A stretch of DNA of 64,000 nt, taken from Mangrovimonas aestuarii. Lineage in GTDB: Bacteria > Bacteroidota > Bacteroidia > Flavobacteriales > Flavobacteriaceae. Position 1 is the first letter of the stretch, and each line of letters starts with the position of its first letter. The notes below the pieces were generated by a model, which saw nothing but the letters and a program-made list of their open reading frames with translations, did not search any database and had not been told where the DNA came from. This document shows positions 1 to 64,000 of this stretch, piece by piece. The stretch covers positions 62,001 to 126,000 of the forward strand of contig NZ_JARACK010000003.1 of NCBI RefSeq assembly GCF_028767185.1. The letters run 5' to 3'. The position numbers and the translations under genes are program-made.

Positions 1-635
1 GGTTTTGGAGTACCTGAATTAAACAATGTAGGTGTCGCATGAGTAAAATACTTTTTTGACATTAACTCATACGTTTCTATTGCAGCTTCCAAATCATCCA
101 TATGAATACCAATTGCAACCCTCATTAGCATATGCTGAGGACGTTCTGCAATCATTCCGTTCAATTTTAGCAAGTATGAGCGCTCAAGTGTTTTGAAACC
201 GAAATAATCGTAACCAAAATCACGGTTATATATAATTCTAGAATCAAGTTCCTCCTTATTGGCCATGATTACTTCATAAACATCGTCTGCCAATAAAGGT
301 GCTTTTTTCCCTGTTCTTGGATTAACGTATGTATAAAGATCGGTCATTACTTCACTAAATGTCTTTTTTGTGTTTTTGTGAAGGTTAGACACCGATATCC
401 TTGCCGCCAATCTAGCGTAATCAGGATGAGCAGTAGTCATAGTCGCTGCGGTTTCTGCAGCCAAATTGTCCAATTCACTAGTTGTCACACCATCATATAG
501 TCCTTCAATAACTCGCATGGCCACCTTTACAGGGTCTACCAGTTCATTAAAGCCATAGCATAGTTTTCTGACTCTAGAGGTGATCTTGTCGAACATCACC
601 GGTTCTTTTCTACCGTCTCTTTTAATTACATACAT
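1..635 (-). CDS. nrdA: Ribonucleoside-diphosphate reductase alpha subunit, N-terminal part (cut by window edge)
   Basis: This is the N-terminal 211 codons of the large subunit of class I ribonucleotide reductase, which makes deoxyribonucleotides in the cytoplasm. The reading frame stays open to base 1, so the catalytic barrel lies outside the window. The start is the ATG read leftward from 635. The first residues, [18 protein letters not shown], begin an ATP-cone domain that covers roughly residues 1-90 and senses ATP/dATP for overall activity control. The N-terminal reductase domain follows, ending in a stretch reading [13 protein letters not shown], typical of the family. It lies 207 bases downstream of nrdB on the same strand, so the order is nrdB-nrdA. 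Identification is firm. Confidence 0.95.
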
Positions 636-764
636 AGTATACAGGTTTTTTTAGTTTTGTCAGGCAATTTCCCTTCAAAAAAAGGGTCGTTCGCCTTGCT
701 AAGTTTCGCCTCACTTTTAAGCTGAGGAAAAACCAGGGATTTATCAATTAATGTTTTCGCTGGT

Positions 765-795
765 ATTACACACCATTTTTTTAATGGTGTGTAAT
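765..795. repeat. Perfect 13-bp inverted repeat between nrdB and nrdA
   Basis: ATTACACACCATT at 765-777 and its exact reverse complement at 783-795 flank a 5-T loop. The outer pair 764/796 also matches. No T-run follows on the leftward transcript, so it is not a typical terminator. It could be an RNA hairpin that sets the nrdB/nrdA ratio or protects mRNA ends. The inverted repeat is certain; its function is not known. Confidence 0.6.
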
Positions 796-842
796 ATTAG
801 GGATCGGGTATTAGTCGTTAACGCAGATTTAAATTCCCAAAT

Positions 843-1823
843 CTAAAAATCGGCATCAAAGCTAAATTTATCATCTTCTTCTTCCTTATTAAGCACACCT
901 GCCTTTTGATATTCAGACACACGCTTTTCGAAGAAGTTTGTTTTACCTTGTAATGAAATCATATCCATGAAATCAAATGGATTTGTGGAGTTGTAAACCT
1001 TTTCACAGTCTAATTCGGTAAGCAATCTATCGGTTACAAACTCCAAATATTGAGTCATTAACTTCGAGTTCATTCCTATCAAGCTTACAGGAAGTGATTC
1101 GGTAATAAATTCACGCTCAATATTCAAAGCATCAACAATAATCTCTTTGATTCTTTCTTTCGGCACTTTATTAACCAAGTGATTATTATGTAGATGTACT
1201 GCAAAATCACAGTGCATTCCCTCGTCTCTCGAAATTAGTTCATTAGAAAATGTCAACCCAGGCATTAAACCTCTTTTCTTCAACCAAAAAATCGAGCAAA
1301 AAGCCCCAGAGAAAAAGATACCTTCAACCGCTGCAAAAGCTATAAGACGTTCTGCAAAACTTGGAGACTCAATCCATTTTAAAGCCCAATCAGCTTTTTT
1401 CTTAATAGCTGGGAAATTTTCAATGGCATTAAAAAGAACATCTTTTTCTTTTTCGTCCTTTACATAAGTATCTATCAAAAGTGAATAGGTCTCACTATGA
1501 ATATTCTCCATCATGATTTGAAACCCATAGAAGAACTTTGCCTCACTATATTGAACTTCGTTTACAAAATTTTCAGCTAAGTTTTCATTCACAATACCAT
1601 CACTAGCTGCAAAAAAAGCTAAAATATGCTTAATAAAGTAACGTTCGTCATCGGTCAATTTATTACTCCAATCTGTTAGGTCCTGGTGTAAATCAATTTC
1701 TTCCGCAGTCCAAAAGCTTGCTTCAGACTTCTTATACCACTCCCAAATATCATGATGTTGTATAGGGAATATTACGAATCTATCTTTATTTTCCTGCAAA
1801 ATGGGTTCTATAGTTTGAGACAT
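843..1823 (-). CDS. nrdB: Ribonucleoside-diphosphate reductase beta subunit (class Ia type)
   Basis: The small subunit of ribonucleotide reductase carries the di-metal centre and the radical used by NrdA. The 326 residues hold the full ligand set: D75, E106 and H109 (in ENIHSETY), then E167, E201 and H204 (in RDEGMH). Spacing matches the E. coli enzyme. Y113 sits where the tyrosyl radical forms, which argues for a tyrosyl-radical class Ia enzyme rather than the Tyr-less subclass Ic. The acidic, aromatic C-terminal tail (ending DADF) is the part expected to dock into NrdA. It is first in the leftward nrdB-nrdA operon. A terminator-like hairpin and palindromes lie upstream. Confidence 0.96.
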
Positions 1824-2443
1824 TTTGATGATTTTGTTTGATAATTTATACCTCTTTTAAGTACGACTTGGGATTAACAAAGATTGAAAAATGACACTTA
1901 AAAAGAAAACTAAAACAATAAAGATTGTTAAAAAGTTTTTAACAGTAATTGTGAATTAAAAACCAAAAACAAAGACAGAAAAGTGTCACATACGAGCTTT
2001 GTTTTCAGCCTATTGAAACACCAAAAAAACCTTAACAGGCTTTACAACAAACCGTTAAAGCAACTTTCAAAAAAACAACAAAAAAAACACTTTTTTACCC
2101 CCTAAAAACAGTTGTTAAAAACATAAAAAAAAGGACTGAAAACTCAGCCCTTTTTTTTCACCCAATAATTAACTAAACTAACAAAAAAGCCAGTTGACAC
2201 CGACTAAATTAGATTGACTAATAACAATTACTAAATAATAAGTCTTATTAGCTCTTTAGTTGATGTAAATATACACCAAATCTTTTTTAACTAAAAAATT
2301 ACTTTGTATAAATGGACAGCTATACTGTATAATTGGTAATGTTACTTTACTCACACAAAAACAACATCCCTCCCTTGTTACGGAACAGCAAACCACCAAT
2401 ACTGATTACAAATTGTTCTAAATTTATCACTACTTTTACAACT
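1824..2443. other. Divergent intergenic region between nrdB and the LytTR regulator
   Basis: These 620 bases separate two divergently read genes. They hold a perfect 8+8 palindrome GTTAAAAAGTTTTTAAC at 1927-1943, an 8-bp inverted pair TGACACTT (1891-1898) and AAGTGTCA (about 1983-1990), and a terminator-like hairpin at 2124-2158. A 22-codon ORF (ATG at about 1890, rightward, very Lys-rich) is present but too short to support. An upstream extension of the regulator ORF to 2333 exists but lacks family similarity. Confidence 0.5.
2124..2158. terminator. Rho-independent terminator-like hairpin inside a divergent intergenic region
   Basis: An A-rich arm, GG-A-CTGA, loop AAAC, TCAG-C-CC and a run of eight T form a stem with one A-C mismatch, flanked by A and T tracts so it could work in either direction. 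Both neighbouring genes read away from it, so it does not end an obvious coding transcript. Confidence 0.6.
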
Positions 2444-3184
2444 ATGATACACGCTATAATTATAGATGATGAACCCAAGGCAATCCAAGGACTAACTTGG
2501 GAACTTAAACGTTTCAAGCAAGACATCGTAATATTGGATACCTTTACAAACCCAGAGGACGCAGTTGAATATCTAAAAAATCCAAAAAGTCAGATTGACT
2601 GTTTATTTTTAGACATCCAGATGCCTACAATGGATGGTTTTCAACTTCTATCAAAAATAGACACCACCAATGTTTCTGTTATTTTCACAACTGCCTATGA
2701 TGAGTATGCCATAAAGGCCATAAAACAACAAGCTCTAGATTATCTTTTAAAACCAATAGATAGTGACGACCTACAAAGCACTATTGAAAAACTTAAGCAA
2801 AACAACTCCCAATACATAGAAATTCAAAAATTTGAAAAATTACTCGACAAATACAATCGAGAATCAAAAAAGAAAAGAATTACAGTTAATACAGATGGCA
2901 AACTAATTTTTTTAGAAGAGACAGATATCCTATTTGTAGAATCAGACGGAAATTACAGCACACTGCACTTGGTCAATAACCAAAAGTTAGTATTAACAAA
3001 AAAACTAAAAGAAGTAAATGCCCTGCTACCAGAAAACACCTTTTTCAGAATACACAATTCTTTCATAATCAACATTGACCAAGTAAAAGAGTTTTTAAAA
3101 TCTGAAGGCTATGTAATTATGTCTTCCAACCATAAAATACCTGTTGCAAGACAGCGAAAAGTAGATTTTCTGGAAAAACTTTAA
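2444..3184 (+). CDS. LytTR-family response regulator
   Basis: A cytoplasmic DNA-binding response regulator of the LytR/AlgR type. With the start at 2444 it has 246 residues. The receiver domain (about 1-120) has the acidic pair D8/D9, phosphoacceptor D57 (in LFLDIQMP), T82/T83 and K103 (LLKP). The LytTR DNA-binding domain (about 145-246) contains ILFVESDGNYSTL and the FRIHNSFIIN segment. The frame is open upstream to 2333, but the extra 37 residues are unlike the family, and MIHAIIIDDEP is the usual N-terminus, so 2444 is preferred. The stop is 3 bases before the sensor kinase start, so the two form an operon and a cognate pair. Confidence 0.93.
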   Translation: MIHAIIIDDEPKAIQGLTWELKRFKQDIVILDTFTNPEDAVEYLKNPKSQIDCLFLDIQMPTMDGFQLLSKIDTTNVSVIFTTAYDEYAIKAIKQQALDYLLKPIDSDDLQSTIEKLKQNNSQYIEIQKFEKLLDKYNRESKKKRITVNTDGKLIFLEETDILFVESDGNYSTLHLVNNQKLVLTKKLKEVNALLPENTFFRIHNSFIINIDQVKEFLKSEGYVIMSSNHKIPVARQRKVDFLEKL

Positions 3185-3187
3185 CAC

Positions 3188-5185
3188 ATGCAAAACCTAA
3201 ATCCCATAACGGCTAAGTTTTCTGTCTCTACATTTAATTTCTGGACCTGCTTGTCCTTGATTTTCTTTTCAACATATAACACATATTCACAAGAGAACTT
3301 TAAAGACATTGAATTTAAAAGCCTATCAAAACGAATCATCTGGGAGGGAAAAAAGAACCTTTTCTCAAATCTGGACTCAATATTTGAAAGACACGCTGAA
3401 GACACTGTTAAAATGAAATATCTTGCCGAGCATAGCAAGAAGAAAGGATTTGCAGAAGGGGAAGCTTACGCACTTGAACAATTAGGAAACCATTACAAAA
3501 ATAACGGCAACTACAAAAAGGCTATAGACTTTTTTTTACAAGCCAATATAAGATCCAAACATACAAACAACAAACAACTCCGCGCCAACATATTGATGAA
3601 CCTAGGGGTATGCTACCACAAATTGGACCTTATTCAAAACTCCATCGATTACTTAAAACAAGCTTTGGATATTGCAGAATCCGTTCAAAAACAACCTGAG
3701 CACCTAAAACATTTAATAGCAACCTGCCAAAATAACCTCGGAACACTTTATATAAAACTAAAACAATTTGATTTAGCCTTGGAATTGTTCAAAGAAGCTC
3801 TTGTAACTGCCCGTGAACTTAATGACAAAAATTTTCTTGCAACTTGTTACCATAACATAGGTATATATTTAGAAGAGAAAGGCCTTTACAACGAAGCTCT
3901 TAAAAACTACAAAACTTCTTTGAGCTTTAACAATGAAATAGATTGCGAGAATGGCAAATCCATATTATACAATAGCCTTGGAAGAATCCACATCCTAATG
4001 GAAGAGCCCGAAAAAGCTTTGGAGTACATTATTATAGCCCAAAGAATGTCAATTGAACTTAACAACGAACATTTAACAACAAAAACTTACATTAACCTAG
4101 GCCAAGCCTACACAAAAATCAACAAATACAGCTTAGCCAAATCTAACCTAATGCAAGGGTTGAAAATTGCTGAAAGATTAGGAAAAAAGGACCTCTTAAG
4201 CAAGTGTTACCTTAGATTATCAGAACTGTACGAACTTAACCACAATTCTCAAAAAGCACTTTCCTTTTACAAAAAACATATCGATCTTGAGAACACTATC
4301 ACAAATGAAAGAGACCAACAGTACCTTACCGACCTAATCGTAAAGCATGAGAGTCAGAAAAAAAACAATCAAATAAAAGCCTTGGCCAGTGAAAACGAAA
4401 TTGTAAAACTAAAGTTAGAACAAAATAAAAAAACCTTAATTCTTGGAATTTGCGGACTAATTCTTGCCGCCTGTGTTCTCCTTATTCTTTACCGACAAAG
4501 ACAACTACATAGTGACAAAAAAATATTGAGGCTTGAACAAGACATGTTGAGAAATCAAATGAATCCCCATTTCATATTTAACTCCCTTAATTCAATTAAA
4601 CTTTACATTATTAACAACGAAAGGGAAAATGCTGTTTACTACCTAAACAAGTTTTCAAAATTGATCAGGAAAATACTTTTATCATCAAAAGAGAAAGACA
4701 TATCACTAGAAGACGAACTGGACACCATGGCATTATACATGAACATTGAAAACATTCGCTTCTCCAATGAAATAAAATACCAAGTACATATTTCTCCTGA
4801 AGTAAATCCTTCATCCATACGAGTACCATCAATGATATTACAGCCATTTTTGGAAAATGCACTATGGCATGGCTTATCATCAAAAAAAGGAATCAAAAAA
4901 ATCAGTTTGAGAGTAGAAAAATTAAAACCTGAATTTGTCACTATAACCATAATAGATAACGGTGTAGGGCGAAAAGCCTCTGAAAGCATTCAAAAGCAAA
5001 AAACCTTAAACAGAAAATCAGTAGGAATTGCTATTACTCAAGAACGACTGACCAATTTCTCTAAACGCTACTCTAACATGTATCACTTAAAAATTGAAGA
5101 TCTTTACAACATTGATAATTCCCCTGCAGGAACAAAGGTAGTAATCAATATACCTATAAACGCATCGGCTTTAAGGACTGCATAA
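3188..5185 (+). CDS. TPR-containing sensor histidine kinase (LytS/YehU-type)
   Basis: The probable partner kinase of the LytTR regulator just upstream. The 665 residues begin with a hydrophobic export signal (about 10-35). Tetratricopeptide repeats fill about 90-370 and would lie in the periplasm. A membrane helix (about 418-440, around LILGICGLILAACVLLILY) and a short coiled coil lead to the cytoplasmic kinase. The His_kinase domain carries H461 in MNPHFIFNSLNS, and the ATPase domain has an N-box in LQPFLENALWHG and a G-box IDNGVGR. This architecture is common in Bacteroidota. The ligand sensed by the TPR part cannot be told from sequence. Confidence 0.93.
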   Translation: MQNLNPITAKFSVSTFNFWTCLSLIFFSTYNTYSQENFKDIEFKSLSKRIIWEGKKNLFSNLDSIFERHAEDTVKMKYLAEHSKKKGFAEGEAYALEQLGNHYKNNGNYKKAIDFFLQANIRSKHTNNKQLRANILMNLGVCYHKLDLIQNSIDYLKQALDIAESVQKQPEHLKHLIATCQNNLGTLYIKLKQFDLALELFKEALVTARELNDKNFLATCYHNIGIYLEEKGLYNEALKNYKTSLSFNNEIDCENGKSILYNSLGRIHILMEEPEKALEYIIIAQRMSIELNNEHLTTKTYINLGQAYTKINKYSLAKSNLMQGLKIAERLGKKDLLSKCYLRLSELYELNHNSQKALSFYKKHIDLENTITNERDQQYLTDLIVKHESQKKNNQIKALASENEIVKLKLEQNKKTLILGICGLILAACVLLILYRQRQLHSDKKILRLEQDMLRNQMNPHFIFNSLNSIKLYIINNERENAVYYLNKFSKLIRKILLSSKEKDISLEDELDTMALYMNIENIRFSNEIKYQVHISPEVNPSSIRVPSMILQPFLENALWHGLSSKKGIKKISLRVEKLKPEFVTITIIDNGVGRKASESIQKQKTLNRKSVGIAITQERLTNFSKRYSNMYHLKIEDLYNIDNSPAGTKVVINIPINASALRTA

Positions 5186-5188
5186 AAG

Positions 5189-5755
5189 CTATTTGTAGTT
5201 CGCTGCCACTTTTTCAAGCTCACTATACCAATCCTCTCCAAATTTTCGGATTAAAGCCTCCTTTACGAATTTATAAATAGGTACCTGAAGCTCTTTACCC
5301 AAAGAACAGGCATCATCACAAATATTCCACTTGTTATAATTTACAGCTGAAAACTCACTGTAATCATTGACCCTAACGGGATAGAGATGACATGATACTG
5401 GTTTTTTCCAATCAATCAACCCTTCATTATATGCTTGCTCTATTGCACAAAGCGCTGTTCCTTTTTCATCAAAAATAACATATGCACATTCTGCTCCATC
5501 GACAAGTGGAGTTTCTAAATCACCATCTTTTGTTTCAATATGAGTTCCTTGCTCCTCAATAGCAGCAATCCCTTCTTTTCTTAAAAAAGGTCTTACCTTA
5601 GGATAAACCTCCTTCAATATTTTTACTTCCACATCATCTAGAGGCGCTCCAGCATCCCCTTCAACACAACAAGCCCCTTTACATGCAGACAAATTACAAA
5701 CAAAGTCTTTGCTTAAAATGTCTTCCGATACTATTGTCTTACCTAATTGAAACAT
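5189..5755 (-). CDS. DUF3109 family Cys-rich protein
   Basis: A 188-residue cytoplasmic protein of a family conserved in Bacteroidota with no established function. Clustered cysteines near the N-terminus (FVCNLSACKGACCVEGDAG, about 18-36) and further ones (AECAY, ALCAI, PVSCHLYP, ICDDAC) suggest a bound metal or Fe-S cluster, similar in flavour to the YkgJ/UPF0153 proteins. It converges on the sensor kinase, with 3 bases between stop codons. A TATCTTTG promoter box ends only 4 bases before the ATG, so the message may be leaderless. Family assignment is from recognition of the N-terminal Cys pattern. Confidence 0.85.
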   Translation of the reverse strand: MFQLGKTIVSEDILSKDFVCNLSACKGACCVEGDAGAPLDDVEVKILKEVYPKVRPFLRKEGIAAIEEQGTHIETKDGDLETPLVDGAECAYVIFDEKGTALCAIEQAYNEGLIDWKKPVSCHLYPVRVNDYSEFSAVNYNKWNICDDACSLGKELQVPIYKFVKEALIRKFGEDWYSELEKVAANYK

Positions 5756-5759
5756 GCCG

Positions 5760-5767
5760 CAAAGATA
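5760..5767 (-). promoter_or_regulatory. Bacteroidota -7 box TATCTTTG for the DUF3109 gene
   Basis: TATCTTTG on the minus strand matches TAnnTTTG. Only CGGC-like spacing separates it from the ATG at 5755. No TTG element is seen 19 bases upstream. Confidence 0.45.
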
Positions 5768-5884
5768 GTCCTATTACTCTAAAAACTGATACACATTAAG
5801 ACATCATAAGGAAAGTTTATTATTTTTAACAATTCAATAAAATATTTAACGACCTTTGTCAGCCAATTACTAAAAAGTTACCGT

Positions 5885-6466
5885 ATGCATTTTAGCATTA
5901 AAGAAATTTTTACCGCATTTATGGTTTTATTTGCAGTAATAGACATTATTGGCAATATACCTATTGTTATTGACCTCAGAAAAAAAGCAGGACACATTCA
6001 AAGTGAGAAAGCCTCTATAATAGCAGGTGTTATCATGATTATTTTCTTGTTTTTGGGTCAAAATATTCTCTCTCTTATTGGAATTGGCGTTAACAGTTTT
6101 GCCGTAGCAGGCTCATTTATCTTGTTCTTTATTGCATTAGAAATGATTTTAGGGATCACCTTGTACAAAGAAGATGAAAGCTCGGCTATTACTGCCAGCG
6201 TGTTCCCTCTGGCATTTCCACTAATCGCAGGACCTGGAAGCTTAACCACTTTATTATCATTACGAGCAGAATATCAAATAGAAAACATTATAGTAGCTGT
6301 TATATTTAACGTTGTTATCATCTATATTGTTTTAAAAACATCCGCAAAAATTGAACGTCTTATTGGGCCAAACGGGATAAATATTATCCGTAAGATATTT
6401 GGCGTAATCTTATTAGCTATTGCAGTTAAACTATTTGCCCACAACATAAAGGCATTATTTGTTTAA
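5885..6466 (+). CDS. MarC-family integral membrane protein
   Basis: A 193-residue inner-membrane protein with about six hydrophobic segments. The opening (FTAFMVLFAVIDIIGNIPIVIDL), the central FPLAFPLIAGPGSLTTLL motif and the GPNGINIIRKIFGVILLAIAVK ending are typical of the MarC/YhgN family. The family has been proposed to transport neutral amino acids, but the substrate is unproven in this group. It is the first gene of a tight rightward run: the next start follows 2 bases after its stop. Confidence 0.9.
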   Translation: MHFSIKEIFTAFMVLFAVIDIIGNIPIVIDLRKKAGHIQSEKASIIAGVIMIIFLFLGQNILSLIGIGVNSFAVAGSFILFFIALEMILGITLYKEDESSAITASVFPLAFPLIAGPGSLTTLLSLRAEYQIENIIVAVIFNVVIIYIVLKTSAKIERLIGPNGINIIRKIFGVILLAIAVKLFAHNIKALFV

Positions 6467-6468
6467 AG

Positions 6469-6669
6469 ATGAAGATATTTACACACATACTTACCGCTAT
6501 TGCTATTGGACTTATTATTTTCAATGCAACAAAACTGGATTTCAACGCACTATTGGAAGGCGACAGCATAGTAGCCCTAATAACGATTATAGCTGCTCTT
6601 TGCGCCATTATTTTACTTCAGATACTTCGCATTTCTAAAAAAATTGAAAGCCACCACAAAAAAAAGTAA
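6469..6669 (+). CDS. Small two-helix membrane protein
   Basis: A 66-residue protein with two predicted membrane helices (about 5-20 and 38-55) and a basic tail ending in KKIESHHKKK, which would face the cytoplasm. I do not recognise a named family. It is very probably real: it lies 2 bases after marC and 3 bases before the FAD protein, with ATG start, and such small membrane proteins often follow marC-like genes in this group. Confidence 0.75.
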   Translation: MKIFTHILTAIAIGLIIFNATKLDFNALLEGDSIVALITIIAALCAIILLQILRISKKIESHHKKK

Positions 6670-6672
6670 CTT

Positions 6673-7281
6673 ATGTTCGATGCATTGATAATTGGAGGTG
6701 GAGCGGCAGGCCTATCTTGCGCTTTGGTTTTAGGCTCAGCTGAGGGTCGCCCCTATACCGAAAACAAAAAAACAGGCATTTTTACAAACCAAAAAAGTTC
6801 TCACTTGCAAAGTGCTTTACTTAACAATGCACTCGGTATTGCTCCTGGAACTTTAGGAGCAACAATCTTATCGGAAGGCAAAAAACAATTATCTCAACTT
6901 TATCCGCATATTGATCAACTAGATAATGAAAAAGTCAAAGCTATTGAACCTTTTAATGGTGGACATAAAGTTATCACCAATAAAAATTCATATGAAAGCA
7001 AAATTGTTGTTGTTGCTGTAGGCTATACTAATCTAATCTCAATTAAAGGCTTAGAACCCTATATTGAACCTCACCCAAAAGACAATATCGAAAAAGAAAG
7101 AATATGGTTAAAGAACCGAGACCATTTGGTTACTGAAGGATTGTATGTTGCAGGAACTCTTGCCGGATGGCGAAGCCAATTTGCAATCGCAGCTGGGAGT
7201 GGTGCTCAGGTAGCAACCGATATCCTTACGCTCTGGAACAATGGTAAACACACCAAAGTTCACGATAAAGCAAAGTCATAG
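6673..7281 (+). CDS. Short FAD-dependent oxidoreductase (thioredoxin reductase-like, lacks CxxC)
   Basis: A 202-residue flavoprotein-like enzyme. The N-terminus has the FAD dinucleotide fold IIGGGAAGLSCALVLG, and the C-terminal part has GLYVAGTLAGWRSQFAIAAGSGAQVA, matching the second FAD-binding motif of thioredoxin reductase-like proteins. At about two thirds of normal length it has no NADPH domain and no redox CxxC, so it cannot be a standard thioredoxin reductase. Both ends look intact, so this seems a genuine short family rather than a decayed gene. It is co-transcribed with marC. The electron donor and substrate are unknown. Confidence 0.8.
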   Translation: MFDALIIGGGAAGLSCALVLGSAEGRPYTENKKTGIFTNQKSSHLQSALLNNALGIAPGTLGATILSEGKKQLSQLYPHIDQLDNEKVKAIEPFNGGHKVITNKNSYESKIVVVAVGYTNLISIKGLEPYIEPHPKDNIEKERIWLKNRDHLVTEGLYVAGTLAGWRSQFAIAAGSGAQVATDILTLWNNGKHTKVHDKAKS

Positions 7282-7337
7282 TTATATAAGAAGTGAGCAG
7301 GCTAAAACGGGATTATTTTGAATCGAATCTCCCCTTT

Positions 7338-8927
7338 CTAGAATTTATTTAACTGTAAAACCTCATCAACCATACTATCACTTTGGTTTAAAACCTCTTC
7401 AAAAGCACCATCACCAAAAAGTTGATCGGCTAAAGTAGCCTTTATATATTGTTTTACAGCATCGTTGTATGCTACAAAAGTAAGATTGACTTCCATACGA
7501 CGATTTAAATAATCCTGAAAGGTAACAACCATATCATCAGTAACCTTGAAATTATCAATAAAGTTACTTCGAGTATAACTGGCATAAGCTTCACGATCTT
7601 TTTCAAGCTGCTCAAACACAAAATAACTCATAAATCCACGACGCTGTAAAAAACTAAGGGTTTCATTTTGCATACTGGTATCTAATGGCACAAATACATC
7701 TGGAATAATACCTCCACCTCCATAAACCACCTTCCCTTTAGGAGTAGTAAACTTGAGCGAATCTGCTACTTGAATGTTATCCGGATCAATCAATTCGCCA
7801 CTATCCAGCCTTTCCTGTAAATCATCAAAATAATCTTTGTTATGGCCATTTTCGTAGTAACGCTGAATTGAACGCCCTGTAGGCGTATAATAACGAGATA
7901 CAGTTAAGCGTACTGCACTTCCGTCCCCAAGATCCATTTCACGTTGCACCAATCCTTTTCCATAAGACCTGCGCCCTACAATAACACCCTTATCATTATC
8001 CTGAAGCGCACCGGCAATCACTTCACTGGCAGATGCCGAATTTTCGTTTATTAAAACGTACACCTGTCCATTTTCGAAATCTCCCTTTTTTGTAGCAAAC
8101 GTCTTCTCTACCTGACCTCTCTTGTTCTTAGTAAATAAGATTAATTTATCGTCTTCTAAAAATTCATCGACTATTTGCTCAGCAACTCCTAAAAAACCTC
8201 CAGGATTATCCCTTAAATCCATTACAAGGGCTTTCATTTTTTCCTTTTTCAGTTTTTTTAGGGCCTTTTTAAATTCCTTAAAGGTAGATTCTGCAAACCT
8301 ATTAATCTTGATATAACCCAAAGTATCATTAATCATATAGGCCGCATCTACACTCTTTATCGGAACGTGATCTCTCTTTATTGTAAAATCCAAAAGTTTA
8401 GCCTCTCCTTTTCGGAATACTTTTAAATTAACTTTAGAATCAATTGGCCCCTTTAAAGCATCAACTATCTCCTTATTGGTAAGATCTTTTCCATAAATGG
8501 TATCCCCATCTGCCATAATTATTCGATCACCACCCTTTATGCCTGCCTTATCACTTGGCCCGTCCTTAATAGGCCTAATTACAGTAATAGTATCTCTGTA
8601 GGTGTAAAAACTAACCCCAATTCCAACAAAATCTCCCTTCATATTTTCAGCAACTCGTTGCATATCCTCTTTGGGAATATATACTGAATGGGGATCAAGA
8701 TTATCCAATATGCCGTTAACAGTTACGTCAACAATACTATCAGTATTTACATCGTCTACATATTCGAATTCAATGTAATCTATAAGTCTATTAAGTTTAT
8801 CTTTCTTGCTATTAGTTGTAAAAAGTCTATCGGGAGCATCTTGAAAATTAAGCTTACCACCAATAAAAATACCAGCTGCAATAGCAGCTCCCACTATTAA
8901 AGGCAAGTATTTTTTTTGGATACGCAT
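7338..8927 (-). CDS. ctpA: C-terminal processing peptidase, S41 family, with PDZ domain
   Basis: A periplasmic serine protease anchored by an N-terminal helix (about 8-24). The 529 residues contain a PDZ domain (about 85-180, with GIGVSF and GDRIIMADG) and the S41 catalytic region. S299 in NENSASASE and K324 in SYGKGLVQ form the Ser/Lys dyad at the usual spacing of 25. The family trims or degrades proteins by their C-terminus. Its ATG overlaps the stop of the dCMP deaminase gene by one base (TGATG), indicating translational coupling. Confidence 0.93.
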   Translation of the reverse strand: MRIQKKYLPLIVGAAIAAGIFIGGKLNFQDAPDRLFTTNSKKDKLNRLIDYIEFEYVDDVNTDSIVDVTVNGILDNLDPHSVYIPKEDMQRVAENMKGDFVGIGVSFYTYRDTITVIRPIKDGPSDKAGIKGGDRIIMADGDTIYGKDLTNKEIVDALKGPIDSKVNLKVFRKGEAKLLDFTIKRDHVPIKSVDAAYMINDTLGYIKINRFAESTFKEFKKALKKLKKEKMKALVMDLRDNPGGFLGVAEQIVDEFLEDDKLILFTKNKRGQVEKTFATKKGDFENGQVYVLINENSASASEVIAGALQDNDKGVIVGRRSYGKGLVQREMDLGDGSAVRLTVSRYYTPTGRSIQRYYENGHNKDYFDDLQERLDSGELIDPDNIQVADSLKFTTPKGKVVYGGGGIIPDVFVPLDTSMQNETLSFLQRRGFMSYFVFEQLEKDREAYASYTRSNFIDNFKVTDDMVVTFQDYLNRRMEVNLTFVAYNDAVKQYIKATLADQLFGDGAFEEVLNQSDSMVDEVLQLNKF

Positions 8928-9364
8928 CAGTTTTTGAGATCTTCTATTAAAGTTAATTCAATTCCTGCCTTTTTCAAAAATTGAAGACCAGAATCGTCTT
9001 TATAAGGCTGACTGTAAACTACTCTAACAATACCGGCTTGATGAATTAATTTACTACACTCTTTACAAGGAGAGAGGGTAATGTATAATGTTGCACCAAC
9101 ACAGGATTGGGTCGATGCAGCGACTTTCAAAATAGCATTCGCTTCGGCATGAAGCACATACCATTTTGTATAACCTTCATCATCTTCACAGTAATTTTCA
9201 AACCCTGTAGGAGTACCATTATAACCATCAGAAATAATCATTCTGTCCTTAACAATAATTGCCCCTACCTGCTTTCGTTCACAATATGATAACTTTCCCC
9301 ATTCTCGGGCAATCCTCAAATACGCCCTATCGTATTTAAGCTGTTTATGTTCAGTCATAGGCAT
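8927..9364 (-). CDS. Deoxycytidylate (dCMP) deaminase
   Basis: A 145-residue zinc enzyme that converts dCMP to dUMP for dTMP synthesis. The catalytic zinc motif is split as HAEANAI and PCKEC, and the nucleotide-binding segment CERKQVGAIIVKDRMIISDGYNG matches the ComEB/dCMP deaminase group. The length is normal. It is first in a two-gene operon with ctpA, which it overlaps by one base. A dUTPase gene at 62536-62970 also feeds dUMP supply, but it is far away and there is no reason to link them by transcription. Confidence 0.92.
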   Translation of the reverse strand: MPMTEHKQLKYDRAYLRIAREWGKLSYCERKQVGAIIVKDRMIISDGYNGTPTGFENYCEDDEGYTKWYVLHAEANAILKVAASTQSCVGATLYITLSPCKECSKLIHQAGIVRVVYSQPYKDDSGLQFLKKAGIELTLIEDLKN

Positions 9365-9453
9365 TTAAATAGTACAACGAAGATACTTGGTTAGTATTTT
9401 AATTACAACCAAGCTCTTAAAGTTTATGAAAAATTTAGACTATAACGCTGAAA

Positions 9454-10041
9454 TTAAGCTAAAAAATCGCTGTGAAGAATCATAGGGATTACCAACCCCA
9501 CAACAACAGCAGATATAACCATAACCCAATCGCGTTTTGAAAACCTAAAAACAGTTTGCATTAAAAATCCTAAAAAGAGTACAACAAAAACGATGATTAC
9601 CTGTGCAAGTTCAATTCCTAATGCAAACTCGGCAAGTGTAAGAAATTTATTCTCGGATTTCCCTACCAATATTTTAAATTCCCTAGCAAAACCCAATCCA
9701 TGAACCAAACCAAAGAAAAGAGTTGAGAAAAATAGCACACCAACTTTCTCATTTTGAGAATTTTTCCCTGCAGTAAACACATTGAACAGCGCCACAACAA
9801 ATATGGTAACAGGGATTAAAAACTCCACCAACTGACCATTTACCCTTACGATGTCGTAAGCCGCCAAAATAAGGGAAACAGTATGCCCAATTGTAAACAA
9901 AGTCACTAAGAACAAAACACGCTTCCAGTTTCGAAATAAATAAGGTACCGTTAATGCAATTAAAAATAATACATGGTCGTAGGCATTGACATCTAACACA
10001 TGGTTAATACCATACTGTACATTAAACCAGAAGTTTTCCAT
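9454..10041 (-). CDS. HupE/UreJ-like membrane protein (short form)
   Basis: A 195-residue inner-membrane protein with about six helices. The motifs YDHVLFLIALTVPYLF, FTIGHTVSL, FFGLVHGLGFAREF and ELAQVIIVFVVL are the conserved core of the HupE/UreJ family, some members of which move nickel or cobalt. It has no N-terminal periplasmic domain, unlike the second HupE/UreJ protein at 43531-44529. It stands alone, downstream of threonine dehydrogenase on the same strand (36 bases). Metal transport is a family-level guess. Confidence 0.82.
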   Translation of the reverse strand: MENFWFNVQYGINHVLDVNAYDHVLFLIALTVPYLFRNWKRVLFLVTLFTIGHTVSLILAAYDIVRVNGQLVEFLIPVTIFVVALFNVFTAGKNSQNEKVGVLFFSTLFFGLVHGLGFAREFKILVGKSENKFLTLAEFALGIELAQVIIVFVVLFLGFLMQTVFRFSKRDWVMVISAVVVGLVIPMILHSDFLA

Positions 10042-10077
10042 TAAAGTGATTTTAAGGCATTAGAAAAAGTCTACAAA

Positions 10078-11040
10078 TTATGATGAAACATCGTCATACA
10101 GCTTTTGCAACTGAGTCAACATTTCCTTGGTTATTCCATCTAAATCGTAAGTATGCTTCCACCCCCAATCTTCACGAGCACAAGTATCATCTATACTCTG
10201 AGGCCAACTTTCAGCAATTTTCTGACGAAAATCAGGCTTAAAACTTATATTAAAATCTTCCATATGTTTTTTAATGGACTCTTCTACTTCTTCTGGAGTG
10301 AAACTTATAGCCGCTAAGTTATATGACGAACGTACTTTTACATCTACTTCAACTGCCGTCATCAATTTGATGGTAGCCTCAATGGCATCGTCCATAAACA
10401 TCATAGGCAAAGCCGTACCTTTATCAAGGAAACACTCATAATGTCCATCAGTCAGTGCTTTGTGGTAAATATCGATAGCGTAATCTGTTGTTCCTCCACC
10501 TGGTTGTGTTTTCCAGCTAATGATTCCTGGGTAACGAATACTTCTAACATCTACGCCATAGTTGTTATAATAGTATTCACACCAGCGCTCACCAACTTGC
10601 TTGGTAATTCCATATACTGTAGTGGGTTCCATAACTGTACGTTGTGGTGTATTTTGTTTTGGAGTAGTTGGCCCAAAAACAGCAATACTTGATGGCCAGA
10701 AAACCTTATCGATAACCTTAGCCTTAGCAAGATTTAACACGTGGAATAATGAGCTCATGTTCAAATCCCAAGCTTTCATAGGATATTTTTCTCCTGTGGC
10801 ACTCAACATAGCAGCCATAAGGTAAACAGTATTAATACCGTGTTTTTCCACACAAACTTTCACAGCTGTATAATCCTGAGCATCTACTATTTCAAATGGT
10901 CCTGAATTTACAACATCCAAATTACCATAATTAATATCTGCTGCTACAACATTATCAGTTCCGTGAATCCCTCTTAGCTTCTGGGTTAGCTCTGAGCCTA
11001 TTTGCCCACATGCTCCTATAATTAAAATCTTGGGTGCCAT
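10078..11040 (-). CDS. tdh: L-threonine 3-dehydrogenase, short-chain (SDR/epimerase) type
   Basis: A 320-residue NAD-dependent dehydrogenase of the extended SDR fold. The N-terminus has the GxxGxxG motif (IIGACGQIGSELTQKL). The catalytic Ser and the YxxxK pair are seen in FWPSSIAVFG and TTVYGITKQVGE. Segments RYPGIISWKTQPGGGTTDYA and LPMMFMDDAI match the cold-adapted flavobacterial threonine dehydrogenases, not the zinc-dependent enterobacterial Tdh. It oxidises threonine to 2-amino-3-ketobutyrate. A TATTTTTG promoter box lies 22 bases upstream of the start. Confidence 0.88.
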   Translation of the reverse strand: MAPKILIIGACGQIGSELTQKLRGIHGTDNVVAADINYGNLDVVNSGPFEIVDAQDYTAVKVCVEKHGINTVYLMAAMLSATGEKYPMKAWDLNMSSLFHVLNLAKAKVIDKVFWPSSIAVFGPTTPKQNTPQRTVMEPTTVYGITKQVGERWCEYYYNNYGVDVRSIRYPGIISWKTQPGGGTTDYAIDIYHKALTDGHYECFLDKGTALPMMFMDDAIEATIKLMTAVEVDVKVRSSYNLAAISFTPEEVEESIKKHMEDFNISFKPDFRQKIAESWPQSIDDTCAREDWGWKHTYDLDGITKEMLTQLQKLYDDVSS

Positions 11041-11062
11041 TTACATCAAATTTTAAAGTTGT

Positions 11063-11070
11063 CAAAAATA
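11063..11070 (-). promoter_or_regulatory. -7 box TATTTTTG for threonine dehydrogenase
   Basis: Matches TAnnTTTG on the minus strand, 22 bases before the ATG at 11040. No TTG at the -33 position. Confidence 0.35.
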
Positions 11071-11147
11071 ACAAGATTTATTGATGAAATAACCATTTAA
11101 CACAAAAAACCTAAGGCAATTGATAATAGGAAATTCCGCTAAAGGGA

Positions 11148-11155
11148 TATATTTG
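11148..11155 (+). promoter_or_regulatory. -7 box TATATTTG for the 11176 lipoprotein gene
   Basis: Matches TAnnTTTG, 20 bases before the ATG at 11176. A TTG at 11120-11122 lies upstream with a 25-base spacer, longer than the usual 19 or so. Confidence 0.45.
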
Positions 11156-11175
11156 TAACCAAACTAAAAATCAAT

Positions 11176-11697
11176 ATGAAACGATTTCTTTTTCTTGGAC
11201 TCTTCTCTACCGTTTTATTGTTTTCCTGTAAAGATGAAACTAATCAAAGCCAAATAGATATCGAACAAAATATCGTAACCGTATCGATTACAGCTAAGGA
11301 TATTGATAGCATAAGCTACAATGAGTATATATTAGATGCACCTACCCTAATAACTTTGAAAGGATGGGACAGATATTTTGAACTCAAAACCAATATCGAC
11401 CAACTTAAAACCGGCGATGTTTCTTTTTTTTACGATAATTCAGATGCCATCAAAACTCTAATTGAGGGACTAAAATCTGGATTACCAAAACAAGGGGATA
11501 CTCCAGCAGTACGAGCAAGACTTACCGCTCTAGAAAATATGATACTTAAACTCGAGAGCAGCATTAATCAACATAACAGTACCAAAATAGAACGCATAAA
11601 CAACATTAAGGAAGTGCTAGTTGCATTTTCTAATCTAAACCTACAAATCAATAAAAAGTTTGAAAAAGAATCTCAAAACATTCAAAAACCACAATAA
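11176..11697 (+). CDS. Putative lipoprotein, helical, unknown function
   Basis: A 173-residue exported protein. The N-terminus KRFLFLGLFSTVLLFSCKDE is a lipoprotein signal with C18 as the lipidated cysteine. The rest looks mainly helical, with a charged, low-complexity C-terminus (KIERINNIKEVLVAFSNLNLQINKKFEKES) that could be a coiled coil. I do not recognise the family. The next gene starts 38 bases before this stop in another frame, so they are likely translated from one message. Confidence 0.75.
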   Translation: MKRFLFLGLFSTVLLFSCKDETNQSQIDIEQNIVTVSITAKDIDSISYNEYILDAPTLITLKGWDRYFELKTNIDQLKTGDVSFFYDNSDAIKTLIEGLKSGLPKQGDTPAVRARLTALENMILKLESSINQHNSTKIERINNIKEVLVAFSNLNLQINKKFEKESQNIQKPQ

Positions 11698-12226
11698 AAC
11701 GGTTTTAACAGTTATTTTTATTTGTTTTACTACTTTTTTTCAAGGGTGCAAATCCTCTTCAACTGCTTATGATGAGTCGGTTTCCGATAACATCATCAAA
11801 GAACTAACCAACACACTTTTGGACAATTGGCATAAGGCTGCTGCAAATGCGAGTTTTGAATCTTATTTTTCGCTAATGGACCAAAACGCCATTTTTATTG
11901 GAACTGATGCAGCTGAACATTGGACAAAAGAGGAATTCAAAACTTATTCTAAACCGTATTTTGATAAAGGAAAGGCTTGGAGCTTTACTACTATTGATCG
12001 TCATATTTTTATAAGTAAAGACAAAAAAATTGTTTGGTTTGACGAGCTGTTAAACACACAAATGGGTATTTGCAGAGGCTCCGGAGTACTAACTCTAGGA
12101 AATGATACATGGAAAATAACCCACTATACCTTATCTATGACTATTCCAAACAAATTGGTTGAAGATGTCGTTTCACTCAAAAAAGAAAAAGACACTATTT
12201 TGCTAAAACAAATTTTATCTGATTAG
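11660..12226 (+). CDS. Lipoprotein with SnoaL/NTF2-like domain
   Basis: A 188-residue protein with an N-terminal export signal ending in TFFQGCKSS (probable lipidation at the Cys). The body (about 45-165) resembles the SnoaL-like/DUF4440 NTF2 fold, seen in LLDNWHKAAANASFESYFSLMDQNAIFIGTD-type and WKITHYTLSMTIPN-type segments. Such proteins bind small ligands or act as stress factors; no catalytic residues can be assigned. No start codon lies after the overlap, so 11660 is kept although it overlaps the previous gene by 38 bases. A terminator at 12251-12284 ends the pair. Confidence 0.75.
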   Translation: MKKNLKTFKNHNKTVLTVIFICFTTFFQGCKSSSTAYDESVSDNIIKELTNTLLDNWHKAAANASFESYFSLMDQNAIFIGTDAAEHWTKEEFKTYSKPYFDKGKAWSFTTIDRHIFISKDKKIVWFDELLNTQMGICRGSGVLTLGNDTWKITHYTLSMTIPNKLVEDVVSLKKEKDTILLKQILSD

Positions 12227-12250
12227 TGAATAATTCACAATGAAAGATTA

Positions 12251-12284
12251 AGTGCTTTGAAAATCAAACTCGAAGCGCTTTTTT
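12251..12284 (+). terminator. Rho-independent terminator after the SnoaL-like lipoprotein gene
   Basis: AGTGCTT at 12251-12257 pairs with AAGCGCT at 12273-12279 (one G-U), loop of 15, followed by six T. Confidence 0.65.
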
Positions 12285-12367
12285 ATTAATTTTTTGTTAA
12301 GATGTAACATATTCCCAACTCGAGCATCGAATAAATATTAATTTGTGTGATTAAAACAAAATAACTC

Positions 12368-14464
12368 ATGAAAACCGATTTTAAAAAGCACGTCGTTTTA
12401 GGCTCCATAGCCCTTTTAAGCTTGGCAGCATGTAAAAAGGACGTAAAAAAAGAAGAGATTGCAGAAGTAAAACCCGCTCCCGGTCTTGTTCTTGAAAACA
12501 TGGATACATTAGTAAATCCTAAAGACAACTTTTATAATTATGTAAATGGAAGTTGGATGAAAACAGCTACCATTCCTAGTGATAGATCACGCTGGGGAAG
12601 CTTTGATGAGCTGCGTCAAAAAACCGATGAAGATGCTCTTTCTATTCTTCAAGCAGCAATGTCTGAAGACAAGGACCTAAACCACATCAAGGTTATGGCC
12701 GGCTCTGATCAAGAAAAAGCCGTTTTCCTTTTCGAAACCATTATGGATACTTCTTCGAGAAACGAGCAAGGTATAAAACCTCTTTTACCTTATCTTGAAA
12801 AAATTAACAGCATAAACAATATAAAAGATCTTGAAGCCTTCTTAATTGAAATGGAACCAAAAGGAGGCGCTGGATTTTTCGGGTTTGGCGTAGGTGCCGA
12901 CCTTAAAAACAGTAACATTAACGCAGGATACATAGGAACAGGTTCTTTGGGACTTCCTGACAGGGACTATTATGTAAAGGATGATGAAGATTCTAAAAAA
13001 GTCCGTGAAAAGTATGTCAACCATGTTGCGAGAATGCTTCAGTTCTTAGGCGACTCTGAAGCTGATGCAATAAGTCAAGCGGAACAAATTTTAGCCTTCG
13101 AAACCAAAATGGCTGAGCCTAGAATGGACAAAGTAGAGCGTAGAGATGCTCGTAAACGATACAATCCTAAATCTATCGGAGAGCTAGAAAGCATGGTTCC
13201 TGCTATCAACTGGAAAGAGTACTTTAATGGTATTGGTGCCAAGGATATCGACACTGTAATTGTTTCCGACCTTAACTATATGAAAGCATTACAAGGTATT
13301 CTAGCTGAAAACAACCCATCTGACTGGAAAGCATATCTACGTTGGACAGCTTTAAACACTTCTGCAGGAATGCTAAGCGACGAACTTGAGCGTGCAAACT
13401 GGGAATTTTACAGCAAAGAATTACGCGGTACTAAAGAACAACGCCCGAGAGACGAAAGAGCGCTTCAAACCCTTAACTGGACCATTGGTGAAGCTTTAGG
13501 AAAACTTTATGTGGATGAAAAATTCCCTCCAGAAGCAAAAGCAAAAGCTGAAAGAATGATTCGCAATGTAATCTCAGCTTTCGAAAACCGTATAAGTCAA
13601 CTAGAATGGATGAGTCCTGAAACCAAGAAAAAGGCAATTGAAAAACTTCAAGCTACTCAAATAAAAATTGCATATCCGGACAAATGGAAGGATTATTCAG
13701 AGTTAGAAATAAAAAGTCCAGCTGAAGGCGGAACATATCTTCAAAACATGGTGAACGCTAGCGAGTGGAACTTTAAAGAGGATATGGCCAAACTTGGAAA
13801 CCCTGTAGACAAAACAGAGTGGGGAATGGCACCACAAGTAGTAAATGCTTACTTTAATCCTGTATTTAACGAAATTGTATTCCCTGCGGCAATTTTACAA
13901 CCTCCTTTCTACAATTACCAAGCAGATGACGCTGTAAATTACGGCGGTATTGGAGCTGTTATTGGGCATGAAATCTCTCATAGCTTTGATGATTCTGGCG
14001 CTCGTTTTGACAAAGATGGAAATCTTAATAATTGGTGGACAGATGAGGATTTAAAACAATTTGAGGAATTGGGCGCTAAATTGGCCTCTCAATTTGACGA
14101 TTTGGAAGCCTTACCAGAAGTTCACGTAAACGGGAAATTTACTCTTGGTGAAAATATCGGTGATCTTGGCGGTTTAAATGCTGCTTATGATGCTCTTCAA
14201 ATGGACTTTAAAGATAATGGAAGACCAGAAAACATCGACGGATTTACACCAGAACAGCGTTTCTTTATGAGTTGGGCTACAGTTTGGAGAACATTGAGCA
14301 CAGACGAAGCTCTTAAAAACCAAATAAAAACAGACCCACACTCTCCAGGAGTTTTTAGAGCGATGCAACCTTTAAGAAACATCGATGCGTTTTATAATGC
14401 ATTTGATATTACTGAAGAAGACGAAATGTATCTTGCACCAGAAGATCGCGTAAAAATCTGGTAG
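12368..14464 (+). CDS. pepO: M13 family zinc metallopeptidase (PepO/neprilysin-like) lipoprotein
   Basis: A 698-residue exported oligopeptidase. The signal LGSIALLSLAACKKD has a lipobox with C22, so it is probably anchored to a membrane. The zinc motif HEISH is at H534-H538, and the third ligand E595 lies in GENIGDLGG, giving the ExxxD pattern of the family. NAYFNPVFNEIVFPAAILQ is the conserved substrate-binding stretch just before. Full-length N-terminal M13 domain begins at about 45 with DNFYNYVNGSWM. It probably degrades peptides outside the cytoplasm. It stands alone, with terminators on both sides. Confidence 0.94.
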   Translation: MKTDFKKHVVLGSIALLSLAACKKDVKKEEIAEVKPAPGLVLENMDTLVNPKDNFYNYVNGSWMKTATIPSDRSRWGSFDELRQKTDEDALSILQAAMSEDKDLNHIKVMAGSDQEKAVFLFETIMDTSSRNEQGIKPLLPYLEKINSINNIKDLEAFLIEMEPKGGAGFFGFGVGADLKNSNINAGYIGTGSLGLPDRDYYVKDDEDSKKVREKYVNHVARMLQFLGDSEADAISQAEQILAFETKMAEPRMDKVERRDARKRYNPKSIGELESMVPAINWKEYFNGIGAKDIDTVIVSDLNYMKALQGILAENNPSDWKAYLRWTALNTSAGMLSDELERANWEFYSKELRGTKEQRPRDERALQTLNWTIGEALGKLYVDEKFPPEAKAKAERMIRNVISAFENRISQLEWMSPETKKKAIEKLQATQIKIAYPDKWKDYSELEIKSPAEGGTYLQNMVNASEWNFKEDMAKLGNPVDKTEWGMAPQVVNAYFNPVFNEIVFPAAILQPPFYNYQADDAVNYGGIGAVIGHEISHSFDDSGARFDKDGNLNNWWTDEDLKQFEELGAKLASQFDDLEALPEVHVNGKFTLGENIGDLGGLNAAYDALQMDFKDNGRPENIDGFTPEQRFFMSWATVWRTLSTDEALKNQIKTDPHSPGVFRAMQPLRNIDAFYNAFDITEEDEMYLAPEDRVKIW

Positions 14465-14494
14465 AAAAACCTTATTTGAATTAGTATTAAAATG

Positions 14495-14520
14495 AAAGGC
14501 AGCGTTTAAGCTGCCTTTTT
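14495..14520. terminator. Bidirectional terminator between M13 and M28 peptidase genes
   Basis: AAAGGCAGC and GCTGCCTTT form a 9-bp stem with a 6-base loop and a T-run. Placed between convergent genes. Confidence 0.8.
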
Positions 14521-16817
14521 TATTCTATTGTAATTCCTTTTTTCACAATTACTGCATCATTAAGAACAAAAGGCTTTGGAATCATTGATGGCTCTCGTTT
14601 AGAAACCGAAAACATTGGATTACTCAACAAATCAAAAGAAGCTTCATAAAACAAGAACTTTGTTTGTTGTTTATTTGGTACGGTAACATTCAACTTAAGC
14701 GTGTCTCCATCAGAAACAAAATAACTCAATATTCTTTCATTGCTTTCAAATAACCTCCCATTACCTTCTCCCAATTCCCTCTTTACGCCATTCGCTTCAA
14801 TATCATAAACTCGTTGTTTTAATCCCGATAATAGCTCTATTCTGTTCACAGGCCTATTTGGAACCAACAATATACTTAAACGTCTATTCCCCTTTATTAG
14901 AGTATCTTTTTCTATCAAAATGGTTGGCTCTGCTATTGGCTTTATCTCTGCAGGATTGGTATGGGTAAATCCTGTTCCATACTTACTTCCAAATGCAATT
15001 GATGACAGCTCCCCTGCTTCTTCCGGACTATCGCCTAATTTAGCTTTGGTCCAAGAATCTAACTGCCCATCATAAGATGCCCAAAGTGCTGAGTTGTTAT
15101 CAGCATTCAACAGATAAACCAGACTATTCGGTTTAGGTTGCTCCTCATTAAACCCTGAATTGACCTGTGCTATTATTAAGTATAAAAAACAAAGTCCCAT
15201 AAAGAAATGTCCTAACAAGTTCTTTCGGATGTAGAAACCAAAAACAGCTATCATCAGTCCAAAAATAAGAACCGTAAAAACCGCTGATAGCAACAAGGCT
15301 TTTAATCCGAGACCTACGGGAAACATTTTCACAAATGGTGCCATGATAAAAATTAAAGGCACATTTAATAAAACCACTAAAAAGATGTTAGGCTCCTTTT
15401 GACGAATCAAAACAAACAATGTCACTAAACTGAAAAATACCGGAACAATAAAAAAACTAGCTCCTTTTAAAGTAAATGCTACTAAAGTGCTTAAAAGCAA
15501 CCAAAAGAACAACGGCACAACTAATAACCCAACAGTATTTCTGGGTCTAAAAACTTTGTGATAGGAATAAAAACAAATGGATAAACTCAAACAAATTATG
15601 GCAGCAATATAACTATGGCCATTATAGGTAAACCCTTGGAGGATCTCGCCATAGCTTGGATAAACAAACGTCAAAGTTCCCCAAAAAACAAACCCTATTA
15701 GACCTGACAATAAAAACGACATAAAAAAGCCCTTAGCGCCTTGAAGGATTTCAGCTCCTGTAAAACGACGATGATGAATTCCATAAAACACCAAAAAAAC
15801 AAAGACGATATATGCCAATAATAACAATGGTACAACCCAAGAAAAAGGATATGTCACCATTCCCCATAGTGGAACATTAAAATAAACATCATCCGATTGG
15901 GATTTCAGCATTGTCAAGTCTGCCTCGGAAAAATAATGCAATAACGGCATTAAATAAGAGCCTTGATGCTCCAACGAGTTCCTGTCTAGCCTTGTATAAT
16001 TATCCAGAACCGTATGATAATCATAATGGTCATCTATAAACGCGAAATTAAACCCATCTATGTCCCCATCTGTTCTAAAAACAGTCAAGTCGGTATCGTT
16101 CGGAAGCATTTTATAAATACTATATGCTAATGAATTTGCCACAGGGAAATCTGGATTAGCCTCTACAAAGGCTTGCATTAACTTTTCATTCCCTTGATTG
16201 GTTTCAATTAACATATAACTCGGACCACCGCTGCCTCGAGCCTCAAAATTCAGCACCAAACCAACATTTTTTGCCCAAGGATGCTTATTTACAAAAATAT
16301 CTGCTCCATTTAAACCCAGCTCTTCACTATCAGTAAAAAGAATAACAATATCGTTTTTCGGTGTTCGACCTTCACTTAAATAAGCCCTGATCCCTTCTAA
16401 AATAGTTACAACTCCCGAACCTGCATCACTAGCACCCAACGAAGAATGCGGATTACTATCGTAGTGGGACATTAGCAACAAGCCTTTTTCGGTATCATCC
16501 CTACCGGGTATGCGAGTGATAACATTTTTTGGTTTCGACAAATTACCATCTTTACTCATGGAAAACCCTTCCTGAACTTGCACTTCCAAACCTAATTTGG
16601 TCAACTCATCAACTATATAGCTTCTGACATATTCATGGTTTCGACTCCCTACAAAGTGTGGTTTTTCTGAAATAGGTTTAAGAATTGCCAGTGCTCTTTG
16701 GGTAGAAAAAGTCTCTTCCGTTTGAGATTTCGAAACAGCATATTGAGGCATTAAAAAGTAAAAGCTAGCATAAACTGCAAGAGCAATTAAGATAAAAGCT
16801 ACGGCTTTTCTGAGCAT
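14520..16817 (-). CDS. M28 family aminopeptidase with C-terminal multi-pass membrane region
   Basis: A 765-residue protein. A helix at 6-24 leads to an M28 zinc-peptidase domain (about 40-305). Likely metal ligands are H118/D120 (MSHYDSNPH), D131 (LGASDAGSGV), E165/E166 (FTDSEELGLNGA), E192 (NFEARG) and the later HYDYHT histidine. From about 325 to 575 there are around eight or nine membrane helices, then a soluble C-terminal domain (about 580-765). This layout matches the vacuolar-membrane-protease-like M28 group. The peptidase domain should face the periplasm. Substrates are unknown. Confidence 0.88.
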   Translation of the reverse strand: MLRKAVAFILIALAVYASFYFLMPQYAVSKSQTEETFSTQRALAILKPISEKPHFVGSRNHEYVRSYIVDELTKLGLEVQVQEGFSMSKDGNLSKPKNVITRIPGRDDTEKGLLLMSHYDSNPHSSLGASDAGSGVVTILEGIRAYLSEGRTPKNDIVILFTDSEELGLNGADIFVNKHPWAKNVGLVLNFEARGSGGPSYMLIETNQGNEKLMQAFVEANPDFPVANSLAYSIYKMLPNDTDLTVFRTDGDIDGFNFAFIDDHYDYHTVLDNYTRLDRNSLEHQGSYLMPLLHYFSEADLTMLKSQSDDVYFNVPLWGMVTYPFSWVVPLLLLAYIVFVFLVFYGIHHRRFTGAEILQGAKGFFMSFLLSGLIGFVFWGTLTFVYPSYGEILQGFTYNGHSYIAAIICLSLSICFYSYHKVFRPRNTVGLLVVPLFFWLLLSTLVAFTLKGASFFIVPVFFSLVTLFVLIRQKEPNIFLVVLLNVPLIFIMAPFVKMFPVGLGLKALLLSAVFTVLIFGLMIAVFGFYIRKNLLGHFFMGLCFLYLIIAQVNSGFNEEQPKPNSLVYLLNADNNSALWASYDGQLDSWTKAKLGDSPEEAGELSSIAFGSKYGTGFTHTNPAEIKPIAEPTILIEKDTLIKGNRRLSILLVPNRPVNRIELLSGLKQRVYDIEANGVKRELGEGNGRLFESNERILSYFVSDGDTLKLNVTVPNKQQTKFLFYEASFDLLSNPMFSVSKREPSMIPKPFVLNDAVIVKKGITIE

Positions 16818-16939
16818 AAGCTAGGGTTGTTAAAAGGTTGGTTAGTATAAAAATAGCAAATTATTGCGGGAAAACTATTTTTAGGTTAAACCAATAAAAA
16901 TCTGTAACTTTAGTAGGACCACCTAAAAACCGAATTACC

Positions 16940-17410
16940 ATGGGAATTAAGAGCTTTCAAGGCCCCAGAAATCCAAAAGAAAAACACATTGATGATACTC
17001 CCTTTAAAGTAAAGGACTATATGAGTACAACACTTACTACGTTTTCCCCCAATCAATCCATTGAAGAGGTAATAGAGATTCTAATACACAAAAGAATTTC
17101 TGGTGGACCAGTAGTAAACGACAAAAACGAACTTGTAGGTATTATTTCTGAAGGCGACTGTATTAAACAGATTTCTGAAAGTCGATATTACAATATGCCT
17201 ATGGGACACAGTCCTATTGAAAAACATATGATTAAAGAGGTGCAGACTATTGATGGCAATATGAACATTTTTGATGCCGCAAAACAGTTTTTGGAAGCCA
17301 GAAGACGACGATTTCCGATAGTTGAGAATGGAAAACTAATTGGATTAATTAGTCAGAAAGACATTCTTAAAGCAGCTATGAAGCTTAAGGGAGAACAGTG
17401 GAGCAAGTAA
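16940..17410 (+). CDS. Tandem CBS domain protein
   Basis: A 156-residue cytoplasmic protein made of two CBS domains (about 25-80, VKDYMSTTLTTFSPNQSIEEV, and 95-150, IEKHMIKEVQTIDGNMNIFDA). CBS pairs bind adenine nucleotides and usually regulate a partner, but no partner domain is fused here. It is convergent with the next gene (2 bases between stops). A TAACTTTA box about 20-25 bases upstream is a weak promoter match. Confidence 0.88.
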   Translation: MGIKSFQGPRNPKEKHIDDTPFKVKDYMSTTLTTFSPNQSIEEVIEILIHKRISGGPVVNDKNELVGIISEGDCIKQISESRYYNMPMGHSPIEKHMIKEVQTIDGNMNIFDAAKQFLEARRRRFPIVENGKLIGLISQKDILKAAMKLKGEQWSK

Positions 17411-17412
17411 TT

Positions 17413-17982
17413 CTAAAAGGATTTTAAAACACCTAAAGCAATTGCCAATGAGTCATAGGCATTAAATCGAAAATCATAGCCAATTGAAGCAGCAAACTCA
17501 AACTCATTTGGGAGTTCCAAACTATATTCTACTTCCGCACGCAATAGAAAAAGATCTTCTTCTTTGGCAAATTCTCCTCCTGCTCCCAACATATAGGTAA
17601 AATGCTCTCTTGGCTTATAACCAACCATTATCGCAGGCGCTATTGGTCTTTCACGTTCCAATATTTTTTCTTCTCCAGAACCCAAATGTTCTTCAACCTC
17701 AAAGGTTTCGTTGACAAAATCGGTATGTAACCCCAAACTCCAACTTTCAGTAACCCTATAATTGTAGTTTATACTGAACATAGGTAGGGCGTCCCACTTT
17801 TTCCCATCTGGCTTTACTCCATTGCTTATGTGAACATGACCGATCATAACACCAATTTGATGCCTGTTCATTTCTTCCTCCGTTTCTACCTCTTTCTCTT
17901 CCATTTCTTCCTGAGCAAATACGTAATTCATGCTGCAAAAAAAGCTTAAAACAACAAGAATTGTTAATTTGTTAAACTTCAT
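17413..17982 (-). CDS. Putative outer-membrane beta-barrel protein
   Basis: A 189-residue exported protein with a clear signal peptide (KFNKLTILVVLSFFCSMNYVFA, cleavage after A23), then a Glu-rich linker (EEMEEKEVETEEEM). Alternating aromatic and polar strands (INYNYRVTESWSLGLHTDF, EYSLELPNEFEFAASIGYDF) suggest a small barrel of about eight strands ending in Phe, as outer-membrane barrels do. It is not a named family to me. Isolated gene. Confidence 0.75.
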   Translation of the reverse strand: MKFNKLTILVVLSFFCSMNYVFAQEEMEEKEVETEEEMNRHQIGVMIGHVHISNGVKPDGKKWDALPMFSINYNYRVTESWSLGLHTDFVNETFEVEEHLGSGEEKILERERPIAPAIMVGYKPREHFTYMLGAGGEFAKEEDLFLLRAEVEYSLELPNEFEFAASIGYDFRFNAYDSLAIALGVLKSF

Positions 17983-18011
17983 AATCTTATAAATTTAGTT
18001 TTTTTACAAAA

Positions 18012-18362
18012 TCAATTAGTCCGTTTTACTAATGCGAAGAAGTCATGATCCAACGGCAAATAACCTTGGTCGTAGACGAAATAGTAAACATTGCCTGCTT
18101 TGGTAGTGTAAATGTTAGTGAAAAATTTAAAATCGAAACCTCTCTCTTCTAACTTGGTTTTAGTTGTTTTTGTCTTTTCTTTTGGATTAAGACTCTCTAA
18201 AATTCTCCAATTTTTTCGCAACCTATTATTTATATTTCTAATGAAATTCTTATCGTCTTTATTAACGCGATTATTATGGGTATTTCTACAGTAATCATTA
18301 CAAAATTTTTTATCGATTCGACCAATAACCTCAGAACCACACTCTAAACAATGCCTTTTCAT
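18012..18362 (-). CDS. Zn-ribbon protein (DUF2116-like)
   Basis: A 116-residue cytoplasmic protein. The N-terminus holds a zinc ribbon with C5, C8 (RHCLECG) and C21, C25 (KKFCNDYCRNTHNN). The rest is basic and ends in a small folded region (YYFVYDQGYLPLDHDFFALV). Zinc ribbons of this type often bind nucleic acid. It is 10 bases downstream of the NUMOD4-like gene on the same strand, so they probably form an operon. The pairing with an HNH-like protein hints at a nucleic-acid role, but none is shown. Confidence 0.8.
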   Translation of the reverse strand: MKRHCLECGSEVIGRIDKKFCNDYCRNTHNNRVNKDDKNFIRNINNRLRKNWRILESLNPKEKTKTTKTKLEERGFDFKFFTNIYTTKAGNVYYFVYDQGYLPLDHDFFALVKRTN

Positions 18363-18372
18363 GATACAAAAC

Positions 18373-18933
18373 TTAAAAATCGGTCACACTGCTCCAGTTT
18401 TCACCTGATTTAATTCTGTAAAGCTGCATTTCTGAAATACCAAACTGCTTAGCGATTAACCTCAATCTGGTCTTTCTATTGGGATCGAATATTTTTCTCT
18501 TAATTAATTTCACTTTTCCTTCGGAAAGCTTGGTATATGGTCTTTTTACCTTTCGCTTAGCTTTTGCTTCAACTACTAAGGGATTGGAACTATTGTGAGC
18601 CGTTAATTCCTTTTGGTTGGCCCAAGCCAAGTTATCCACTCCATTATTAGACTTATCAAAATCTTTATGAATAACAAATTTTTTACCCTCTTCATTTTCA
18701 AGAAAAAGTGAAGCGACAGCCCTGTGTACATATACCAAATGGTTCTTCTTATTTTTCTTGATAGCCGTAAAGGCCTTATACCCCCCAATGTTTGAAAGGC
18801 TAATTAGCTCACCTTCTTCTTTATACTTATAGCTAATTACTCTACCATGAGAAGAAATATCATAAACTTCATTATCCCTCCATTGAGGTAAAATGTAACG
18901 TTTCCATTTTTCGTTTTTTAGGTTAATAATCAT
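18373..18933 (-). CDS. NUMOD4/HNH-like protein with C-terminal helix-turn-helix
   Basis: With the start at 18933 this protein has 186 residues. NUMOD4-like motif: WKRYILPQWRDNEVYDISSHGRVIS (about 6-30, split here by eye). An HNH-related region follows (YVHRAVASLFL, then IHKDFDKSNNGVDNLAWAN), where classical homing enzymes have NHIDGNKxNN; the first N is replaced. The C-terminus (RLIAKQFGISEMQLYRIKSG) is a helix-turn-helix. A longer ORF starts at 18975, but its 14 extra residues are hydrophobic and unlike the family. It resembles homing endonuclease-derived proteins; whether it cuts DNA is uncertain because the HNH core looks altered. Confidence 0.8.
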   Translation of the reverse strand: MIINLKNEKWKRYILPQWRDNEVYDISSHGRVISYKYKEEGELISLSNIGGYKAFTAIKKNKKNHLVYVHRAVASLFLENEEGKKFVIHKDFDKSNNGVDNLAWANQKELTAHNSSNPLVVEAKAKRKVKRPYTKLSEGKVKLIKRKIFDPNRKTRLRLIAKQFGISEMQLYRIKSGENWSSVTDF

Positions 18934-19697
18934 AACATTTACAATCTGAATTAAAAAATAAAACACAAAAATCAATCACTCTTAACAAACCGGGTTGTTA
19001 AGTTAATTTCTTCAAACAAGGAATATTCTGAGTAGAATTTCCCCATCAGCAACTAATAAAAGGCTATTAGAAAGCTCTTTTATAAAACATTCTCACGGCA
19101 ATTTTCAGAACATTTTTGACTCAAACAACTCTCTTGAAGGATAAAGCCATTTGAAAAAGAATCGATTCAGGGTCTTAATCTACATTCAATTGACCATAAC
19201 TGGACGAATCCACGGAAATGATTTGCTTAATGCAGTCTAGGTCAGTATTTGTGCTATAGGTTTTAACAATAGGGACATCAAACTTAACTCATTTTAAACC
19301 AAGGCAATATTTTAATCGATAAAACGACAAATATTTTGTTAAAACACCAGTAACACCAGACATACAACTAACTGTTTATCAAGCAAAAAACAACTAACAA
19401 ACCTACTACCACAACCCGAATAATCAGGAGAAAAGCTTCTTTCGTTGCTTTGTCGTAATATGCTAGGCGTTGTCGACAAAAGGAAACTCCTTACAAAGCT
19501 CCTAGACTCTGTTAGCTCCTTTCATTTACAACCGATTACAAACGGTTACAATCGATTACAAACACATAAAATCGCATGTAAACAGTTAATAACCGACTAT
19601 ACATCATTCGATTACAAAACTTTGCCCTGTTGAGTTTTAAGCTCAATAGTTTTAACTGTTAAACCGATCTGTTAATCAGATCATAAAATTAAAAATC
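18934..19697. other. Non-coding region with 10-bp tandem repeats upstream of ssb
   Basis: About 760 bases without a supported gene. Small palindromes include TTGTCGACAA at 19470-19479 and GATCTG/CAGATC at 19666-19671 and 19677-19682, just before ssb. A degenerate 10-bp array lies at 19523-19562 with another copy at 19609-19618 (see separate entry). A TTG-started 62-codon frame at 19445-19633 runs through the repeats and is not credible as a protein. The rest shows nothing I recognise. Confidence 0.5.
19523..19618 (+). repeat. Iteron-like 10-bp repeats, consensus CGATTACAAA
   Basis: Head-to-tail units are CATTTACAAC (19523), CGATTACAAA (19533), CGGTTACAAT (19543) and CGATTACAAA (19553). A further exact copy is at 19609-19618. 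The 10-base period equals one helical turn, as expected of stacked binding sites for one protein. They lie 80-175 bases upstream of ssb. Confidence 0.7.
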
Positions 19698-20030
19698 ATG
19701 AATACACTTAAAAACAAAGTACAGTTGATTGGACATTTAGGAAAAGACCCTGAAATTGTGAATTTAGAAAGTGGTAAGTTATTGGCAAAGTTTTCTTTAG
19801 CTACAAATGAAAGCTACAAGGATGCCAATGGAGAAAAAATAACCGACACCCAATGGCACAATATTGTTGCTTGGGGAAAAACCGCATCTATTGTTGAAAA
19901 ATATCTGAGTAAAGGAAAGGAAGTTGCTGTTGAAGGAAAGTTGACCAGCAGAACTTACGAAACAAAAAATGGTGAAAAACGTTATTATACGGAAGTAGTT
20001 TGCAACGAATTACTTATGATTACCAAATAA
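19698..20030 (+). CDS. ssb: Short single-stranded DNA-binding protein
   Basis: A 110-residue OB-fold protein that coats single-stranded DNA. NKVQLIGHLGKDPE, ATNESYKDANG and WHNIVAWGKTASIVEKYL are classic SSB motifs. It ends right after the OB fold (VVCNELLMITK) and has no acidic C-terminal tail, the part that recruits replication partners, so it is probably an accessory paralog rather than the main replicative SSB. It follows an iteron-like array and is ended by a terminator at 20039-20078. The ATG start is fixed by the conserved N-terminus. Confidence 0.93.
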   Translation: MNTLKNKVQLIGHLGKDPEIVNLESGKLLAKFSLATNESYKDANGEKITDTQWHNIVAWGKTASIVEKYLSKGKEVAVEGKLTSRTYETKNGEKRYYTEVVCNELLMITK

Positions 20031-20038
20031 TTAAAAAC

Positions 20039-20078
20039 AGCCTAAATCCAAAAGCAATTGGGTTTAGGCTACCTTTTT
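20039..20078 (+). terminator. Rho-independent terminator after ssb
   Basis: AGCCTAAATCC (20039-20049) pairs with GGGTTTAGGCT (20060-20070, one G-U), followed by ACC and six T. It overlaps the 3' end of the small gene read from the other strand. Confidence 0.75.
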
Positions 20079-20246
20079 TAACAAATCGAAGCAAGGACAT
20101 TTTTTACAACGCTTGGCTTCAGACTTTTTATATTTTTTACAACACTTGGTTTTGCATTTAATTGGCCCACCAGTGTCTTGTATTTGCTTGATAGCTTTTT
20201 CCTTTAGCTTTTTCTCTTTCTTCTCTTTATCCTTCTTCTTGCCCAA
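20064..20246 (-). CDS. Small Cys/Lys-rich protein
   Basis: A 60-residue very basic protein. The first 20 residues are nearly all Lys and Glu; then come seven cysteines (CKTKCCKKYKKSEAKRCKKCPCFD) that could bind metal. The only possible initiator is TTG at 20246; an in-frame stop lies about 50 bases further upstream and no ATG intervenes. The regular Cys pattern, unlike chance sequence, argues that it is real. Its end overlaps the ssb terminator. Function is unknown. Confidence 0.5.
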   Translation of the reverse strand: MGKKKDKEKKEKKLKEKAIKQIQDTGGPIKCKTKCCKKYKKSEAKRCKKCPCFDLLKKVA

Positions 20247-20322
20247 AGTAATTCGGTTAAAAATTCGGGCAAAAATAATTATTTGTATTTATTCTAAATA
20301 AAAAATAGCAAATTTTAACACA

Positions 20323-20838
20323 TTACATTCCATTACCTGCCGAGCTATTTACTGTAAGCTGTTGTATGTCACGATCGAAAAGATACAACCCTCCTTTGTC
20401 ATCACCTATCATGTTAATTTTATCAAGGATGGTTCTCGCCATTGCTTCTTCTTCAATCTGCTCTGCAACATACCACTGTAAAAAGTTGTGCGTTGAATAA
20501 TCCTTTTCCTCCAAAGCTTCATGAACAAGATTGTTAATACTTCCCGAAACAAACTGTTCATGTTCAAAGAGCATTTCAAACATTTCCTTAAAAGACTTAA
20601 ATGTTACGTTTGGAGCATTCAACTCTGAAACATGGGCATGTCCTCCTCTCTCGTTCACATATTTCACCAACTTAAGCATGTGTTCACGCTCTTCATCCGA
20701 TTGACGATACATGAAATTAGCTACTCCTTCTAGACCCTTAATCTCTGCCCAGCAAGCCATGGCCAAATAAATCTGTGATGACTCAGCCTCTATACGAATT
20801 TGCTTATTGAGCGCTTTCTCTATATTTTTTGACAACAT
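20323..20838 (-). CDS. ftnA: Bacterial non-haem ferritin
   Basis: A 171-residue iron-storage protein that oxidises Fe2+ and stores it in a 24-mer cage. Ferroxidase ligands are visible: E17 (IRIEAESSQIYLAM), E50 and H53 (SDEEREHMLKL), then E94 and Q127 region (EHEQF, QWYVAEQIEEEA). There is no haem-ligand Met, so it is FtnA-type rather than bacterioferritin. The C-terminal tail (about 155-171) is slightly extended. It stands alone on the minus strand. Confidence 0.93.
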   Translation of the reverse strand: MLSKNIEKALNKQIRIEAESSQIYLAMACWAEIKGLEGVANFMYRQSDEEREHMLKLVKYVNERGGHAHVSELNAPNVTFKSFKEMFEMLFEHEQFVSGSINNLVHEALEEKDYSTHNFLQWYVAEQIEEEAMARTILDKINMIGDDKGGLYLFDRDIQQLTVNSSAGNGM

Positions 20839-21027
20839 AATTCCAAAATTTTAATCTTGTAATAAATTTTCCATATAAAATTACAGTTTTTTAAGCTATC
20901 ACTTCAGCTCTTTAAGTAATTTAAAACCCTTTTAAACAAGCTTGTTTGTTTACTAGAAAGACAACAAATAATTAAATGGTTTTACTATTTTGCACCCCAA
21001 TTAAATAACCAATACCACCAACAAACT

Positions 21028-22275
21028 ATGAGAAAACACTTTTGTTCTTTACTATTATTCCTATCACTCATTTTTAGCTCATTTGCACAAATAACTTACG
21101 ATAAGGGATACTTTATTGATAATACAGGACAAAGAACTGAATGTTATATAAAAAACACCGACTGGAAGAGTAATCCAATTGATTTTGAATACCAAATACA
21201 AACGGGGGGCACCAGAGAAACACAGGATATCAAAACCATAAAAGAGTTTGGCGTTTATAATCACTCTTCATTTATTAAAGCCACAGTCCTAATAGACCGC
21301 TCTAGTTCTAACGTTAACAATATTAGCTCTAAAAAAGCACCTGAGTTCAAAGAGGAAACACTTTTCCTAAAAGTTCTTGTAACAGGAGATGCATCACTAT
21401 ATTCTTATACTGACAAAAATCTTTACCGCTATTTTTTTAAAACCAAAGATTCAGACATCAAGCAATTAGTCTATAAAAAATATAATCCAACCTATAGTGA
21501 AGGTCGTCAAATCAATACAAGTAGAAAAATAGCAGAAAACAACCATTTTAGACAACAACTTTGGAACCGCTTAAAGTGTGATGACATTACACTTTATAAA
21601 ATTGAAAATACTGACTACAACAAAAAAGATTTAGTAAAGTTTTTTAACCAATATAACACCTGTGTTAACCCCAATTACATTACTGAAAAGAAAAAAGAAA
21701 AGAGGGATTACCTTAATATTTCTATAAAAGGAGGGGTATATCAGGCAGGGTTCTCAATGGATTTCGGCATAAACCCTTATGAAAAGAATACAGAATTTGA
21801 AAGCCAAACTAATTTTAAAATTGGTTTGGGAATAGAATATATCCTCCCTCTGAACCGAAATAAATGGGCACTAGCATTCGACCCTGCCTTCCAATATTAT
21901 GAAAGTGAGCAAGAACTTGTATTCCAAGAGACTTCTATTGGACCAAAAACAACAAATGTATATATCGATTATAGATCGATAGAACTCCCTGTAGGTATTC
22001 GATATTACAGTTTTTTAAACTCAGATTCCAAATTGTTTTTTAATGTGTTTTATGTTTATGATGCTCCACTTAATAGCTCGGTTCGGACCGATAGAGAAGA
22101 TATTCAAAATTCAAAAATCCGAATGAGCGATAACTTTTTGTTTGGATTAGGGTATCAATTTAAGAATAAATACAGTGCTGAAATTAATTTTACAACACCC
22201 AGAGACCTTTCTCACGATGTTGAAAATTTTAATTACCAAAGTGCATCTATAGTCTTTGGCTATACAATATTTTAA
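21028..22275 (+). CDS. Exported protein with predicted outer-membrane beta-barrel
   Basis: A 415-residue protein. The signal peptide RKHFCSLLLFLSLIFSSFA is cut after A20. An N-terminal soluble part (about 21-225) starts QITYDKGYFIDNTGQRTECYI, and a C-terminal barrel-like part (about 230-415) begins with YLNISIKGGVYQAGFSMDF and ends with a strand finishing in Phe. The arrangement is frequent among flavobacterial proteins of unknown role. It is followed at 37 bases by the DUF1801 gene. Confidence 0.78.
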   Translation: MRKHFCSLLLFLSLIFSSFAQITYDKGYFIDNTGQRTECYIKNTDWKSNPIDFEYQIQTGGTRETQDIKTIKEFGVYNHSSFIKATVLIDRSSSNVNNISSKKAPEFKEETLFLKVLVTGDASLYSYTDKNLYRYFFKTKDSDIKQLVYKKYNPTYSEGRQINTSRKIAENNHFRQQLWNRLKCDDITLYKIENTDYNKKDLVKFFNQYNTCVNPNYITEKKKEKRDYLNISIKGGVYQAGFSMDFGINPYEKNTEFESQTNFKIGLGIEYILPLNRNKWALAFDPAFQYYESEQELVFQETSIGPKTTNVYIDYRSIELPVGIRYYSFLNSDSKLFFNVFYVYDAPLNSSVRTDREDIQNSKIRMSDNFLFGLGYQFKNKYSAEINFTTPRDLSHDVENFNYQSASIVFGYTIF

Positions 22276-22312
22276 CCATAAATTTCTCTTAATCATTTAA
22301 AAGAAAACAACT

Positions 22313-22777
22313 ATGCAATATAAAGCCAATTCTCCAGAAAACTATATAGATCAATTGCCGGGAGAGCGCAAAGACGCAATGCAAAAGTTAAGACAGGTTA
22401 TTAACGACAATTTACCTGACGGGTATAAGGAAGGCATTAGTTATGGTATGATTGGCTATATTGTTCCTCATAATATCTACCCCAATGGTTATCATTGTGA
22501 CCCAAAGCTCCCTTTACCATTTATGAGCATCGCCTCACAAAAGAATTTTATTGCAGTTTATCATATGGGAATTTATGCCAGCCTCAAATTAATGGAATGG
22601 TTTACCAATGAATACCCTAAACACTGTTCAAGAAAGCTGGATATGGGCAAAAGTTGTATCCGATTTAAGAAAATTGAAGAGATTCCCTATGAATTAATAG
22701 GTGAATTAGCCTCAAAAATGACAGTAGAAGAGTGGATAAACATCTATGAAACCAACTTAAAAAAATCTAAAGCATAA
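22313..22777 (+). CDS. DUF1801 family protein
   Basis: A 154-residue cytoplasmic protein. The opening PENYIDQLPGERKDAMQKLRQVINDNLPDGYKEGISYGMIGYI and the later SCIRFKKIEEIPYELI are typical of the DUF1801/YdhG-like fold, which is related to frataxin-like iron chaperone folds; its biochemical role is not settled. It is 20 bases before the glyoxalase-like gene and probably co-transcribed with it. Confidence 0.85.
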   Translation: MQYKANSPENYIDQLPGERKDAMQKLRQVINDNLPDGYKEGISYGMIGYIVPHNIYPNGYHCDPKLPLPFMSIASQKNFIAVYHMGIYASLKLMEWFTNEYPKHCSRKLDMGKSCIRFKKIEEIPYELIGELASKMTVEEWINIYETNLKKSKA

Positions 22778-22797
22778 TCACTAGCAAAAAACTTCTC

Positions 22798-23184
22798 ATG
22801 AAAAAACGTGTTACAGGATTAGGTGGGTTCTTTTTTAAAACAGAGAACCCCGACAGAATAAAAGCTTGGTATGGAAAACATTTAGGCCTACCAGTAGACG
22901 ATTACGGTTGCTCCTTTTGGTGGAGGGATAAGGATGGCAATGATTGCTCTACACAATGGTCGCCTTTTAAAGAAGACACTCAATATTTTAAACCCAGCGA
23001 AAAACAGTTTATGATGAACTTTAGGGTTGAGAACCTTGTAGAACTTTTAGAAACCCTAAAAAAAGAAGGGGTAACTATCGTTGGTGAAATAGAAGAGTAC
23101 GATTATGGAAAATTTGGTTGGATTCTCGATCCTGAAGGCAACAAAATAGAGCTTTGGGAGCCCAAGGACAGCGCCTTCCAATAA
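22798..23184 (+). CDS. VOC-family (glyoxalase-like) protein
   Basis: A 128-residue protein with two paired beta-alpha-beta modules of the vicinal oxygen chelate fold: GGFFFKTENPDRIKAWYGKHLGL at the start and KFGWILDPEGNKIELWEP at the end, where E is a likely metal ligand. Many such proteins bind small ligands or metal ions, but the substrate cannot be assigned. Terminator at 23222-23248 follows. Confidence 0.85.
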   Translation: MKKRVTGLGGFFFKTENPDRIKAWYGKHLGLPVDDYGCSFWWRDKDGNDCSTQWSPFKEDTQYFKPSEKQFMMNFRVENLVELLETLKKEGVTIVGEIEEYDYGKFGWILDPEGNKIELWEPKDSAFQ

Positions 23185-23221
23185 TCAATTGTTAATTAAA
23201 TCAAGCCTTATACCCAATAAA

Positions 23222-23248
23222 AAAAAGCCCTTACTTTAAGGGCTTTTT
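23222..23248. terminator. Bidirectional terminator between VOC protein and OlsF-like genes
   Basis: AAAAAGCCCTT and AAGGGCTTTTT form an 11-bp perfect stem with a 5-base loop between convergent genes. Confidence 0.85.
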
Positions 23249-23285
23249 ATGTTAAAATATATTTGACTCGTTAGTGTTCACTAGA

Positions 23286-25100
23286 CTACTCCTCTTCCCC
23301 GTTATCGGAAAACTTACGTTCAAGTTCTGCTTGGAATTCTTCCATTACTGGACGCACGGTGCTTTCTGGTAAATCGGCAATTTTAATGTACATCAAACCA
23401 TCAACTGCATTATTAAAAAGTGGATCTACATTAAATGCTACGAGCTTGGCATTTTGCTTAATGTATTTTTTCAATAGTACAGGCAATCGTAAGTTCCCTG
23501 GTTCTACTTCATCAATAATTTTATCAAACTTGATCAAATCTGCTTCTGTTTCATCAAATACAAAATCCTTATCGGCATCCTTAAGCTTCACCTTAAACTC
23601 CTTTTTAGGTCGCACATATTGCGCTACATAAGGATCGTAATAATGTGATTTCATAAACTCTATCATCAACGACTTTGAGAAATTTGAAAATTGGTTGCTT
23701 ATGCTCACCCCGCCAATAAGGTATTTATGTTCTGGATAACGCAATGTAGTATGAACAATCCCCTTCCAAAGCAAAAATAACGGCATAGGTTTTTGCTGAT
23801 AGTCCTTAACAATAAATGCACGTCCCATTTCTATAGACTGGCTCATCATTGAATATAATTCAGGCTCAAATCTAAATAGGTCCTGAAGATAGAACCCATC
23901 GATACCAAACTGTTTATAAATCTGCGCCCCAAGGCCCATACGGTAGGCACCAGCTATGCATTTTTGTTCATTATCCCAAAGAAACATATGATGATAGTAG
24001 GTATCAAATTTATCCAGATCTATCGCTTCATTGGTACCTTCTCCCACTGCTCTGAAGGTAATCTCCCGCAAACGACCTATCTCCCTCAAGATGTTAGGTA
24101 TTGAATCAGGTTTTGCTAAAAACACCTCATAATTTTTACTTATTAACAGACGGGCGTCATTAGCTCTTAAAGACTCAACCTCGGTATTCATTACCTCTGG
24201 CTCTATTGGAGTAACTATACGCTTTGGCGGTTTAGACACCTTTAAAGTAGACGATAAATTACTCAACAATTTACCAGAACTATCAAAGGAATTAGAAAGC
24301 ATATAGGTTTTGCGTCTTAAGTATTCCGAAAAATCATCTAAGTTTTGATGGTCACGTTGGTCGGCAACAGGTATTGGCCTACCAATTCTTACCTTGATTA
24401 CTCGTCGTTTTTGAGTTAATAATTCTGACGGCAATTTAGCTGTGCGGAATGTGTCACTTATTTTTGATAACTGATAGAACATTCTACTATTCTTGGCATG
24501 GAAATAAATAGGTACAACAGGCACTTCTGCCTTTTGTATTAGTTTTATTGCCGCCGGCTCCCAAGGTTTATCAACCATGAGTTTTCCGTCACGGTAGGTG
24601 GATACTTCACCAGCTGGAAATATCCCAAGAGGGTGTCCCTCACGTAAATGTTGTATGGCACTTTTAAAACCACCTACACTCGATTTTATGTCTTTGCGAT
24701 CTTCAAACGGATTCACAGGCATGATGTAGGGTTTTAAAGGCTCAATTCTATGCAAAAGAAAGTTCGCTATAATCTTAAAATCCTCTCGCTGTTCAAGCAT
24801 AAGCTTCAACAAAAGAATACCATCAATTCCGCCAAGTGGATGATTGGAAACGGTAATATAAGGGCCTTCCTTTGGCAAACGCTTTAGGTCCTCTTCAGGA
24901 ATCTCAAACTTAATTTGAAATTCATCCAGAATACCATCTAAAAACTCAAGCTGACTTAAATGCTTATTACGATTATAAATTTTATTTAGTGTTGATATTT
25001 TAAGGGCTTTCATAAGTAGCCATCCGGAAAATGTACCTAAAACCCCATACTTGTCAGCATGGATTGCTTTGGCTACTTCCTTGGCGGTAACTAATCCCAT
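23286..25100 (-). CDS. olsF: Bifunctional acyltransferase, OlsF-like (aminolipid synthesis)
   Basis: A 604-residue fusion. The N-terminal half (about 60-270) is a PlsC-type O-acyltransferase: SNHPLGGIDG holds H87 and D93, separated by five residues rather than the usual four, and GIFPAGEVS matches the second motif. The C-terminal half (about 330-545) is a GNAT-type N-acyltransferase, as in OlsB (GAYRMGLGAQIYK, LFRFEPELYSMMSQSIEMGRAFI). OlsF proteins in Serratia and Flavobacterium make ornithine lipids in this way; glycine lipids are an alternative product in Bacteroidota. A TACATTTG box lies upstream. Confidence 0.82.
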   Translation of the reverse strand: MGLVTAKEVAKAIHADKYGVLGTFSGWLLMKALKISTLNKIYNRNKHLSQLEFLDGILDEFQIKFEIPEEDLKRLPKEGPYITVSNHPLGGIDGILLLKLMLEQREDFKIIANFLLHRIEPLKPYIMPVNPFEDRKDIKSSVGGFKSAIQHLREGHPLGIFPAGEVSTYRDGKLMVDKPWEPAAIKLIQKAEVPVVPIYFHAKNSRMFYQLSKISDTFRTAKLPSELLTQKRRVIKVRIGRPIPVADQRDHQNLDDFSEYLRRKTYMLSNSFDSSGKLLSNLSSTLKVSKPPKRIVTPIEPEVMNTEVESLRANDARLLISKNYEVFLAKPDSIPNILREIGRLREITFRAVGEGTNEAIDLDKFDTYYHHMFLWDNEQKCIAGAYRMGLGAQIYKQFGIDGFYLQDLFRFEPELYSMMSQSIEMGRAFIVKDYQQKPMPLFLLWKGIVHTTLRYPEHKYLIGGVSISNQFSNFSKSLMIEFMKSHYYDPYVAQYVRPKKEFKVKLKDADKDFVFDETEADLIKFDKIIDEVEPGNLRLPVLLKKYIKQNAKLVAFNVDPLFNNAVDGLMYIKIADLPESTVRPVMEEFQAELERKFSDNGEEE

Positions 25101-25129
25101 AGTTTTTTAAGTTTAAATTGGAGCAATAA

Positions 25130-25137
25130 CAAATGTA
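25130..25137 (-). promoter_or_regulatory. -7 box TACATTTG for the OlsF-like gene
   Basis: Minus-strand TACATTTG, 29 bases before the ATG at 25100, between it and the upstream aspartate kinase stop. It allows separate transcription of the lipid synthase. Confidence 0.4.
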
Positions 25138-25146
25138 ACAAAATGT

Positions 25147-26397
25147 TTATTCTGTTACTATTTGTACAGTTTCCTGAGTTAATTGTTTTAATAATACCAC
25201 TTTGTCTTTTTCCAATTGCTCTATTGCTTCTTGATTATAATGCCTGATTGTATATAAAGACACCTCCTTACGGCAATCTACCATAAACTTAGCCTTTAAA
25301 TGATGTAATAATTTTTCTAGATTTTTATAGTTGTCGTCTACACATACAGAAAAACTAATGGCAGAATTCTGTATAACATCTACTTTCATCTTATACAAAT
25401 GCAGCAGATTAAATATATCACTAATATTTTCCTCTACGATATATGAAAAGTCCAATGACGACAGTGAAATAAGAATTTGTCCTTTTTTCACAATGAAACA
25501 AGGCACTTGAGGATCTAATTCAGGATCCTTACTCACCATAGTTCCATGCTCTTTTGGATTGACAAACGATTTAACATGTAAAGGAATTTCTTTTCGCTGC
25601 ATAGGCTGCAAGGTTTTAGGGTGAATTACTGAAGCTCCATAAAATGCCAACTCTATAGCTTCGGTATAAGATATTTTGTTGAGCAATTGGGTTTTATTAA
25701 AATATCTCGGATCGGCATTAAGCACTCCTGGTACATCTTTCCAAATAGTAACACTTTGAGCATTAAGACAGTAAGCAAATATAGCTGCAGTATAATCACT
25801 CCCTTCACGACCTAGAGTTGTTGTAAAGTTATTTTCGTCACTACCCAAAAAACCTTGAGTAACATTCAAAGTATTTTGGTCGAGATTAGCTAAAACATTA
25901 ACTTGGGTTTCCTCCCATTTTACGTTTGCGCGACGATAATAATTATCTGTTTTTATACAATCACGTACATCAATCCATTTACTCACTATTCCAATTTCAT
26001 TTAAATAGGCACTAACAATCGTCGTTGAAATCAGTTCACCATAACAAATTGTTTGATCGTAAACGAAATTGTAATCTGGAGATTTGTTCCTATCAAAAAA
26101 TCCAGTCAATTCATCAAATAACAATGAAACCTGAGTATAAATGGAATGCTTTTTATCTTTAAAAAGATCCAAAAGAATTGCATTATGGAATTTTTTCACC
26201 TCCTGCAGTGCACTTTCTAGCTGTTCTGGTCTTTGAAAATAAGTGTCGATTACCCATTCCAAATCATTAGTGGTTTTACCCATAGCCGACACTACTACCA
26301 ATGTGTTTTTATATCCCACTTCCTTCAGAACAGAAGCAAGATTTCGCACCCCTTCTGCATCTTTTACGGAGGCTCCTCCAAATTTAAATACAAACAT
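25147..26397 (-). CDS. lysC: Aspartate kinase (monofunctional)
   Basis: A 416-residue kinase that phosphorylates aspartate, the first step to Lys, Thr and Met. MFVFKFGGASVKDAEGVRN is the typical N-terminus, so the start is placed at 26397; a longer frame from 26460 adds 21 unlikely residues and overlaps the GNAT gene. GREGSDYTAAIFAYCLNA and VTIWKDVPGVLNADPRYF are kinase motifs. The C-terminal 130 residues form ACT-like domains (VDVIQNSAISFSVCVDD), where feedback inhibition normally acts. It begins one base after the GNAT gene, so they share a message. Confidence 0.92.
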   Translation of the reverse strand: MFVFKFGGASVKDAEGVRNLASVLKEVGYKNTLVVVSAMGKTTNDLEWVIDTYFQRPEQLESALQEVKKFHNAILLDLFKDKKHSIYTQVSLLFDELTGFFDRNKSPDYNFVYDQTICYGELISTTIVSAYLNEIGIVSKWIDVRDCIKTDNYYRRANVKWEETQVNVLANLDQNTLNVTQGFLGSDENNFTTTLGREGSDYTAAIFAYCLNAQSVTIWKDVPGVLNADPRYFNKTQLLNKISYTEAIELAFYGASVIHPKTLQPMQRKEIPLHVKSFVNPKEHGTMVSKDPELDPQVPCFIVKKGQILISLSSLDFSYIVEENISDIFNLLHLYKMKVDVIQNSAISFSVCVDDNYKNLEKLLHHLKAKFMVDCRKEVSLYTIRHYNQEAIEQLEKDKVVLLKQLTQETVQIVTE

Positions 26398-26398
26398 C

Positions 26399-26878
26399 TT
26401 ATAAATTGGAAATATAATTACGGATGCCCTGTTCATCCAGCTGCACAACATCCCATTCACGCTTCACTTTAGCTCCGCGCTGTTTGTAAAATGCTATTGC
26501 CGATTCGTTCCAGTCCAGTACCTCCCAACAAATACGTTTAACACCAAGCTTGTGCCCGTGTTTTACAACCTCATCCAAAAGTAATCCTCCAATACCCTCA
26601 CCTCGCAAATCTTTTTTTACAATTAAGTCTTCTAAATGAAGTGCCGGTCCTTTCCAAGTAGAATATCGCATATATACTAACGCCATAGCAATTATCTGGT
26701 CTTGATTTTCCGCTACAAAGCATGTAAACGCAGGGGTTTCCCCAAACCCATCACGTTCTAAGTCTGTTACGGTGAGTTCAACCGCATCGGGCTCTTTTTC
26801 AAAATGTGCCAACTCCTTAATAAGCTGTAACACATCGGCCATATCTGTTTTTTGGGCCAATCGTACTGAACAAGTCAT
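26399..26878 (-). CDS. GNAT N-acetyltransferase, SSAT/thialysine acetyltransferase-like
   Basis: A 159-residue acetyl-CoA-dependent enzyme. The acetyl-CoA loop is RGEGIGGLLLDEVVKHG (about 92-108), after YSTWKGPALHLEDLIVK, a segment typical of the spermidine/thialysine acetyltransferase branch, with CWEVLDWNESAIAFYKQRGA near the C-terminus. The acceptor amine is not certain. It is upstream of aspartate kinase with one base between them. A TATATTTG box lies 16 bases before the start. Confidence 0.85.
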   Translation of the reverse strand: MTCSVRLAQKTDMADVLQLIKELAHFEKEPDAVELTVTDLERDGFGETPAFTCFVAENQDQIIAMALVYMRYSTWKGPALHLEDLIVKKDLRGEGIGGLLLDEVVKHGHKLGVKRICWEVLDWNESAIAFYKQRGAKVKREWDVVQLDEQGIRNYISNL

Positions 26879-26894
26879 CTCTAATAAATTCTTC

Positions 26895-26902
26895 CAAATA
26901 TA
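26895..26902 (-). promoter_or_regulatory. -7 box TATATTTG for the GNAT-aspartate kinase operon
   Basis: Minus-strand match to TAnnTTTG, 16 bases before the ATG at 26878. Confidence 0.45.
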
Positions 26903-26999
26903 GTTTAATCTTTAATATAAAAGCCGATCAAACTATTTCTAAAACGTTATAGTTTTACATAAAAATACGATATTTGCAGCAAATTAAACAAAGCACTTC

Positions 27000-28010
27000 A
27001 TGTCTCGTAAAAATCAAACCCTTGGAGAATTCATCATTGAAAACCAAGCTGCATTCAAATATACTTCAGGAGAACTTTCACGACTTATAAACGGAATTCG
27101 TTTAGCTGCAAAAGTGGTTAATCACGAAGTTAACAAAGCTGGTTTGGTTGATATTATTGGTGCCGCTGGAGAAACAAACGTTCAGGGTGAAGATCAACAA
27201 AAGCTTGATGTTTATGCCAACGATAAATTTATCCAAACATTAACCAATAGAAACATTGTTTGCGGTATTGCCAGCGAAGAGGAAGACAATTACATTACCA
27301 TTAACAGCCAGGACGAAAACAATCAAAATAAATATGTTGTTTTAATTGACCCCTTAGATGGTTCTTCAAATATTGACGTAAACGTATCGGTTGGAACTAT
27401 TTTCTCAATCTACCGCAGGGTTACCCCTGTAGGAACTCCGGTAACCATGGAAGACTTTTTGCAAAAGGGAAGTAACCAGGTTGCAGCTGGCTATGTAATC
27501 TACGGAACCTCAACCATGCTGGTTTATACAACAGGCGCAGGTGTTAACGGATTCACATTAAATCCAGCCATAGGAACATTTTACCTATCGCACCCAAATA
27601 TGCAATTCCCTGAAGACGGAAAGATTTACTCAATCAACGAAGGGAATTATATCCATTTTCCTCAAGGCGTAAAAGATTATATTAAATATTGCCAAAAAGA
27701 AGAAGGCGACCGTCCTTACACTTCTAGATACATAGGATCTTTGGTTTCAGATTTCCACAGAAATATGATTAAGGGAGGAATTTATATTTATCCAAAAAGC
27801 TCTAAAAATTCCAATGGGAAGTTACGCTTATTATACGAATGTAACCCAATGGCGTTTTTGGCAGAACAAGCCAATGGAAAAGCAAGTGATGGTTTCCAGC
27901 GTATTTTGGATATCGAGCCAACAGAACTTCACCAACGCGTACCTCTTTTCTGCGGAAGCAAGAATATGGTCAAAAAAGCTGAAGAGTTCATGCAAAACGG
28001 ACAAAAATAA
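27000..28010 (+). CDS. fbp: Fructose-1,6-bisphosphatase, class I
   Basis: A 336-residue gluconeogenic enzyme. The metal-binding motif [20 protein letters not shown] (about 119-138) and EEED earlier (IASEEEDN) supply the divalent cation ligands. [17 protein letters not shown] and [20 protein letters not shown] bind the sugar phosphate. Full length and collinear with the class I family. It stands alone, ending in a strong terminator at 28034-28070. Confidence 0.95.
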
Positions 28011-28033
28011 AAATAAGAAACTACACAAAAAAA

Positions 28034-28070
28034 AAAAGAGGCTGCCTAGTATGATAGAACAGCCTCTTTT
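28034..28070. terminator. Bidirectional terminator between fbp and recX
   Basis: AAAAGAGGCTG (28034-28044) pairs with CAGCCTCTTTT (28060-28070), loop of 15, with A and T tracts on the two sides. Confidence 0.85.
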
Positions 28071-28093
28071 CCATTTTATTAGCATAAAGATTT

Positions 28094-28567
28094 TCACCCT
28101 AGATCACTTAACTTTTCGTAAACCAAAGAACTTTCCCACCCCCTATATAACATATAGTCGGCTACTTTTTTCTTCTTTTTATAGACATCTGACTCCATAA
28201 CGGATTCCCATCGCTTTTCAATCAAAGTATTAAAAACCTCTAAATATTCACCATCTTCTATTTCTCTGATTGCCAGATTTATATTAAATTTGGATATCTC
28301 CCTTTTTTTAAGTTCTTGAATTAATCGTCTTTTGCCCCACTTTTTAATTCTAAACTTTCCTCGCACAAATGTTTTGGAAAACCGCTCCTCATTAAGGAAG
28401 TTGTTTTGCAGTAGATGACCAACAATCATATCCATTGCTTCTGGTATCATTCGCATTTCAACAAGTTTCTGTCGAACTTCCTGATGACAACGTTCCTGAT
28501 AGGCACAAAAATGCTCCATTTTAGATATTGCCTCATCAACCGTAAATGTTTTGTATTTGTTGAACAT
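28094..28567 (-). CDS. recX: Regulatory protein RecX
   Basis: A 157-residue modulator that binds RecA filaments and damps their activity. The repeated three-helix units are visible: FCAYQERCHQEVRQKLVEM, LLQNNFLNEERFSKTFVRGKFRIKKWGKRRLIQELKKR and the later KKVADYMLYRGWESSLVYEKL. Here recX is about 21 kb from recA, not adjacent as in many bacteria. Isolated gene. Confidence 0.9.
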   Translation of the reverse strand: MFNKYKTFTVDEAISKMEHFCAYQERCHQEVRQKLVEMRMIPEAMDMIVGHLLQNNFLNEERFSKTFVRGKFRIKKWGKRRLIQELKKREISKFNINLAIREIEDGEYLEVFNTLIEKRWESVMESDVYKKKKKVADYMLYRGWESSLVYEKLSDLG

Positions 28568-28646
28568 ATTAATTAAATAAACTAACAGTCTCCCTGCATC
28601 AGTAATAGCATTCTCCCCCTAAGAATAAGCTAAAACAAATGTACTG

Positions 28647-31600
28647 ATGAAAACACAACATACTCTAAGCATTCTTCTTTTTCTTTGGATAAGCAGTTTT
28701 TGCAATGCACAAGAAATAGCTTCTTTTAACTCTGATTCTGATTCTACATGCAGCGGAACAGTATATACCAACCCCAATATTACCGCTTCAGGAATTTGTA
28801 GAGGACCTGGTATTCTTGAAGCCAATGGAATCACTTATAATTCCAAAAACTGGACAACCTCATCTACAATTGACCCTACAGATTACCTGGAATGGACATT
28901 AACCCCTGATCCTGGCTATCAAATTAGCTTACACAGTATGGATATTCGCTACGATAGAAGTGGAACAGGACCAACCCAATTGGAAATCCAAATAAACACT
29001 GGTAGTGGATTTTCTTCAATTTTTACCGACAACACTATTAATGAGAGCGGAGAAAATAACGATGGTATCAATCTATATTCATTTCAGAACATTACAAGCA
29101 CCATTACTTTTAGACTACATGCCTATAATGCCTCAGGAAACACTGGCACGTTTGATATTGAGGAACGCCACCCTTCAAACAAAGGCATTATAGTTTACGG
29201 GTCTGTAAATACGACAACATCCCATCCTGAATTACAGTTAATAGATGACAATTCCAATTATCAGTATTGTGGCTATAACATTGATTTTGGATACCAACAA
29301 GCAAATTTGGCGACCACTTCGAATTTTAATATTTTTAATGAAGGAACAGCCAATCTTAACATTTCTACATTTACCCTATCAGGCACTAATTCAGATGAGT
29401 TTAGTATAATTTCCCCGACTGCTCCATTTTCCATTCCACCCGGAAACACAGAAGAAGTCACCATTCAATTCACGCCCTCCTCAGCAGAAATGAAATCAGC
29501 ACTATTAACCATAAACAACAACGATAATACTGAAGGGAGTTGCACTATTAACTTAGAAGGAGAGGGCTATACTCCGGCTCCAGAAATTGATGTTGAACGC
29601 AATACCTTTGCATCAATTCCATCGGGAGCAATGGCCACAACAGGCTATAATACTATATTCGCCTCAACAAACATTGGTAATATCACTGCACCTAAGACTT
29701 ATTACATTAGAAATGAAGGCACAGCAAATCTAGATGTAACAAGTATCTCCTCTTCAAACCCTTCGGAATTTACCATTACAACAAATCCAAGCCCATCAAC
29801 GCTTCTGTCAAGCGAATACATTTCCTTTGATGTTCAATTTAACCCATCAAATACAGGTACTCGAACAACCACAATAAATATTTCAAGCAGCGATAATGAT
29901 GAATCTAACTATACTTTTCAAATTCAAGGTAACGGCCAATGTTATGCAAATGCACTAACGATTTACCCTCAAAGCGGACCTATTGGCACTGTAGTAACAG
30001 CTTTAGGGAACAATTTTAGCGAAACCTCCTCGGCAACCATCAATGGCAACAGTGCATCTGTTAATTATATTGATTCAAACACTTTGGAAGTCACCATTCC
30101 TGAAAATGCAACTACGGGAAACCTAATAATAAGCGACCTCTACAATTGCCTTAACGATGCCTTTTTTACTGTAATAAACAGTTACATATCTGGATGCGAA
30201 GGTGACAATGGCAGCTCTCCATCAAATCTTTTTATAAGTGAAGTTAACGATAAAAACACTGGATCTCATAATTTCATAGAGCTGTACAATGGCACTGGCA
30301 GCGCTGTTAATCTAGATAATTACACTTTAGGAGTTTACCACAATGGCTCTAATTCTGCTACAGAAACAATTATACTTTCAGGAAACTTAGCTAACAACGA
30401 CACGTATTTAATTGCGATTGGATTTCCTGAAGCAGACAGTGCTGTTGGCGGTCACTTACCGGACATTTACTTAAATCAACTTGGAATTGGACTTAATGAG
30501 GATGATAATGTTAGATTATTTCATAACAATAATTGTATAGACATCTGGGGTGATACTAGCGGAAATCCTTTTACGCCATCGTCAAATAACTACACTTATA
30601 GGCGAAAAAATCAGGAAATATCAGCTCCAAGCATTATTTGGAACCCAAATGACTGGCACATATTTTCTCCAGCGGATTATAGCGATATCAACAGTTATGA
30701 TTTTTCTACTGGAATTCCTCCTGAAATAATCCTGCAACCAAGTTTATCTCCTAGCAATTGCTCATTAACATACAGTCTTACTACCTTGGCTACTGAAGGC
30801 TATATTGGAGGAAACTCATTAACCTATCAATGGTATTATTCTGCACCAAATGAAACGGGGTGGTCTGCCATTACGGATAATGAGATTTATTCAGGTTTTG
30901 CCTCAAATGAGTTGACTATATTAGACACGTCCAATCTGGATGGCTACAATTTTTATTGTGAAATTCGAGAAGACGACCAATTATGCTCCAGCTCTAGTGA
31001 AGCAATACATTTACAAGTTGAAACCACATTTTGGAATGGCAACTCTTGGACCAACGGAATACCAAACAACAATACAATAGCTGTATTAAATGGAGACTAT
31101 AACACAGAAACCGATGCTTCATTTTCAGCATGTAATTTATTGATAAATGAAGGGCATACACTAAACATTGCCAACAACACCTATTTGGAAATAGATAAAG
31201 ACATTTGGGTTTATGGTAACCTAATTGTAGAAACACAGGGTGCATTGGTTCAAAATAACGACTCCTCTGATTTTTTGATTTTAGACAACGGTGTTGCTTC
31301 CGTCACAAAAGAAACACCTATAAAACAAGCTTGGTATTATTATACCTATTGGAGTTCTCCTGTGTCTGACCTCACAATTGAAGAAGCTTTCCCCAACACC
31401 CCTCCTAATCGCCGCTTTTATTTTGATGCCAGCAGCTTTGAGGACAGTAATGGCGATGATATTGATGATGATGACAACGATTGGCAAATAGCTTCTGGAA
31501 GCTCAATTTTGCAAGCCGGAACCGGTTATGCCGCTACAGCATCACCTCAATACAGCTATCCCACTTCTGAAACCATAACATTTACAGGCTCCTTTAATAA

Positions 31601-32717
31601 TGGCTTAATAACAACTCCAATTATCGCTAATCCAAACCCCGGTAACAATTGGAACTTTATAGGAAACCCCTACCCTTCAGCTATTGATTTTGATTCACTA
31701 CACTCTATCAACACCTTAATTATTGATGGGGCTGCCTACCTTTGGTCTCAGTCATTACCGCCAAACGCTAATAATCCTGGGAATGAAACTTTAAACTTCA
31801 ATCAAAGTGATTATGCTATTATAACTTCTGGTAGTGGAAATGTTGCAGGATCTAGCGGCATAATTCCAAACAACTTTATTCCATCTGGACAAGGTTTTTT
31901 TGTCAATGGACTAAGCAATGGCAATTTAGAGTTCAATAATAGTATGAGAATGGCAGACAACACAAGTAACCAACAGTTTTTTAAAGTAACTATAGATGAT
32001 GAGGAACCTCACAATAAACTTTGGCTTAACCTAACTACCGAAGGCGGACTCTTTAGTCAAATCCTTATTGCTTATGTATCTGGTGCAACCGATGGCCTTG
32101 ACGCTATGGCTTTTGATGCGCCTAGAAGCACATCTAGCGGAAACACGATTTGTTTTTATAGCCAAATCCCGGACAACCCAATAAAACTGGCCATTCAAGG
32201 AAAATCCAGCTCCAGTCTAACGCTTCAGGAAACCATTCCCCTAGGATTCATTTCAAACGCTGAATCACCCATCAGCTACAATTTAAATATCGCCCAGTAC
32301 TCAGGATCATTTATGGAAAACACTCCAGTTTACATAAAAGACAATTTACTAGGGGTATTATGGAATCTGAAGGAAAGTGAATACAATTTCACTTCAGGAA
32401 CAGGGACATTTAACAACAGGTTCGAAATAGTATTTTCTGAGGAAACTCTTAACTCGAATTCCAATAATAATTTAAATAATGATGTGTTGGTCATTTCAAA
32501 TGGGGACAATCAAATAGCATTTAAAAGCCTAAACAGTATACCTATTATTCATATCAAAATATATGACAACCTGGGCAGGCTACTTTTTAATAAAAAGACA
32601 AATCAAAATTATTACCAACTTACCCATCCCTTTGCATACCCACACATCTACTTTGCCGATATTAGATTGGAAAACGGAGCTAAAATTACCAAGAAGTTTA
32701 TAATACGCGCTCCATGA
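28647..32717 (+). CDS. Large secreted multidomain protein with type IX sorting-like C-terminus
   Basis: A 1356-residue secreted protein. After a signal peptide (about 1-21, ending CNAQ) there is a sheet-rich domain, then two choice-of-anchor/HYDIN-like domains (about 215-305 and 340-425, with FNIFNEGTANLNISTFTLSG and YYIRNEGTANLDVTSI). A TIG/IPT-like domain (about 435-510) and a lamin-tail domain (about 520-640, FISEVNDKNTGSHNFIELYN) follow. The final 80 residues (IKIYDNLGRLLFNKK to KITKKFIIRAP) resemble a type IX sorting signal. It carries no recognisable enzyme domain. It converges on recO with 25 bases between. Confidence 0.82.
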   Translation: MKTQHTLSILLFLWISSFCNAQEIASFNSDSDSTCSGTVYTNPNITASGICRGPGILEANGITYNSKNWTTSSTIDPTDYLEWTLTPDPGYQISLHSMDIRYDRSGTGPTQLEIQINTGSGFSSIFTDNTINESGENNDGINLYSFQNITSTITFRLHAYNASGNTGTFDIEERHPSNKGIIVYGSVNTTTSHPELQLIDDNSNYQYCGYNIDFGYQQANLATTSNFNIFNEGTANLNISTFTLSGTNSDEFSIISPTAPFSIPPGNTEEVTIQFTPSSAEMKSALLTINNNDNTEGSCTINLEGEGYTPAPEIDVERNTFASIPSGAMATTGYNTIFASTNIGNITAPKTYYIRNEGTANLDVTSISSSNPSEFTITTNPSPSTLLSSEYISFDVQFNPSNTGTRTTTINISSSDNDESNYTFQIQGNGQCYANALTIYPQSGPIGTVVTALGNNFSETSSATINGNSASVNYIDSNTLEVTIPENATTGNLIISDLYNCLNDAFFTVINSYISGCEGDNGSSPSNLFISEVNDKNTGSHNFIELYNGTGSAVNLDNYTLGVYHNGSNSATETIILSGNLANNDTYLIAIGFPEADSAVGGHLPDIYLNQLGIGLNEDDNVRLFHNNNCIDIWGDTSGNPFTPSSNNYTYRRKNQEISAPSIIWNPNDWHIFSPADYSDINSYDFSTGIPPEIILQPSLSPSNCSLTYSLTTLATEGYIGGNSLTYQWYYSAPNETGWSAITDNEIYSGFASNELTILDTSNLDGYNFYCEIREDDQLCSSSSEAIHLQVETTFWNGNSWTNGIPNNNTIAVLNGDYNTETDASFSACNLLINEGHTLNIANNTYLEIDKDIWVYGNLIVETQGALVQNNDSSDFLILDNGVASVTKETPIKQAWYYYTYWSSPVSDLTIEEAFPNTPPNRRFYFDASSFEDSNGDDIDDDDNDWQIASGSSILQAGTGYAATASPQYSYPTSETITFTGSFNNGLITTPIIANPNPGNNWNFIGNPYPSAIDFDSLHSINTLIIDGAAYLWSQSLPPNANNPGNETLNFNQSDYAIITSGSGNVAGSSGIIPNNFIPSGQGFFVNGLSNGNLEFNNSMRMADNTSNQQFFKVTIDDEEPHNKLWLNLTTEGGLFSQILIAYVSGATDGLDAMAFDAPRSTSSGNTICFYSQIPDNPIKLAIQGKSSSSLTLQETIPLGFISNAESPISYNLNIAQYSGSFMENTPVYIKDNLLGVLWNLKESEYNFTSGTGTFNNRFEIVFSEETLNSNSNNNLNNDVLVISNGDNQIAFKSLNSIPIIHIKIYDNLGRLLFNKKTNQNYYQLTHPFAYPHIYFADIRLENGAKITKKFIIRAP

Positions 32718-32742
32718 AGACATGAAAATTACAACTAAAGAC

Positions 32743-33462
32743 TTAATGAAAAACCTGGTTGAAAACTTCAAGCGATTTAGGTTTTTTAAAATGCCCCAAA
32801 TGCAATTCATAATATAGCAACATCATTTCAAGAAAACTTTGACGCTGCTTGGCATTCAGCTTAATATTAGAAAGGTTATCAAAAGCTGTACTCAACAGTT
32901 TTTTTAACAATTGAAGGTTCTCTCCTGAAACAACATAAGCTTCATTAGATTCTCTTTCAAATTGACCTGACACCAAACAAAATATTTGTGATTCCGTTTG
33001 ATTTAAATCAGGATAAAACCCCAAGTGTTTAGTTAGTCCCAAAAGAAACAATAAATGAAAATTTGAAAACGATTCATGTGTATCCAGCCATTGCAACGAT
33101 GCTTCTAAATACTGAAATAGTGTATTATTGGGTTCTTCTTCATTTAATGCTTCAGTTAGCACTTCTGACAAAAACATAGCAATCGCACTTTTTTGAACCT
33201 GAGTATGAAGACTACTATACATATAGGCCGTCTTAACCTCTTTAACAAACTGCAATGACCTACTCTCTTTATAATCGGTTACCAATTGCAATTGAGATAA
33301 TGGCTGGAAATAAGCTACTTTTACATGCCCCTTCCTCCCTTTTAAAACTCCTCTTAACAAATAGCTTACTACACCACTGGTTTCAGAATAACATTTTACT
33401 ATAAGATCATTGTCCCTATATCTAAACTTTGATAAAACTATAACCTTAGTTGCAACTAACAT
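32743..33462 (-). CDS. recO: DNA repair protein RecO
   Basis: A 239-residue recombination mediator that works with RecF and RecR to load RecA. The N-terminal OB fold starts ATKVIVLSKFRYRDNDLIVKCYSE, and VSYLLRGVLKGRKGHVKVAYFQPLSQLQLV is typical. The helical C-terminal part lacks the zinc-binding cysteines seen in some RecO proteins. The start codon overlaps the porZ stop by one base (TAATG), so the two are translationally coupled. Confidence 0.9.
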   Translation of the reverse strand: MLVATKVIVLSKFRYRDNDLIVKCYSETSGVVSYLLRGVLKGRKGHVKVAYFQPLSQLQLVTDYKESRSLQFVKEVKTAYMYSSLHTQVQKSAIAMFLSEVLTEALNEEEPNNTLFQYLEASLQWLDTHESFSNFHLLFLLGLTKHLGFYPDLNQTESQIFCLVSGQFERESNEAYVVSGENLQLLKKLLSTAFDNLSNIKLNAKQRQSFLEMMLLYYELHLGHFKKPKSLEVFNQVFH

Positions 33463-35807
33463 TACCTTATCACCATTAGTTTAAGGACTTTACTTTCGAA
33501 AGTATCCAAATCGGAAATCATTATCAAATAAACGCCTGATCTCACTTCATTATTAGCTAGATTTCTTCCATTCCAATATGCCGTACCTCCGTCAATTTCC
33601 AAATTGTATCCCTTATACCTCAAGTTGGTTCCCGATTGGGCTTCTGCCACAATGTTCCCTTCTATATCTGTAATTTTTATATTTACATTCTCTGAAAGAT
33701 CTTTAATCTTTACCTTATCTAAATTCAGATTAAAAGTTGGTCTTACAGGATTAGGATATACGAAAGCATCCTCCAACCCGCTCTTTGGTTCTGAACTACC
33801 TGAAAAAAATGCCACCAAGCCTTTGTCTGTAGCAAAATACACTTTACCAGTTGATGCGTCTATTGAAACATCCCTAACACTATTGTATGGCAAAGGGGAG
33901 TTATCTTTTGTGAAATGAAATATGGTTTCTTGCCCATCTGAAGACAAATAGAACACCCCTGAATCATTAGTACTAATCCACTTATTGTTTGCCCCATCAA
34001 CTTCTATATCTGTTATGTATTGTTGATACAAAAGCTCAGCAGGCTCACCTTCATCCAATATGACGATTTCATTCACTTGAACATTAGGATTACTAAAAAA
34101 GTTTGAAGTATTATACAACACTCTCAGACCTTTTGCTGTCCCTATCCAAACTTGGTTGTTTTCATCTAAGGCAACAGCTTTAACAGCCCAAGAAGGCATG
34201 TTAGACTCTTCAGACCTTAAGTATTTAAGATTAGTCCCACTGATGTTTTCGTTATAACCAATAATTCCAAAATTATTCCCTCCAATCCACTTTGTACCAT
34301 TATTATCAACGGCCAAATCATTAAAGCCAAGTTCAGAATCTGAATCAGGAAAAATATCAGAAAAATCAAATGATTGCCATTGACCACTGCTAGGATCATA
34401 AGATTTAAGAGGTGCTAGAACCCTTGAGTTCATCATCCATAACTTGCCTGAGGAATCAAATGCAGATGCTCCAACTCTTACATCAACATAATCCGGATTC
34501 CCTGGGACTGATAATGACTCAAGACTACTATTGGTTTGATTATATAAAATTTCAGCAGAGTTTGAATCAAGCTCCAACAATCCACTAAAGAATGAACTAA
34601 TATAAACTTTATTATAATTAAAAGGGTTCACACTTACCCAGTTGAGATCGGTTGCCCCCAAAAGACTATCGTAAGGAATGTTAACCCATTCCTCATTTAT
34701 CAAGTGGCTAACACCCTGCCTGGTTAATGGGTAAGGGTCAAAATATTCTGTATAATCCCCAAAAGTCACCCATAACTGATTAGGTAAAGCAGTAATTGAA
34801 AACGCACTATTTAACAAGGGACCTTCAGGGTGGATTTCCTCTAATGCTTCTGAAGAAAACAAATTTGTTGACAGCACACCAAAATCTTCTGAACCTATGT
34901 AAATGTTATCCTCAAAAATCAATGCAGATGTGTATTTAGTATTAAAATCGGATAACATCGGAATTGATGATACTAACGTAAAATCACTTTCGTAAATGAA
35001 TACTTTTTGCGCAGTCGTCACAATAAGATAGTCCATCACATTTCTCACATCTCTAGGCTCTTGGCTATATTGATTTTTCAACAACAAATTGGCGCCGTTA
35101 ACTTCAAACAAACTATTATCATTCCTCACAACGTAAAGTTCATTCTGAACTCCTTGAACAGCTAAAAAATTCCCTGATGAAATAGTACTCCAATTCTGAT
35201 AATTAATTAAGTCAACGCCATTAAACAAAGCACGCTTAAACCCATTATTATCTCGGCAAGCAGCATAAATGAAGTCTCCAAAAATTTCGGTCTGCTCAAC
35301 AGCTACCTGAGAACCGAAATCACCAATATAATAGGTGTCTCCAAATTCCAATCCCTCTAAATCATAAACAGATATTCCAAAACCAGATGATATGTATACC
35401 TTACCATTATGCTCATTAAAATGGTTTATAAATTTCCTATCGGGTTGGATCGTATTTTTTTCCACAATATCAACAATACTCAATATATCATCATTATTAT
35501 CGAAAGCAATTTCTATAAGTCCATTTTCATACCCTATCATCAAAAGTCCAAATTCTGTGCTATAATGAATGGTTGATATTGTTTCCCCAGAAAGCCCATT
35601 AATAGTAGTTAGCTCCTCCATTTGATGCGTTTGACCATCATAACTGAACACTGCATTTTCTGATGCCGCATAAATTTTTGATGAACTTTGGGTAATATCT
35701 TTAATGTTGTAGTAGGAAAAAAAGCCCTCCCAAGATTGGGAATAATCCTGCCCCTTACATACAATAGACCATACACATATTAGGGTGATTAATATTCTTT
35801 TAATCAT
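33462..35807 (-). CDS. porZ: PorZ-like type IX secretion protein (beta-propeller plus sorting domain)
   Basis: A 781-residue exported protein. After the signal peptide (about 1-20, ending CKGQ) there are two propeller-like regions with two-component-regulator-type repeats (SSKIYAASENAVFSYDGQT, KWIGGNNFGIIGYNE, VWIGTAKGLRVLYNT). The C-terminal ~90 residues (VYPNPVRPTF to LKLMVIR) form a type IX sorting domain. Length and layout match PorZ, which in Porphyromonas binds anionic LPS within the surface attachment complex. It is often misnamed as a transporter protein. It lies upstream of recO with a one-base overlap. Confidence 0.83.
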   Translation of the reverse strand: MIKRILITLICVWSIVCKGQDYSQSWEGFFSYYNIKDITQSSSKIYAASENAVFSYDGQTHQMEELTTINGLSGETISTIHYSTEFGLLMIGYENGLIEIAFDNNDDILSIVDIVEKNTIQPDRKFINHFNEHNGKVYISSGFGISVYDLEGLEFGDTYYIGDFGSQVAVEQTEIFGDFIYAACRDNNGFKRALFNGVDLINYQNWSTISSGNFLAVQGVQNELYVVRNDNSLFEVNGANLLLKNQYSQEPRDVRNVMDYLIVTTAQKVFIYESDFTLVSSIPMLSDFNTKYTSALIFEDNIYIGSEDFGVLSTNLFSSEALEEIHPEGPLLNSAFSITALPNQLWVTFGDYTEYFDPYPLTRQGVSHLINEEWVNIPYDSLLGATDLNWVSVNPFNYNKVYISSFFSGLLELDSNSAEILYNQTNSSLESLSVPGNPDYVDVRVGASAFDSSGKLWMMNSRVLAPLKSYDPSSGQWQSFDFSDIFPDSDSELGFNDLAVDNNGTKWIGGNNFGIIGYNENISGTNLKYLRSEESNMPSWAVKAVALDENNQVWIGTAKGLRVLYNTSNFFSNPNVQVNEIVILDEGEPAELLYQQYITDIEVDGANNKWISTNDSGVFYLSSDGQETIFHFTKDNSPLPYNSVRDVSIDASTGKVYFATDKGLVAFFSGSSEPKSGLEDAFVYPNPVRPTFNLNLDKVKIKDLSENVNIKITDIEGNIVAEAQSGTNLRYKGYNLEIDGGTAYWNGRNLANNEVRSGVYLIMISDLDTFESKVLKLMVIR

Positions 35808-35825
35808 ATTTTTATTTTAAACGCT

Positions 35826-35833
35826 CAAATATA
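35826..35833 (-). promoter_or_regulatory. -7 box TATATTTG for porZ-recO
   Basis: Minus-strand TAnnTTTG match, 18 bases before the porZ start at 35807. Confidence 0.45.
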
Positions 35834-35871
35834 TCCATATCTAACGGTTTTTAAATTAAAATAATATACAT

Positions 35872-35915
35872 AAAAACAAAAAGCCCTCCTTGTTCAAGGA
35901 GGGCTTTTTGTTTTT
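35872..35915. terminator. Strong terminator after gdhA
   Basis: A perfect 19-bp stem (left arm 35872-35890, right arm 35897-35915) with core AGCCCTCCT/AGGAGGGCT, a 6-base loop and A/T tracts. It sits just downstream of the leftward gdhA and ahead of the porZ promoter. Confidence 0.9.
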
Positions 35916-35930
35916 ATTGTGAATAATGAT

Positions 35931-37274
<1,344 letters not shown>

Positions 37275-37322
37275 TTATGTAAAAAATTGTAGTACTACTA
37301 TACTTAGGTTGTTAATTCCCCG

Positions 37323-37330
37323 CAAATATA
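37323..37330 (-). promoter_or_regulatory. -7 box TATATTTG for gdhA
   Basis: Minus-strand TAnnTTTG match, 48 bases before the gdhA start. No TTG element at the usual upstream distance. Confidence 0.4.
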
Positions 37331-37421
37331 CAGTATCTTAAATGATTAAGTTCATTTTTTTTCAATTTCACAAATAATTATAGTTAGGCTTATTTATTGC
37401 TCAGTTTAGGCATTGATAAAA

Positions 37422-37452
37422 TTTGTAGGATAAATTCCTTTTCCTATATTTG
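37422..37452 (+). promoter_or_regulatory. Two-element Bacteroidota promoter upstream of the 37489 gene
   Basis: TTTG at 37422-37425, a 19-base spacer and TATATTTG at 37445-37452. Both elements and the spacing fit the primary sigma consensus of Bacteroidota. This is the best promoter in the window. Confidence 0.65.
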
Positions 37453-37488
37453 TTAAGCTAAGCCGTTTTAACCCAACTGCATATTCTC

Positions 37489-38313
37489 ATGCCTAAACTA
37501 CCCCTAATTGGAGCACTATTTTGCTTACTCTTTTTCACGGTTTCTGCTTATCCTCAATTGGGTTTTTCCCATGAAATTGGTGCGATAATAGGACCCGTGC
37601 AATTCAGAGCCGATTTTGGAAGTCGTAATGACGAGGAAACCAACTTTGGCAACTCAGGTATTGGCATTGGAATTATACACTACATAAACTTTGCTTATCG
37701 GGCAGACTGTAACTGTTATTCTACTGAAACTTATTTCAACGATCATTTTAAAATTAGAAACGAAATTTCCTGGAACTATACCGTACTTGACCACCATGGC
37801 ACTTGGATAAAACCTCACCGCACCAGTGATAATGCGGATAGACTTAGAGGACATCACGGTGTTGCTGAGAATTTTGACATTGGTACGCAGCTGGAATACT
37901 TCCCAAGAAGCATTCGCTCATTTCAGGCATTTAGTTATAGATTCGCTCCTTTCTTCAGTTTAGGTGTTCACTATACAGCTTTCAAACCCCAAGCTAGCAC
38001 AGATTATGTGCGCCGCCCTGAATTTATCGATACAATGGGACCAAACGATGTAGGCAACATTAATGACCCCAGTAATTTTTATTCCTATTGGGAACCGGGC
38101 TCAATCAATCCTGAACACGGCACCACATGGTCTATGGTTACCAGTGTTGGAGTAAGGTATAAGCTTACTACCTTATCTGATTTAATGTTAGACTTACGAT
38201 GGCAATTGTATTTTGATGATTGGGTTGATGGATTAAACCACCAACTTAGCTACAACAAATTTAACGATTGGTTGGTCTGGCTTAATTTTGGGTATATTTA
38301 TTATCTGGACTAA
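37489..38313 (+). CDS. Exported envelope protein of unknown function (THC0290_0291-like)
   Basis: A 274-residue protein with a signal peptide (about 1-22, SAYPQ). The mature start LGFSHEIGAIIGPVQFRADFGSR is rich in strands, as is the end (LRWQLYFDDWVDGLNH), and the last residues YIYYLD fit an outer-membrane barrel. It resembles a flavobacterial hypothetical family named after Tenacibaculum locus tags; I am moderately sure of that match. Function is unknown. It has the best-defined promoter in the window. Confidence 0.72.
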   Translation: MPKLPLIGALFCLLFFTVSAYPQLGFSHEIGAIIGPVQFRADFGSRNDEETNFGNSGIGIGIIHYINFAYRADCNCYSTETYFNDHFKIRNEISWNYTVLDHHGTWIKPHRTSDNADRLRGHHGVAENFDIGTQLEYFPRSIRSFQAFSYRFAPFFSLGVHYTAFKPQASTDYVRRPEFIDTMGPNDVGNINDPSNFYSYWEPGSINPEHGTTWSMVTSVGVRYKLTTLSDLMLDLRWQLYFDDWVDGLNHQLSYNKFNDWLVWLNFGYIYYLD

Positions 38314-38347
38314 CTTCCTATTTCCCATATTTTACTTCATATATTAT

Positions 38348-38388
38348 GGATACTCTATCCATACAGTATCCATTAAGTATCCGTTAAG
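38348..38388. repeat. AGTATCC inverted and direct repeats
   Basis: GGATACT (38348-38354) and AGTATCC (38365-38371) form an inverted pair, and AGTATCCATTA, AGTATCCGTTA and AGTA follow head to tail. It lies between two rightward genes and does not have a terminator T-run. It could be a binding site; this is not established. Confidence 0.4.
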
Positions 38389-38581
38389 TAAACTACCAGA
38401 ATAATCTTGCTTTTTTAGGGTTACCAAAAACATTAACAGCCCTTACCAGAGCAACCCATTACTTTTACACCTAAAAAACTACAAGCCACCCCATTAAACC
38501 CTGTTTTTTTTTAACTTTACGGTTAGCACAACTTTACTTTCCCTTTCTACCCCACAACTTAATTTCTAAATTCTATCTATT

Positions 38582-40483
38582 ATGAAAAATTTGTCATTGC
38601 TTTTTGGGGTTCTATTTCTATTCATCACTTTAAGTTGCAAAAAAAACACCAACTCTAGCAATGAGACGGTTGTAGATCAAGAGCAACCTGCAACAACTTC
38701 AGATGAAACCATTCCTGAGTCCAACCCCTTAAAAAATGTGTATTGGGGAGAAACCCACAACCACACAGGGAATTCGTTTGACGTTTATTTATTTGGCACG
38801 CCAAACTCAACACCAGATACAGCTTACCGCTTTGCAAAAGGAGAGGAAGTTACCAGCCCAACTACTGGGAAAACCATGCAAATAAGTAAACCTTTAGATT
38901 TTCTTGTAGTTGCAGACCATGCGGAATTGCTAGGCTCTATATCCTTAATGTATGAAAATACCGCAGGAATAAGCGACACAAAAACAGGAAAGGCCTTTTT
39001 AGGAATTGCCCCAAATAAATCGGAAGAAAACATGCAAAAAATCTACGATATCCTAAATTATGCAGCTTTCGACCAACCTAACGAGGCTAATCTAACGAGT
39101 AAAGATCTTGTTGGTGATTTTGGTGGCACAAAGGTTTCTGAAGCCTGGTCGCGATATATTGAAACTGCCGAAGCTCATAATGACCCCGGAACCTTTACCT
39201 CTCTCATAGGATGGGAATGGTCCTCAAACAATGGTGGTGCCAATTTACACCGCGTGGTATTTATGCCTCAAGGAGGTGACGTTGCAAATCAGTTCATTCC
39301 TTATAGCGCACTTGACAGTGACGACCCTGAAAATCTATGGGCTTGGCTAGACGAAACAAGTGCGCGTACTGGAGCAGAATTCGTTGCGATACCCCATAAC
39401 CCGAATATTAGTTTGGGACTCATGTTTCCCGAAACCCGTTTGAATGGTAAACCTGTGGATAAGGCTTATGCTGAAACCCGAATGAAGTGGGAGCGTTCTG
39501 TAGAGATTACCCAAATTAAAGGAGACTCTGAAACCCACCCAGCTCTATCGCCCAACGATGAGTTTGCCGATTTTGAAACCTATGATTTTGCTCTAACCCC
39601 AGATGGGACACGACCTGCTCCAACCAAAGCAGATTATGTACGCTCTGGTTTGATGACTGGATTAGAACTTGAAAAGAAAATTGGCAAAAACCCTTATAAA
39701 ATTGGATTTGTTGGAAGCTCCGATTCCCATACCGGAATGTCTGCCATTGAAGAAACCAACTTTGCAGGGAAAGGTCAACATGATTCCGAACCTAAAAAAC
39801 GTGCACACCCCACAGGCATTGGTTCCTCCAAAGGATGGGATATGGGTGCTGCCGGATGGGTGGGCGTTTGGGCCGAAAGTAATACCCGCCAGAGTATTGT
39901 AGATGCCTTTCAACGTAAAGAAGTCTATGCTACCACCGGGCCACGCATCACCTTACGTGTGTTTGGCGGCTATAATTTTACCGAAAGTGACCTGAATGCT
40001 GAAATGGTAAAAACAGGCTATGGCAAAGGCGTTCCTATGGGTGGCGATTTAAATAAAACTGCAAATGACACGGCCCCTGGTTTTTTGATATCCGCAGTAA
40101 AAGATCCTGATGGTGCCAATCTAGATAGAATTCAAGTGGTAAAGGGTTGGTTGAATGCAGATGGCACTTCCGATGAGAAAATATATGATGTTGCCTTATC
40201 TGATGGCAGAACAGATGGAAACGTAAAAGTAGGAAACACCGTAGACATTAAAACCGGTAAATATACCAATACCATTGGCGAGGCCGAATTAAAAGTGTAT
40301 TGGACAGATCCAGACTTTAACCCTAGTCAAAGCGCTTTTTATTATGTAAGAGTCTTGGAGATTCCAACACCCAGATATTCTTTGTATGACGCTATTGAAC
40401 TGGATATTGATGTCAAAGAAACTAATCATCCAGCCACTATTCAAGAAAGGATTTATAGTTCTCCCATTTGGTATACGCCGTAA
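38582..40483 (+). CDS. DUF3604 lipoprotein, copy 1
   Basis: A 633-residue exported lipoprotein (signal LFLFITLSC, lipid Cys C19). The family has a PHP-like metal-binding core: H59 and H61 in YWGETHNHTG, D112 and H113 in VVADHAE, then AIPHNPN, and DSH in VGSSDSHTGMSA, all plausible metal ligands. Conserved flanks HPALSPNDEFADFE and YATTGPRITLRVF are present. The fold suggests hydrolysis of a phosphoester or similar bond outside the cytoplasm; the substrate is not known. It forms its own transcription unit, ended by a terminator at 40525. It is paralogous to the next gene. Confidence 0.85.
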   Translation: MKNLSLLFGVLFLFITLSCKKNTNSSNETVVDQEQPATTSDETIPESNPLKNVYWGETHNHTGNSFDVYLFGTPNSTPDTAYRFAKGEEVTSPTTGKTMQISKPLDFLVVADHAELLGSISLMYENTAGISDTKTGKAFLGIAPNKSEENMQKIYDILNYAAFDQPNEANLTSKDLVGDFGGTKVSEAWSRYIETAEAHNDPGTFTSLIGWEWSSNNGGANLHRVVFMPQGGDVANQFIPYSALDSDDPENLWAWLDETSARTGAEFVAIPHNPNISLGLMFPETRLNGKPVDKAYAETRMKWERSVEITQIKGDSETHPALSPNDEFADFETYDFALTPDGTRPAPTKADYVRSGLMTGLELEKKIGKNPYKIGFVGSSDSHTGMSAIEETNFAGKGQHDSEPKKRAHPTGIGSSKGWDMGAAGWVGVWAESNTRQSIVDAFQRKEVYATTGPRITLRVFGGYNFTESDLNAEMVKTGYGKGVPMGGDLNKTANDTAPGFLISAVKDPDGANLDRIQVVKGWLNADGTSDEKIYDVALSDGRTDGNVKVGNTVDIKTGKYTNTIGEAELKVYWTDPDFNPSQSAFYYVRVLEIPTPRYSLYDAIELDIDVKETNHPATIQERIYSSPIWYTP

Positions 40484-40524
40484 TACACTACAAACTAAAA
40501 AAAGAAAGATTTTTTCATTTGATG

Positions 40525-40571
40525 ACAATTGTAAGAATAGTTTAAAGGCTGCTCTTACAATTGTTTTTTTA
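40525..40571 (+). terminator. Terminator between the two DUF3604 genes
   Basis: ACAATTGTAAGA (40525-40536) and TCTTACAATTGT (40553-40564) form a 12-bp perfect stem with a 16-base loop and a run of T. It makes the downstream operon separately regulated. Confidence 0.8.
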
Positions 40572-40734
40572 GACCCTTCACCACCTATAAACAAAACACT
40601 CATTAACAAACCTTTATATGTTTTTTTTTGAAATATTTTATGTACATTTAAAAGGCACCATTTCTATTGCACAAAACCAGTTAATCAACAAAATATAGTG
40701 ATCCCTCCTTAACCCTTATAAAAAAATTAAAACC

Positions 40735-42636
40735 ATGAAAAACGTATTTGTTTTAATTATCTTTTTTGCTCTACTCATTTTTAACAGCTGCAAACAAGAA
40801 GGAAGCTCCAACAATCAAAATGAAGGCATCGCTACCGATACCACCGCTACAACTACCAATGAGGTAAAGGAAAACCCCAACCGTGATGTATATTGGGGTG
40901 ATCAACATGTACATACGGCTTGGTCTGCCGATGCAGGAGCCGCAGGAACGCGGGTAGGCCCGGAAGAAGCCTTACGCTTTGCCAGAGGGGAGGAAATTAC
41001 CAGTAATACGAATAAAAAAGCCAAACTAAATAGGGCATTAGATTGGGTTGCCATTACCGACCATTCCGATGGTGCGGGAGTGATCAACGCTGTAATTGAA
41101 GGAGACCCGAAAGTAATGGGCGACCCTATAGTTGCTCAATATCATGAGGACATTAATGCAGGGGGCGAAAAAGCTGCTGCAGTCATGATGGATCTAATCA
41201 ATAGACAATCTAACAATAATCTTCCTGAGGTATTTACCGACCCTGAGTTTGCCAAAACTACTTGGAACAGAAACATCGACATTGTTGAAAAATACAACGA
41301 TCCCGGAAAATTTACCGCATTTATCTCTTACGAATGGACTTCTAATTACGGAGGTGGAAATAATTTACACAGAAACGTAATTTATAGAGATGGCCCCAGT
41401 AAAGGGAAACAGGCTAGCCCAATGACCACATTCGATTCTGAAAACCCTGAAGAACTTTGGAAATGGATGGCCAATTTTGAAGAAACAACAGGAGGGCAGG
41501 TTTTAGCCATCCCACATAACGGAAATTTATCCAATGGATTAATGTTCCAAGAAACCGCTTTCGACGGCAGCCCATTAACACCTGAGCTAGCGGCTTTACG
41601 AAACAAATATGAAGTGTTATATGAAACAACTCAAGGTAAGGGAACCAGTGAATCCCACCCACTTTTATCGCCTAATGATGAATTTGCGGACTTTGAATTA
41701 TGGGACAAAGGTAATTTGGTAATGGTTCCTAAAAAGCAAAGCATGATAAAAACCGAATATATCCGGGAGGCCTTAAAAAATGGGTTAAAACTTGAAGAAA
41801 AAGTAGGCGTTAATCCCTTTAAATATGGCTTAGTAGGTGGCACCGACACCCATACCGGTATGAGTGCCGCTGAAGAAGATAATTTTTGGGGAAAATACGC
41901 AAATGAAGAGCCCAGTCCGGAACGTACAGAAGAAAAAGCATTAGACTTTCCATCGGGATTTATTATGGCCTGGAAGTTAGGCGCATCAGGGTATACGGGC
42001 GTTTGGGCAACATCCAACACTCGCGAAGCATTATGGGATGCCATGAAGCGAAGAGAAACCTATGCTTCTACCGGTCCTCGCATGACTGTAAGATTCTTTG
42101 CAGGCTATGGCTATAGCGAAGACGATTTAAACGCCAATAATATGGCAGAAATAGGATATCAAAAAGGTGTACCCATGGGAGGTGACCTTAAAGCAAATCA
42201 AGAAGCGACTCCAAACTTTATGATTTATGCACGAAAAGATGCCGAAGGTGCCAATTTAGACAGAGTACAGGTTGTAAAAGGCTGGCTGGACGCCGATGGT
42301 AAAACCCATGAAAAAATATATAATGTGGTTTGGGGAGATCAGGATAAGCGCCAAATCTCTGCTGATGGCAAACTACCGGATGTAGGTAATACTGTAAATC
42401 TGGAAGATGCAACCTGGAGCAATACAATTGGTGCAGAAGAACTGAAAACAGTTTGGACAGACCCCGATTTTGACCCTTCCTTAAAGGCGTTTTATTATTT
42501 ACGCGTTCTGGAAATACCCACTCCCAGATGGACGGCCTATGATGCTGTGCGATTCAACCTTGAACTGGAAGAAGAAGTAACCACAACACTTCAGGAAAGA
42601 GCATACACTTCCCCTATATGGTATATTCCTCAATAA
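40735..42636 (+). CDS. DUF3604 lipoprotein, copy 2
   Basis: Also 633 residues, with lipobox LLIFNSC (C19) and the same core: H58 and H60 (YWGDQHVHTAW), D109 and H110 (AITDHSD), AIPHNGN, and DTH (VGGTDTHTGMSA). It differs from copy 1 around the first metal motif: AWSADAGAAGTRVG here, against GNSFDVYLFGTPNS there, so the substrate pocket probably differs. It heads an operon: the foldase starts 17 bases after its stop. The second set of genes suggests that this copy needs help in folding or metal loading. Confidence 0.85.
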   Translation: MKNVFVLIIFFALLIFNSCKQEGSSNNQNEGIATDTTATTTNEVKENPNRDVYWGDQHVHTAWSADAGAAGTRVGPEEALRFARGEEITSNTNKKAKLNRALDWVAITDHSDGAGVINAVIEGDPKVMGDPIVAQYHEDINAGGEKAAAVMMDLINRQSNNNLPEVFTDPEFAKTTWNRNIDIVEKYNDPGKFTAFISYEWTSNYGGGNNLHRNVIYRDGPSKGKQASPMTTFDSENPEELWKWMANFEETTGGQVLAIPHNGNLSNGLMFQETAFDGSPLTPELAALRNKYEVLYETTQGKGTSESHPLLSPNDEFADFELWDKGNLVMVPKKQSMIKTEYIREALKNGLKLEEKVGVNPFKYGLVGGTDTHTGMSAAEEDNFWGKYANEEPSPERTEEKALDFPSGFIMAWKLGASGYTGVWATSNTREALWDAMKRRETYASTGPRMTVRFFAGYGYSEDDLNANNMAEIGYQKGVPMGGDLKANQEATPNFMIYARKDAEGANLDRVQVVKGWLDADGKTHEKIYNVVWGDQDKRQISADGKLPDVGNTVNLEDATWSNTIGAEELKTVWTDPDFDPSLKAFYYLRVLEIPTPRWTAYDAVRFNLELEEEVTTTLQERAYTSPIWYIPQ

Positions 42637-42653
42637 AACAAAACACCTACAAT

Positions 42654-43544
42654 ATGAAAAAAATATTTAAAGAGCCCCTTTTCCACTTTATGCTTTTGGG
42701 CGCTACAATTTTTGCAGTGTATTTTCTTTTTTCTCCAAACGAGAATAATGAAAACCAGATTGTTATAGACGATAATAAGTTGGAGCACATAAACGCCCTC
42801 TGGGAACTTCAATGGAAACGTCAACCCACAGATGAAGAAATGCAACATTTGGTAGAGAACTACATTAAACAGGAAGTTCTTTACAGGGAAGCGCTTAGAA
42901 TGAATCTGGACCACAACGACGAAATAGTGAAGCGCCGTCTGTCTCAGAAAATGGAATTCATGACCAGCGATTTAACAAAAATGATGGCCCCTGTTACCGA
43001 CGAAAACCTGCAAAAATACTATACTGAAAACAAGGAAAAGTTCCGGGTAAATTGTCAGTATAGTTTTAACCATGAACTTTTCACTTCTTCCTTTCATGAA
43101 GCCCCGTTTAACAAGGCGCAAGAAGTGTTAAACAAAAATGAAAAAAGCGCTGTGAAAAACATAAAGGGAAAAGGCGACAACGTTTCGATTCCATTAAATT
43201 TTACAAACGCCTCTGAACATGACATAATCAGAAATTTAGGCACCGATTTTTATAATAGCTTAGAAGACCTCCCAACAAATGAATGGGCCGGCCCCATTAC
43301 CTCAGGTTTTGGTGAGCATTTGGTTTTTATTAGTGCTAAAACCCCAGCATACATTCCTGCTCTTAAGGAAATTCGTGACGTCGTTAAAAGAGACTATGAA
43401 TACGCCATAGAATCCAAGAACAAGGAACTTATCTATAAGGAACTGAAAAAGAATTATGACATCATTATCAAGTCTGAAAATTTTAAGGACTTTGATAAAG
43501 GGAAACTATTTGCCACCTTAAACCAAAACAATGAAAGCAAATAA
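42654..43544 (+). CDS. Membrane-anchored parvulin-like peptidyl-prolyl isomerase
   Basis: A 296-residue protein: a membrane helix (about 8-27), a helical SurA_N-like part (about 38-125, QHLVENYIKQEVLYREALRM), then a PPIC-like domain in which NEWAGPITSGFGEHLVFI is recognisable. The domain core is shortened relative to standard parvulins, so chaperone activity may outweigh isomerase activity. The ATG at 42654 is preferred because the upstream 12 residues from 42618 run over the previous gene's end. It overlaps the HupE/UreJ gene by 14 bases. Placement suggests that it folds the exported DUF3604 enzyme. Confidence 0.8.
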   Translation: MKKIFKEPLFHFMLLGATIFAVYFLFSPNENNENQIVIDDNKLEHINALWELQWKRQPTDEEMQHLVENYIKQEVLYREALRMNLDHNDEIVKRRLSQKMEFMTSDLTKMMAPVTDENLQKYYTENKEKFRVNCQYSFNHELFTSSFHEAPFNKAQEVLNKNEKSAVKNIKGKGDNVSIPLNFTNASEHDIIRNLGTDFYNSLEDLPTNEWAGPITSGFGEHLVFISAKTPAYIPALKEIRDVVKRDYEYAIESKNKELIYKELKKNYDIIIKSENFKDFDKGKLFATLNQNNESK

Positions 43545-44529
43545 ACCACACCATTACCTAATACTTTTGTTCCTTTTATTTTTTGGAGTTAACAGCATGG
43601 CTCACGAAGTACGGCCTGCCTCTTTACACTTGAACCAAATAGACGAAAATACATTTCAGGTCTATTGGAAAGTGCCCAGAAAAGGAGAAATGGTAATTAG
43701 GCTGCAGCCGGTTTTTCCGGAGGCGACTGATTTGATTCAAACCGAACTCCCCAAGATAATGGATGGTGCTATGGTTTATACATTCGAACTGAAAACAGAC
43801 AAACCTTTGTATGGCCAGAAGGTTTTTATAAATGGTCTTGAAAAAACTTTGGTGGATGTATTGGTTACCGGGACATACCTGAATGGAGAAAAAATTTCAC
43901 TTATGCTCAAACCCAGTTCCAATAGCGGCAATTTCCCCAAGGCAGAGGACAAACTATCCGTAATAAAAAACTACTTGGTATTGGGAGTAGAACATATTTG
44001 GTTTGGTATTGACCATCTGTTATTTGTATTGGCCCTAATCATTATTACCGTAGGATTTAAAAAAATTGTAAAAACCATTACAGCCTTTACTATTGCACAT
44101 AGCATCACTTTAAGTATGGCTGTTTTAGGAATTGCTAATTTACCCGCCCCCCCGGTGGAGGCAGTCATTGCGTTAAGTATTGTCTTTTTGGCTTCAGAGA
44201 TAATAAAAAACATTCAAGGAAAAGAAACACTTACCAGCAAAAAGCCTTGGTTGGTAGCCTTTACTTTTGGACTACTTCATGGTTTTGGCTTTGCTGGAGC
44301 ATTGGCTGAAGTAGGCTTACCTCCAACGGAAATTCCATTAGCATTGGCTTTTTTTAATGTAGGAGTAGAATTGGGACAAATTGTTTTTGTAGTGGTTGTT
44401 TTGGGCCTTCTTAAAATTCTATCACTTAAAAAAGATTGGTCTCCAACTTTAAAACAAATTCCCGCTTATGCCATAGGATCGATTGCCGCCTTTTGGACTT
44501 TAGAACGTATAATCGGATTTTGGATTTAA
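43531..44529 (+). CDS. HupE/UreJ family membrane protein with periplasmic N-terminal domain
   Basis: A 332-residue protein. After a signal-like helix (about 7-24) a sheet-rich periplasmic domain (about 25-150) starts AHEVRPASLHLNQI. The membrane part (about 148-332) has about seven helices with HIWFGIDHLLFVLALI, FTIAHSITLS, FTFGLLHGFGFAGAL and FNVGVELGQIVFVVVV, the family core. Several histidines within these motifs could bind Ni2+ or Co2+, but no transport is shown. It is the last gene of the DUF3604-foldase operon. Confidence 0.82.
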   Translation: MKANKPHHYLILLFLLFFGVNSMAHEVRPASLHLNQIDENTFQVYWKVPRKGEMVIRLQPVFPEATDLIQTELPKIMDGAMVYTFELKTDKPLYGQKVFINGLEKTLVDVLVTGTYLNGEKISLMLKPSSNSGNFPKAEDKLSVIKNYLVLGVEHIWFGIDHLLFVLALIIITVGFKKIVKTITAFTIAHSITLSMAVLGIANLPAPPVEAVIALSIVFLASEIIKNIQGKETLTSKKPWLVAFTFGLLHGFGFAGALAEVGLPPTEIPLALAFFNVGVELGQIVFVVVVLGLLKILSLKKDWSPTLKQIPAYAIGSIAAFWTLERIIGFWI

Positions 44530-44881
44530 AAAAGCTAGACCCTTTTCTTTCACTCTATTAATAATTGAGTAATGAATATCAATTTCTAAAAACATGAACC
44601 TATTTGAATTATTTATTTTCCCGGATAATTAAGTACAAAACCGTCACTAACAAAAAGAAACTTATGAGATGGTCATTCTTTGTTAACGGTTATCCCTGAT
44701 CTAATAACTCTTAACCAATTAACACAATCAGTTAATTGGATTCATGGGTATTACATAAACAACCACAAAACCAGCTTCATAAACAATTTTTCCAAATTTC
44801 CTTTTATCACTACTAATGTTTAGTTCGCTTTAATTATTTTTAGGGTGTTTTGATTTTATATAACATAATGTTTATTTCCTA
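44530..44881. other. Intergenic stretch with a 9-bp inverted repeat
   Basis: 352 bases. CCAATTAAC (44715-44723) and GTTAATTGG (44731-44739) form a perfect inverted pair with a 7-base loop, no T-run, which could be an operator for the aldo/keto reductase operon. Nothing else recognised; only short frames are present. Confidence 0.4.
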
Positions 44882-45745
44882 TTGAATTATTCCAAATTAA
44901 TAGCCGGAACCATGACTTGGGGCAGTTGGGGTAAAAATCTATCAACATCCCAAATGAACACCCTTATTCATCATTGCTTGGATAATGGTATTACTTCTTT
45001 TGACCATGCCGATATCTATGGCGGTTATACCACTGAAGCGGATTTTGGCAAAGCTTATAAACAAAGCAACATAAAACGGGAAGACGTACAGTTCATTTCC
45101 AAATGCGGCATACAATATCTTACTGAAAACCGAAACAATAAGGTTAAGCATTACGATTATAGAGCTGAATACATTATTTGGTCTGTTGAAAACTCACTCA
45201 AAAACCTCCAAACAGATTACCTTGATTTGCTTTTATTACACAGGCCCAGCCCGTTAATGCAGCCTGTGGAAATATCTAAAGCTATTACACTCTTAATGGA
45301 ATCTGGAAAAATCAAGGATTTTGGCGTTTCTAATTTTACACCTTCACAAACCGAACTTATTGCTTCGACTGTAACTATTTCGGTTAACCAAATTGAGTTC
45401 TCTATCACACAACATGAAGCAATGCACAATGGAAGCTTAGATCAGATGACTTTAAATAACATTACCCCTATGGCTTGGTCACCTTTGGGAAGTGTTTTTA
45501 AAACTAAAGGCGAACAAAGCGAAAGAATTTTAAATCAGCTCGAACCTTTAACCGAAAAGTACAATGCCTCCATAAGCCAACTTTTACTGGCTTGGATTTT
45601 AAAACACCCTGCTGGCATACATCCAGTTTTTGGAACAACAGATAACACAAGAATAACCAATGCTGCCAGAGCAGCAAACATCACCTTGGATTTGGAGGAC
45701 TGGTTTTTAATACTAGTAGCCAGCCAAGGCCATAAAGTACCTTAA
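44882..45745 (+). CDS. Aldo/keto reductase
   Basis: A 287-residue NADPH-dependent reductase of the (beta/alpha)8 fold. Likely catalytic residues: D and Y in FDHADIYGGY (about 39-48), then K in FISKCG, H in LLLLHRPSP. The start codon is TTG at 44882; the next in-frame ATG would remove the conserved SKLIAGTMTWG strand. It heads an operon: the SDR gene starts 5 bases after the stop. The substrate is unknown. Confidence 0.88.
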   Translation: MNYSKLIAGTMTWGSWGKNLSTSQMNTLIHHCLDNGITSFDHADIYGGYTTEADFGKAYKQSNIKREDVQFISKCGIQYLTENRNNKVKHYDYRAEYIIWSVENSLKNLQTDYLDLLLLHRPSPLMQPVEISKAITLLMESGKIKDFGVSNFTPSQTELIASTVTISVNQIEFSITQHEAMHNGSLDQMTLNNITPMAWSPLGSVFKTKGEQSERILNQLEPLTEKYNASISQLLLAWILKHPAGIHPVFGTTDNTRITNAARAANITLDLEDWFLILVASQGHKVP

Positions 45746-45750
45746 AACAA

Positions 45751-46503
45751 ATGAATAAAACAGCACTGATAACTGGAGCAACCAGTGGCATAGGGAAAGC
45801 TACGGCTTACGAATTTGCAAAACACGGCATCAACCTTATTCTATGCGGTCGCCGTAAGGACCGATTAGAAAATTTAAAAAATGAACTCAAAACACAAACC
45901 AATGTTTACATACTCACTTTTGATGTAAGAGATAAAGAAGCAGTGAGTAAAGCGATAGCGTCGCTGCCCAATGAGTTTAAAACCATCGACATATTAATCA
46001 ATAATGCTGGAAATGCGCATGGTTTAGATCCAATACATGAAGGCGCTATTGAAGATTGGGATGCAATGATGGATATTAATGTAAAAGGACTTCTTTATGT
46101 GAGCAAAGCTATTATTCCACAAATGACAGAAAGGGAATCGGGCCACATAATAAATATAGGTTCTTCTGCTGGCAAGGAGGTTTACCCTAAAGGCAATGTA
46201 TATTGCGGAAGCAAACACGCTGTTTTGGCTATTACCGAAGGTATGCGCATAGACCTTAATCCTTATAACATTAAAGTATCAGCAATTAATCCTGGACTTG
46301 TAGAAACCGAATTCTCTAAAGTAAGGTTCAAAGGCGACGCAAAAGCCGACGATGTTTATAAAGGTTACGAAGCACTTCAACCAGAAGACATAGCCGACAT
46401 CATCTACTTTACCGTATCGCGTCCTGCACACGTTAATCTTGCCGATATTTTGGTATTTCCCACAGCACAGGCCAACAGTACAACGGTAAAGAAAAACCTA
46501 TAA
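45751..46503 (+). CDS. Short-chain dehydrogenase/reductase (YdfG-like)
   Basis: A 250-residue classical SDR. The NADP-binding TGATSGIG is at 8-15, NNAG at about 89-92, and the catalytic Ser, Tyr and Lys lie in NIGSSAGKE and VYCGSKHA. The NADPH preference signature CGRRKDRL follows strand 2. Members of the YdfG group act on 3-hydroxy acids and serine, but that is not proven here. The next gene follows 2 bases later. Confidence 0.9.
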   Translation: MNKTALITGATSGIGKATAYEFAKHGINLILCGRRKDRLENLKNELKTQTNVYILTFDVRDKEAVSKAIASLPNEFKTIDILINNAGNAHGLDPIHEGAIEDWDAMMDINVKGLLYVSKAIIPQMTERESGHIINIGSSAGKEVYPKGNVYCGSKHAVLAITEGMRIDLNPYNIKVSAINPGLVETEFSKVRFKGDAKADDVYKGYEALQPEDIADIIYFTVSRPAHVNLADILVFPTAQANSTTVKKNL

Positions 46504-46505
46504 AA

Positions 46506-47645
46506 ATGATTAACAAACGCCTTTTGATAAAAAACCTTTTGGCCCATAATGACGAGAACAGCTTTTACGACAAAAAGCTCCGTATTGATATTGGTGAAAA
46601 GGAAGGAAAGGCTAAATTTCTCAAACATATCTGTGCGCTCTCCAACAGCAACCCCAACAACAATTCATATATCGTTATTGGGGTTCAGGATGACGACAAC
46701 AAAATAATTGGTGTTGATTTTTTTGACGATAGTAAAATCCAAAACCTAATTAATGCCTATCTAACCAACCCCCCTATTGTTCAATACGAAAACATACCAT
46801 TCCCCCATCTCCCCGATGACAAAGTTGTAGGGTTGGTAACCATAAGACCTAAAGGAAACAATGAGGTTACTTCCCTGCGTAAAAACATATGGAAGTATTA
46901 TGGAGGTTCCGTTTTTTTTAGAGATGGTAGCATGAGCATGCCTAAAGTTTTTGACATTGAGATAAAGGACACAAATTCTCCTATTGTAAAATCTATTGAA
47001 GATCACGCACAAAACAACATTGAACATACTCTGGATGGTGTTTTCCTATTCATGAACAAACGCCAAGATTACAACCCTCAATATAAGGTTTTCAAAGAGT
47101 ACTTCGTAGTTTGTTGGGCCGGCCAGAAAAAAGCAGTCAAGGATAAAGTTTATTTTTCACGTGTAGACATTGAATTGGTAAACGAGCAGGTTAGACTTTT
47201 TTTCTCAAATCAAGACGAAGTTACCATTACCTATGACAACGATTATTTCAAAATTGTAGAATATGTTCATCTTGGGCTCCAAAACTCTTACAAATATTAC
47301 GAACTTGAAGAAACACTAATAAAATTTAACAACAACGCTTCCTACTCAATAGAAACTCAGCTACTATTTCAACCCCCGCAATACGACAAAAAAGTTCTTC
47401 ATCACATATACAATAGCAACAATGCCTTACTCTCAAAATTAAAAAAAGGAATTACACTTACTTCAAATGAGGAAAAAGACCTTAAAAACCTACCCGCCAC
47501 ATATTTAATATGCTACTTAAACCTGTTTCATGAAGCTATTGACAAGCTTACTGAAGCCAAACCCTACATTAGAGCCCATAGTAAAGAAGTCTACATTCTT
47601 TATAAAGATGTGATGCGAATTCTACGTAAAATGAAATACAACTAA
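46506..47645 (+). CDS. AlbA_2 (Schlafen-like) domain protein
   Basis: A 379-residue cytoplasmic protein. The N-terminal AlbA_2/Schlafen-type domain (about 15-155) opens FYDKKLRIDIGEKEGKAKFLKHICALSNS and has SYIVIGVQDDDNKIIGVD. This family is often annotated as ATP-binding; some members are transcription regulators or nucleases. The C-terminal part (about 165-379) has no recognised domain. It is the last gene of the AKR-SDR-AlbA_2 operon, with 2 bases between genes. Confidence 0.82.
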   Translation: MINKRLLIKNLLAHNDENSFYDKKLRIDIGEKEGKAKFLKHICALSNSNPNNNSYIVIGVQDDDNKIIGVDFFDDSKIQNLINAYLTNPPIVQYENIPFPHLPDDKVVGLVTIRPKGNNEVTSLRKNIWKYYGGSVFFRDGSMSMPKVFDIEIKDTNSPIVKSIEDHAQNNIEHTLDGVFLFMNKRQDYNPQYKVFKEYFVVCWAGQKKAVKDKVYFSRVDIELVNEQVRLFFSNQDEVTITYDNDYFKIVEYVHLGLQNSYKYYELEETLIKFNNNASYSIETQLLFQPPQYDKKVLHHIYNSNNALLSKLKKGITLTSNEEKDLKNLPATYLICYLNLFHEAIDKLTEAKPYIRAHSKEVYILYKDVMRILRKMKYN

Positions 47646-47833
47646 GTCAAAATATACACTAAAACTGACCAACAATATAGTTTTACCAACCAACAATACC
47701 TACCTACCCTAGCTGATTATATAATAAAACATACTTTTACTCCAGCTAATAATCAGTACAAAACAATCTTGTCTCTGCAAGGCTAGCGCTAAAAGGAACA
47801 AGGTTTTTGAAAAACCAACTCTTATTTAAAAAT

Positions 47834-47861
47834 ACCGCTCATGACCTGGGCGGTTTTTTTT
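47834..47861. terminator. Bidirectional terminator after the OmpA/small-peptide operon
   Basis: ACCGCTC (47834-47840) pairs with GGGCGGT (47848-47854), one G-U, with seven T on the plus strand and A/T-rich flank on the minus strand. It lies downstream of the leftward 56-residue gene. Confidence 0.7.
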
Positions 47862-47895
47862 ATATCAAAAAGTCAAATCCATACCTGCCAATTCC

Positions 47896-48066
47896 CTATT
47901 TAGAATCCCTGGAGTCGCTCAGTTCCTGTTCTAATTTTTTCACCCTATTTTTCCAAACATCTATACCAACTTTATTTCCATCTTTAGATATTGTTATACC
48001 TAACAAATAACCAAAAAAAGCTCCGAAGAGTCCAGTAAACAAAGGGATTATAATACACCAATTCAT
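47896..48066 (-). CDS. 56-residue glycine-zipper membrane peptide
   Basis: A small gene not long enough for usual ORF cut-offs. ATG at 48066 and TAG at 47896-47898. The helix NWCIIIPLFTGLFGAFFGYL has Gly spacing (GLFGAFFGYLLG) typical of helix-helix packing, and a charged helix follows (VWKNRVKKLEQELSD) that could form a coiled coil. It starts 13 bases after the OmpA stop and is followed by a terminator, so it is probably co-transcribed. The N-terminus resembles domains at the start of flavobacterial OmpA-type proteins as I recall them. The 47807-48010 frame on the other strand is a shadow of it. Confidence 0.7.
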   Translation of the reverse strand: MNWCIIIPLFTGLFGAFFGYLLGITISKDGNKVGIDVWKNRVKKLEQELSDSRDSK

Positions 48067-48079
48067 ATTAATCTTTAAC

Positions 48080-48985
48080 TTATTTATCGACTGTTATAAC
48101 CACACGGCTCTTTAAATTATATTCTTCAGCCTTATTTCCATTAGCTTCTGGTTCGTCCCATCCTCTTCTGCCTCCCACATTTACACTACTTTTTGGCAAA
48201 CCGTGAGCCACCAAAAATGTCTTAGCAAAATTGGCCAAGCTTCTTCCCAAAACCATATTATCTTCGTGATTTTCTATATCATATGAATATCCCACAATAT
48301 TACAACTAGCTTCTACATTCATACTCAAATACTTAAACAAACCCGAAATTTTCTCACGCTGTTCTACCGTAAGTTCAATAGTGCTCCCATCAGCTTTAAA
48401 GTACAAGATCAAAGGCTTAGCTTTAACCTTATCAAAGGTAGCTTTTAACTGTTCCTCCAAAACAGCATCCCTTTCAAAAACAACTAAAGACAAAGGACCT
48501 ATACAAATCTTATTATACATTTGTAACGAATCCCGCTGCTCTTCTGCAACATCTATTTGGTTAGACGGCACCCCGTAGGAAACCAAAAAGTTTCTCACCT
48601 GAAAGGCTCTTGCAAGCCCAAGACTTGATAAAGCAGAAGTATTTGTTTCATTTTTACCGTAAAAACCTGTTACCTTGACCATTCTAGAAGGCGATCTCTT
48701 CAAATAAGCCCCTAAGGAATCAACTCCAATAATTACACTCTTTTCCAAAGGTTTCATAATTTTATAATCGGAGACATAAAACATGAGATTGTCTTTACAA
48801 TGGTATTCAAACAGGTCATCCTGATCGGTAATTGAAAAGGGATAAACTGGAAGTTCGCCTATTTTATTGTTCTTTTGGTTCTCGAAAGCAGAAAGATTAT
48901 TCTTACAGCAGATTGACCAATTTAAGGCCACACCAATCCCCGTAACGACAACAATACAGAAAAGATAAAACAACTTAACCTTCAT
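48080..48985 (-). CDS. OmpA-family envelope protein
   Basis: With the start at 48985 (MKVKLFYLFCIVVVTGIGVA) it has 301 residues; a longer frame begins at 49006. An N-terminal membrane anchor (about 5-22) is followed by CC in SICCKNN. Two OmpA-like regions are seen: MKPLEKSVIIGVDSLGAYLK with GLARAFQVRNFLVSYGVPSNQI, and the C-terminal ILYFKADGSTIELT with LGRSLANFAKTFLVAHGLPKSSV and SRVVITV. The second is the peptidoglycan-binding fold; the first is degenerate. The small membrane peptide follows, so the pair may act together at the cell envelope. Confidence 0.82.
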   Translation of the reverse strand: MKVKLFYLFCIVVVTGIGVALNWSICCKNNLSAFENQKNNKIGELPVYPFSITDQDDLFEYHCKDNLMFYVSDYKIMKPLEKSVIIGVDSLGAYLKRSPSRMVKVTGFYGKNETNTSALSSLGLARAFQVRNFLVSYGVPSNQIDVAEEQRDSLQMYNKICIGPLSLVVFERDAVLEEQLKATFDKVKAKPLILYFKADGSTIELTVEQREKISGLFKYLSMNVEASCNIVGYSYDIENHEDNMVLGRSLANFAKTFLVAHGLPKSSVNVGGRRGWDEPEANGNKAEEYNLKSRVVITVDK

Positions 48986-49136
48986 AACAAACCAAAAAAT
49001 AGACATTTAATATATTAAATATCAATAGAATAACCCCAAAAAGCAGATAATAATCGACAAAACACATGATTTCAAAATCATTGTCTTTCAGTCAACAAAG
49101 GCCTTACCCACAATCAACGTAAAACTCAATAAAAAC

Positions 49137-49170
49137 AAAAAGCACTTTGAGGTGTTTCAAAGTGCTTTTT
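49137..49170. terminator. Perfect 14-bp terminator in a divergent intergenic region
   Basis: AAAAAGCACTTTGA (49137-49150) and TCAAAGTGCTTTTT (49157-49170) pair perfectly with a 6-base loop. Neither flanking gene runs towards it. Confidence 0.85.
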
Positions 49171-49450
49171 AAAGACTAACTCGTTATTACTATTTATTTT
49201 ATTTAAAATCAATAAAAGGTAAAACGAGTTAGCCGCCATCGGCTTTACAGCCACTACTTACGACAGCCAGTTTTAATGGGCCGCAAGAATTCACAAGCAA
49301 GGTTCTTCTTAAAAATTTCATCATTGAATAATTTTCAATTATCAAATCCTCAAAACCAGAAGGGTTAGGTTCTTTCACAAACTATAAATAATTACACACA
49401 ACCTGTTCACGACACCTTCATAACCCTACAGTTACAAAATAGATGCGTTG
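49137..49450 (-). ncRNA. Candidate small RNA or attenuated leader
   Basis: Read leftward, the region gives a possible hairpin (stem CTAACTCGTT/AACGAGTTAG, AU-rich loop), a GGCT/AGCC hairpin, and then the intrinsic terminator. The end at 49137 is set by the terminator; the 5' end is unknown and drawn loosely. Family unrecognised. A leader of the OmpA-like operon with attenuation is the main alternative. Confidence 0.3.
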
Positions 49451-49535
49451 TAGTAAAAAAGGTTGCGTGTTAAAAATTGTGTGCTCATAAAAGAAGTATT
49501 ATTTTAGCGTGAAATCTATTAAGATAACAATGGAA

Positions 49536-50546
49536 ATGAGCAAAGAAAAAGAAGCAAAACTAAAAGCACTCCAACTTACACTGGACAAGCTAGATAAAGC
49601 CTACGGAAAAGGAACAGTAATGAAAATGAGCGACGCTGCCATTCAAGATGTGGAAGCGATTTCCTCTGGGTCACTAGGCCTTGATTTGGCTTTAGGTGTA
49701 GGCGGGTATCCACGCGGTCGTGTCATCGAAATATATGGACCTGAATCTTCAGGTAAAACAACACTAACCCTTCACGCTATTGCTGAAGCACAAAAATCTG
49801 GTGGTATTGCTGCCTTTATAGATGCAGAGCACGCCTTCGACAGGTTTTATGCTAAAAAATTGGGCGTTGACATAGACAACTTAATTATTTCACAACCAGA
49901 TCATGGAGAACAGGCCTTAGAAATTGCCGATAACTTGGTTCGCTCTGGAGCAATAGATATAATTGTAGTTGATTCTGTTGCTGCATTGACCCCAAAAAGT
50001 GAAATAGAAGGAGAAATGGGGGATTCTAAAATGGGACTTCAAGCCCGTTTAATGTCTCAAGCCCTACGTAAACTTACAGCCTCAATAAGCAAGACTAACT
50101 GTACGATGATTTTCATTAACCAATTACGTGAAAAAATCGGTGTGATGTTTGGAAATCCAGAAACTACAACTGGTGGAAACGCACTTAAGTTCTATGCCTC
50201 TGTGAGACTGGATATAAGACGTTCTACCCAGATTAAAGACAGTGCTGGTGAGGTTGCCGGAAACAAAACAAGAGTTAAGGTTGTTAAGAACAAAGTAGCA
50301 CCACCATTTAAAACCGCTGAGTTTGATATCATGTATGGCGAGGGTGTTTCAAAAGTAGGAGAAGTTCTCGATATTGCCGTAGAAAGCGATATCATCAAGA
50401 AAAGTGGCTCTTGGTTTAGTTATCAAGACACTAAACTAGGCCAAGGTAGAGATGCTGTAAAAGCCATTATTAAAGACAATCCAGAGTTGATGGAGGAATT
50501 GGAGGTTAAAATAAAAGAAGTTATTGCCGCTGCCTCAGAGTCTTAA
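49536..50546 (+). CDS. recA: Recombinase RecA
   Basis: A 336-residue DNA-strand exchange ATPase. Walker A GPESSGKT is at 68-75, and Walker B lies in [10 protein letters not shown]. The loop L2 region reads [26 protein letters not shown]. The start at 49536 ([19 protein letters not shown]) matches the usual flavobacterial N-terminus; a GTG frame from 49509 adds 9 residues and is less likely. A terminator follows. recX and recO are elsewhere in the window, so the recombination genes are dispersed. Confidence 0.95.
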
Positions 50547-50569
50547 TTCCCTTCTTATAATTATATAAT

Positions 50570-50600
50570 AAAATCCCGGACATTTTCCGGGATTTTTTTT
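50570..50600 (+). terminator. Terminator after recA
   Basis: AAAATCCCGGA (50570-50580) pairs with TCCGGGATTTT (50586-50596), 5-base loop, then a long T-run. Confidence 0.9.
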
Positions 50601-50666
50601 TGGCCAACGCAACCATTTCCGCAAACAAACATCTAACTACTAAACAATAAAATTATTAATTTAGTA

Positions 50667-51083
50667 ATGAAGCAATTACTGTTTTTAAGTGTATTGGCAT
50701 TAATGATTTCATCCTGCAGTCTTGACGATGATAATAATTACAATGATTATTACTACGAATTCATCCCAATAGAAAATGCAGAAGTTCCTGAGTCGTTCCA
50801 GTTAGGTGAAACCTACACGATTACGGTAGAGTATTTCAGACCAACAACCTGCCACTATTTTAGTGAATTCTATTTTGAAAAATCTGAAAACGAACGCACT
50901 ATTGCAGTAGTGAATTGGGTTGAAGTTCGGGATAACTGTCAAAATCTGGAAAACGACCTAGAGGAAAAATCTTTTAATTTTATAGTCACTCAAACGGGAA
51001 CGTATATTTTTAAATTCTGGCAGGGTGTAGATGAAAATGATGTTGACCAATATTTAACTTATGAAATACCGGTAACAGAATAG
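50667..51083 (+). CDS. Small lipoprotein of unknown function
   Basis: A 138-residue protein with lipoprotein signal KQLLFLSVLALMISSC (C17 lipidated), then an acidic Asp/Asn/Tyr-rich linker (SLDDDNNYNDYYYEF). The body is sheet-rich with C-containing strands (PTTCHYFSEFYFEK, NWVEVRDNCQNL) and ends FKFWQGVDENDVDQ. I do not recognise the family. It is 24 bases upstream of the ECF sigma gene, on the same strand. Confidence 0.72.
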   Translation: MKQLLFLSVLALMISSCSLDDDNNYNDYYYEFIPIENAEVPESFQLGETYTITVEYFRPTTCHYFSEFYFEKSENERTIAVVNWVEVRDNCQNLENDLEEKSFNFIVTQTGTYIFKFWQGVDENDVDQYLTYEIPVTE

Positions 51084-51107
51084 ATTTTTAACAAACAAAA
51101 CAACCAT

Positions 51108-51659
51108 TTGACCTTAGAACAACTGATAAAGCAATGCCAGCGTAATAACACTAATGCGCAAAGCGAACTTTACAAGCTCTTTTCGGGCAAGTTGTTTTCT
51201 GTTTGTCTAAAATACTCACGCAATTACTCAGAGGCTGAAGACAACCTCCAGGATGCTTTTTTAACTATTTTCAATAAAATATCTCAATATAAACATAAAG
51301 GTTCCTTTGAAGGCTGGATGAAAAAAATCGTCATCAACACAGCATTACAGCGCTACAGAGAAAAAGGAGTGTTTAGTTTGGTTCATGAAGAAATAGAAGA
51401 TACAGAAGTTACACTCTCCATTGAGGAAGAAAGCTTATCCTTAGATTACTTACTGGGGCTAATCCAACAGCTTCCCGACCGTTACAGGCTAGTATTCAAC
51501 CTCTATGTACTTGACGACTATTCACATAAGGAAATATCAAGAATGCTAGAAATAAGTACAGGTACTTCAAAATCCAATTTGGCAAGAGCAAGATATATAC
51601 TTAAGGAAAAAATAGAGCAGGATAAGGTAAAACGATTAAGCAAGCTATATAATGAATGA
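51108..51659 (+). CDS. ECF-type RNA polymerase sigma factor
   Basis: A 183-residue regulator. Region 2 (about 15-85): YKLFSGKLFSVCLKYSRNYSEAEDNLQDAFLTIF, then GSFEGWMKKIVINTALQRYRE. Region 4 (about 120-175): LPDRYRLVFNLYVLDDYSHKEISRMLEISTGTSKSNLARAR, the -35 recognising helix-turn-helix. The start codon is TTG at 51108. The gene after it starts 8 bases before its stop, giving a coupled sigma/partner pair. Confidence 0.9.
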   Translation: MTLEQLIKQCQRNNTNAQSELYKLFSGKLFSVCLKYSRNYSEAEDNLQDAFLTIFNKISQYKHKGSFEGWMKKIVINTALQRYREKGVFSLVHEEIEDTEVTLSIEEESLSLDYLLGLIQQLPDRYRLVFNLYVLDDYSHKEISRMLEISTGTSKSNLARARYILKEKIEQDKVKRLSKLYNE

Positions 51660-52974
51660 CAAGAAACATATAGATCGCCTGTTTAAGGAACAATTTAAAA
51701 ACTTTGAAGCTAAACCAAGTGACAAAGTTTGGGACAACATCCAAAAAGAACTAGGCAACGATAAAAGAAAAAAACGTATTGTCCCAATTTGGTGGCGCTA
51801 TGCAGGTGTAGCAGCTTTATTGCTCTTATCCCTCATTATTGGGAGCAGATTCTCCTTTAACAGTGTTGAAAACAATCCCACTATAGTTAATTCGCAGGAA
51901 GAGCAAATTAATCCATCTATAAAACAAAAAGAAGATTCAAAGATTGATTTTAAAGAGAGACAAACTCATTCACAACCCGAACCTATAAACTCGGTGCTAA
52001 ACCAAATAAAATCAGACCCTCATAAAAACTCAGGTTTTAACCAAAATAATGCTCTTGCATCAACAAAAATCAATAAAAGCGAAAAAAACACAGCAGAAAA
52101 CCAACTACCAAATTTAATCTCAACATCATATTTAACCACACATCCTTTTTCATTTAACAGTCCGCTTCCTAACTCAAATTTAACCATAGAAAATACTGAA
52201 ACAGAAGAATTGACAATCGAGGAAGCTATTGCCCAAACTGATAATACAATAAAAGAGTCCAAAGATTATCTCCGCTGGCAAGTATCGCCAAATGTAGCTC
52301 CTGTTTACTTCAACACCTTAGGTAAAGGGTCTTCAATCGACCCTCAGTTCAATGAAAATAAAAAACAAGGCGATGTTAACATGAGCTATGGTTTTAAAGC
52401 AAGCTACTCCATAACTGATAAATTGAGCATTCGCTCAGGAATAAACAATGTAGCTCTAGGCTACAATACTACAAACGTTTATGTGTACGATGCACTAAGT
52501 CGATCCCCTCAAAGTCAAGAATTACAAAATGTTTCAACAAGCAGAGATCAGGTATCAGTGACAAGCTCTAGTTCGTTTGCTTCGAATGAAGCTACAGCCT
52601 TTAAGGAAGAGGTTCAAGGAAGTATTGACCAGCAAATGGGCTTTTTGGAAATACCTTTAGAATTGGAGTATAAGTTAAGTGAAAGAAGATTAGGGGTAAA
52701 TCTTATAGGTGGATTTAGCTCATTATTCTTAAACAAAAACTCCATTTATACAGAAGTTAGTGGTTCTCGTGACTATTTGGGGGAAGCTAATAATATTAAC
52801 CAAACTAGTTATAGTGCAAATTTAGGTTTAGGATTGGATTACAAGTTCAGCAAACGATTTAAATTAAATCTAGAACCTACTTTTAAATATCAATTAAACA
52901 CTTTTAAAAACACCTCTGGAGATTTTAAACCTTACTTTTTAGGGGTGTATACAGGCTTTAGTTTTAAGTTTTAG
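51652..52974 (+). CDS. Sigma-linked membrane protein with C-terminal barrel-like domain
   Basis: A 440-residue protein. The first 45 residues (HIDRLFKEQFKNFEAKPSDKVWDNIQKEL) are charged and cytoplasmic. A membrane helix (about 48-66, YAGVAALLLLSLIIG) follows, then a long polar linker (about 75-205), and a C-terminal part of about 220 residues rich in beta strands (YGFKASYSITDKLSIRSGINNVALGY, YLGVYTGFSFKF). The position after an ECF sigma gene with an 8-base overlap suggests an anti-sigma role. The barrel-like end is unusual for an anti-sigma factor. Confidence 0.8.
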   Translation: MNDKKHIDRLFKEQFKNFEAKPSDKVWDNIQKELGNDKRKKRIVPIWWRYAGVAALLLLSLIIGSRFSFNSVENNPTIVNSQEEQINPSIKQKEDSKIDFKERQTHSQPEPINSVLNQIKSDPHKNSGFNQNNALASTKINKSEKNTAENQLPNLISTSYLTTHPFSFNSPLPNSNLTIENTETEELTIEEAIAQTDNTIKESKDYLRWQVSPNVAPVYFNTLGKGSSIDPQFNENKKQGDVNMSYGFKASYSITDKLSIRSGINNVALGYNTTNVYVYDALSRSPQSQELQNVSTSRDQVSVTSSSSFASNEATAFKEEVQGSIDQQMGFLEIPLELEYKLSERRLGVNLIGGFSSLFLNKNSIYTEVSGSRDYLGEANNINQTSYSANLGLGLDYKFSKRFKLNLEPTFKYQLNTFKNTSGDFKPYFLGVYTGFSFKF

Positions 52975-53018
52975 TTAGATGGTTTCCCCATTTACTGTGC
53001 CTTGGGGAGCAATGATGA

Positions 53019-53789
53019 TTAAGGCCGCTCTAATTGAGCGGCTTTAGTTTTACCATTAAATACAATCAATTGATCATAAATAACTTCCCAAGCCTGCACA
53101 TTAAGTGCTTTGGTATCAGCAACGGTTAATGTATTGGTCTGAAGAAAACGATGTATTTTAACCCGCATGAGCCCAGGACTTCCACTAAAAAAGTTATATG
53201 AAAAACGCTTTTTATTGTCTGCAAAGGTTAAAGGAGCAACCGGTATTTTATGATTAATGGCTAACCTAAATGCACCATCTTTGAAATCATCTAAGAATAT
53301 TTCTTCATCTGGAACACCTCCCTCTGGAAAAATACAAACACTTAAACCTTGTTTTAATCGTCGTTGTGCTCTTAAAAAAACGGCTTTTCTACTTTCGGTA
53401 CTGGATCTATCCACTAAAATACAGGTGCGCTTATAGAAAAAACCAAACAAAGGAATTTTAGCCAATTCCTTCTTACCTACAAAAACAAAAGGATTTTTTA
53501 CACTTACCAACATCAGCATAATATCGGTCATAGAAGTATGGTTTGCGATAAACATATAGCTGCTATCTTTTTCGGGGGATTCTTCCTTTTCAATCTTCCA
53601 AACAAATCCCATACCTAAAAGCACTGTTTTCGCCCAAAGCCTAGCCAATCTAAAAAAGAGAGAATACCATTCATCCCGCATTATAGATACAAGTAAGAAA
53701 GGAAACAATACGATTATGGTAATACCCATTAATAGATAAAACCATATGCGCCATAATATGTAAAAAACTTTCTTGAACGGATTACTCAT
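53019..53789 (-). CDS. plsC: 1-acyl-sn-glycerol-3-phosphate acyltransferase
   Basis: A 256-residue membrane-bound enzyme that acylates lysophosphatidic acid. Membrane helix at about 10-34; the HX4D motif is HTSMTD (H84, D89), and the second motif is FPEGGVPDEE. A TACATTTG box ends 5 bases before the start, so a very short or absent leader is likely. Its 3' end overlaps a hairpin (53024-53042) that belongs to the convergent gene before it. Confidence 0.92.
   Translation of the reverse strand: MSNPFKKVFYILWRIWFYLLMGITIIVLFPFLLVSIMRDEWYSLFFRLARLWAKTVLLGMGFVWKIEKEESPEKDSSYMFIANHTSMTDIMLMLVSVKNPFVFVGKKELAKIPLFGFFYKRTCILVDRSSTESRKAVFLRAQRRLKQGLSVCIFPEGGVPDEEIFLDDFKDGAFRLAINHKIPVAPLTFADNKKRFSYNFFSGSPGLMRVKIHRFLQTNTLTVADTKALNVQAWEVIYDQLIVFNGKTKAAQLERP
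53024..53042 (+). terminator. Terminator hairpin after the sigma-linked gene
   Basis: GCCGCTC (53024-53030), loop TAATT and GAGCGGC (53036-53042), then TTTAGTTTT. It lies inside the 3' end of plsC read from the other strand. Confidence 0.6.
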
Positions 53790-54233
53790 GTGAGCAAATG
53801 TATCAAAAAATACTTAACGCATTTTATCTAATCCCCCCTTATAAATGGTAAAAACCATTAGAAGGCAACCTAATAAATCTTGTCGTAATTAAAAAAAGGA
53901 GATTTTTCTTAATGGAAACTCCCGTCTAGAAATAATTTTAGCTCAATAAATGATTTAACATTCTATCTCTATTAATCACAAACAAGAAACGGAAAAAGAT
54001 ATCGTTTGTAAATAGCCCATACTGCTATACTATAAACAATTAAAATCACATTAGCGAACACTTACTTGTCCAATAAACTAAGGCTTAGACCGACTCTAAG
54101 CGGGTCACTTCAGAGAGTTACCAGTATATAATTTTATCATTTTAGTGTTAAATAGAATAAGCTGCAAGACTTTACTTTCCCATTTGTTTAAGAAACATAA
54201 ATAATTTCCGTTTTTTTGTAAAAAATTAATATT
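53790..54233. other. Intergenic region between plsC and trpS
   Basis: 444 bases. A short hairpin CTTAGA/TCTAAG lies at about 54083-54099. No long frame and no T-box or Trp-codon leader recognised. Except for the plsC box at 53795-53802, I see nothing I can interpret. Confidence 0.35.
53795..53802 (-). promoter_or_regulatory. -7 box TACATTTG for plsC
   Basis: Minus-strand TAnnTTTG match, only 5 bases before the ATG at 53789, an arrangement like that of the DUF3109 gene. Confidence 0.45.
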
Positions 54234-55202
54234 ATGGCAAGGATACTAACAGGAATCCAGAGTACCGGCACCCCTCATTTAGGGAATATTCTAGGAGCCA
54301 TTATGCCGGCTATCGAGCTCTCTAAAACTTCGGAAAACGAATCGTTTTTGTTCATTGCAGACATGCACTCTTTAACACAGATTAAAGATGCTGCCACACT
54401 GCGCCAAAACACCTATAGCGTTGCCGCAACATGGCTTGCCTTTGGACTGGATATTGACAAAGTGGTATTCTACAGACAAAGCGACGTTCCCCAAACCACA
54501 GAGCTTACCTGGTACCTAAGCTGTTTTTTTCCATACCAAAGACTTACACTGGCACACAGTTTTAAAGACAAAGCCGACAGATTAAGTGATGTTAATGCAG
54601 GATTGTTTACCTACCCAATGCTAATGGCTGCAGACATTTTAATGTACGACGCAGAAATTATCCCTGTAGGTAAAGACCAATTACAACATATTGAAATGAC
54701 AAGAGATGTCGCCTCTCGTTTTCACAATTTAATGGGTGAAGCTTTTGTTATTCCTGAAGGACGTGTTCAAGAAAACACTATGCTTATTCCCGGTACTGAC
54801 GGTGAAAAAATGAGTAAGAGCAAGGGCAACATTATAGACATTTTCTTACCAGACAAAAAACTGCGCAAGCAAATAATGTCTATCCAAACAGATAGTACAC
54901 CTTTAGAGGACCCAAAAGACTGGAGCACCTGCAATCTGTTTGCTATCTATAAGCTCTTAGCATCAGATGAACAAACTCAAACAATGAAAGCCAATTACGA
55001 AAATGGTGGCTACGGTTACGGACATGCAAAGCAAGCTCTTTATGAATTGATCTTAGAACAATTTGCCGATCAACGTGAAAAGTACCATTATTACATGGAA
55101 AATCTAGAAGAGCTTGATAAATCTCTAGCTATAGGTGCTAAAAAAGCTCATAATGTAGCTGATTCTGTTTTAAAACGTGTTAGGGAAAAAGTGGGATATT
55201 AA
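54234..55202 (+). CDS. trpS: Tryptophanyl-tRNA synthetase
   Basis: A 322-residue class I synthetase that charges tRNA(Trp). The HIGH-like motif is in STGTPHLGNILG (about 10-21) and KMSKS is in GEKMSKSKGNIID. YPMLMAADILMYDAEIIPVGKDQ binds tryptophan. The length is normal. It overlaps the dprA 3' end by 4 bases, convergent. Confidence 0.95.
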   Translation: MARILTGIQSTGTPHLGNILGAIMPAIELSKTSENESFLFIADMHSLTQIKDAATLRQNTYSVAATWLAFGLDIDKVVFYRQSDVPQTTELTWYLSCFFPYQRLTLAHSFKDKADRLSDVNAGLFTYPMLMAADILMYDAEIIPVGKDQLQHIEMTRDVASRFHNLMGEAFVIPEGRVQENTMLIPGTDGEKMSKSKGNIIDIFLPDKKLRKQIMSIQTDSTPLEDPKDWSTCNLFAIYKLLASDEQTQTMKANYENGGYGYGHAKQALYELILEQFADQREKYHYYMENLEELDKSLAIGAKKAHNVADSVLKRVREKVGY

Positions 55203-56299
55203 ATTATTTCGAACCATTTTCCCGGAAGAGGTCTCACAACTCCTTTTAACTCCATATTCAGCAATATGCCTGCAACCTTAAATGTGGGCATATTGCAGTT
55301 TAGGGCTATTCCATCCAACAATTCCCTTCCGTTACTTTTCAAAAAATGATAAACGGTTTTCTCTTCGTTTTCCAATTCAACAAAGAGTTGTTTTTGTATT
55401 GGTTTACCTTCTGTTTCCAACTCCCAATTCAACATATAAGGAATATCTAAAGGAGTGGTCAACATATGCGCCTGTTGGTGCTTTATAAGGTTGTTGCACC
55501 CTGAGCTTTGGCTATCGGTCACCCTACCAGGAACTGCAAACACTTCACGGTTATAAGAGTTAGCAATATCTGCGGTCACCAAACTACCTCCTTTCTCCGC
55601 CGACTCTATTACAATAGTCGCTTGGCTCAATCCTGCAATAATTCTGTTTCGTTTTAAAAAATTCTCCCGATCCGGATTGGCTGTACTCCAAAAATCGGTC
55701 ATAAAACCACCGTTTTCTTCAACTCTGGAAACATAGCGTTTATGCGGTTTTGGATATATCTGATTAAGTCCATGGGCTAAGCAACCAATGGTTTGCAGCC
55801 CATTATCAATAGCTGCTTTTTGGGCCGTAATATCGGTACCATAAGCAAAACCAGAAACAACAATAGGATTGTAGGGGGCTAAAGTTTCAACCAACTCCTC
55901 ACAAAAAGACTTACCATTCACAGTAATCTGACGTGTACCTACTATACTGATTATTGGTTTGTGCTTGATATCGATATTCCCTGTTCCAAACAATAACACC
56001 GGACCATCAATACAATGTTTTAAATTTTCGGGATAGTCGTTATCGGTAAAATACCAGTATTGAATATTATTATCTTTTATAAATCGTAATTCATCTTCAG
56101 CCGAAGAAAAATCAACATGCTTAAGGTATTGGGCTATCACTGTTCCTACGCCATCAATTTTGGCCAAAGTATGAGGTTTTTCATCTAACACAGACTTTGC
56201 ACTTCCGCAGGCAGCAATGAGTTTTTTGGCTGTTGTGTCACCAATTTTTCGTACTTGCTGCAAGGCTAAAATTGCGATTAAATCGCTATCGTTGATCAT
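55199..56299 (-). CDS. dprA: DNA processing protein DprA
   Basis: A 366-residue protein that loads RecA on incoming single strands during transformation. The Rossmann-like fold domain is (about 105-275): GTRQITVNGKSFCEELVETL, VVSGFAYGTDITAQKAAIDNG, and ESAEKGGSLVTADIANSYNREVFAVPG. The N-terminal part resembles a helix-hairpin-helix region (DTTAKKLIAACGSAKSVL, KIDGVGTVIAQYL). The C-terminal winged helix (about 305-366) ends RPLPGKWFEII. This points to natural competence potential. Confidence 0.93.
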   Translation of the reverse strand: MINDSDLIAILALQQVRKIGDTTAKKLIAACGSAKSVLDEKPHTLAKIDGVGTVIAQYLKHVDFSSAEDELRFIKDNNIQYWYFTDNDYPENLKHCIDGPVLLFGTGNIDIKHKPIISIVGTRQITVNGKSFCEELVETLAPYNPIVVSGFAYGTDITAQKAAIDNGLQTIGCLAHGLNQIYPKPHKRYVSRVEENGGFMTDFWSTANPDRENFLKRNRIIAGLSQATIVIESAEKGGSLVTADIANSYNREVFAVPGRVTDSQSSGCNNLIKHQQAHMLTTPLDIPYMLNWELETEGKPIQKQLFVELENEEKTVYHFLKSNGRELLDGIALNCNMPTFKVAGILLNMELKGVVRPLPGKWFEII

Positions 56300-56399
56300 A
56301 TAACTCTGTTTTTCAGATACAATTAAGTAAATTTTACGCTGTTAATAAATAGTTAACAAGATATTTTATCCCAATTCAAAAATTTCTAAATTTGTTTTT

Positions 56400-57368
56400 A
56401 TGCAATTAGAAACTTACATCAGCGATTTACTGTACCGATATGACTGTGTTATTGTTCCAAACTTTGGAGCGTTTTTAACACAACGCGTGTCAGCAAAGGT
56501 GCACGACACAACACATGCCTTTTATCCACCAAAAAAAGTACTGTCGTTTAATGAGCAAATAAAAAACAACGACGGCCTTTTGGCACACTACATAGCCGAT
56601 GTGGAAAAGATTCCTTTTGAAGTAGCTGTTCAAAAGATTGAAAAACAAGTAACCTATCTAAAGTCAGAACTAGCAGCAGGCAAGCTCTTATCTTTTAAAA
56701 ACATAGGAAATCTTAAGAACAATGGTGAAGGAAAAATGGTTTTTGAACCATCATACCATCTTAACTATTTAACCGATGCCTTTGGGTTATCGCAGTTTGT
56801 TTCACCTTGTGTATCACGCGCTGAAGATGTATTTACATTGCATCAGGAAAGTACAGAAATTGAAAAAACTGTCGAGCCGGCTATCTCTACAATTCAAGAA
56901 AAAGTTACTGAAACAAAAAAATCCAGACCTTATTTACGATATGCTGCCATCGTAACCATAGGCTTAACCGTAGCTGGGTTTACAAGTTCTAATTATTATA
57001 AAAACCAAATTGAATCACAAAACCAATTGGCTCAAAAGGAAGCTACAAAACAATTGGAAAGCAAGATTCAAGAGGCTACATTTATTATAGACAACCCACT
57101 ACCTGCAGCTACACTTACCATTGAAAAACAAAATGGCAATTACCATATTATAGCAGGTGCATTTAGAGTCAAAGAAAACTCAGATAAAAAAGTTGAAGAA
57201 CTTCGTGCATTAGGGTATCGCGCTCATGACATAGGTGTTAATAAATATGGACTACACCAAGTAGTGTACCAAAGCTACAACACAAGGGAAGAAGCCGTAG
57301 AAGCCTTAGAAGGGATTCGAAAATCCAGCAATCGTGATGCTTGGCTATTGGTAAAAGCTTTAGACTAA
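56400..57368 (+). CDS. HU-CCDC81/SPOR membrane protein
   Basis: A 322-residue protein. The N-terminal part (about 1-145) has the prokaryotic CCDC81-type HU-like domains (YISDLLYRYDCVIVPNFGAFLTQ), a membrane helix at about 180-197 (LRYAAIVTIGLTVAGFTS), a short coiled linker and a SPOR domain at the C-terminus (about 242-320, NYHIIAGAFRVKENSDKKVEELRALGYRAH). SPOR domains bind denuded peptidoglycan at the division site. The cytoplasmic HU-like part may bind DNA or a protein; unproven. Alone, with a terminator following. Confidence 0.88.
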   Translation: MQLETYISDLLYRYDCVIVPNFGAFLTQRVSAKVHDTTHAFYPPKKVLSFNEQIKNNDGLLAHYIADVEKIPFEVAVQKIEKQVTYLKSELAAGKLLSFKNIGNLKNNGEGKMVFEPSYHLNYLTDAFGLSQFVSPCVSRAEDVFTLHQESTEIEKTVEPAISTIQEKVTETKKSRPYLRYAAIVTIGLTVAGFTSSNYYKNQIESQNQLAQKEATKQLESKIQEATFIIDNPLPAATLTIEKQNGNYHIIAGAFRVKENSDKKVEELRALGYRAHDIGVNKYGLHQVVYQSYNTREEAVEALEGIRKSSNRDAWLLVKALD

Positions 57369-57389
57369 AACTCTTTATCCAACAATATA

Positions 57390-57421
57390 AAAATCCCGAA
57401 AGCAAAAACTTTCGGGATTTT
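57390..57421 (+). terminator. Terminator after the HU/SPOR gene
   Basis: AAAATCCCGAAAG (57390-57402) pairs with CTTTCGGGATTTT (57409-57421), loop of 6. Confidence 0.88.
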
Positions 57422-57472
57422 CATTTATTGTTATAAAATTCTAAATGAATAAGCTAAAATAATAATTCATAG

Positions 57473-57480
57473 TACCTTTG
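57473..57480 (+). promoter_or_regulatory. -7 box TACCTTTG for the thioesterase gene
   Basis: Matches TAnnTTTG, 22 bases before the ATG at 57503. No TTG at the -33 position. Confidence 0.45.
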
Positions 57481-57502
57481 TACTAGATTAAAAATCTTAC
57501 AA

Positions 57503-58012
57503 ATGAAGGCCAAGACACCAGAAGCATCTAAAACAACTATGACAGATTTGGTTTTACCAAGTGAAACCAACCCACTTAACAACTTATTCGGAGGAGAATT
57601 ATTGGCAAGAATGGATCGAGCAGCCAGTATTGCAGCCAGACGCCACTCAAGACGAATTGTGGTAACGGCATCGGTAAACCATGTGGCGTTTAATCGTTCT
57701 ATTCCATTAGGCAGCGTAGTAACCGTAGAAGCCAAAGTATCCCGTGCTTTCAAGACATCTATGGAGGTTTTTATAGACGTATGGATTGAAGATCGAGAAT
57801 CGGGCATGAGAACCAAGGCCAACGAAGCCATTTACACCTTTGTAGCTGTAGATGAAACCGAAAGACCTGTGGAGATACCTGAAATCGTTCCGGAAACAGA
57901 TCTGGAAAAAGAACGCTTTAATGCCGCTTTACGTCGTCGTCAATTAAGTTTGGTACTTGCAGGAAAAATGAAACCTCATGACGCAACCGAACTAAAGGCC
58001 ATTTTTGAATAA
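57503..58012 (+). CDS. Acyl-CoA thioesterase (hotdog fold)
   Basis: A 169-residue enzyme that hydrolyses acyl-CoA. The hotdog core begins TDLVLPSETNPLNNLFGGELLARMDRAASIAARRHS, with N/D-containing catalytic segment, then VVTASVNHVAFNRSIPLGSVVTVEAKV. The layout matches YciA/BACH-type enzymes of normal length. Chain-length preference is not visible. It converges on the EnvC-like gene (3 bases between stops). Confidence 0.9.
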   Translation: MKAKTPEASKTTMTDLVLPSETNPLNNLFGGELLARMDRAASIAARRHSRRIVVTASVNHVAFNRSIPLGSVVTVEAKVSRAFKTSMEVFIDVWIEDRESGMRTKANEAIYTFVAVDETERPVEIPEIVPETDLEKERFNAALRRRQLSLVLAGKMKPHDATELKAIFE

Positions 58013-58015
58013 ACA

Positions 58016-59260
58016 CTACATTTTATAAATCCAAAGGGCTGGATTTTGAAATTCTGTTTGATTCTTACTACTTACTTGAATTACACTAAAGGTTAGTTCA
58101 CTTTTACTATCTGAAGGGTCTGTAAACACCTCGCCTATTGGCTGCTTGGTGTTTACTTTATCACCTTTTTTAACATATACCTTACCTAGATTCTTGTAGG
58201 CGGTTATATAATTTCCGTGTTGAATTAATACGGTTGGATTCCCACGCTTTAAGGCTTGTACTGCCAATACTTCACCTTGAAAAACAGTACGTACTTGCTC
58301 GCCTTTATTTGTAGCAATGCGAACACCACTACTTTGTATAATTGCAGTCTTCACCACAGGATGAGGTTGTTTACCAAATCGCAAGGTGACAATCCCCCTT
58401 TCAACAGGCCACGGCAACTTACCTTTGTTATTAACAAAATTGGCCGCAAGAGCTTTTGCCTCAGCAGTGATTGTGAATGCCGAGGTCGAGCTACTGGCCT
58501 TTCCTGCCTTTTTATTGGCATTGGCTATTGCCTCGCGGATCAACCTTTCAATCTCATTATCTATTTTATCGGCTTCTTTTTGTTTTTCCTTAATTTGTGA
58601 GGCATACTTATTCAAATCCTTTTGTATGGAAGCCATTAAACTTTGATGTTGCTTACGCTCTCCCTCCAATTGATTTTGAACCTTTTTGTTCTCGACAATA
58701 AGCTGTTGTTTTTCTTCTTTTTGGTCTGACAGTTTCTGGTTTATTTGCTGAAGCTCTTCTGTTTTTAGCTTAATTGTCTCGCCTTGTTGTTTTTGGTAAT
58801 CGGCATACTGCTTAATATACTGAGCTCTTTTGTAGGCCTGCTTAAAATTTGATGATGATAGCAAAAACATAATTCGACTCTGCTCACTCTTACTTTTGTA
58901 AGAATGAACGATCATCTCTGCATAACTTTCTTTAAGGGAATTGAGCTCTTCCCTTAGCTTGGTAATTTGCTTTTGATTAGTATTGATTTCTCGAGTAAGC
59001 AAATTTGCCTGTTCATTGGTTACTGCTATAAGATTAGACTGAACGTTTATTTTATAGTTCAAATCCTCTATCAACGACAATTGCGATTTTTGCTTGCCCT
59101 TGTTCTCAAATAAAAGCTTATTAATTTGAGCAATCTCACTGCGTAAAGCTTGTCTGCGATCTTCTAACTCCTGTTTTTTTCGGCTTTGAGACCAAACCAC
59201 AGAAGACAACAACATAAAACATACTATAAGGGATGTTTTGAAAGCTATAGGTAACTTCAT
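58016..59260 (-). CDS. EnvC-like murein hydrolase activator (degenerate M23)
   Basis: A 414-residue exported protein. Signal helix at 5-25. A long coiled coil (about 26-250) is followed by a LytM/M23-like domain (about 285-410). The zinc motifs are lost: SSGVRIATN stands where HxxxD should be, and LTFSVIQ stands where HLHFE is expected. This is the state of EnvC and NlpD, which activate amidases rather than cut peptidoglycan themselves. It begins directly after the DUF4292 stop (no gap) and ends the leftward operon. Confidence 0.86.
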   Translation of the reverse strand: MKLPIAFKTSLIVCFMLLSSVVWSQSRKKQELEDRRQALRSEIAQINKLLFENKGKQKSQLSLIEDLNYKINVQSNLIAVTNEQANLLTREINTNQKQITKLREELNSLKESYAEMIVHSYKSKSEQSRIMFLLSSSNFKQAYKRAQYIKQYADYQKQQGETIKLKTEELQQINQKLSDQKEEKQQLIVENKKVQNQLEGERKQHQSLMASIQKDLNKYASQIKEKQKEADKIDNEIERLIREAIANANKKAGKASSSTSAFTITAEAKALAANFVNNKGKLPWPVERGIVTLRFGKQPHPVVKTAIIQSSGVRIATNKGEQVRTVFQGEVLAVQALKRGNPTVLIQHGNYITAYKNLGKVYVKKGDKVNTKQPIGEVFTDPSDSKSELTFSVIQVSSKNQTEFQNPALWIYKM

Positions 59261-60040
59261 TTATTTGAGCACTAATTCATTAAACCCAGAGGGTATTTTA
59301 AATGGGAATCTTACTTCATCGTTCAAAGATACTGTTTTAAACTCCAAATCAATGATAGTTTCTTCGGTTACATTTAAGGCAATAACCTTGATTCGCTCTG
59401 GCAAAATCTGGTCTCCAATGTCTTGATATTTTAAATAGTCTATCTGCAATAATTTAGACTGGGAATTCTGTGCCAATTGCTGAGAACTAATCTTAAAATT
59501 TTTTGGACTAAGAATATAAAACAACTCATATAACAAAGGTTGCTGTTTTGGCTGCAGTAAATACTCATTTTCATGAACAGACAACTCACAATCATTACCT
59601 TTAAGTTCAAATAGTGCTTCACCCATCAACAAATTCTGAACTTTCTGAAAATCAACTTCAGTCCCTAATAAGTTGGTCAACAATTCAAAATCACCTTCAA
59701 AAAAGGTGTTATCCAATTTATTATAAAACCTAACTTCCAAAGGAGTTATCATCAATTTAGCCATAGAAAAGGGAGCACTCATCCAGATGGCCTTATCCTT
59801 TTCCATCCTCAAGTTTATTGTAGTTCCCTTACTATCATCTACAGTAGTGTAGTTAGCTTTTACTTTTGCCGTTAATGTTTTAAACTTAGCTGTTCTTCGG
59901 TTATTTTCCTTAACCACCTGTTTTGCCGTAAGTGTTAAATCAGGAGTATCAGATGTCGCAATACGGGCTGATTTACATCCTACACCTAAAACAACCATCA
60001 TAGCCCCTAAGAGTATGCTTAAAAAACGATTATTTCGCAT
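59261..60040 (-). CDS. DUF4292 lipoprotein
   Basis: A 259-residue lipoprotein with signal SILLGAMMVVLGVGC (C22). The mature part (about 55-255) has the LolA-like curved sheet pattern of the DUF4292 family (TLTAKVKANYTTVDDSKGTT, IWMSAPFSMAKLMITPLEVRFYNK). It may bind a lipid or lipoprotein in the periplasm; function unproven. It overlaps the TPR gene by one base and directly abuts the EnvC-like gene. Confidence 0.83.
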   Translation of the reverse strand: MRNNRFLSILLGAMMVVLGVGCKSARIATSDTPDLTLTAKQVVKENNRRTAKFKTLTAKVKANYTTVDDSKGTTINLRMEKDKAIWMSAPFSMAKLMITPLEVRFYNKLDNTFFEGDFELLTNLLGTEVDFQKVQNLLMGEALFELKGNDCELSVHENEYLLQPKQQPLLYELFYILSPKNFKISSQQLAQNSQSKLLQIDYLKYQDIGDQILPERIKVIALNVTEETIIDLEFKTVSLNDEVRFPFKIPSGFNELVLK

Positions 60041-61401
60041 TAATTTGATATTTGTAACTGTTTGGCCTTATCATTAAACTGCTTTGCTTTGTCAATGTTG
60101 TTAAGCAGCGTATGAGCCTCACTTAATTGTTGATAGAAATCGGCCTCCATTGCAGCATCATCGATTATATAATCTAAGCCCATTTCCAGAGTGGTAATAG
60201 CCTTTTGAGGTTCGTTAAGGTTATTAAGTGCAACACCATTTATAAGGTACAGCACAGGCTGCGAAGGATACTTAATAATTGCTCTTCCGCTTCCTTTATG
60301 CGCTTCTTCAAATTGTTTAAGATCGATTTGAAGCAATAGAATATTTCGGATGACACCAAAATTATCACTTTCTAAATTCAAGGCTTCTTGATAATACTTC
60401 AAGGCCTTATTTTTATCACCCTTAGACAAGAAATATTGGGCCACTTCAACGTAGCTGGTAGCAGAGTTAACATCTCCTGATATGGTGGTCGCTTCAACCA
60501 AGTTTGGTTCGTATTGAGGATTATCTCCTACAAACTTTACAAAATCTGAAAGCACCAACATTTTTGCTTCTGGCTTAATCTGTGGACTTTTCATTACTAT
60601 TTTCATTGACTCGACAGCTTGATCTGGCTTATTGTCATCCAGATAAAACTTGTATAAAGCTAAGTGAACCATTTGGGAATTAGGCTTAATTTCCAGCAAC
60701 TTTTTAGCTGTTTCGTAAGCCTTCTCCTTTTCATTATTTTCACTGTAACGATAAATTAACGCCAAATAATTCGACTCCTGATCCGGATGGTCTTCCACAC
60801 GTTCTTCCAGATTTTCAATCTGGTCTTTTTTACGGCCAGTTATATCGTAAATCTGATTTCTCAATTGATCCCTTCTAAAGGAAATTCCCAAATCCTCATC
60901 CAGCTCATCAAGTATTTCCAATGCATCATTATAACGTTCGGTTTTCACATAAAGTGCAGCAAGGTCTTCTTTGTAATCTGGATGATACTTAACCAACTGT
61001 TTTACGGTTTTTATGGCTTTATCGTAGTCATCTTGCTGAGCATATACATCATAAAGTTCATCTAGATACCACTCATTGTCAGGTTCTTTTCTAACAGCTT
61101 TTTTTAGAGCATCTTCTGCAGCCCCAAAATTTTTAAGCTGATTATAATTTTTCCCTAACTCATAGTATACAACAGATTCTGAATCGTCTATTTCAAGACA
61201 TTTTAAAAGCTCACTAACTGCACGATCGTAGTTTTCAATACCCTTTTGTTTTAACGCTTCAAAAAAATGCTCCTGAAAAGCATCAGAAACATTTCCTAAA
61301 TCATCATCAGGAGTCTTGTTAAAGTCAATTTGTGCAATAAGTATCCCTGAGCCCATAATAAGGCTGAATACGATAGTAAATATGTATTTTTTAACTAGCA
61401 T
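60040..61401 (-). CDS. Exported TPR protein
   Basis: A 453-residue protein: signal peptide (about 1-24, ILIAQ), then tetratricopeptide repeats across about 35-450 (YYELGKNYNQLKNFGAAEDALKKAV, EWYLDELYDVYAQQDDYDKAIK, and others). TPR superhelices hold partner proteins, probably in the periplasm. It is 33 bases after the nucleotidyltransferase gene and overlaps the DUF4292 start by one base. Genes around it are envelope-linked. Confidence 0.85.
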   Translation of the reverse strand: MLVKKYIFTIVFSLIMGSGILIAQIDFNKTPDDDLGNVSDAFQEHFFEALKQKGIENYDRAVSELLKCLEIDDSESVVYYELGKNYNQLKNFGAAEDALKKAVRKEPDNEWYLDELYDVYAQQDDYDKAIKTVKQLVKYHPDYKEDLAALYVKTERYNDALEILDELDEDLGISFRRDQLRNQIYDITGRKKDQIENLEERVEDHPDQESNYLALIYRYSENNEKEKAYETAKKLLEIKPNSQMVHLALYKFYLDDNKPDQAVESMKIVMKSPQIKPEAKMLVLSDFVKFVGDNPQYEPNLVEATTISGDVNSATSYVEVAQYFLSKGDKNKALKYYQEALNLESDNFGVIRNILLLQIDLKQFEEAHKGSGRAIIKYPSQPVLYLINGVALNNLNEPQKAITTLEMGLDYIIDDAAMEADFYQQLSEAHTLLNNIDKAKQFNDKAKQLQISN

Positions 61402-61434
61402 TGTTCAGTTAGCACTGCCAAAAGCGGATATATT

Positions 61435-62454
61435 CTATTCCAAAACAGAATAGTCCCCAATACTGATAGATTTGAAATTGCCGTCGTACTTAACGTGATT
61501 TCCTATCATGGCTTCGTCTAAATTAGCATTTTTAATGCTTGTATTGGTCTGTATTAAACTATTTTTAACGGTTGCGTTTTCAATGACACAGTTGTTTCCA
61601 ATAGAAACGTTAGGACCAACAGTACTATTGTTCAGCACTACATTTTTACCAATGTAACAAGGCTCTATAACTTGCGAATTGTTTAATTGCACAGAACTAT
61701 GCACCAATTGCTCATCTCCATCTACGCTTAAAAAATGTAGCATTTTACTGTTTGTCTCTACAGTAACCGCCTTATTCCCACAATCCATCCATTCGCTTAC
61801 AGTTCCTGTTTTAAACACTTTTCCTTCGGCCATCATGCGCTTAATACCGTCGTTGATTTGGTATTCGCCACCGTTCATTATATTCTCATCTAAAACCTCT
61901 TGAAGCTTTTGCTTTAAAACAGCAACATCTTTAAAGTAATAAATGCCTATTACAGCTTGATCGCTAACAAATGTTTCCGGTTTTTCTACCAGCTCCACAA
62001 TGTGGTTCTGAGCATTTAGTTTTACAACTCCATAAGCCTCAGGATTAGCAACCTTTTTGGTCCAGATTACGCTATCAGCATCCTCATCTAAATCAAAATT
62101 GGCACGGATCAAAGTATCGGCATATGCAATTACTACTGGCCCGGACAAAGAATCCTTAGCACACATTATGGCATGACCAGTCCCAAGTGGATTATCTTGT
62201 CGGTATATCGATGCTTTAGCTCCAAGACTTTCGGCCAATTGGGTCAGACTTTCTACTACATCGTCACCAAAAAACGCTGGGTCCCCCAAAACAAATGCAA
62301 CCTCATCAATTGGTTGATTAAGAACTTTAGCAATATCCCTTACCAATCTATGTACAATAGGCTGTCCTGCAACCGGAATTAAAGGTTTTGGAACAGTTAG
62401 GGTATGTGGTCGCAGGCGAGATCCTCTACCTGCCATAGGTACTATAATTTTCAT
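61435..62454 (-). CDS. Sugar-phosphate nucleotidylyltransferase with C-terminal beta-helix
   Basis: A 339-residue enzyme that activates a sugar-1-phosphate with an NTP. MAGRGSRLRPHTLTVPKPLIPV (about 7-28) has the nucleotide-binding G-rich loop and catalytic Lys. The C-terminal 90 residues (VVLNNSTVGPNVSIGNNCVIENATV) are hexapeptide turns of a left-handed beta-helix. Glucose-1-phosphate thymidylyltransferase-like; the sugar is not determined. It is in the flippase-dut operon. Confidence 0.88.
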   Translation of the reverse strand: MKIIVPMAGRGSRLRPHTLTVPKPLIPVAGQPIVHRLVRDIAKVLNQPIDEVAFVLGDPAFFGDDVVESLTQLAESLGAKASIYRQDNPLGTGHAIMCAKDSLSGPVVIAYADTLIRANFDLDEDADSVIWTKKVANPEAYGVVKLNAQNHIVELVEKPETFVSDQAVIGIYYFKDVAVLKQKLQEVLDENIMNGGEYQINDGIKRMMAEGKVFKTGTVSEWMDCGNKAVTVETNSKMLHFLSVDGDEQLVHSSVQLNNSQVIEPCYIGKNVVLNNSTVGPNVSIGNNCVIENATVKNSLIQTNTSIKNANLDEAMIGNHVKYDGNFKSISIGDYSVLE

Positions 62455-62535
62455 ATATGTTTTCCCGTGTAAACGGAGTTCTTATTAAGTTAAACTTTTA
62501 AGATTTTATTTGTCATTTTAGGCATTTGGCCTTAC

Positions 62536-62970
62536 TTACTTTACACCAGTACTACCAAACCCTCCTTCGCCACGAACTGTTTCAGTAAGTGCCTCTACCT
62601 CTAGCCACTCGGCACGTTCATGCTTGGCTATAACCATTTGGGCAATGCGCTCACCATTTTCAATTGTAAAGGCTTCATTTGAGAGATTAACCAAAATCAC
62701 TCCTATTTCACCCCGGTAATCAGCATCTACTGTTCCAGGAGCATTCAAAACAGTTATTCCCTTTTTGGCCGCAAGCCCGCTTCGAGGACGCACCTGAGCT
62801 TCGTAACCAATGGGAAGTTCAATAAACAAACCTGTTTTTACAATGCTTCGTTCCAAAGGCTGTAAGGTTATTGGCTCAGCTATACAGGCTCTCAAATCCA
62901 TTCCAGCCGAAGCTATGGTTTCATAACTTGGCAACTCATGCCCAGAAGTATTTATAATTTTTATTTGCAT
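62536..62970 (-). CDS. dut: dUTP diphosphatase
   Basis: A 144-residue trimeric dUTPase that removes dUTP and makes dUMP. All five motifs are seen: [34 protein letters not shown], and the C-terminal [10 protein letters not shown]. It is between flippase and nucleotidyltransferase genes; gap of 39 bases to the flippase stop. Confidence 0.95.
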
Positions 62971-63009
62971 AATTATATCGTATCTGAAAGACGTAGTCTT
63001 CCATATTTT

Positions 63010-64000
63010 TTAATTCCGTTTAATCAATCGGTTTATATCTTGTCGTTCTAGAGCATAAACCATTCCAGAAAACGCTAACAGTAACCCAACACCCACCAGA
63101 AGGTTATATCTAAACCCATAAAAGGATATGGCCGAAAACAAAACAGACACCACCAGGTAAGCTCCTATTTTCTTTAGGTTATACGGAATGGGATAATATT
63201 TTCTTCCTAACCAATACGAGATTACCATCATACTGGTATAAGCTGCTAACGTAGCGATGGCAGAACCACGATAGCTCATTATTGGAATCAACCAAAAATT
63301 AAGCCCTAAAGTAATGATTGCTCCAAAGATAGAAATATATGCCCCAAACTTGGTACGATCCGTAATTTTATACCAAACCGACAGGTTATGGTATATGCCC
63401 AGACAAAAATTGGCCAACAAAATAACTGGCACAACCCACATTGCTTCCCAATACGAGGAACGTGTTACAATAAAAGGCTTCAATACATCGGCGAATACCA
63501 CAATCCCTAAAAACAACAACGCCCCCAAAGCGACAAAAAACTCCAGGATTTTAGCATAGTTTTTTTGCGGGTTTTCACTTTGTGCCTGACTGAAGAAAAA
63601 GGGTTCTATTCCCAGTTTATAAGCCGTCACAAAAAGGGTCATAAATACCGCTATTTTGTAACATGCAGAATACATCCCTATTTCTGTCATCGCTATATTT
63701 TTAGGCAATAGTTTCTCTAAAAGAATGCGGTCGAAGGTCTCGTTAATAGAAAATGCCACTCCAGCCAAAAGCACAGGAAACGCATAACGCATCATCTGTT
63801 TCCATAAATTGGCATTAAACTGATATTTGGCTTTTATATAAAAAGGCAATAAAAGCAATAATGTAACAGCACTTGCCGCCACATTTGCAATGAAAATATA
63901 ACTAATCTCAAAATTATCTTTGCAGATACTGTAGAACAAACCACTACCAAAAGAGAGGTCTTTTAACCATAATAGAAAAAAAAGGTTGAGACTTATATTA
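63010..64000 (-). CDS. Polysaccharide flippase (Wzx/MATE-like), C-terminal part, cut by window edge
   Basis: The reading frame stays open to base 64000, so this is the last ~330 residues of a larger membrane protein; the frame's first TTG at 63939 is not a real start. About ten helices are visible (SYIFIANVAASAVTLLLLLPFYI, AMWVVPVILLANFCLGIYHNLSVWYKIT, YISIFGAIITLGLNFWLIPIMSYRGSAIATLAAY). It matches oligosaccharide/lipid-linked flippases that move glycan precursors across the inner membrane. It heads the leftward envelope operon with dut and the nucleotidyltransferase. Confidence 0.88.
   Translation of the reverse strand, partial: NISLNLFFLLWLKDLSFGSGLFYSICKDNFEISYIFIANVAASAVTLLLLLPFYIKAKYQFNANLWKQMMRYAFPVLLAGVAFSINETFDRILLEKLLPKNIAMTEIGMYSACYKIAVFMTLFVTAYKLGIEPFFFSQAQSENPQKNYAKILEFFVALGALLFLGIVVFADVLKPFIVTRSSYWEAMWVVPVILLANFCLGIYHNLSVWYKITDRTKFGAYISIFGAIITLGLNFWLIPIMSYRGSAIATLAAYTSMMVISYWLGRKYYPIPYNLKKIGAYLVVSVLFSAISFYGFRYNLLVGVGLLLAFSGMVYALERQDINRLIKRN

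Follow-up and report, generated by a model that had tools for sequence, protein, structure and literature searches.

In the stretch of DNA analysed here (64,000 nucleotides; hereafter the window), a gene of the DUF3604 family heads a packed unit with a parvulin-type (PPIC) gene and a HupE/UreJ_2 gene, and these three families are found as neighbours well beyond chance. The recurrence of the enzyme with two membrane helper genes in very different bacteria suggests a private system for folding and metal loading outside the cytoplasm. We give a probability of roughly 0.57 to the reading that DUF3604 proteins are exported PHP-fold metallohydrolases, as modelled here, and that the PPIC-HupE pair is their dedicated post-export maturation machinery. 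The features of the locus are as follows.

38582..40483, + strand: DUF3604 protein a, 633 aa, exported, with a lipoprotein-like signal (PF12228, E 7e-235)
40525..40570, + strand: terminator-like 12-bp perfect stem with a 16-nt loop and six T, between DUF3604 a and b
40735..42636, + strand: DUF3604 protein b, 633 aa (PF12228, E 1e-237), with a hydrophobic signal (1-19), a PHP-fold domain (~46-448) and an Ig-like sandwich (~449-633) assigned from hydropathy, the AF2 model and fold matches
42654..43544, + strand: membrane-anchored SurA/PrsA-like parvulin protein, 296 aa from the conserved start (PF13145, alignment A2, AF2)
43531..44529, + strand: long HupE/UreJ_2 protein, 332 aa, with a signal peptide, an extracytoplasmic domain (~25-145) and a multi-helix membrane domain (PF13795, alignment A3, hydropathy)
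43603..43965, + strand: N-terminal extracytoplasmic domain of the HupE protein, no Pfam match

DUF3604 a and b are tandem paralogues (44% identical), and both ORFs match PF12228 over nearly the entire model, with 781 and 791 bits against a curated cut-off of 20.4. The ORF at 42618-43544 matches PF13145 (Rotamase_2, E 3e-15), and the HupE protein matches PF13795 at residues 148-297 (E 9e-49, 165.6 bits versus a cut-off of 24.5). The PPIC start at ATG 42654 aligns with the start in relatives, which leaves a 17-base gap after the DUF3604 b stop at 42636, and the HupE gene, which starts at ATG 43531, shares 14 bases with the end of the PPIC gene (stop at 43544). The packed unit described in the initial annotation is thus borne out by the ORF starts and stops. 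DUF3604 a is probably a separate transcription unit, because the 12-bp inverted repeat followed by six T lies between it and DUF3604 b; a consensus scan omitted this stem owing to its loop limit of 8. Promoter-like sites numbered 26 versus 19.2 (sd 3.9) expected.

The AF2 model of DUF3604 b (mean pLDDT 91.3) combines a PHP fold with an Ig-like domain. In VIA structure comparison it matched 3e38 (Z 15.7, rmsd 3.6, 226 residues aligned) and 2anu (Z 14.9, rmsd 3.0, 207 aligned), against Z of at most 6.6 for non-PHP entries, and its fold relatives are phosphoesterases and nucleases. Foldseek with the same protein gave no PHP protein among the top 50 (best E 0.003, Ig-like and RhoGDI domains), and PDB sequence searches with DUF3604 b and its profile gave no credible relative. 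The Pfam PHP model did not match DUF3604, PF12228 being the sole Pfam match at E up to 0.1, and the CehA/McbA model NF038032 (cut-off 80) scored 19.9 bits for DUF3604 b and had no match for DUF3604 a. Nine residues (H58, H60, D66, H110, E200, H261, E297, D371 and H373) are invariant in all 68 aligned homologues, and D109 is kept in 66. These 68 (alignment A1) were hand-picked for length and spread from 123 DUF3604 ORFs, namely 121 locus ORFs, some of them partial, and the two window genes. Labelled with the PHP metal-ligand motifs (HxH, D, DH, E, H, E, DxH), the residues form a complete set of candidate ligands and would map onto the ligands of solved PHP proteins.

By eye, the N-termini of DUF3604 a and b carry a hydrophobic segment ending in Cys, as in lipoproteins. 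A hydrophobic signal-like segment is present in 81 of the 82 DUF3604 N-termini examined, these being the ORFs in which a motif expression matched and was preceded by 18 or more residues, while the rest were cut or unmatched. With twin-arginine signals, metal would be loaded before the protein leaves the cytoplasm; RR was flagged in 7 of the 82 and only one of them (L014) looked Tat-like by eye, so that Tat export was set aside. The earlier description of two exported proteins with complete PHP-like His/Asp motifs therefore holds for the PF12228 matches, the signals and the aligned ligand set, and the PHP-like fold is supported by the model. Together these depict DUF3604 as an exported PHP-fold enzyme family that is predicted to need metal.

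The PPIC protein has one N-terminal transmembrane helix, with an EPLxHF-like motif ahead of it. Its AF2 model (pLDDT 90.3) matches the SurA-like chain 3rfw in Foldseek (E 2e-7), and PrsA and SurA chains also at E below 1e-4. The parvulin domain fits well (8sot, Z 12.0; PrsA fragment 6xd8, Z 10.8), whereas full-length superposition on SurA/PrsA chains is poor (TM-scores of 0.2-0.4 by query length). Parvulin isomerases of the Pin1/Par10 kind have two catalytic His. Across alignment A2 (42 PPIC loci without the cut L006, L012 as a near copy of L011, and L075, plus the window), H234 is kept in 40/40, whereas the H152 position holds His in 13, Gln in 25 and other residues in 2; the window's own protein has both. 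Since the first catalytic His is missing in 27 of 40 members, isomerase activity is doubtful and a chaperone role fits better. The foldase proposed earlier finds support in the SurA/PrsA-like fold, but most members lack a full catalytic pair. In L075, PPIC and HupE both matched one ORF like a natural fusion; its translation crosses a block of N, which marks a scaffold gap, and the locus was dropped from the alignments and the locus count.

In the HupE protein, H155, D161, H162, H190, H250 and E280 are invariant in 35/35 sequences (alignment A3: 37 HupE loci without L012, the cut L031 and L075, plus the window). The N-terminal domain is covered in the co-inherited clade and has no match in the remaining HupE proteins from the sampled genomes. 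PDB sequence searches with the protein and its profile found no credible relative, the A3 profile matching no chain up to E 10. With the cleavage site taken from the AxA pattern, 18 of the 35 mature proteins begin with His, the window's own among them (A|HE), and 17 with Asp. A metal-binding N-terminal His (His brace) was thus dropped as a defining feature of HupE. Metal supply to DUF3604 by this protein is consistent with its invariant His/Asp/Glu residues and with the HupE/UreJ-2 literature.

Co-occurrence was strong in two phyla. Among 299 Pseudomonadota genomes, DUF3604, the PPIC clade and the long HupE clade are each found in 23; PPIC and HupE occur in exactly the same genomes, 22 of which also hold DUF3604 (Fisher 4e-31, or 6e-30 without the centre genome, kinship ignored in both). 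DUF3604 was scored at E <1e-30, with weak or partial matches (G187, G283, G358) counted as absent and G277 (divergent) and G307 (remnant) as present; counting all 25 genomes above the PF12228 cut-off gives 4e-29, again ignoring kinship. PPIC matches weaker than 1e-30 (G246, G357) were scored absent, the PPIC of G148 is two joined matches, and mostly at most 7 or 8 candidates were scored per Pseudomonadota genome in the A2 and A3 searches, so that misses are possible. Among 148 Bacteroidota, all three families occur in the same 3 genomes and are contiguous in each (2/147 without the window's own genome, Fisher 9e-5); 39 other Bacteroidota genomes have only HupE matches in which the N-domain is not covered. 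As the initial annotation had proposed to check, the three families are neighbours elsewhere, in Bacteroidota, Pseudomonadota, one Thermodesulfobacteriota and rhizobial plasmids. DUF3604 is on 80 of 72,556 plasmid records; a paired check found DUF3604 on 77 and PPIC on 75 records, with nearly equal genus tallies among the matches listed.

All 26 PPIC copies adjoin a HupE gene, with at most 116 bases between the model matches, and a DUF3604 match, in one case a remnant, lies within 5 kb of 22 of them. Order and distance were taken from 34 of the 42 PPIC loci, after dropping L006, L068, L071, L078 and L083 (no HupE collected), L063 and L085 (cut DUF3604) and L075. All 34 have the three genes intact, and in 26 of them DUF3604 lies immediately upstream in the same orientation, at a distance of no more than 110 bases. 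Distance correlation is 0.84 for PPIC and HupE, and 0.49 and 0.44 for each of them with DUF3604 (each 0/999 permutations). The pair can also sit far from DUF3604 genes, and hand counts give about 11 full DUF3604 copies per one long HupE in G155 (the genome of HTCC2080), 7 in G151 and 6 in G149; such distance and copy numbers are the pattern of a shared helper.

Several genomes depart from this rule. G277 has a divergent DUF3604 and no pair; its three partial matches fall in one open 691-aa frame with no stops, and hence it is not a broken gene. No pair accompanies the weak or partial DUF3604 matches of G187 and G358. In G450 the pair is present and DUF3604 absent, and in G307 the pair has just a DUF3604 remnant beside it. 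L068, L078 and L083 keep DUF3604 and PPIC together with no adjoining HupE; long HupE is located elsewhere in the genomes of L078 and L068, and the genome of L083 (G455), with its five DUF3604 genes, lacks a long HupE at 1e-60. Clustering of 1126 flanking ORFs gave DUF3604 in 78 loci and one PPIC/HupE cluster in 36, the two families having probably been drawn into one cluster by the L075 ORF. Eight further clusters are in 6 to 9 loci each, among them a sulfatase and a PQQ dehydrogenase by Pfam and, by eye, an SDR, an AraC-type regulator, a molybdopterin-type oxidoreductase and a transporter, with two that look like antisense ORFs. These shared neighbours are not enough to name the DUF3604 substrate.

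The same gene set could also serve metal scavenging, in which DUF3604 hydrolyses a periplasmic metal-carrying ester or chelator, HupE imports the metal, and PPIC folds the HupE domain or the enzyme. We judge this to have a real but minor chance. The PPIC-HupE tie is indeed tighter than that of either to DUF3604, one distant pair without DUF3604 (L170) lies between a FecI/FecR/TonB-receptor set and a PepSY/TonB-receptor set in the style of metal uptake, and 'anglerases', HupE/UreJ-2 proteins with an N-terminal metal-binding domain, are proposed in PMC12537917 to fish for and import metal. However, about 11 DUF3604 genes for one long HupE would be odd for such a route, none of the gene clusters in at least 6 loci is receptor-like by eye, and the fold kinship of DUF3604 points to phosphoesterases and nucleases. 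It is rather unlikely that the pair is a general maturation unit for periplasmic metalloproteins of which DUF3604 is merely the commonest client. Within the unit of L031 there is a carbonic anhydrase gene (PF00194), in L169, whose DUF3604 is a remnant, a metallo-beta-lactamase-fold protein that begins with a signal-like segment is found ~1 kb away from the pair, and G450 has no DUF3604 at all; but these extra neighbours are single cases, and at the thresholds used G450 is the only one of 299 Pseudomonadota, with none of 148 Bacteroidota, to hold the pair without any DUF3604 match. A more distant PPIC-HupE pair in G357 is also without DUF3604.

Joint transfer of the three genes as one mobile block, with some other cause and no shared mechanism, seems improbable: the distribution is sparse and 38 of the plasmids with DUF3604 are predicted to be conjugative or mobilizable, yet co-occurrence holds across differing gene orders and orientations (upstream, downstream, convergent, distant), and the matching presence profile is seen in two phyla. 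Slightly less probable still is that PPIC folds only the long HupE domain and that DUF3604 is tied to HupE through substrate or metal physiology. The identical genome sets (23 and 23 of 299) and the tighter distance correlation would fit this, whereas L068, L078 and L083 keep PPIC by DUF3604 without an adjoining HupE, an objection weakened by the long HupE elsewhere in the first two genomes.

If the pair does mature DUF3604 after export, the signals imply that the enzyme would cross the inner membrane unfolded through Sec. The membrane-anchored SurA/PrsA-like protein may then hold and fold the emerging chain, and the HupE/UreJ_2 permease with its extracytoplasmic domain may handle divalent metal for the PHP site, in the simplest case by delivery to the periplasmic face. 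Judging from the copy numbers, one pair could serve several DUF3604 paralogues per genome. The linked function put forward in the initial annotation is in this respect partly supported. A tentative extension, which may well prove wrong, is that PPIC and HupE form one membrane machine in which folding and metal insertion are coupled, a foldase that would load metal into PHP enzymes exported by Sec in Gram-negatives. If true, a single shared helper would have allowed DUF3604 to grow to about a dozen paralogues in one genome, comparable to the sulfatases, which expanded with a single activating enzyme.

It is an open question how metalloenzymes acquire the right metal when they are exported unfolded, and TerC, worked out in Bacillus, is one proposed answer. 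A chaperone-like protein, a metal permease and a likely client that are co-inherited would offer a directly testable Gram-negative case, and DUF3604 on conjugative plasmids of Sinorhizobium makes tractable hosts available. The DUF3604 family gains a structural class and a possible reason why it might be inactive without helpers. In the open-licence PMC literature we found no description of the DUF3604-PPIC-HupE set; DUF3604 appeared only in a Chlamydia transposon-mutant table, and PF12228 was absent.

The anglerases Ang-1 and Ang-2 share with the HupE protein a signal peptide, an extracytoplasmic domain and a C-terminal PF13795 domain, and their modelled membrane site (His194/His201/His229) has the spacing of 7 and 28 found for H155/H162/H190 (PMC12537917). 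They differ in a longer extracytoplasmic domain and in a reported 100% His1, in contrast to the His/Asp split at the mature HupE start. The neighbours named there are DUF4198, indigoidine-like, PfkB, metallophosphatase and DUF916, never DUF3604 or an isomerase; proteins of unknown function are the commonest, and DUF3604 could be among these. Sb-PDE from Sphingobium sp. TCM1 is, like DUF3604, an exported hydrolase of the PHP superfamily, probably Sec-dependent, and binds 2.1 Zn; unlike DUF3604 it has 441 aa, PF02811 and, in the text of PMC5460133 covered here, no DUF3604 label. Its activity in E. coli without added partners counts against a need for the pair. SurA, PrsA and PpiD, like PPIC, are extracytoplasmic with an N-terminal helical module and a parvulin domain, PrsA and PpiD being membrane-anchored, whereas PPIC is the gene partner of one enzyme family, has the EPLxHF-like motif and has mostly replaced the first His; the PpiD-YfgM structure is a weak Foldseek match (E 0.44). 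Lipase-specific foldases (LipH; PMC13381987) resemble PPIC as dedicated membrane-anchored foldases for one exported enzyme, and differ from it in that here the fold is that of parvulins and the set includes a metal transporter family. A further close parallel to the PPIC-HupE pairing is TerC (MeeF/MeeY) of Bacillus subtilis, a metal transporter of the membrane that is proposed to give exported enzymes their metal as they pass through Sec; according to PMC10550928, TerC proteins co-purify with SecY, SecDF and the parvulin-type foldase PrsA and metalate exoenzymes. TerC serves several enzymes, whereas the HupE/UreJ_2 protein is linked genetically to a single enzyme family and to a chaperone-like protein of its own.

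As the initial annotation had read the region, two adjacent DUF3604 genes, each encoding 633 aa, are followed at the noted spacing by a parvulin-type gene and a HupE/UreJ gene:
38582..40483 (+), DUF3604a
40735..42636 (+), DUF3604b
42654..43544 (+), PPIC, a membrane-anchored parvulin-type protein
43531..44529 (+), long HupE, a HupE/UreJ_2 protein with an N-terminal extracytoplasmic domain
Because a 12-bp perfect inverted repeat and a T run separate the two DUF3604 genes, DUF3604a is likely transcribed apart, leaving DUF3604b-PPIC-HupE as the probable unit proper. Elsewhere in the M. aestuarii genome, a third DUF3604 gene (contig locus L086, 8842-10716) has no partners alongside, and the one other HupE_UreJ_2 gene (window 9454-10041) is short (195 aa) and lacks the N-terminal domain. 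Downstream of the set, window 46506-47645 encodes a protein that combines a Schlafen/AlbA_2 domain with DUF5929.

The initial annotation had proposed DUF3604, the foldase and HupE/UreJ as one extracytoplasmic enzyme system, and a search for their co-occurrence across genomes bore out the linkage, which is real and broad, extending over Bacteroidota and Pseudomonadota. In a contig scan with DUF3604b (best 80 of 119 loci, many on short contigs), the PPIC type was found in 42 and the HupE type in 37 of the 80. Where all three genes were intact (34 loci), DUF3604 was in 26 the immediate 5' neighbour, co-oriented and at most 110 bases away; in the other 8 it lay further upstream, downstream or convergent. 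Because these loci had been found through DUF3604, whole genomes were also searched. Among 148 Bacteroidota genomes, DUF3604 occurred in three, including M. aestuarii; the PPIC clade and long HupE occurred in the same three, contiguous with DUF3604 in each, and 39 further genomes contained only HupE matches without the N-terminal domain, the kind of short HupE found at window 9454-10041. Among 299 Pseudomonadota genomes, DUF3604, PPIC and long HupE each occurred in 23; the PPIC and long HupE genome sets were identical and shared 22 genomes with DUF3604 (Fisher p 4e-31; leaving out the centre genome gives 6e-30, and counting each of the 25 genomes that exceed the PF12228 cut-off gives 4e-29, none corrected for relatedness). 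Every PPIC copy (26/26) adjoins a HupE, and a DUF3604 match lies within 5 kb of the PPIC copy in 22 of the 26.

There are exceptions to this linkage. The pair is located elsewhere in the genome than DUF3604 in three genomes (G148, G371, and G403), stands without DUF3604 in G450, and is intact beside a DUF3604 remnant in G307. At locus L169 (7118-11348), with an intact pair beside a DUF3604 remnant, a protein of metallo-beta-lactamase fold whose N-terminus resembles a signal is encoded ~1 kb away. Among genomes without the pair, G277 encodes a divergent DUF3604 in an uninterrupted reading frame of 691 aa (G277:C21:21969-23783), and the DUF3604 matches of G187 and G358 are weak or partial. Three loci (L068, L078, and L083) have DUF3604 and PPIC without a neighbouring HupE; a long HupE is found elsewhere in the genomes of L068 and L078, and the genome of L083 (G455) contains five DUF3604 genes with no long HupE at 1e-60. 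An apparent PPIC-HupE fusion (L075, 6956-8635) is an artefact of a contig with a run of N there. Some units carry additional genes between DUF3604 and PPIC: a classical HupE (PF04955; L018, 12393-12986) together with a further HupE-like reading frame recognized by eye, and, at L031 (3791-4627), a gene for a carbonic anhydrase (PF00194) that starts like a lipoprotein, possibly another metalloenzyme client.

In a HupE tree of 35 rows with midpoint root only, the window and the eight Bacteroidota rows form one fully supported group, and Algoriphagus (Cyclobacteriaceae) clusters with Winogradskyella (Flavobacteriaceae); this grouping, along with the sparse distribution, suggests horizontal transfer. 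DUF3604 is present on 80 of 72,556 plasmid records, 38 of them predicted conjugative or mobilizable. A conjugative plasmid of Sinorhizobium medicae WSM1115 is annotated DUF3604-DUF3604-peptidylprolyl isomerase-HupE/UreJ, and a Rhizobium leguminosarum plasmid DUF3604-peptidylprolyl isomerase-HupE/UreJ. At a Sinorhizobium plasmid locus (L162, 2312-9752), two adenylate/guanylate cyclase-domain genes lie directly 5' of DUF3604. The families are known singly to databases, and no description of the DUF3604-PPIC-HupE set was found in the open-licence PMC literature searched; a 622-aa Chlamydia trachomatis protein is annotated DUF3604 in the cited portion of one paper (PMC11925237).

PDB sequence searches with DUF3604 gave no credible relative, and the match to the CehA/McbA model was far under its cut-off. 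A structure model built from 68 homologues (mean pLDDT 91.3) was placed by VIA alignment on PHP-fold proteins, best on 3e38 (Z 15.7, rmsd 3.6, 226 aligned), followed by 2anu (14.9), endonuclease Q (12.5), PsfC (12.0), and RNase AM (9.1). In a plain Foldseek search, no PHP protein appeared among the top 50. For the C-terminal part (449-633), the model shows an Ig-like sandwich, whose structural matches are weaker and less specific. All 68 homologues share the PHP-like ligand residues H58, H60, D66, H110, E200, H261, E297, D371, and H373, together with N210, H212, R213, Q300, and K302, and D109 is kept in 66. In a simple hydropathy and motif test, 81 of 82 DUF3604 N-termini resembled Sec or lipoprotein signals, of which one could plausibly be Tat. 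From model and sequence, we conclude that DUF3604 proteins are putative exported PHP-fold metallohydrolases, and infer a reaction on what are most likely phosphoesters or similar esters.

In PPIC, an EPLxHF-like motif (P in 40/40, E or D in 40/40) precedes a single N-terminal membrane helix; the protein also has a helical module and a single parvulin domain. The modelled structure (pLDDT 90.3) resembles chaperones of the SurA-like and PrsA kinds, and the parvulin domain gives the best fit. Of the two parvulin His positions, one never varies and the other is His in only 13/40, so the family more probably acts as a chaperone than as an isomerase, although the window PPIC retains both. Long HupE carries a signal peptide and an extracytoplasmic domain that matches nothing in Pfam; in its membrane domain, H155, D161, H162, H190, H250, and E280 are invariant (35/35).

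Judging from its N-termini, DUF3604 would arrive in the periplasm as an unfolded chain and acquire its metal there. The membrane chaperone-like PPIC and HupE as a putative membrane metal permease, inherited together and nearly always with DUF3604, fit this need. Uneven copy numbers are the prediction of a shared maturation pair, not of a strict one-to-one complex. When full-length DUF3604 matches were tallied by hand from the tables in genomes reached via DUF3604 loci, one long HupE accompanied ~11 in G155, seven in G151, six in G149, and four in G148, and two accompanied ~10 in G153; the numbers were one and one in G150 and G154, and two and two in G156. The paralogues of G155 (3.6 Mb, genome of L064) represent a large enzyme expansion. 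The weak point of this reading is the direction of transport by HupE. HupE proteins are regarded as importers, and import is proposed for anglerases in the cited part of one study (PMC12537917). The alternative that DUF3604 frees metal which HupE then imports is kept in play by a distant PPIC-HupE_UreJ_2 pair without DUF3604 (L170, 6426-8752), flanked by FecI/FecR/TonB-receptor genes on one side and PepSY/TonB-receptor genes on the other. Maturation of DUF3604 by the pair after export is the best explanation, though hypothetical at every biochemical step.

A known PHP phosphodiesterase is exported and carries about two zinc ions (PMC5460133), but it is shorter than DUF3604 and is not labelled as such in the portion of the paper cited. 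The H155/H162/H190 spacing of long HupE equals that of the modelled His194/His201/His229 in the HupE/UreJ-2 protein presented in the cited part of PMC12537917, which also names 9GCE as the crystal structure of Ang-1. As for metalation coupled to export, TerC proteins are reported, in the cited part of that work, to metalate Mn enzymes in Bacillus, where LTA synthesis was restored by Mn, and they co-purify with SecY, SecDF, and PrsA (PMC10550928).
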